Shown here in pieces: positions 1 to 6,325 of a stretch of 6,325 nucleotides of DNA. Origin of the DNA: a bacterium (GTDB lineage: Bacteria; Thermosulfidibacterota; Thermosulfidibacteria; Thermosulfidibacterales; Thermosulfidibacteraceae); assembly GCA_027022065.1 (NCBI GenBank), contig JALVZS010000208.1, positions 1 through 6,325 of the forward strand, read 5' to 3'. The notes below the pieces were generated by a model. That model ran no database searches. It was not told the origin of the DNA and was given only the letters and a program-made list of their open reading frames with translations. Both the position numbers and the translations under genes were made by a program. Within the stretch, counting starts at the first letter, position 1, and each line of letters begins with the position of its first letter.

Positions 1-1
1 G

Positions 2-841
2 AGACAGCTGGTGGTAAAACTAAAACCCGAGAAGTTCAGCCACATAATTGCAGAGGTTTCCCTTTTCAGACCGGGACCCGTTGAGGGCAATATGGTATCG
101 CCTTATGTGCTCAGAAAGAACGGAAGGCAAAAAGTTTCTTATACTCATCCTTCTTTGAAGCCCATCCTGGAAGAGACTTATGGGGTAATTCTCTTCCAGG
201 AACAGGTGCTTAGGATAGCTCACGTGGTTGCTGGCATGGATTACTCCGAAGCTGATGCCTTCAGAAGAGCCATGACCAGGGACAGAAGCCCAGAAGAAAT
301 GGCAAAGCTAAGAGAAAAGTTCATAACAGGTGCTCTTGAAAGAGGATACACCAAGGAAACAGCCGAGGAGATCTTCAGTATGGTAGCATCCTTTGCTGCC
401 TATGGCTTTTGCAAAGCCCATGCAGCTTCCTTTGCTCACATTACCTACCAGAGCGCCTATCTTAAGTCGCACTACACAAGGGAGTTCTATATAGGGCTTT
501 TAAATGCAGGCTGTGTAGGTTCATACCCAAGCTTTGTCATACTCAACGAGGCAAGGAGAAAAGGAATTCTCATTTATCCCCCTCACGTTAATTACAGCTT
601 TACTGAATATGTGGCTGAGAGAGAGGGTATCAGGGTTCCTCTCACCGAGGTGAGGTTTGTGGGAAAAAGAAATGCTGAGCTAATCGTTGCTGAAAGGGAA
701 AGAAACGGCAGCTACACAAGCATTGAGGATTTCAAAAACAGAACCGGAGTAAACAAAAGAACCCTTGAGAGTCTTCTCATGGCAGGAGCTTTGGAAGGAC
801 TGGAGGTGAAAGAGCATGAACCCGTTTTCTCAACTGCTTAG
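2..841 (+). CDS. DnaE2/ImuC-like DNA polymerase III alpha subunit, C-terminal part (5' partial)
   Basis: This is the fingers and helix-hairpin-helix part of a C-family (DnaE) DNA polymerase, which extends DNA primers. The frame is open to the window edge, so GTG at 11 is an internal Val codon and the PHP and palm domains with the catalytic aspartates lie upstream. Numbering from that codon, FRPGPVEG, then TYGVILFQEQV, EADAFRRAM and YGFCKAHAASFA are C-family fingers motifs. A (HhH)2-like segment follows (RFVGKRNAELI through LMAGALEGL). RPGPVEG, LFQEQ, HAASFA and LLNAG..GSYPSF..LNEARRKGI..YPPHVN.S resemble DnaE2/ImuC more than replicative DnaE, which usually has HSAAYA. The protein stops right after the HhH segment, where relatives continue into a linker and OB-fold. 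That OB-fold is encoded by the next, overlapping gene. DnaE superfamily membership is certain; the DnaE2-type assignment is moderately sure. No tau-binding domain is seen. Confidence 0.93.
   Translation, partial: RQLVVKLKPEKFSHIIAEVSLFRPGPVEGNMVSPYVLRKNGRQKVSYTHPSLKPILEETYGVILFQEQVLRIAHVVAGMDYSEADAFRRAMTRDRSPEEMAKLREKFITGALERGYTKETAEEIFSMVASFAAYGFCKAHAASFAHITYQSAYLKSHYTREFYIGLLNAGCVGSYPSFVILNEARRKGILIYPPHVNYSFTEYVAEREGIRVPLTEVRFVGKRNAELIVAERERNGSYTSIEDFKNRTGVNKRTLESLLMAGALEGLEVKEHEPVFSTA
802..809 (+). promoter_or_regulatory. Ribosome binding site GGAGGTGA of the OB-fold gene
   Basis: GGAGGTGA ends 6 nt before the ATG at 816 and lies inside the 3' end of the polymerase gene. It is near-consensus and decides that the OB-fold protein has its own start. 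This argues for a real gene split with translational coupling rather than a sequencing frameshift. Confidence 0.8.
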
Positions 842-1286
842 AGACTTGAATCTAAAGGTGTATACAAGAACTCATCCTCTTGAGATCATGCGTCCGCACC
901 TTGACGCTTTAGGATTTGTGAAAGCTTCTGATCTTGAAGGAATTCCCCACGGCACAGAAGTGCTTGTAGCTGGGTTAGTGGTGTTAGTGCACAATCCACC
1001 CATCAGATCAGGAAAAAGAGTTATGTTTGTAACCCTGGAAGATGAAACAGGGCTTATTGATCTGGTGATACCTCCAAAAAGTCTTGGAGAGTGCGCAAAG
1101 GAAGTTGTATTTCACTCCATAGCGTTTCTTAGCGGAAAGGTTGAGAAGATAATGGAAGCTGTAAGGGTAAACGTAACGTCAAAAGCCCCCTGCAGGCTTT
1201 CATTGAGAGTAGATCCCAGGGAGGTGCAGTATGAATATGAACTCTGCAAGAGCCTTTTTGATAATGGACACAGAGACCGTCACTGA
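816..1286 (+). CDS. Stand-alone OB-fold subunit matching the C-terminal domain of DnaE2-type polymerases
   Basis: This 156-aa protein corresponds to the nucleic-acid-binding OB-fold (tRNA_anti type) normally fused at the C-terminus of DnaE2/DnaE. Visible in family order are THPLEIMR (about residues 19-26), the turn into the first strands (EVLVAGLVV, 48-56), FVTLEDETGLIDLVI (71-85) and a closing strand (IAFLSGKVEKI). Helix-rich residues 1-45 match the segment just before the OB-fold in fused polymerases. No tau-binding domain follows, as in DnaE2. The gene overlaps the polymerase by 26 bp in another frame and has a strong ribosome binding site. It probably rebuilds the polymerase as a separate subunit that binds single-stranded template. 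A +1 frameshift product joining both frames is possible but not needed. Its last 56 bp overlap the exonuclease gene. Confidence 0.88.
   Translation: MNPFSQLLRDLNLKVYTRTHPLEIMRPHLDALGFVKASDLEGIPHGTEVLVAGLVVLVHNPPIRSGKRVMFVTLEDETGLIDLVIPPKSLGECAKEVVFHSIAFLSGKVEKIMEAVRVNVTSKAPCRLSLRVDPREVQYEYELCKSLFDNGHRDRH
1220..1226 (+). promoter_or_regulatory. Ribosome binding site GGAGGTG of the exonuclease gene
   Basis: GGAGG at 1220-1224, extended by TG, sits 6 nt before the ATG at 1231 and inside the OB-fold gene. It picks 1231 as the start. The in-frame ATG at 1264 would place the catalytic Asp at residue 2 and has no such site. ATG at 1237 is a less well spaced alternative. Confidence 0.75.
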
Positions 1287-1956
1287 CCTGGATGTACTCA
1301 ATAAGCTTGGAAGTGAAGAAGACCGGCAGAAGTACAATGAAGGGGAATTCATGCCCAAGGGATACCATAGGATAGTAGCAATCTCTTTCATTGCCTATCT
1401 GCAAGAAAGCGAAGGAGAAGAAAAAATGGCTTACGAAAGTCTTGTTTCAAAAGATTCTTTCAAAGTGATAGATAGGTTCCTGAAGGTGATCCGAGCTTTT
1501 GTAGAGAAAATCAACATTTACCCTGTTATTGTCACCTTCAATGGGAGTAGATTTGATCTGCCGATTCTGAGAATAAACATCCTTGAACATTACGAAAGCT
1601 TATCTGACAAAGCCAGGGCAGGTGCAAAGTACTTTATGGATACCGAGGACAAGTGGGAAAAAGAAAAAGCAAACTACCAGCGCAAGTACTCAGACTATCA
1701 CATAGATCTCTATGAAATATTTCCTTCAAGACTGGAGATTCTCTGTCACAGATGCGGCATAAGGGCCAAAAGCACAATGAAAGGAAAGGAAGTTGAAAGA
1801 TACTACAAGGAAAACAAACTAAGAGAAATAGCCATTTACTGTGCCGAAGATGTTCTTGCTCAAGCAGAGCTGCTGAACAGATTACTGGTGATACAAGGAA
1901 AGGAGCCGATAAAAATCCCTCAGTCCGTTGATGAGTGCAAAGTTGAAATCTTGTGA
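1231..1956 (+). CDS. Predicted 3'-5' exonuclease of the PolB-exonuclease-like family (COG3298 / DNA_pol_B_exo2 type)
   Basis: This 241-aa DEDD-fold exonuclease is expected to remove 3'-terminal nucleotides with two metal ions. Exo I is MDTET (Asp13, Glu15), Exo II is FNGSRFDLP (Asn104, Phe108, Asp109) and Exo III is YCAEDVL (Tyr203, Asp207), a DEDDy-type set. The family trait HIDLYE lies at 157-162, and the GKEVERYY stretch precedes Exo III. The length suits a free-standing nuclease and there is no polymerase domain. The gene overlaps the OB-fold gene by 56 bp, so it is very likely co-translated with the polymerase parts. C-family polymerases of the DnaE2 type have no 3'-5' exonuclease of their own, so an in-trans proofreading role is a reasonable inference. 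DNA repair trimming is an alternative. Confidence 0.9.
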   Translation: MNMNSARAFLIMDTETVTDLDVLNKLGSEEDRQKYNEGEFMPKGYHRIVAISFIAYLQESEGEEKMAYESLVSKDSFKVIDRFLKVIRAFVEKINIYPVIVTFNGSRFDLPILRINILEHYESLSDKARAGAKYFMDTEDKWEKEKANYQRKYSDYHIDLYEIFPSRLEILCHRCGIRAKSTMKGKEVERYYKENKLREIAIYCAEDVLAQAELLNRLLVIQGKEPIKIPQSVDECKVEIL

Positions 1957-1960
1957 GTTA

Positions 1961-1982
1961 GCAATGTAGGGTACACTACTGC
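1961..1982. terminator. Weak hairpin between convergent genes
   Basis: GTAG (1966-1969) pairs with CTAC (1976-1979) around a 6-nt loop. GCA/TGC extends the stem past a 2-nt bulge, and ATATTT follows on the + strand. It lies in the 50-nt gap between the exonuclease stop and the convergent nuclease stop, where a terminator is expected. It is short and bulged, so the call is weak. Confidence 0.25.
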
Positions 1983-2006
1983 ATATTTGAGATCACCAAT
2001 TCAGCT

Positions 2007-2537
2007 CTAATGACACAAACATTCCATTAGATCGTGACTCATACTCCATAGCCCTCTATTGTTTTCCTCTGCCTCTTTTTGAGCCATCAGATAAGACTTT
2101 TTGTGGTTTTTCCAGTAAACGCAAGCGTATCCTTCTTTTATCATTTTCAGTCCATAGTCGCTTCCGTCAGACAGGTATACTATTCCCAAAACTCTACCGT
2201 AGTAACCTCTCCCTTTAGGTTCCAGGGTTATCCATGAATGAGCAAGCAATTCTTTAGCCTTTTTGCTTGCTATACGGCCAAGCTCTTTTATCGTCATAAT
2301 GTTGGCATTGCAACGTACGGCATCTTTTCTCAGCTTGCCTGAGTCAAACTTTTCTGGAGTGTCAATGCCCCAGATGCGTACCTTAAACCTTCTGCCATCT
2401 TCAGTAGAAACCCATATCGTGTCACCGTCAGACACTTTTACGACGTAAGCCCTTATGTTCTTGGCATAAGATGCGGAAAATATTGAAAGAAAAAGCAGGA
2501 CAAGAGAAATAAATTTTTGCATAAATCTTTCAATCAT
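2007..2537 (-). CDS. Exported thermonuclease-like protein (staphylococcal nuclease family)
   Basis: This 176-aa SNase-fold nuclease probably cleaves DNA or RNA outside the cytoplasm, using calcium in the known family. Residues 6-25 are a signal peptide: a basic start, a hydrophobic run and SYA before a likely cut after Ala25. The SNase core follows: DGDT (37-40), RIWGIDTPE (54-62), YYGRVLGIVYLSDG (112-125), GYACVYW (136-142) and RGLW (161-164). Arg54, Glu62 and Arg115 match the spacing of staphylococcal nuclease Arg35, Glu43 and Arg87; Asp39 and Asp59 match the metal ligands Asp21 and Asp40. The catalytic set is therefore complete. AGGAGGAG at 2541-2548 supports the ATG at 2537. It lies 64 nt downstream of the winged-helix gene, beyond a hairpin. 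Such nucleases are common on mobile elements; the role here may be scavenging or defence. Confidence 0.9.
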   Translation of the reverse strand: MIERFMQKFISLVLLFLSIFSASYAKNIRAYVVKVSDGDTIWVSTEDGRRFKVRIWGIDTPEKFDSGKLRKDAVRCNANIMTIKELGRIASKKAKELLAHSWITLEPKGRGYYGRVLGIVYLSDGSDYGLKMIKEGYACVYWKNHKKSYLMAQKEAEENNRGLWSMSHDLMECLCH

Positions 2538-2564
2538 TTTCTCCTCCTATCATCAAAGTATGAA

Positions 2565-2587
2565 GCCAGCGGTGTCACACCGCTGGC
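2565..2587 (-). terminator. Perfect 10-bp hairpin between the winged-helix and nuclease genes
   Basis: GCCAGCGGTG (2565-2574) and CACCGCTGGC (2578-2587) form a perfect G+C-rich stem with a 3-nt TCA loop. On the - strand it starts 14 nt after the winged-helix stop and ends 27 nt before the nuclease start. The bases after it (TTCATACTTT) are only mildly T-rich. It may be a terminator or attenuator limiting read-through into the nuclease gene, or an mRNA processing or stability element. Confidence 0.5.
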
Positions 2588-2601
2588 CTGCACATCATGC
2601 T

Positions 2602-3123
2602 TTAGTTTAACGGTCCGAGTAACTTAGGGTTGACAGTTTCGATGACTTTTTCCCAGCTTAGTTCTTTTGCTCTTTTTTCTCCTTTGGGAGTAAGCCTCCA
2701 CCTGCCCTTGCACACGTTTTCAATCCATCCGTTTCTTTTCAGGTAGTCTAAAGAATTGCTTAACTTGATAGATACTGTCCTTACTTCTTCTCTCTCATAT
2801 AAAGGAAACATGTTCTTAATTTCTTTGGCTAACTCTGTCCTTTCAGTCTCTCCACCTTTTTCCAGCAACAAGAGGAGTATAACTTCACCTAAGCTTTGCT
2901 CACATGTCTTTTGCAAAAAGTATCTTCTTAACAACTCAGCAAAATCTTCCTTAACCTTATTGCCTGTAATGATTCTATGGATCATAATACCTGCTATCCA
3001 TGCTCTACGTACATCTTTAGGTAAAAAAACAGATTCATACTTTTTAATAGTCTCGAAATATACTTCTAACCATGCTCCCAATTCCTTAATTGCATCTTCC
3101 CTTGTTAAAGCTTCTTTCACCAT
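2602..3123 (-). CDS. Winged-helix protein, C-terminal domain like Mrr_N; function unknown
   Basis: This 173-aa protein is probably a DNA-binding regulator. Residues 1-90 are helical with no motif I recognise. Residues about 92-155 look like a winged helix: ELAKEIKNMF, a long helix VSIKLSNSLDYLKRNGWIEN, then the wing CKGRWRLTPKGEKRAKEL, a pattern typical of the N-terminal domain of Mrr-type proteins. There is no Mrr nuclease domain. The frame stays open upstream to an ATG at 3234, but the start at 3123 is preferred. GGAGG at 3129-3133 lies 5 nt before it, whereas 3234 has no ribosome site, and a TTGACA promoter lies inside the possible extension. The nuclease gene follows after a hairpin. Autoregulation through the upstream dyad is conceivable. 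Confidence 0.75.
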   Translation of the reverse strand: MVKEALTREDAIKELGAWLEVYFETIKKYESVFLPKDVRRAWIAGIMIHRIITGNKVKEDFAELLRRYFLQKTCEQSLGEVILLLLLEKGGETERTELAKEIKNMFPLYEREEVRTVSIKLSNSLDYLKRNGWIENVCKGRWRLTPKGEKRAKELSWEKVIETVNPKLLGPLN

Positions 3124-3152
3124 TCCTGCCTCCTTAAAAGTTCTTGCGTAAA

Positions 3153-3180
3153 AATTTATTCCCCAGCCTAATAGTGTCAA
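3153..3180 (-). promoter_or_regulatory. Sigma-70-type promoter of the winged-helix gene
   Basis: On the - strand, a perfect TTGACA (-35, 3175-3180) is followed after 16 nt by TAAATT (-10, 3153-3158; 4 of 6 consensus). The predicted start near 3146 gives a leader of about 23 nt containing the GGAGG site and the ATG at 3123. This fit also supports the shorter start of the gene. Confidence 0.55.
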
Positions 3181-3283
3181 GTATTTTTTTATTAGACCAG
3201 TATAAAATCTTAAAACTCCACTTGTTAAGCCCATTTGCTTGGAGTCTACTACGTAATAGCTAATTTAAAATGTTTCATAAAAA

Positions 3284-3313
3284 TTGCAATTACATTAGAA
3301 ATATGTGTATAAT
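3284..3313 (+). promoter_or_regulatory. Consensus-like + strand promoter with no + strand gene downstream
   Basis: TTGCAA (-35, 3284-3289), an 18-nt spacer and a perfect TATAAT (-10, 3308-3313) point rightward. No usable + strand ORF follows before the antisense lipoprotein gene. It could drive a small or antisense RNA starting near 3320. AT-rich DNA yields such matches by chance, so confidence is modest. Confidence 0.4.
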
Positions 3314-3317
3314 GTAA
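3290..3317. promoter_or_regulatory. 8-bp dyad, candidate operator
   Basis: TTACATTA (3290-3297) and TAATGTAA (3310-3317) form a perfect inverted repeat with half-site centres 20 bp apart, about two helical turns. It covers the spacer and -10 of the + strand promoter at 3284-3313. The geometry suits a dimeric repressor. The local AT-richness raises the chance of coincidence. Confidence 0.35.
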
Positions 3318-3393
3318 GATGACATACATAAACGTTAAATTAAAAATACATTTCGTCAAAATAATAACATTTAATGAAAAACGAATGATAATT

Positions 3394-3427
3394 TTTGATT
3401 GAATTTGATTGAATGATGTTGATTGAA
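3394..3427. repeat. Short direct repeats TTTGATTGAA (two tandem copies plus one)
   Basis: TTTGATTGAA occurs twice head-to-tail at 3394-3403 and 3404-3413. A third copy, matching 9 of 10 bases, lies at 3418-3427. The tandem period of 10 bp puts the copies on the same DNA face. GAATGAT also recurs at 3383 and 3411. This could be a small protein-binding array or a slippage product. Confidence 0.6.
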
Positions 3428-3430
3428 ATT

Positions 3431-3458
3431 AAAAGCAGGTCTCTTTATTAACCTTTTT
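3431..3458. terminator. Weak bidirectional terminator-like hairpin
   Basis: AGGT (3437-3440) pairs with ACCT (3451-3454) over a 10-nt loop, with AAAA (3431-3434) opposite TTTT (3455-3458) past a 2-nt bulge. It lies 12 nt or more beyond the lipoprotein stop on the - strand, and near the end of any RNA from the + strand promoter. The stem is short, so it may not act. Confidence 0.3.
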
Positions 3459-3469
3459 GTAAAGACAAG

Positions 3470-4579
3470 CTATCGTTTCAGAGCCGATCTCGTCCCTACC
3501 ACCGGTCTTGGTTTCTTGGTAGGTATCATTTCATAGATGACCTTTTTGAAAGGCTTCTTGTAGGTGATACTGCATGTACCATGTTGCCTAAGTGCATATT
3601 TCAGCACTATTTTGTTTCTCTCTTCCAAGGGTTTGCCTCTTATCTTTCGCAAAAAGTTCCTTCTGAAGTCGCGGTAAATAACCGTCATAGGCTTATTCCC
3701 GCAAGGAGCTTCCATAGGTTTATCAACGCAGAGAAAGGCTTTTACTCTGGGTATATAGTGGTTTTCAATCACTATAGGCTCAGTGCAATAGACGGTAGCT
3801 TCATATTTAAAGTCAAAGTTATAGACATCCCCGAGATCTTTTCCTATGTATTTGAAGGTAACCTCGCGGTCTATTACAAAGTGTCTGTCAATCCTCTGAG
3901 TAGTTGCAAAGTACACCTTCCAGAAGAAATCGGGGTACCTCGCTTCAATATAGGTGGATTCATAAAGGTCTATATCTGAAGCAAGGAAGAAAGGCATCAA
4001 TGGCTCTGCTACATCTTCTTTTGCAAAGCACGGATACTTCTTAGGAACGGAAAGAATATACTGCCGCAGTATCTGTGCATGTTCTGGTTTAAGCTTGTGA
4101 AGAGTGTATAAGTACGAATCAGGCCACATGCCTCCTGCTTCAAGATGTCTGGTAGAAAGAACGTGTGGCGGTAGGTATATCCACTTAAGGCTCACTATGG
4201 GGATATTATTGTGATCTCTTATTGTTACCTTTCTGGGTTTTATAATGAAAAAGACCTCCTGCTCGCACAGGTTGCCTTTAGGTGCAACGAAAAAAACCCG
4301 AGGAGAAGTGCCGTAGCTATCGGGATTAATTTGAGTAAAAGGAACTCCCATATCCATTTCATCTATTATTACGTCGCCTTTAGGCTGGTATTCCCACACC
4401 TTGGGAAAGTACGCGTGTCCTAAGAAGTGCCAGTAGCCGCTGCGAGCAAGAGGCCATCCAAGAGCCATATCGAATTTGTAACGCAAGTAGCTACGCTTAG
4501 ATCCCATATAGTTACCTGCACAGCCTGTAAGAAGGACAGCCAAGCACAAAAAACCTATTACATAACGGCCCAAAGCCAT
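3470..4579 (-). CDS. Lipoprotein of unknown function
   Basis: This 369-aa protein has a lipoprotein signal: a short N-region with Arg5, a hydrophobic run and lipobox LTGC, with Cys20 as the lipidated residue. Ala at +2 predicts outer-membrane sorting if the host is diderm. The mature part has no further membrane span, is rich in Tyr, Phe and Lys/Arg, and looks beta-rich. Six cysteines follow (105, 184, 265, 284, 293, 336), an even number compatible with disulfides. The tail after about 340 is strongly basic. I recognise no family. It is last in the - strand operon, overlapping the upstream paralogue by 22 bp, and GAGG lies 8 nt before the ATG. Co-translation suggests it works with the two paralogues or is regulated with them. 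Confidence 0.85.
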   Translation of the reverse strand: MALGRYVIGFLCLAVLLTGCAGNYMGSKRSYLRYKFDMALGWPLARSGYWHFLGHAYFPKVWEYQPKGDVIIDEMDMGVPFTQINPDSYGTSPRVFFVAPKGNLCEQEVFFIIKPRKVTIRDHNNIPIVSLKWIYLPPHVLSTRHLEAGGMWPDSYLYTLHKLKPEHAQILRQYILSVPKKYPCFAKEDVAEPLMPFFLASDIDLYESTYIEARYPDFFWKVYFATTQRIDRHFVIDREVTFKYIGKDLGDVYNFDFKYEATVYCTEPIVIENHYIPRVKAFLCVDKPMEAPCGNKPMTVIYRDFRRNFLRKIRGKPLEERNKIVLKYALRQHGTCSITYKKPFKKVIYEMIPTKKPRPVVGTRSALKR

Positions 4580-5310
4580 GACATAAGCCTCGGCACTTCC
4601 CTTTTTACTAACGGACAGTAAACCTTTTCTTTACACACCGCCTTATTGCCGAAGCTAACGTTACCCTCAGGAAAAACATACATGTGTCCTATGCTGAAGG
4701 GCTTGTAGATAGGTTTTTCGAAAAACAAAAAGCATTCAGCCAGGCTTTTCAGTTTGCCATAGGTTTGATCTACAATCTCAATACCATCCCAGGGCACCTG
4801 TATGCTGCATCTGTAATCTTTCCTATTAACCACTACCAACCCTGAGTTTTCCGGAGCCATGTAAGGGGTAAAGGTAAACCTCAAGTCTTCAGCATATACC
4901 TCTTTGAGGCTTTCAAAAGCAGCCTTCAAAAGGTTAGCGTTTTGCGGAGTTAAGAACACTAAAGTACAGGTAAGATCTTTAAGATCCTTGAAGTACATTT
5001 TAAAGCTGCCATCTTCCTTGGATATAAGTCTAAACCTTTGCTGGCGGTTGCCGTAGTAGGGCGTAGCAGGTTTTACCCTCTTGGCCACAAGAAGTATCTC
5101 GCCCAATAGCTCAAGAGGTATCCTTACTTCGCCTACAAAGGGGTCAGCTTCAACATCACTGCCGTCAGGCATAGTCAGCATGTAACGCTCGGTATGTTTG
5201 CCGATACACTTAAAAACCAGTTCACCGTTAACAACGCTGAAGGTTAAATCAATGTTGTTTCTGGTAACATGCCGGTAGAAGATGATCTCTTCTTTCGTTT
5301 TAACAGCCAT
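4558..5310 (-). CDS. Uncharacterised protein, paralogue B of a tandem pair
   Basis: This 250-aa protein has no signal peptide or membrane segment, so it is probably cytoplasmic. I do not recognise the family. It is a diverged full-length copy of its upstream neighbour. Shared blocks are GKH (37-39), EADPF.GEV..P (54-65), LGE..L (69-74), LRFT.T (143-148), LKSLAE (187-192) and YVFPEGNVSFG (211-221). Strand-like stretches alternate with short Leu-rich helices, suggesting a beta-rich modular fold. Cys are at 35, 115, 168, 193, 226 and 232. The leader has a strong GGAGGTGG site at 5314-5321, with 29 nt to the upstream stop. The C-terminus overlaps the lipoprotein start by 22 bp. A structural, nucleic-acid-binding or clamp-like role cannot be told apart from sequence alone. 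Confidence 0.85.
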   Translation of the reverse strand: MAVKTKEEIIFYRHVTRNNIDLTFSVVNGELVFKCIGKHTERYMLTMPDGSDVEADPFVGEVRIPLELLGEILLVAKRVKPATPYYGNRQQRFRLISKEDGSFKMYFKDLKDLTCTLVFLTPQNANLLKAAFESLKEVYAEDLRFTFTPYMAPENSGLVVVNRKDYRCSIQVPWDGIEIVDQTYGKLKSLAECFLFFEKPIYKPFSIGHMYVFPEGNVSFGNKAVCKEKVYCPLVKREVPRLMSWLWAVM

Positions 5311-5312
5311 AG

Positions 5313-5325
5313 TCCACCTCCTCTT
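5313..5325 (-). promoter_or_regulatory. Ribosome binding leader of paralogue B, identical to that of paralogue A
   Basis: AAGAGGAGGTGGA, 2 nt before the ATG, contains a near-perfect Shine-Dalgarno site. The same 13 nt precede paralogue A, as expected if the duplication included the leader, though selection for strong initiation could also keep them alike. Confidence 0.65.
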
Positions 5326-5339
5326 GTTTTGTTTAGAAT

Positions 5340-6062
5340 TTAACTAAGTACATATCCGATTTTTTTCAACAGGGAAAACTCGCCATTTCCGTAAGTCCTT
5401 CCTAATACGTTCATTTTTCCGTCAGGCAAAACCAGAATAACGGAACCGTTACTGACGAACCTGTAAGACCTAATCAGTTCTGCTCCACCCAGAACCAGTC
5501 TTGCAAGTTCCTTGAGGTCGTATATCTCTTTGCCACTTAAAGTAGCATCTCCTGCAGGAGTTATAAACTTTAGAACCTTCTGCAAGGGCAGGTACTCCAT
5601 GAACAGAGTTCTTCCTTTTTCTGTATGTGTGAACCTGACACATTTGATATTATCCTTAATGTATCTGGCAAAGCCTGTAATAGAAACAGCTATGCCACCA
5701 CCGACGTTAACAACTGTTCGTGCAGCATTTCTGTAATCGGTGAAGGTGAACCTTATAACCGTACCCTTTCTGGAGACCCTAACCTTTCTGCTGTCTACTC
5801 CCAAGTCCTGGCTTTTACTAACGCCACCAACAATTCCGAGAAAGAACTCTCCAAAAACGGATGAAGGCAGCAAAACTTCTCCGTTGAAAGGTTCTGCTTC
5901 CTTGTTTTCTTTACCAAGCCTAATAGAAAACTTCTGGTCATGCTTACCGCTACAGGTAAGTCTTATTTCGTCCCTTTCTGGAATAAAAAGCATTCTTATG
6001 TCAGCAGTCCTTGCCTTGTAATCGTAGTAGATTGACTCAAGCATTGCTCTGGTTTGTTCCAT
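5340..6062 (-). CDS. Uncharacterised protein, paralogue A of a tandem pair
   Basis: This 240-aa protein is predicted to be soluble, with no signal peptide, and I do not recognise the family. Homology to the downstream gene is visible end to end: GKH (39-41), EAEPFNGEVLLP (55-66), GEFFLG (71-76), KVRVSRKG..IRFTF (93-107), VRFTHT (142-147), LKELARL (183-189) and LVLPDGKMNVLG (210-221). The protein reads as four strand-rich units each ending in a short helix, near 22-80, 92-137, 139-193 and 200-240. That division is only a visual inference. The ATG at 6062 is fixed by GGAGGTGG at 6067-6074 and lies within the end of the upstream gene. Only 29 nt separate it from paralogue B, so the two are co-transcribed. 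Confidence 0.85.
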   Translation of the reverse strand: MEQTRAMLESIYYDYKARTADIRMLFIPERDEIRLTCSGKHDQKFSIRLGKENKEAEPFNGEVLLPSSVFGEFFLGIVGGVSKSQDLGVDSRKVRVSRKGTVIRFTFTDYRNAARTVVNVGGGIAVSITGFARYIKDNIKCVRFTHTEKGRTLFMEYLPLQKVLKFITPAGDATLSGKEIYDLKELARLVLGGAELIRSYRFVSNGSVILVLPDGKMNVLGRTYGNGEFSLLKKIGYVLS

Positions 6063-6325
6063 TGTTCCACCTCCTCTTAAGAATGTTTTCTCCTATGTAT
6101 TCAAGCTCTGCTGTAAAGAATAACCTTGCTAACATATCCACCCGTTCTGTATCGGCAACATCCACGTAAGGAAGGATTTTCTCGCCGGTCATAGCAAGTA
6201 TCTTTCTAACGGGCAGATTCAGAAATATAAGGGAGTGGTAAACCCTCAAAGGTGAAAAGCTGTCGTTGCCTTGCAGAAAACAAAGCAATAACGCTGCCAA
6301 GGTTTGAGCTGTAAATTCTTCCAAT
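6037..6325 (-). CDS. Uncharacterised protein, C-terminal part (probably 5' partial)
   Basis: At least 95 residues are visible and the frame is open to the window edge. A TTG codon at 6322-6324 could be a start, but nothing upstream can be seen to judge it, so the gene is best treated as cut. The visible part begins with a hydrophobic helical stretch (TLAALLLCFLQ) and contains a second one (YHSLIFLNLPVRKIL). A charged segment follows, then a basic Asn-rich tail. These could be amphipathic helices rather than membrane spans. I recognise no family. It overlaps paralogue A by 26 bp, making it the upstream member of the operon. Confidence 0.6.
   Translation of the reverse strand, partial: LEEFTAQTLAALLLCFLQGNDSFSPLRVYHSLIFLNLPVRKILAMTGEKILPYVDVADTERVDMLARLFFTAELEYIGENILKRRWNNGTNQSNA
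6066..6078 (-). promoter_or_regulatory. Ribosome binding leader of paralogue A
   Basis: AAGAGGAGGTGGA lies 3 nt before the ATG at 6062 and inside the 3' end of the upstream gene, so translation of the two is probably coupled. It is identical to the leader of paralogue B. Confidence 0.65.

What the first reader, a model, noticed from the sequence alone, without database searches (positions are those of the whole stretch)
2..1956. Split DnaE2-like polymerase, OB-fold and exonuclease cassette
A DnaE2/ImuC-like polymerase ends right after its HhH segment. Its missing OB-fold is a separate overlapping gene, followed at once by a DEDDy exonuclease. Known DnaE2 genes are single polypeptides usually found with imuA/imuB. 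A three-gene split with a dedicated nuclease looks like a distinct, perhaps element-borne, DNA synthesis module.
Basis: partly seen in the sequence, partly recalled or inferred. Interest (0 to 1): 0.75.

Follow-up and report, generated by a model that had tools for sequence, protein, structure and literature searches.

The report
Split accessory DNA polymerase with exonuclease
On a compositionally foreign scrap of DNA in an uncultured bacterium's draft genome, an accessory DNA polymerase of the error-prone (DnaE2-like) kind appears to be made as separate proteins, with its single-strand-binding (OB) domain as its own gene and a 3'-5' exonuclease gene directly behind it, an arrangement I did not find elsewhere, although its front half is missing and nothing has been tested at the bench.

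Summary
ORF1 (2-841, 5' end off the contig) is the fingers and (HhH)2 part of a DnaE-type polymerase. ORF2 (816-1286) is its OB domain as a separate gene. ORF3 (1231-1956) is a PolB-type (PF10108) exonuclease with all DEDDy residues in place. The split is probably real. The OB and exonuclease starts each follow a strong ribosome-binding site; the motif GGAGGTG occurs four times in the window, always just before a start codon. The HhH-to-OB spacing is 29 residues, against 57-92 in every fused relative measured, so one base error cannot give back an ordinary gene. In trees the fragment lies on the DnaE2 side, at its base, outside the core clade; the host's own DnaE is DnaE1. No second copy of the cassette was found in 386 genomes, the viral contigs or the one genome-collection scan, and no Y-family gene is in the bin. 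The contig's composition is foreign to the bin, so it is element-borne or mis-binned. I read it as a new variant of an accessory DnaE2-like polymerase with a detached OB subunit and a recruited exonuclease. Function is inferred, and palm and PHP are unseen.

The parts
2..841 (+). C-terminal part (fingers + tandem HhH) of a DnaE2-like C-family DNA polymerase; 5' end runs off the contig
   Evidence: PF17657 8.7e-41, PF14579 1.5e-21; on the DnaE2 side of trees, 100/99 and 98/94
802..809 (+). Shine-Dalgarno GGAGGTGA for the OB gene; its TGA (807-809) also closes the OB frame upstream of the ATG
   Evidence: GGAGGTG at 802; sequence
816..1286 (+). stand-alone OB-fold protein (156 aa), homologous to the DnaE2 segment from the 'GLSLRRHPL' motif through the OB domain
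   Evidence: PF01336 3.1e-9; NF004225 2.1e-16; alignment A2
1220..1226 (+). Shine-Dalgarno GGAGGTG for the exonuclease gene
1231..1956 (+). DEDDy 3'-5' exonuclease, PF10108 (DNA_pol_B_exo2), 241 aa, catalytic residues intact
   Evidence: PF10108 6.9e-25; alignments A3, A4; tree

Best explanation
An accessory, non-replicative C-family polymerase of the DnaE2-like kind, carried on a mobile element or other foreign DNA and made as separate subunits. The catalytic chain ends after the tandem HhH. The OB domain is translated from its own start as a small ssDNA-binding subunit. A PolB-type DEDDy exonuclease, from a family of which the host also carries a copy, is made next from the same overlapping operon and most likely acts as an added 3'-5' proofreading or end-trimming subunit. 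Shown here: gene order, domains, intact exonuclease residues, translation signals, shortened HhH-to-OB junction, DnaE2-side placement, foreign composition. Inferred: that the chains reassemble, that the exonuclease works on this polymerase's products, and that the unit synthesises or repairs the element's DNA, possibly weakly clamp-bound because the shortened junction is where the beta-clamp motif normally lies.
For: Domains and families. Trees place the fragment with DnaE2 (100/99, 98/94), apart from the host DnaE at C32 and from viral DnaEs. GGAGGTG only at gene starts, including OB and exo. HhH-to-OB spacing 29.3 aa against 57-92 in all fused loci measured. Catalytic residues conserved. No second DnaE palm and no Y-family gene in the bin. 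Contig GC 0.417 against 0.44-0.53; tetranucleotide correlation 0.65 against 0.80-0.90. The nearest DnaE2-like relatives in the first tree are plasmid-borne. The exonuclease groups at 99/98 with six PF10108-like proteins including the host's own C249 copy.
Against: A single truncated contig, found once. The catalytic half, PHP and promoter are not visible. No co-occurrence series supports a complex. The same bin has a frame-broken exonuclease gene at C249, so indels may occur in this assembly. The exonuclease family is widespread and often not linked to any polymerase. The folds predicted for the OB protein (pLDDT 36) and for g7 (43) are unusable.
Confidence: 0.5

Rival explanations
1. Assembly or sequencing artefact: the gene is an ordinary fused DnaE2-like polymerase and an indel between 810 and 838 splits the frame.
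For: The two frames are offset by one base and overlap by 26 nt; a TTTT run lies in the overlap; the bin has another frame-broken gene, C249.
Against: Even if joined, the HhH-to-OB spacing would be about 29 aa against 57-92 in all measured fused genes. A strong GGAGGTGA ribosome-binding site precedes the OB ATG, and GGAGGTG occurs elsewhere in the window only before exo, g7 and g8.
Confidence: 0.12
2. A decaying accessory polymerase: the split and shortened linker are the first steps of loss, and the OB and exonuclease genes no longer serve it.
For: Loss of OB in several DnaE2s is published (PMC3919608); a decayed DnaE2 is seen at G087:C10; no second copy of the split was found.
Against: All three frames are intact with conserved motifs and two dedicated ribosome-binding sites; the OB ORF shows no internal frame break.
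Confidence: 0.2
3. The exonuclease is an unrelated neighbour (cargo or repair nuclease), not a subunit; only the polymerase and OB belong together.
For: PF10108-like genes occur beside thrS-infC, dapA or Tn7-like cargo in other places; none of the exonuclease loci opened lay next to a split DnaE2.
Against: A 56-nt overlap with the OB gene and a matching ribosome-binding site imply co-translation.
Confidence: 0.3
4. The contig is mis-binned from another organism's chromosome and is not element-borne.
For: Composition differs from the other contigs tested; no mobility gene is recognised in the window.
Against: The neighbours are orphans, one thermonuclease and one wHTH-like protein, with no housekeeping genes; TTGATTGAA repeats lie in an AT-rich gap.
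Confidence: 0.3

Closest known systems
DnaE2 / ImuC polymerases (DnaE2A, DnaE2B, DnaE2X; PMC12926913)
   Same: C-family, DnaE2-side placement, HhH + OB without a detectable DnaE1-type CTD, accessory to a separate replicative DnaE1
   Different: OB is a separate gene, HhH-to-OB linker about 30 aa shorter, a DEDDy exonuclease follows, no Y-family partner in the bin; the passages read from that survey list no exonuclease among its 11 complex types
DnaE2s lacking the OB domain (PMC3919608)
   Same: polymerase chain ends after (HhH)2
   Different: here the OB is retained as a separate, overlapping gene
Split minimal Pol III alpha of jumbo phages (PMC7824862)
   Same: C-family polymerase made from separate polypeptides
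   Different: those are split inside the catalytic core, encoded far apart and lack other Pol III domains; here the cut is between HhH and OB and the genes overlap
Cyanobacterial intein-split DnaE
   Same: a DnaE encoded by two genes
   Different: that split is mended by trans-splicing of inteins; the window ORFs have only about 9-10 residues each outside the homologous parts at the junction, no room for intein halves
Pol III alpha-epsilon (DnaQ)
   Same: separate 3'-5' exonuclease accompanying a DnaE
   Different: DnaQ is DEDDh; this is DEDDy of the PolB-exonuclease type (PF10108/COG3298)

Membership tests
DnaE2 (C-family accessory polymerase) | groups with DnaE2 rather than DnaE1 in a tree | tested here: met
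   100/99, 98/94 with 35 DnaE2 rows, but at the base, outside the core clade
DnaE2 (C-family accessory polymerase) | single polypeptide PHP-Pol3-(HhH)2-OB, or the same without OB | tested here: not met
   OB is a separate ORF 816-1286
DnaE2 (C-family accessory polymerase) | no C-terminal tau-binding domain | tested here: met
   neither ORF1 nor ORF2 reaches the DnaE1 CTD part of the models
DnaE2 (C-family accessory polymerase) | catalytic aspartates in the palm; state of the PHP site | not testable with these tools
   5' part is off the contig and not found in the bin; sampled bin contigs below about 2.4 kb read as N
ImuA-ImuB-DnaE2 mutasome (DnaE2A) | ImuB (Y-family homolog) in the genome | tested here: not met
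   no PF00817 match in the bin, which is 88% complete
Replicative DnaE1 | single main polymerase with OB + CTD, in the DnaE1 clade | tested here: not met
   the host has its own 1154-aa DnaE at C32 in the DnaE1 clade; the window fragment lies outside it
PF10108 DNA_pol_B_exo2 exonuclease | family match above cut-off and intact DEDDy residues | tested here: met
   88.4 bits against cut-off 24; D14, E16, D109, Y203, D207
DnaQ/epsilon proofreading subunit | DEDDh motif | tested here: not met
   third motif is YCAED, i.e. tyrosine (DEDDy)

The most novel reading that the evidence does not exclude
An element-borne class of C-family polymerase that works as a multi-subunit enzyme: a clamp-weak DnaE2-like catalytic chain, a detachable OB subunit and a B-family-type DEDDy exonuclease. 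It would turn an error-prone accessory polymerase into a proofreading one.
Probability: 0.3. Interest if true: 0.7.

Novelty: new variant of a known kind. Interest (0 to 1): 0.45.

Why it matters
DnaE2 polymerases are treated as error-prone and mostly lacking proofreading, and their OB domain as part of the chain. A natural version with the OB domain detached, and a PolB-type exonuclease in the same operon, would make two questions directly testable: what the OB domain contributes to a C-family polymerase in trans, and whether a DnaE2 can be given proofreading. It would also add a C-family plus B-family-type exonuclease pairing that I did not find described.

Tried and rejected
No relative of the exonuclease or the g6/g7/g8 neighbours was found in viral contigs; the OB query found one fused DnaE2 there (L088). 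Genome-collection scan with the exonuclease alignment: one true relative (BP4.bin65, next to a dapA-like gene); the rest are short or weak matches, mostly in archaeal records. OB profile over 386 genomes: the short frames examined were contig-edge cuts (G293, G147, G262) or a decayed gene (G087); cyanobacterial DnaE halves were set aside on prior knowledge, and G344 and G366 were not opened. G119 has a fused DnaE2 with a convergent exonuclease 0.7 kb away: not the cassette. AlphaFold on the g7/g8 pair and on the OB protein gave pLDDT 43 and 36, so no fold search was run. A clamp-like nature of g7/g8 was considered and not supported. The missing 5' half was not found in the bin. The cassette as an anti-phage module: no PADLOC match beyond E 0.035. 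A clamp motif at the ORF1 end (HEPVF, reminiscent of DnaE2 xxPLF) is only suggestive.

Full report
What is there. The window is the whole of contig C208 (6325 bp) of an 88% complete, 1.57 Mb draft genome in 251 contigs. Three genes run rightward from its left end and overlap: ORF1 2-841 (5' open), ORF2 816-1286, ORF3 1231-1956. ORF1 matches the DnaE fingers (PF17657) and the tandem HhH (PF14579, residues 188-270 of 279). ORF2 matches the OB family PF01336, and its best NCBIfam match is the OB part of error-prone DnaE2. [quoted passage not shown] All five residues of a DEDDy site are present in ORF3, read from the translation and alignments.

Is the split real? Three tests. (a) The motif GGAGGTG occurs four times on the two strands of the window, always just upstream of a gene start: OB, exo and the two leftward paralogs g7 and g8. 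The OB frame is closed by a TGA at 807-809, inside its own ribosome-binding site, so any artefactual indel would have to lie in 810-838. (b) The distance from a fixed point near the end of the HhH to the conserved His of the OB segment is 57-92 residues in all 57 fused loci measured (some are overlapping copies of one gene), and 29.3, out of frame, in the window. A single-base correction would give a gene about 30 residues short of every relative. (c) The OB protein starts just before the 'GLSLRRHPL' motif that begins the C-terminal segment of DnaE2 and covers the OB domain. I conclude that a real split is much more likely than an artefact. The bin does contain another frame-broken gene, the exonuclease paralog on C249, so read-level proof is still wanted.

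What kind of polymerase? Trees of the ORF1 region put it on the DnaE2 side (100/99; 98/94 with 35 DnaE2 rows), at the base, outside the core clade. Neighbours are divergent sequences, two of them on plasmids of Rubrobacter and an Abditibacteriota bacterium. In the larger tree the branches at the base are not resolved. The host's own replicative DnaE (C32, 1154 aa) sits with its order's DnaE1s. IMG/VR viral DnaEs form a distant group. So this is an accessory DnaE2-like polymerase, not the replicative DnaE and not a typical ImuC. No Y-family (PF00817) gene is in the bin, so an ImuB partner was not seen. The palm and PHP are off the contig and were not found elsewhere in the bin. The short contigs sampled from the bin (below about 2.4 kb) read as N, so the missing half could lie in one.

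Where does the exonuclease come from? It groups at 99/98 with six PF10108-like proteins: the host's own copy beside thrS-infC on C249, one carried beside TniB/TniQ-like genes and a truncated comM in G370, and four beside dapA-like genes. Among 386 genomes 41 have such a gene at E <= 1e-8, and none of the loci opened lay next to a split DnaE2. The nearest DnaE2-bearing plasmids and the phages tested lack PF10108 above cut-off. TniB, TniQ, comM, thrS, infC and dapA names here rest on my reading of the sequences, not on a family search.

Is the arrangement found elsewhere? An OB profile over the same 386 genomes found matches in 204 genomes. DnaE2-type hits were fused, except contig-edge fragments and one decayed gene among those opened; two further short frames (G344, G366) were not opened. 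Viral contigs and one genome-collection scan gave no second cassette. The sample is limited, and metagenome contigs could not be scanned.

Where does the contig belong? Its GC is 0.417 against 0.44-0.53 for the other contigs sampled, and its tetranucleotide profile correlates 0.65 with them, while they correlate 0.80-0.90 with each other. The leftward genes are a thermonuclease-family protein with a hydrophobic N-terminus (closest plasmid match on a Deferribacter megaplasmid), a wHTH-like protein, a lipoprotein-like orphan and an orphan paralog pair. An AT-rich gap carries three TTGATTGAA repeats. This fits a mobile element, but mis-binning is not excluded, and no replication or transfer gene was identified.

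How it probably works. The catalytic chain, the OB chain and the exonuclease are made in order from overlapping genes, which favours joint assembly. In C-family enzymes the region between HhH and OB carries the beta-clamp motif (PMC3919608). Here that region is cut and shortened, so clamp binding may be weak or replaced. The exonuclease most likely proofreads or trims for this polymerase; this is inference from gene order and the intact active site. Published surveys report DnaE2s without OB and DnaE2s without ImuA/ImuB, and a differently split Pol III alpha in jumbo phages. I found none with a separate OB gene or a PolB-type exonuclease partner, in a literature search limited to an open-access library and to the passages read.

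Verdict: observation confirmed; interpretation partly supported; new variant of a known kind; moderate interest, because it rests on one truncated copy.

Noticed in passing
window 4558-5310 and 5340-6062 (- strand): Orphan paralog pair (26% identical over 112 aa) with no relative in 386 genomes, viral contigs (each queried) or, for g7, solved structures; predicted fold of g7 unusable.
   Followed up: partly
window 3395-3427: Three TTGATTGAA repeats in a 26% GC intergenic gap (expected 0.13 in the window): iteron- or operator-like.
   Followed up: partly
window 2007-2537 (- strand): Thermonuclease family protein; best plasmid match 41% on Deferribacter desulfuricans megaplasmid pDF308.
   Followed up: partly
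window 2602-3234 (- strand): Protein with a weak match to the Mrr N-terminal domain (24.6 bits, cut-off 29.5); role unknown.
   Followed up: no
L133 3458-4250 (G000:C249): The host's own PF10108-like gene beside thrS and infC is split over two frames in the assembly.
   Followed up: no
L132 9488-11969 (G370:C1): A PF10108-like exonuclease with a 546-aa orphan, near TniB/TniQ-like and restriction-like genes and beside a truncated comM: probably cargo of a Tn7-like element (names from reading, not a family search).
   Followed up: partly
L050 (G087:C10): Decayed DnaE2 with several frame changes.
   Followed up: no
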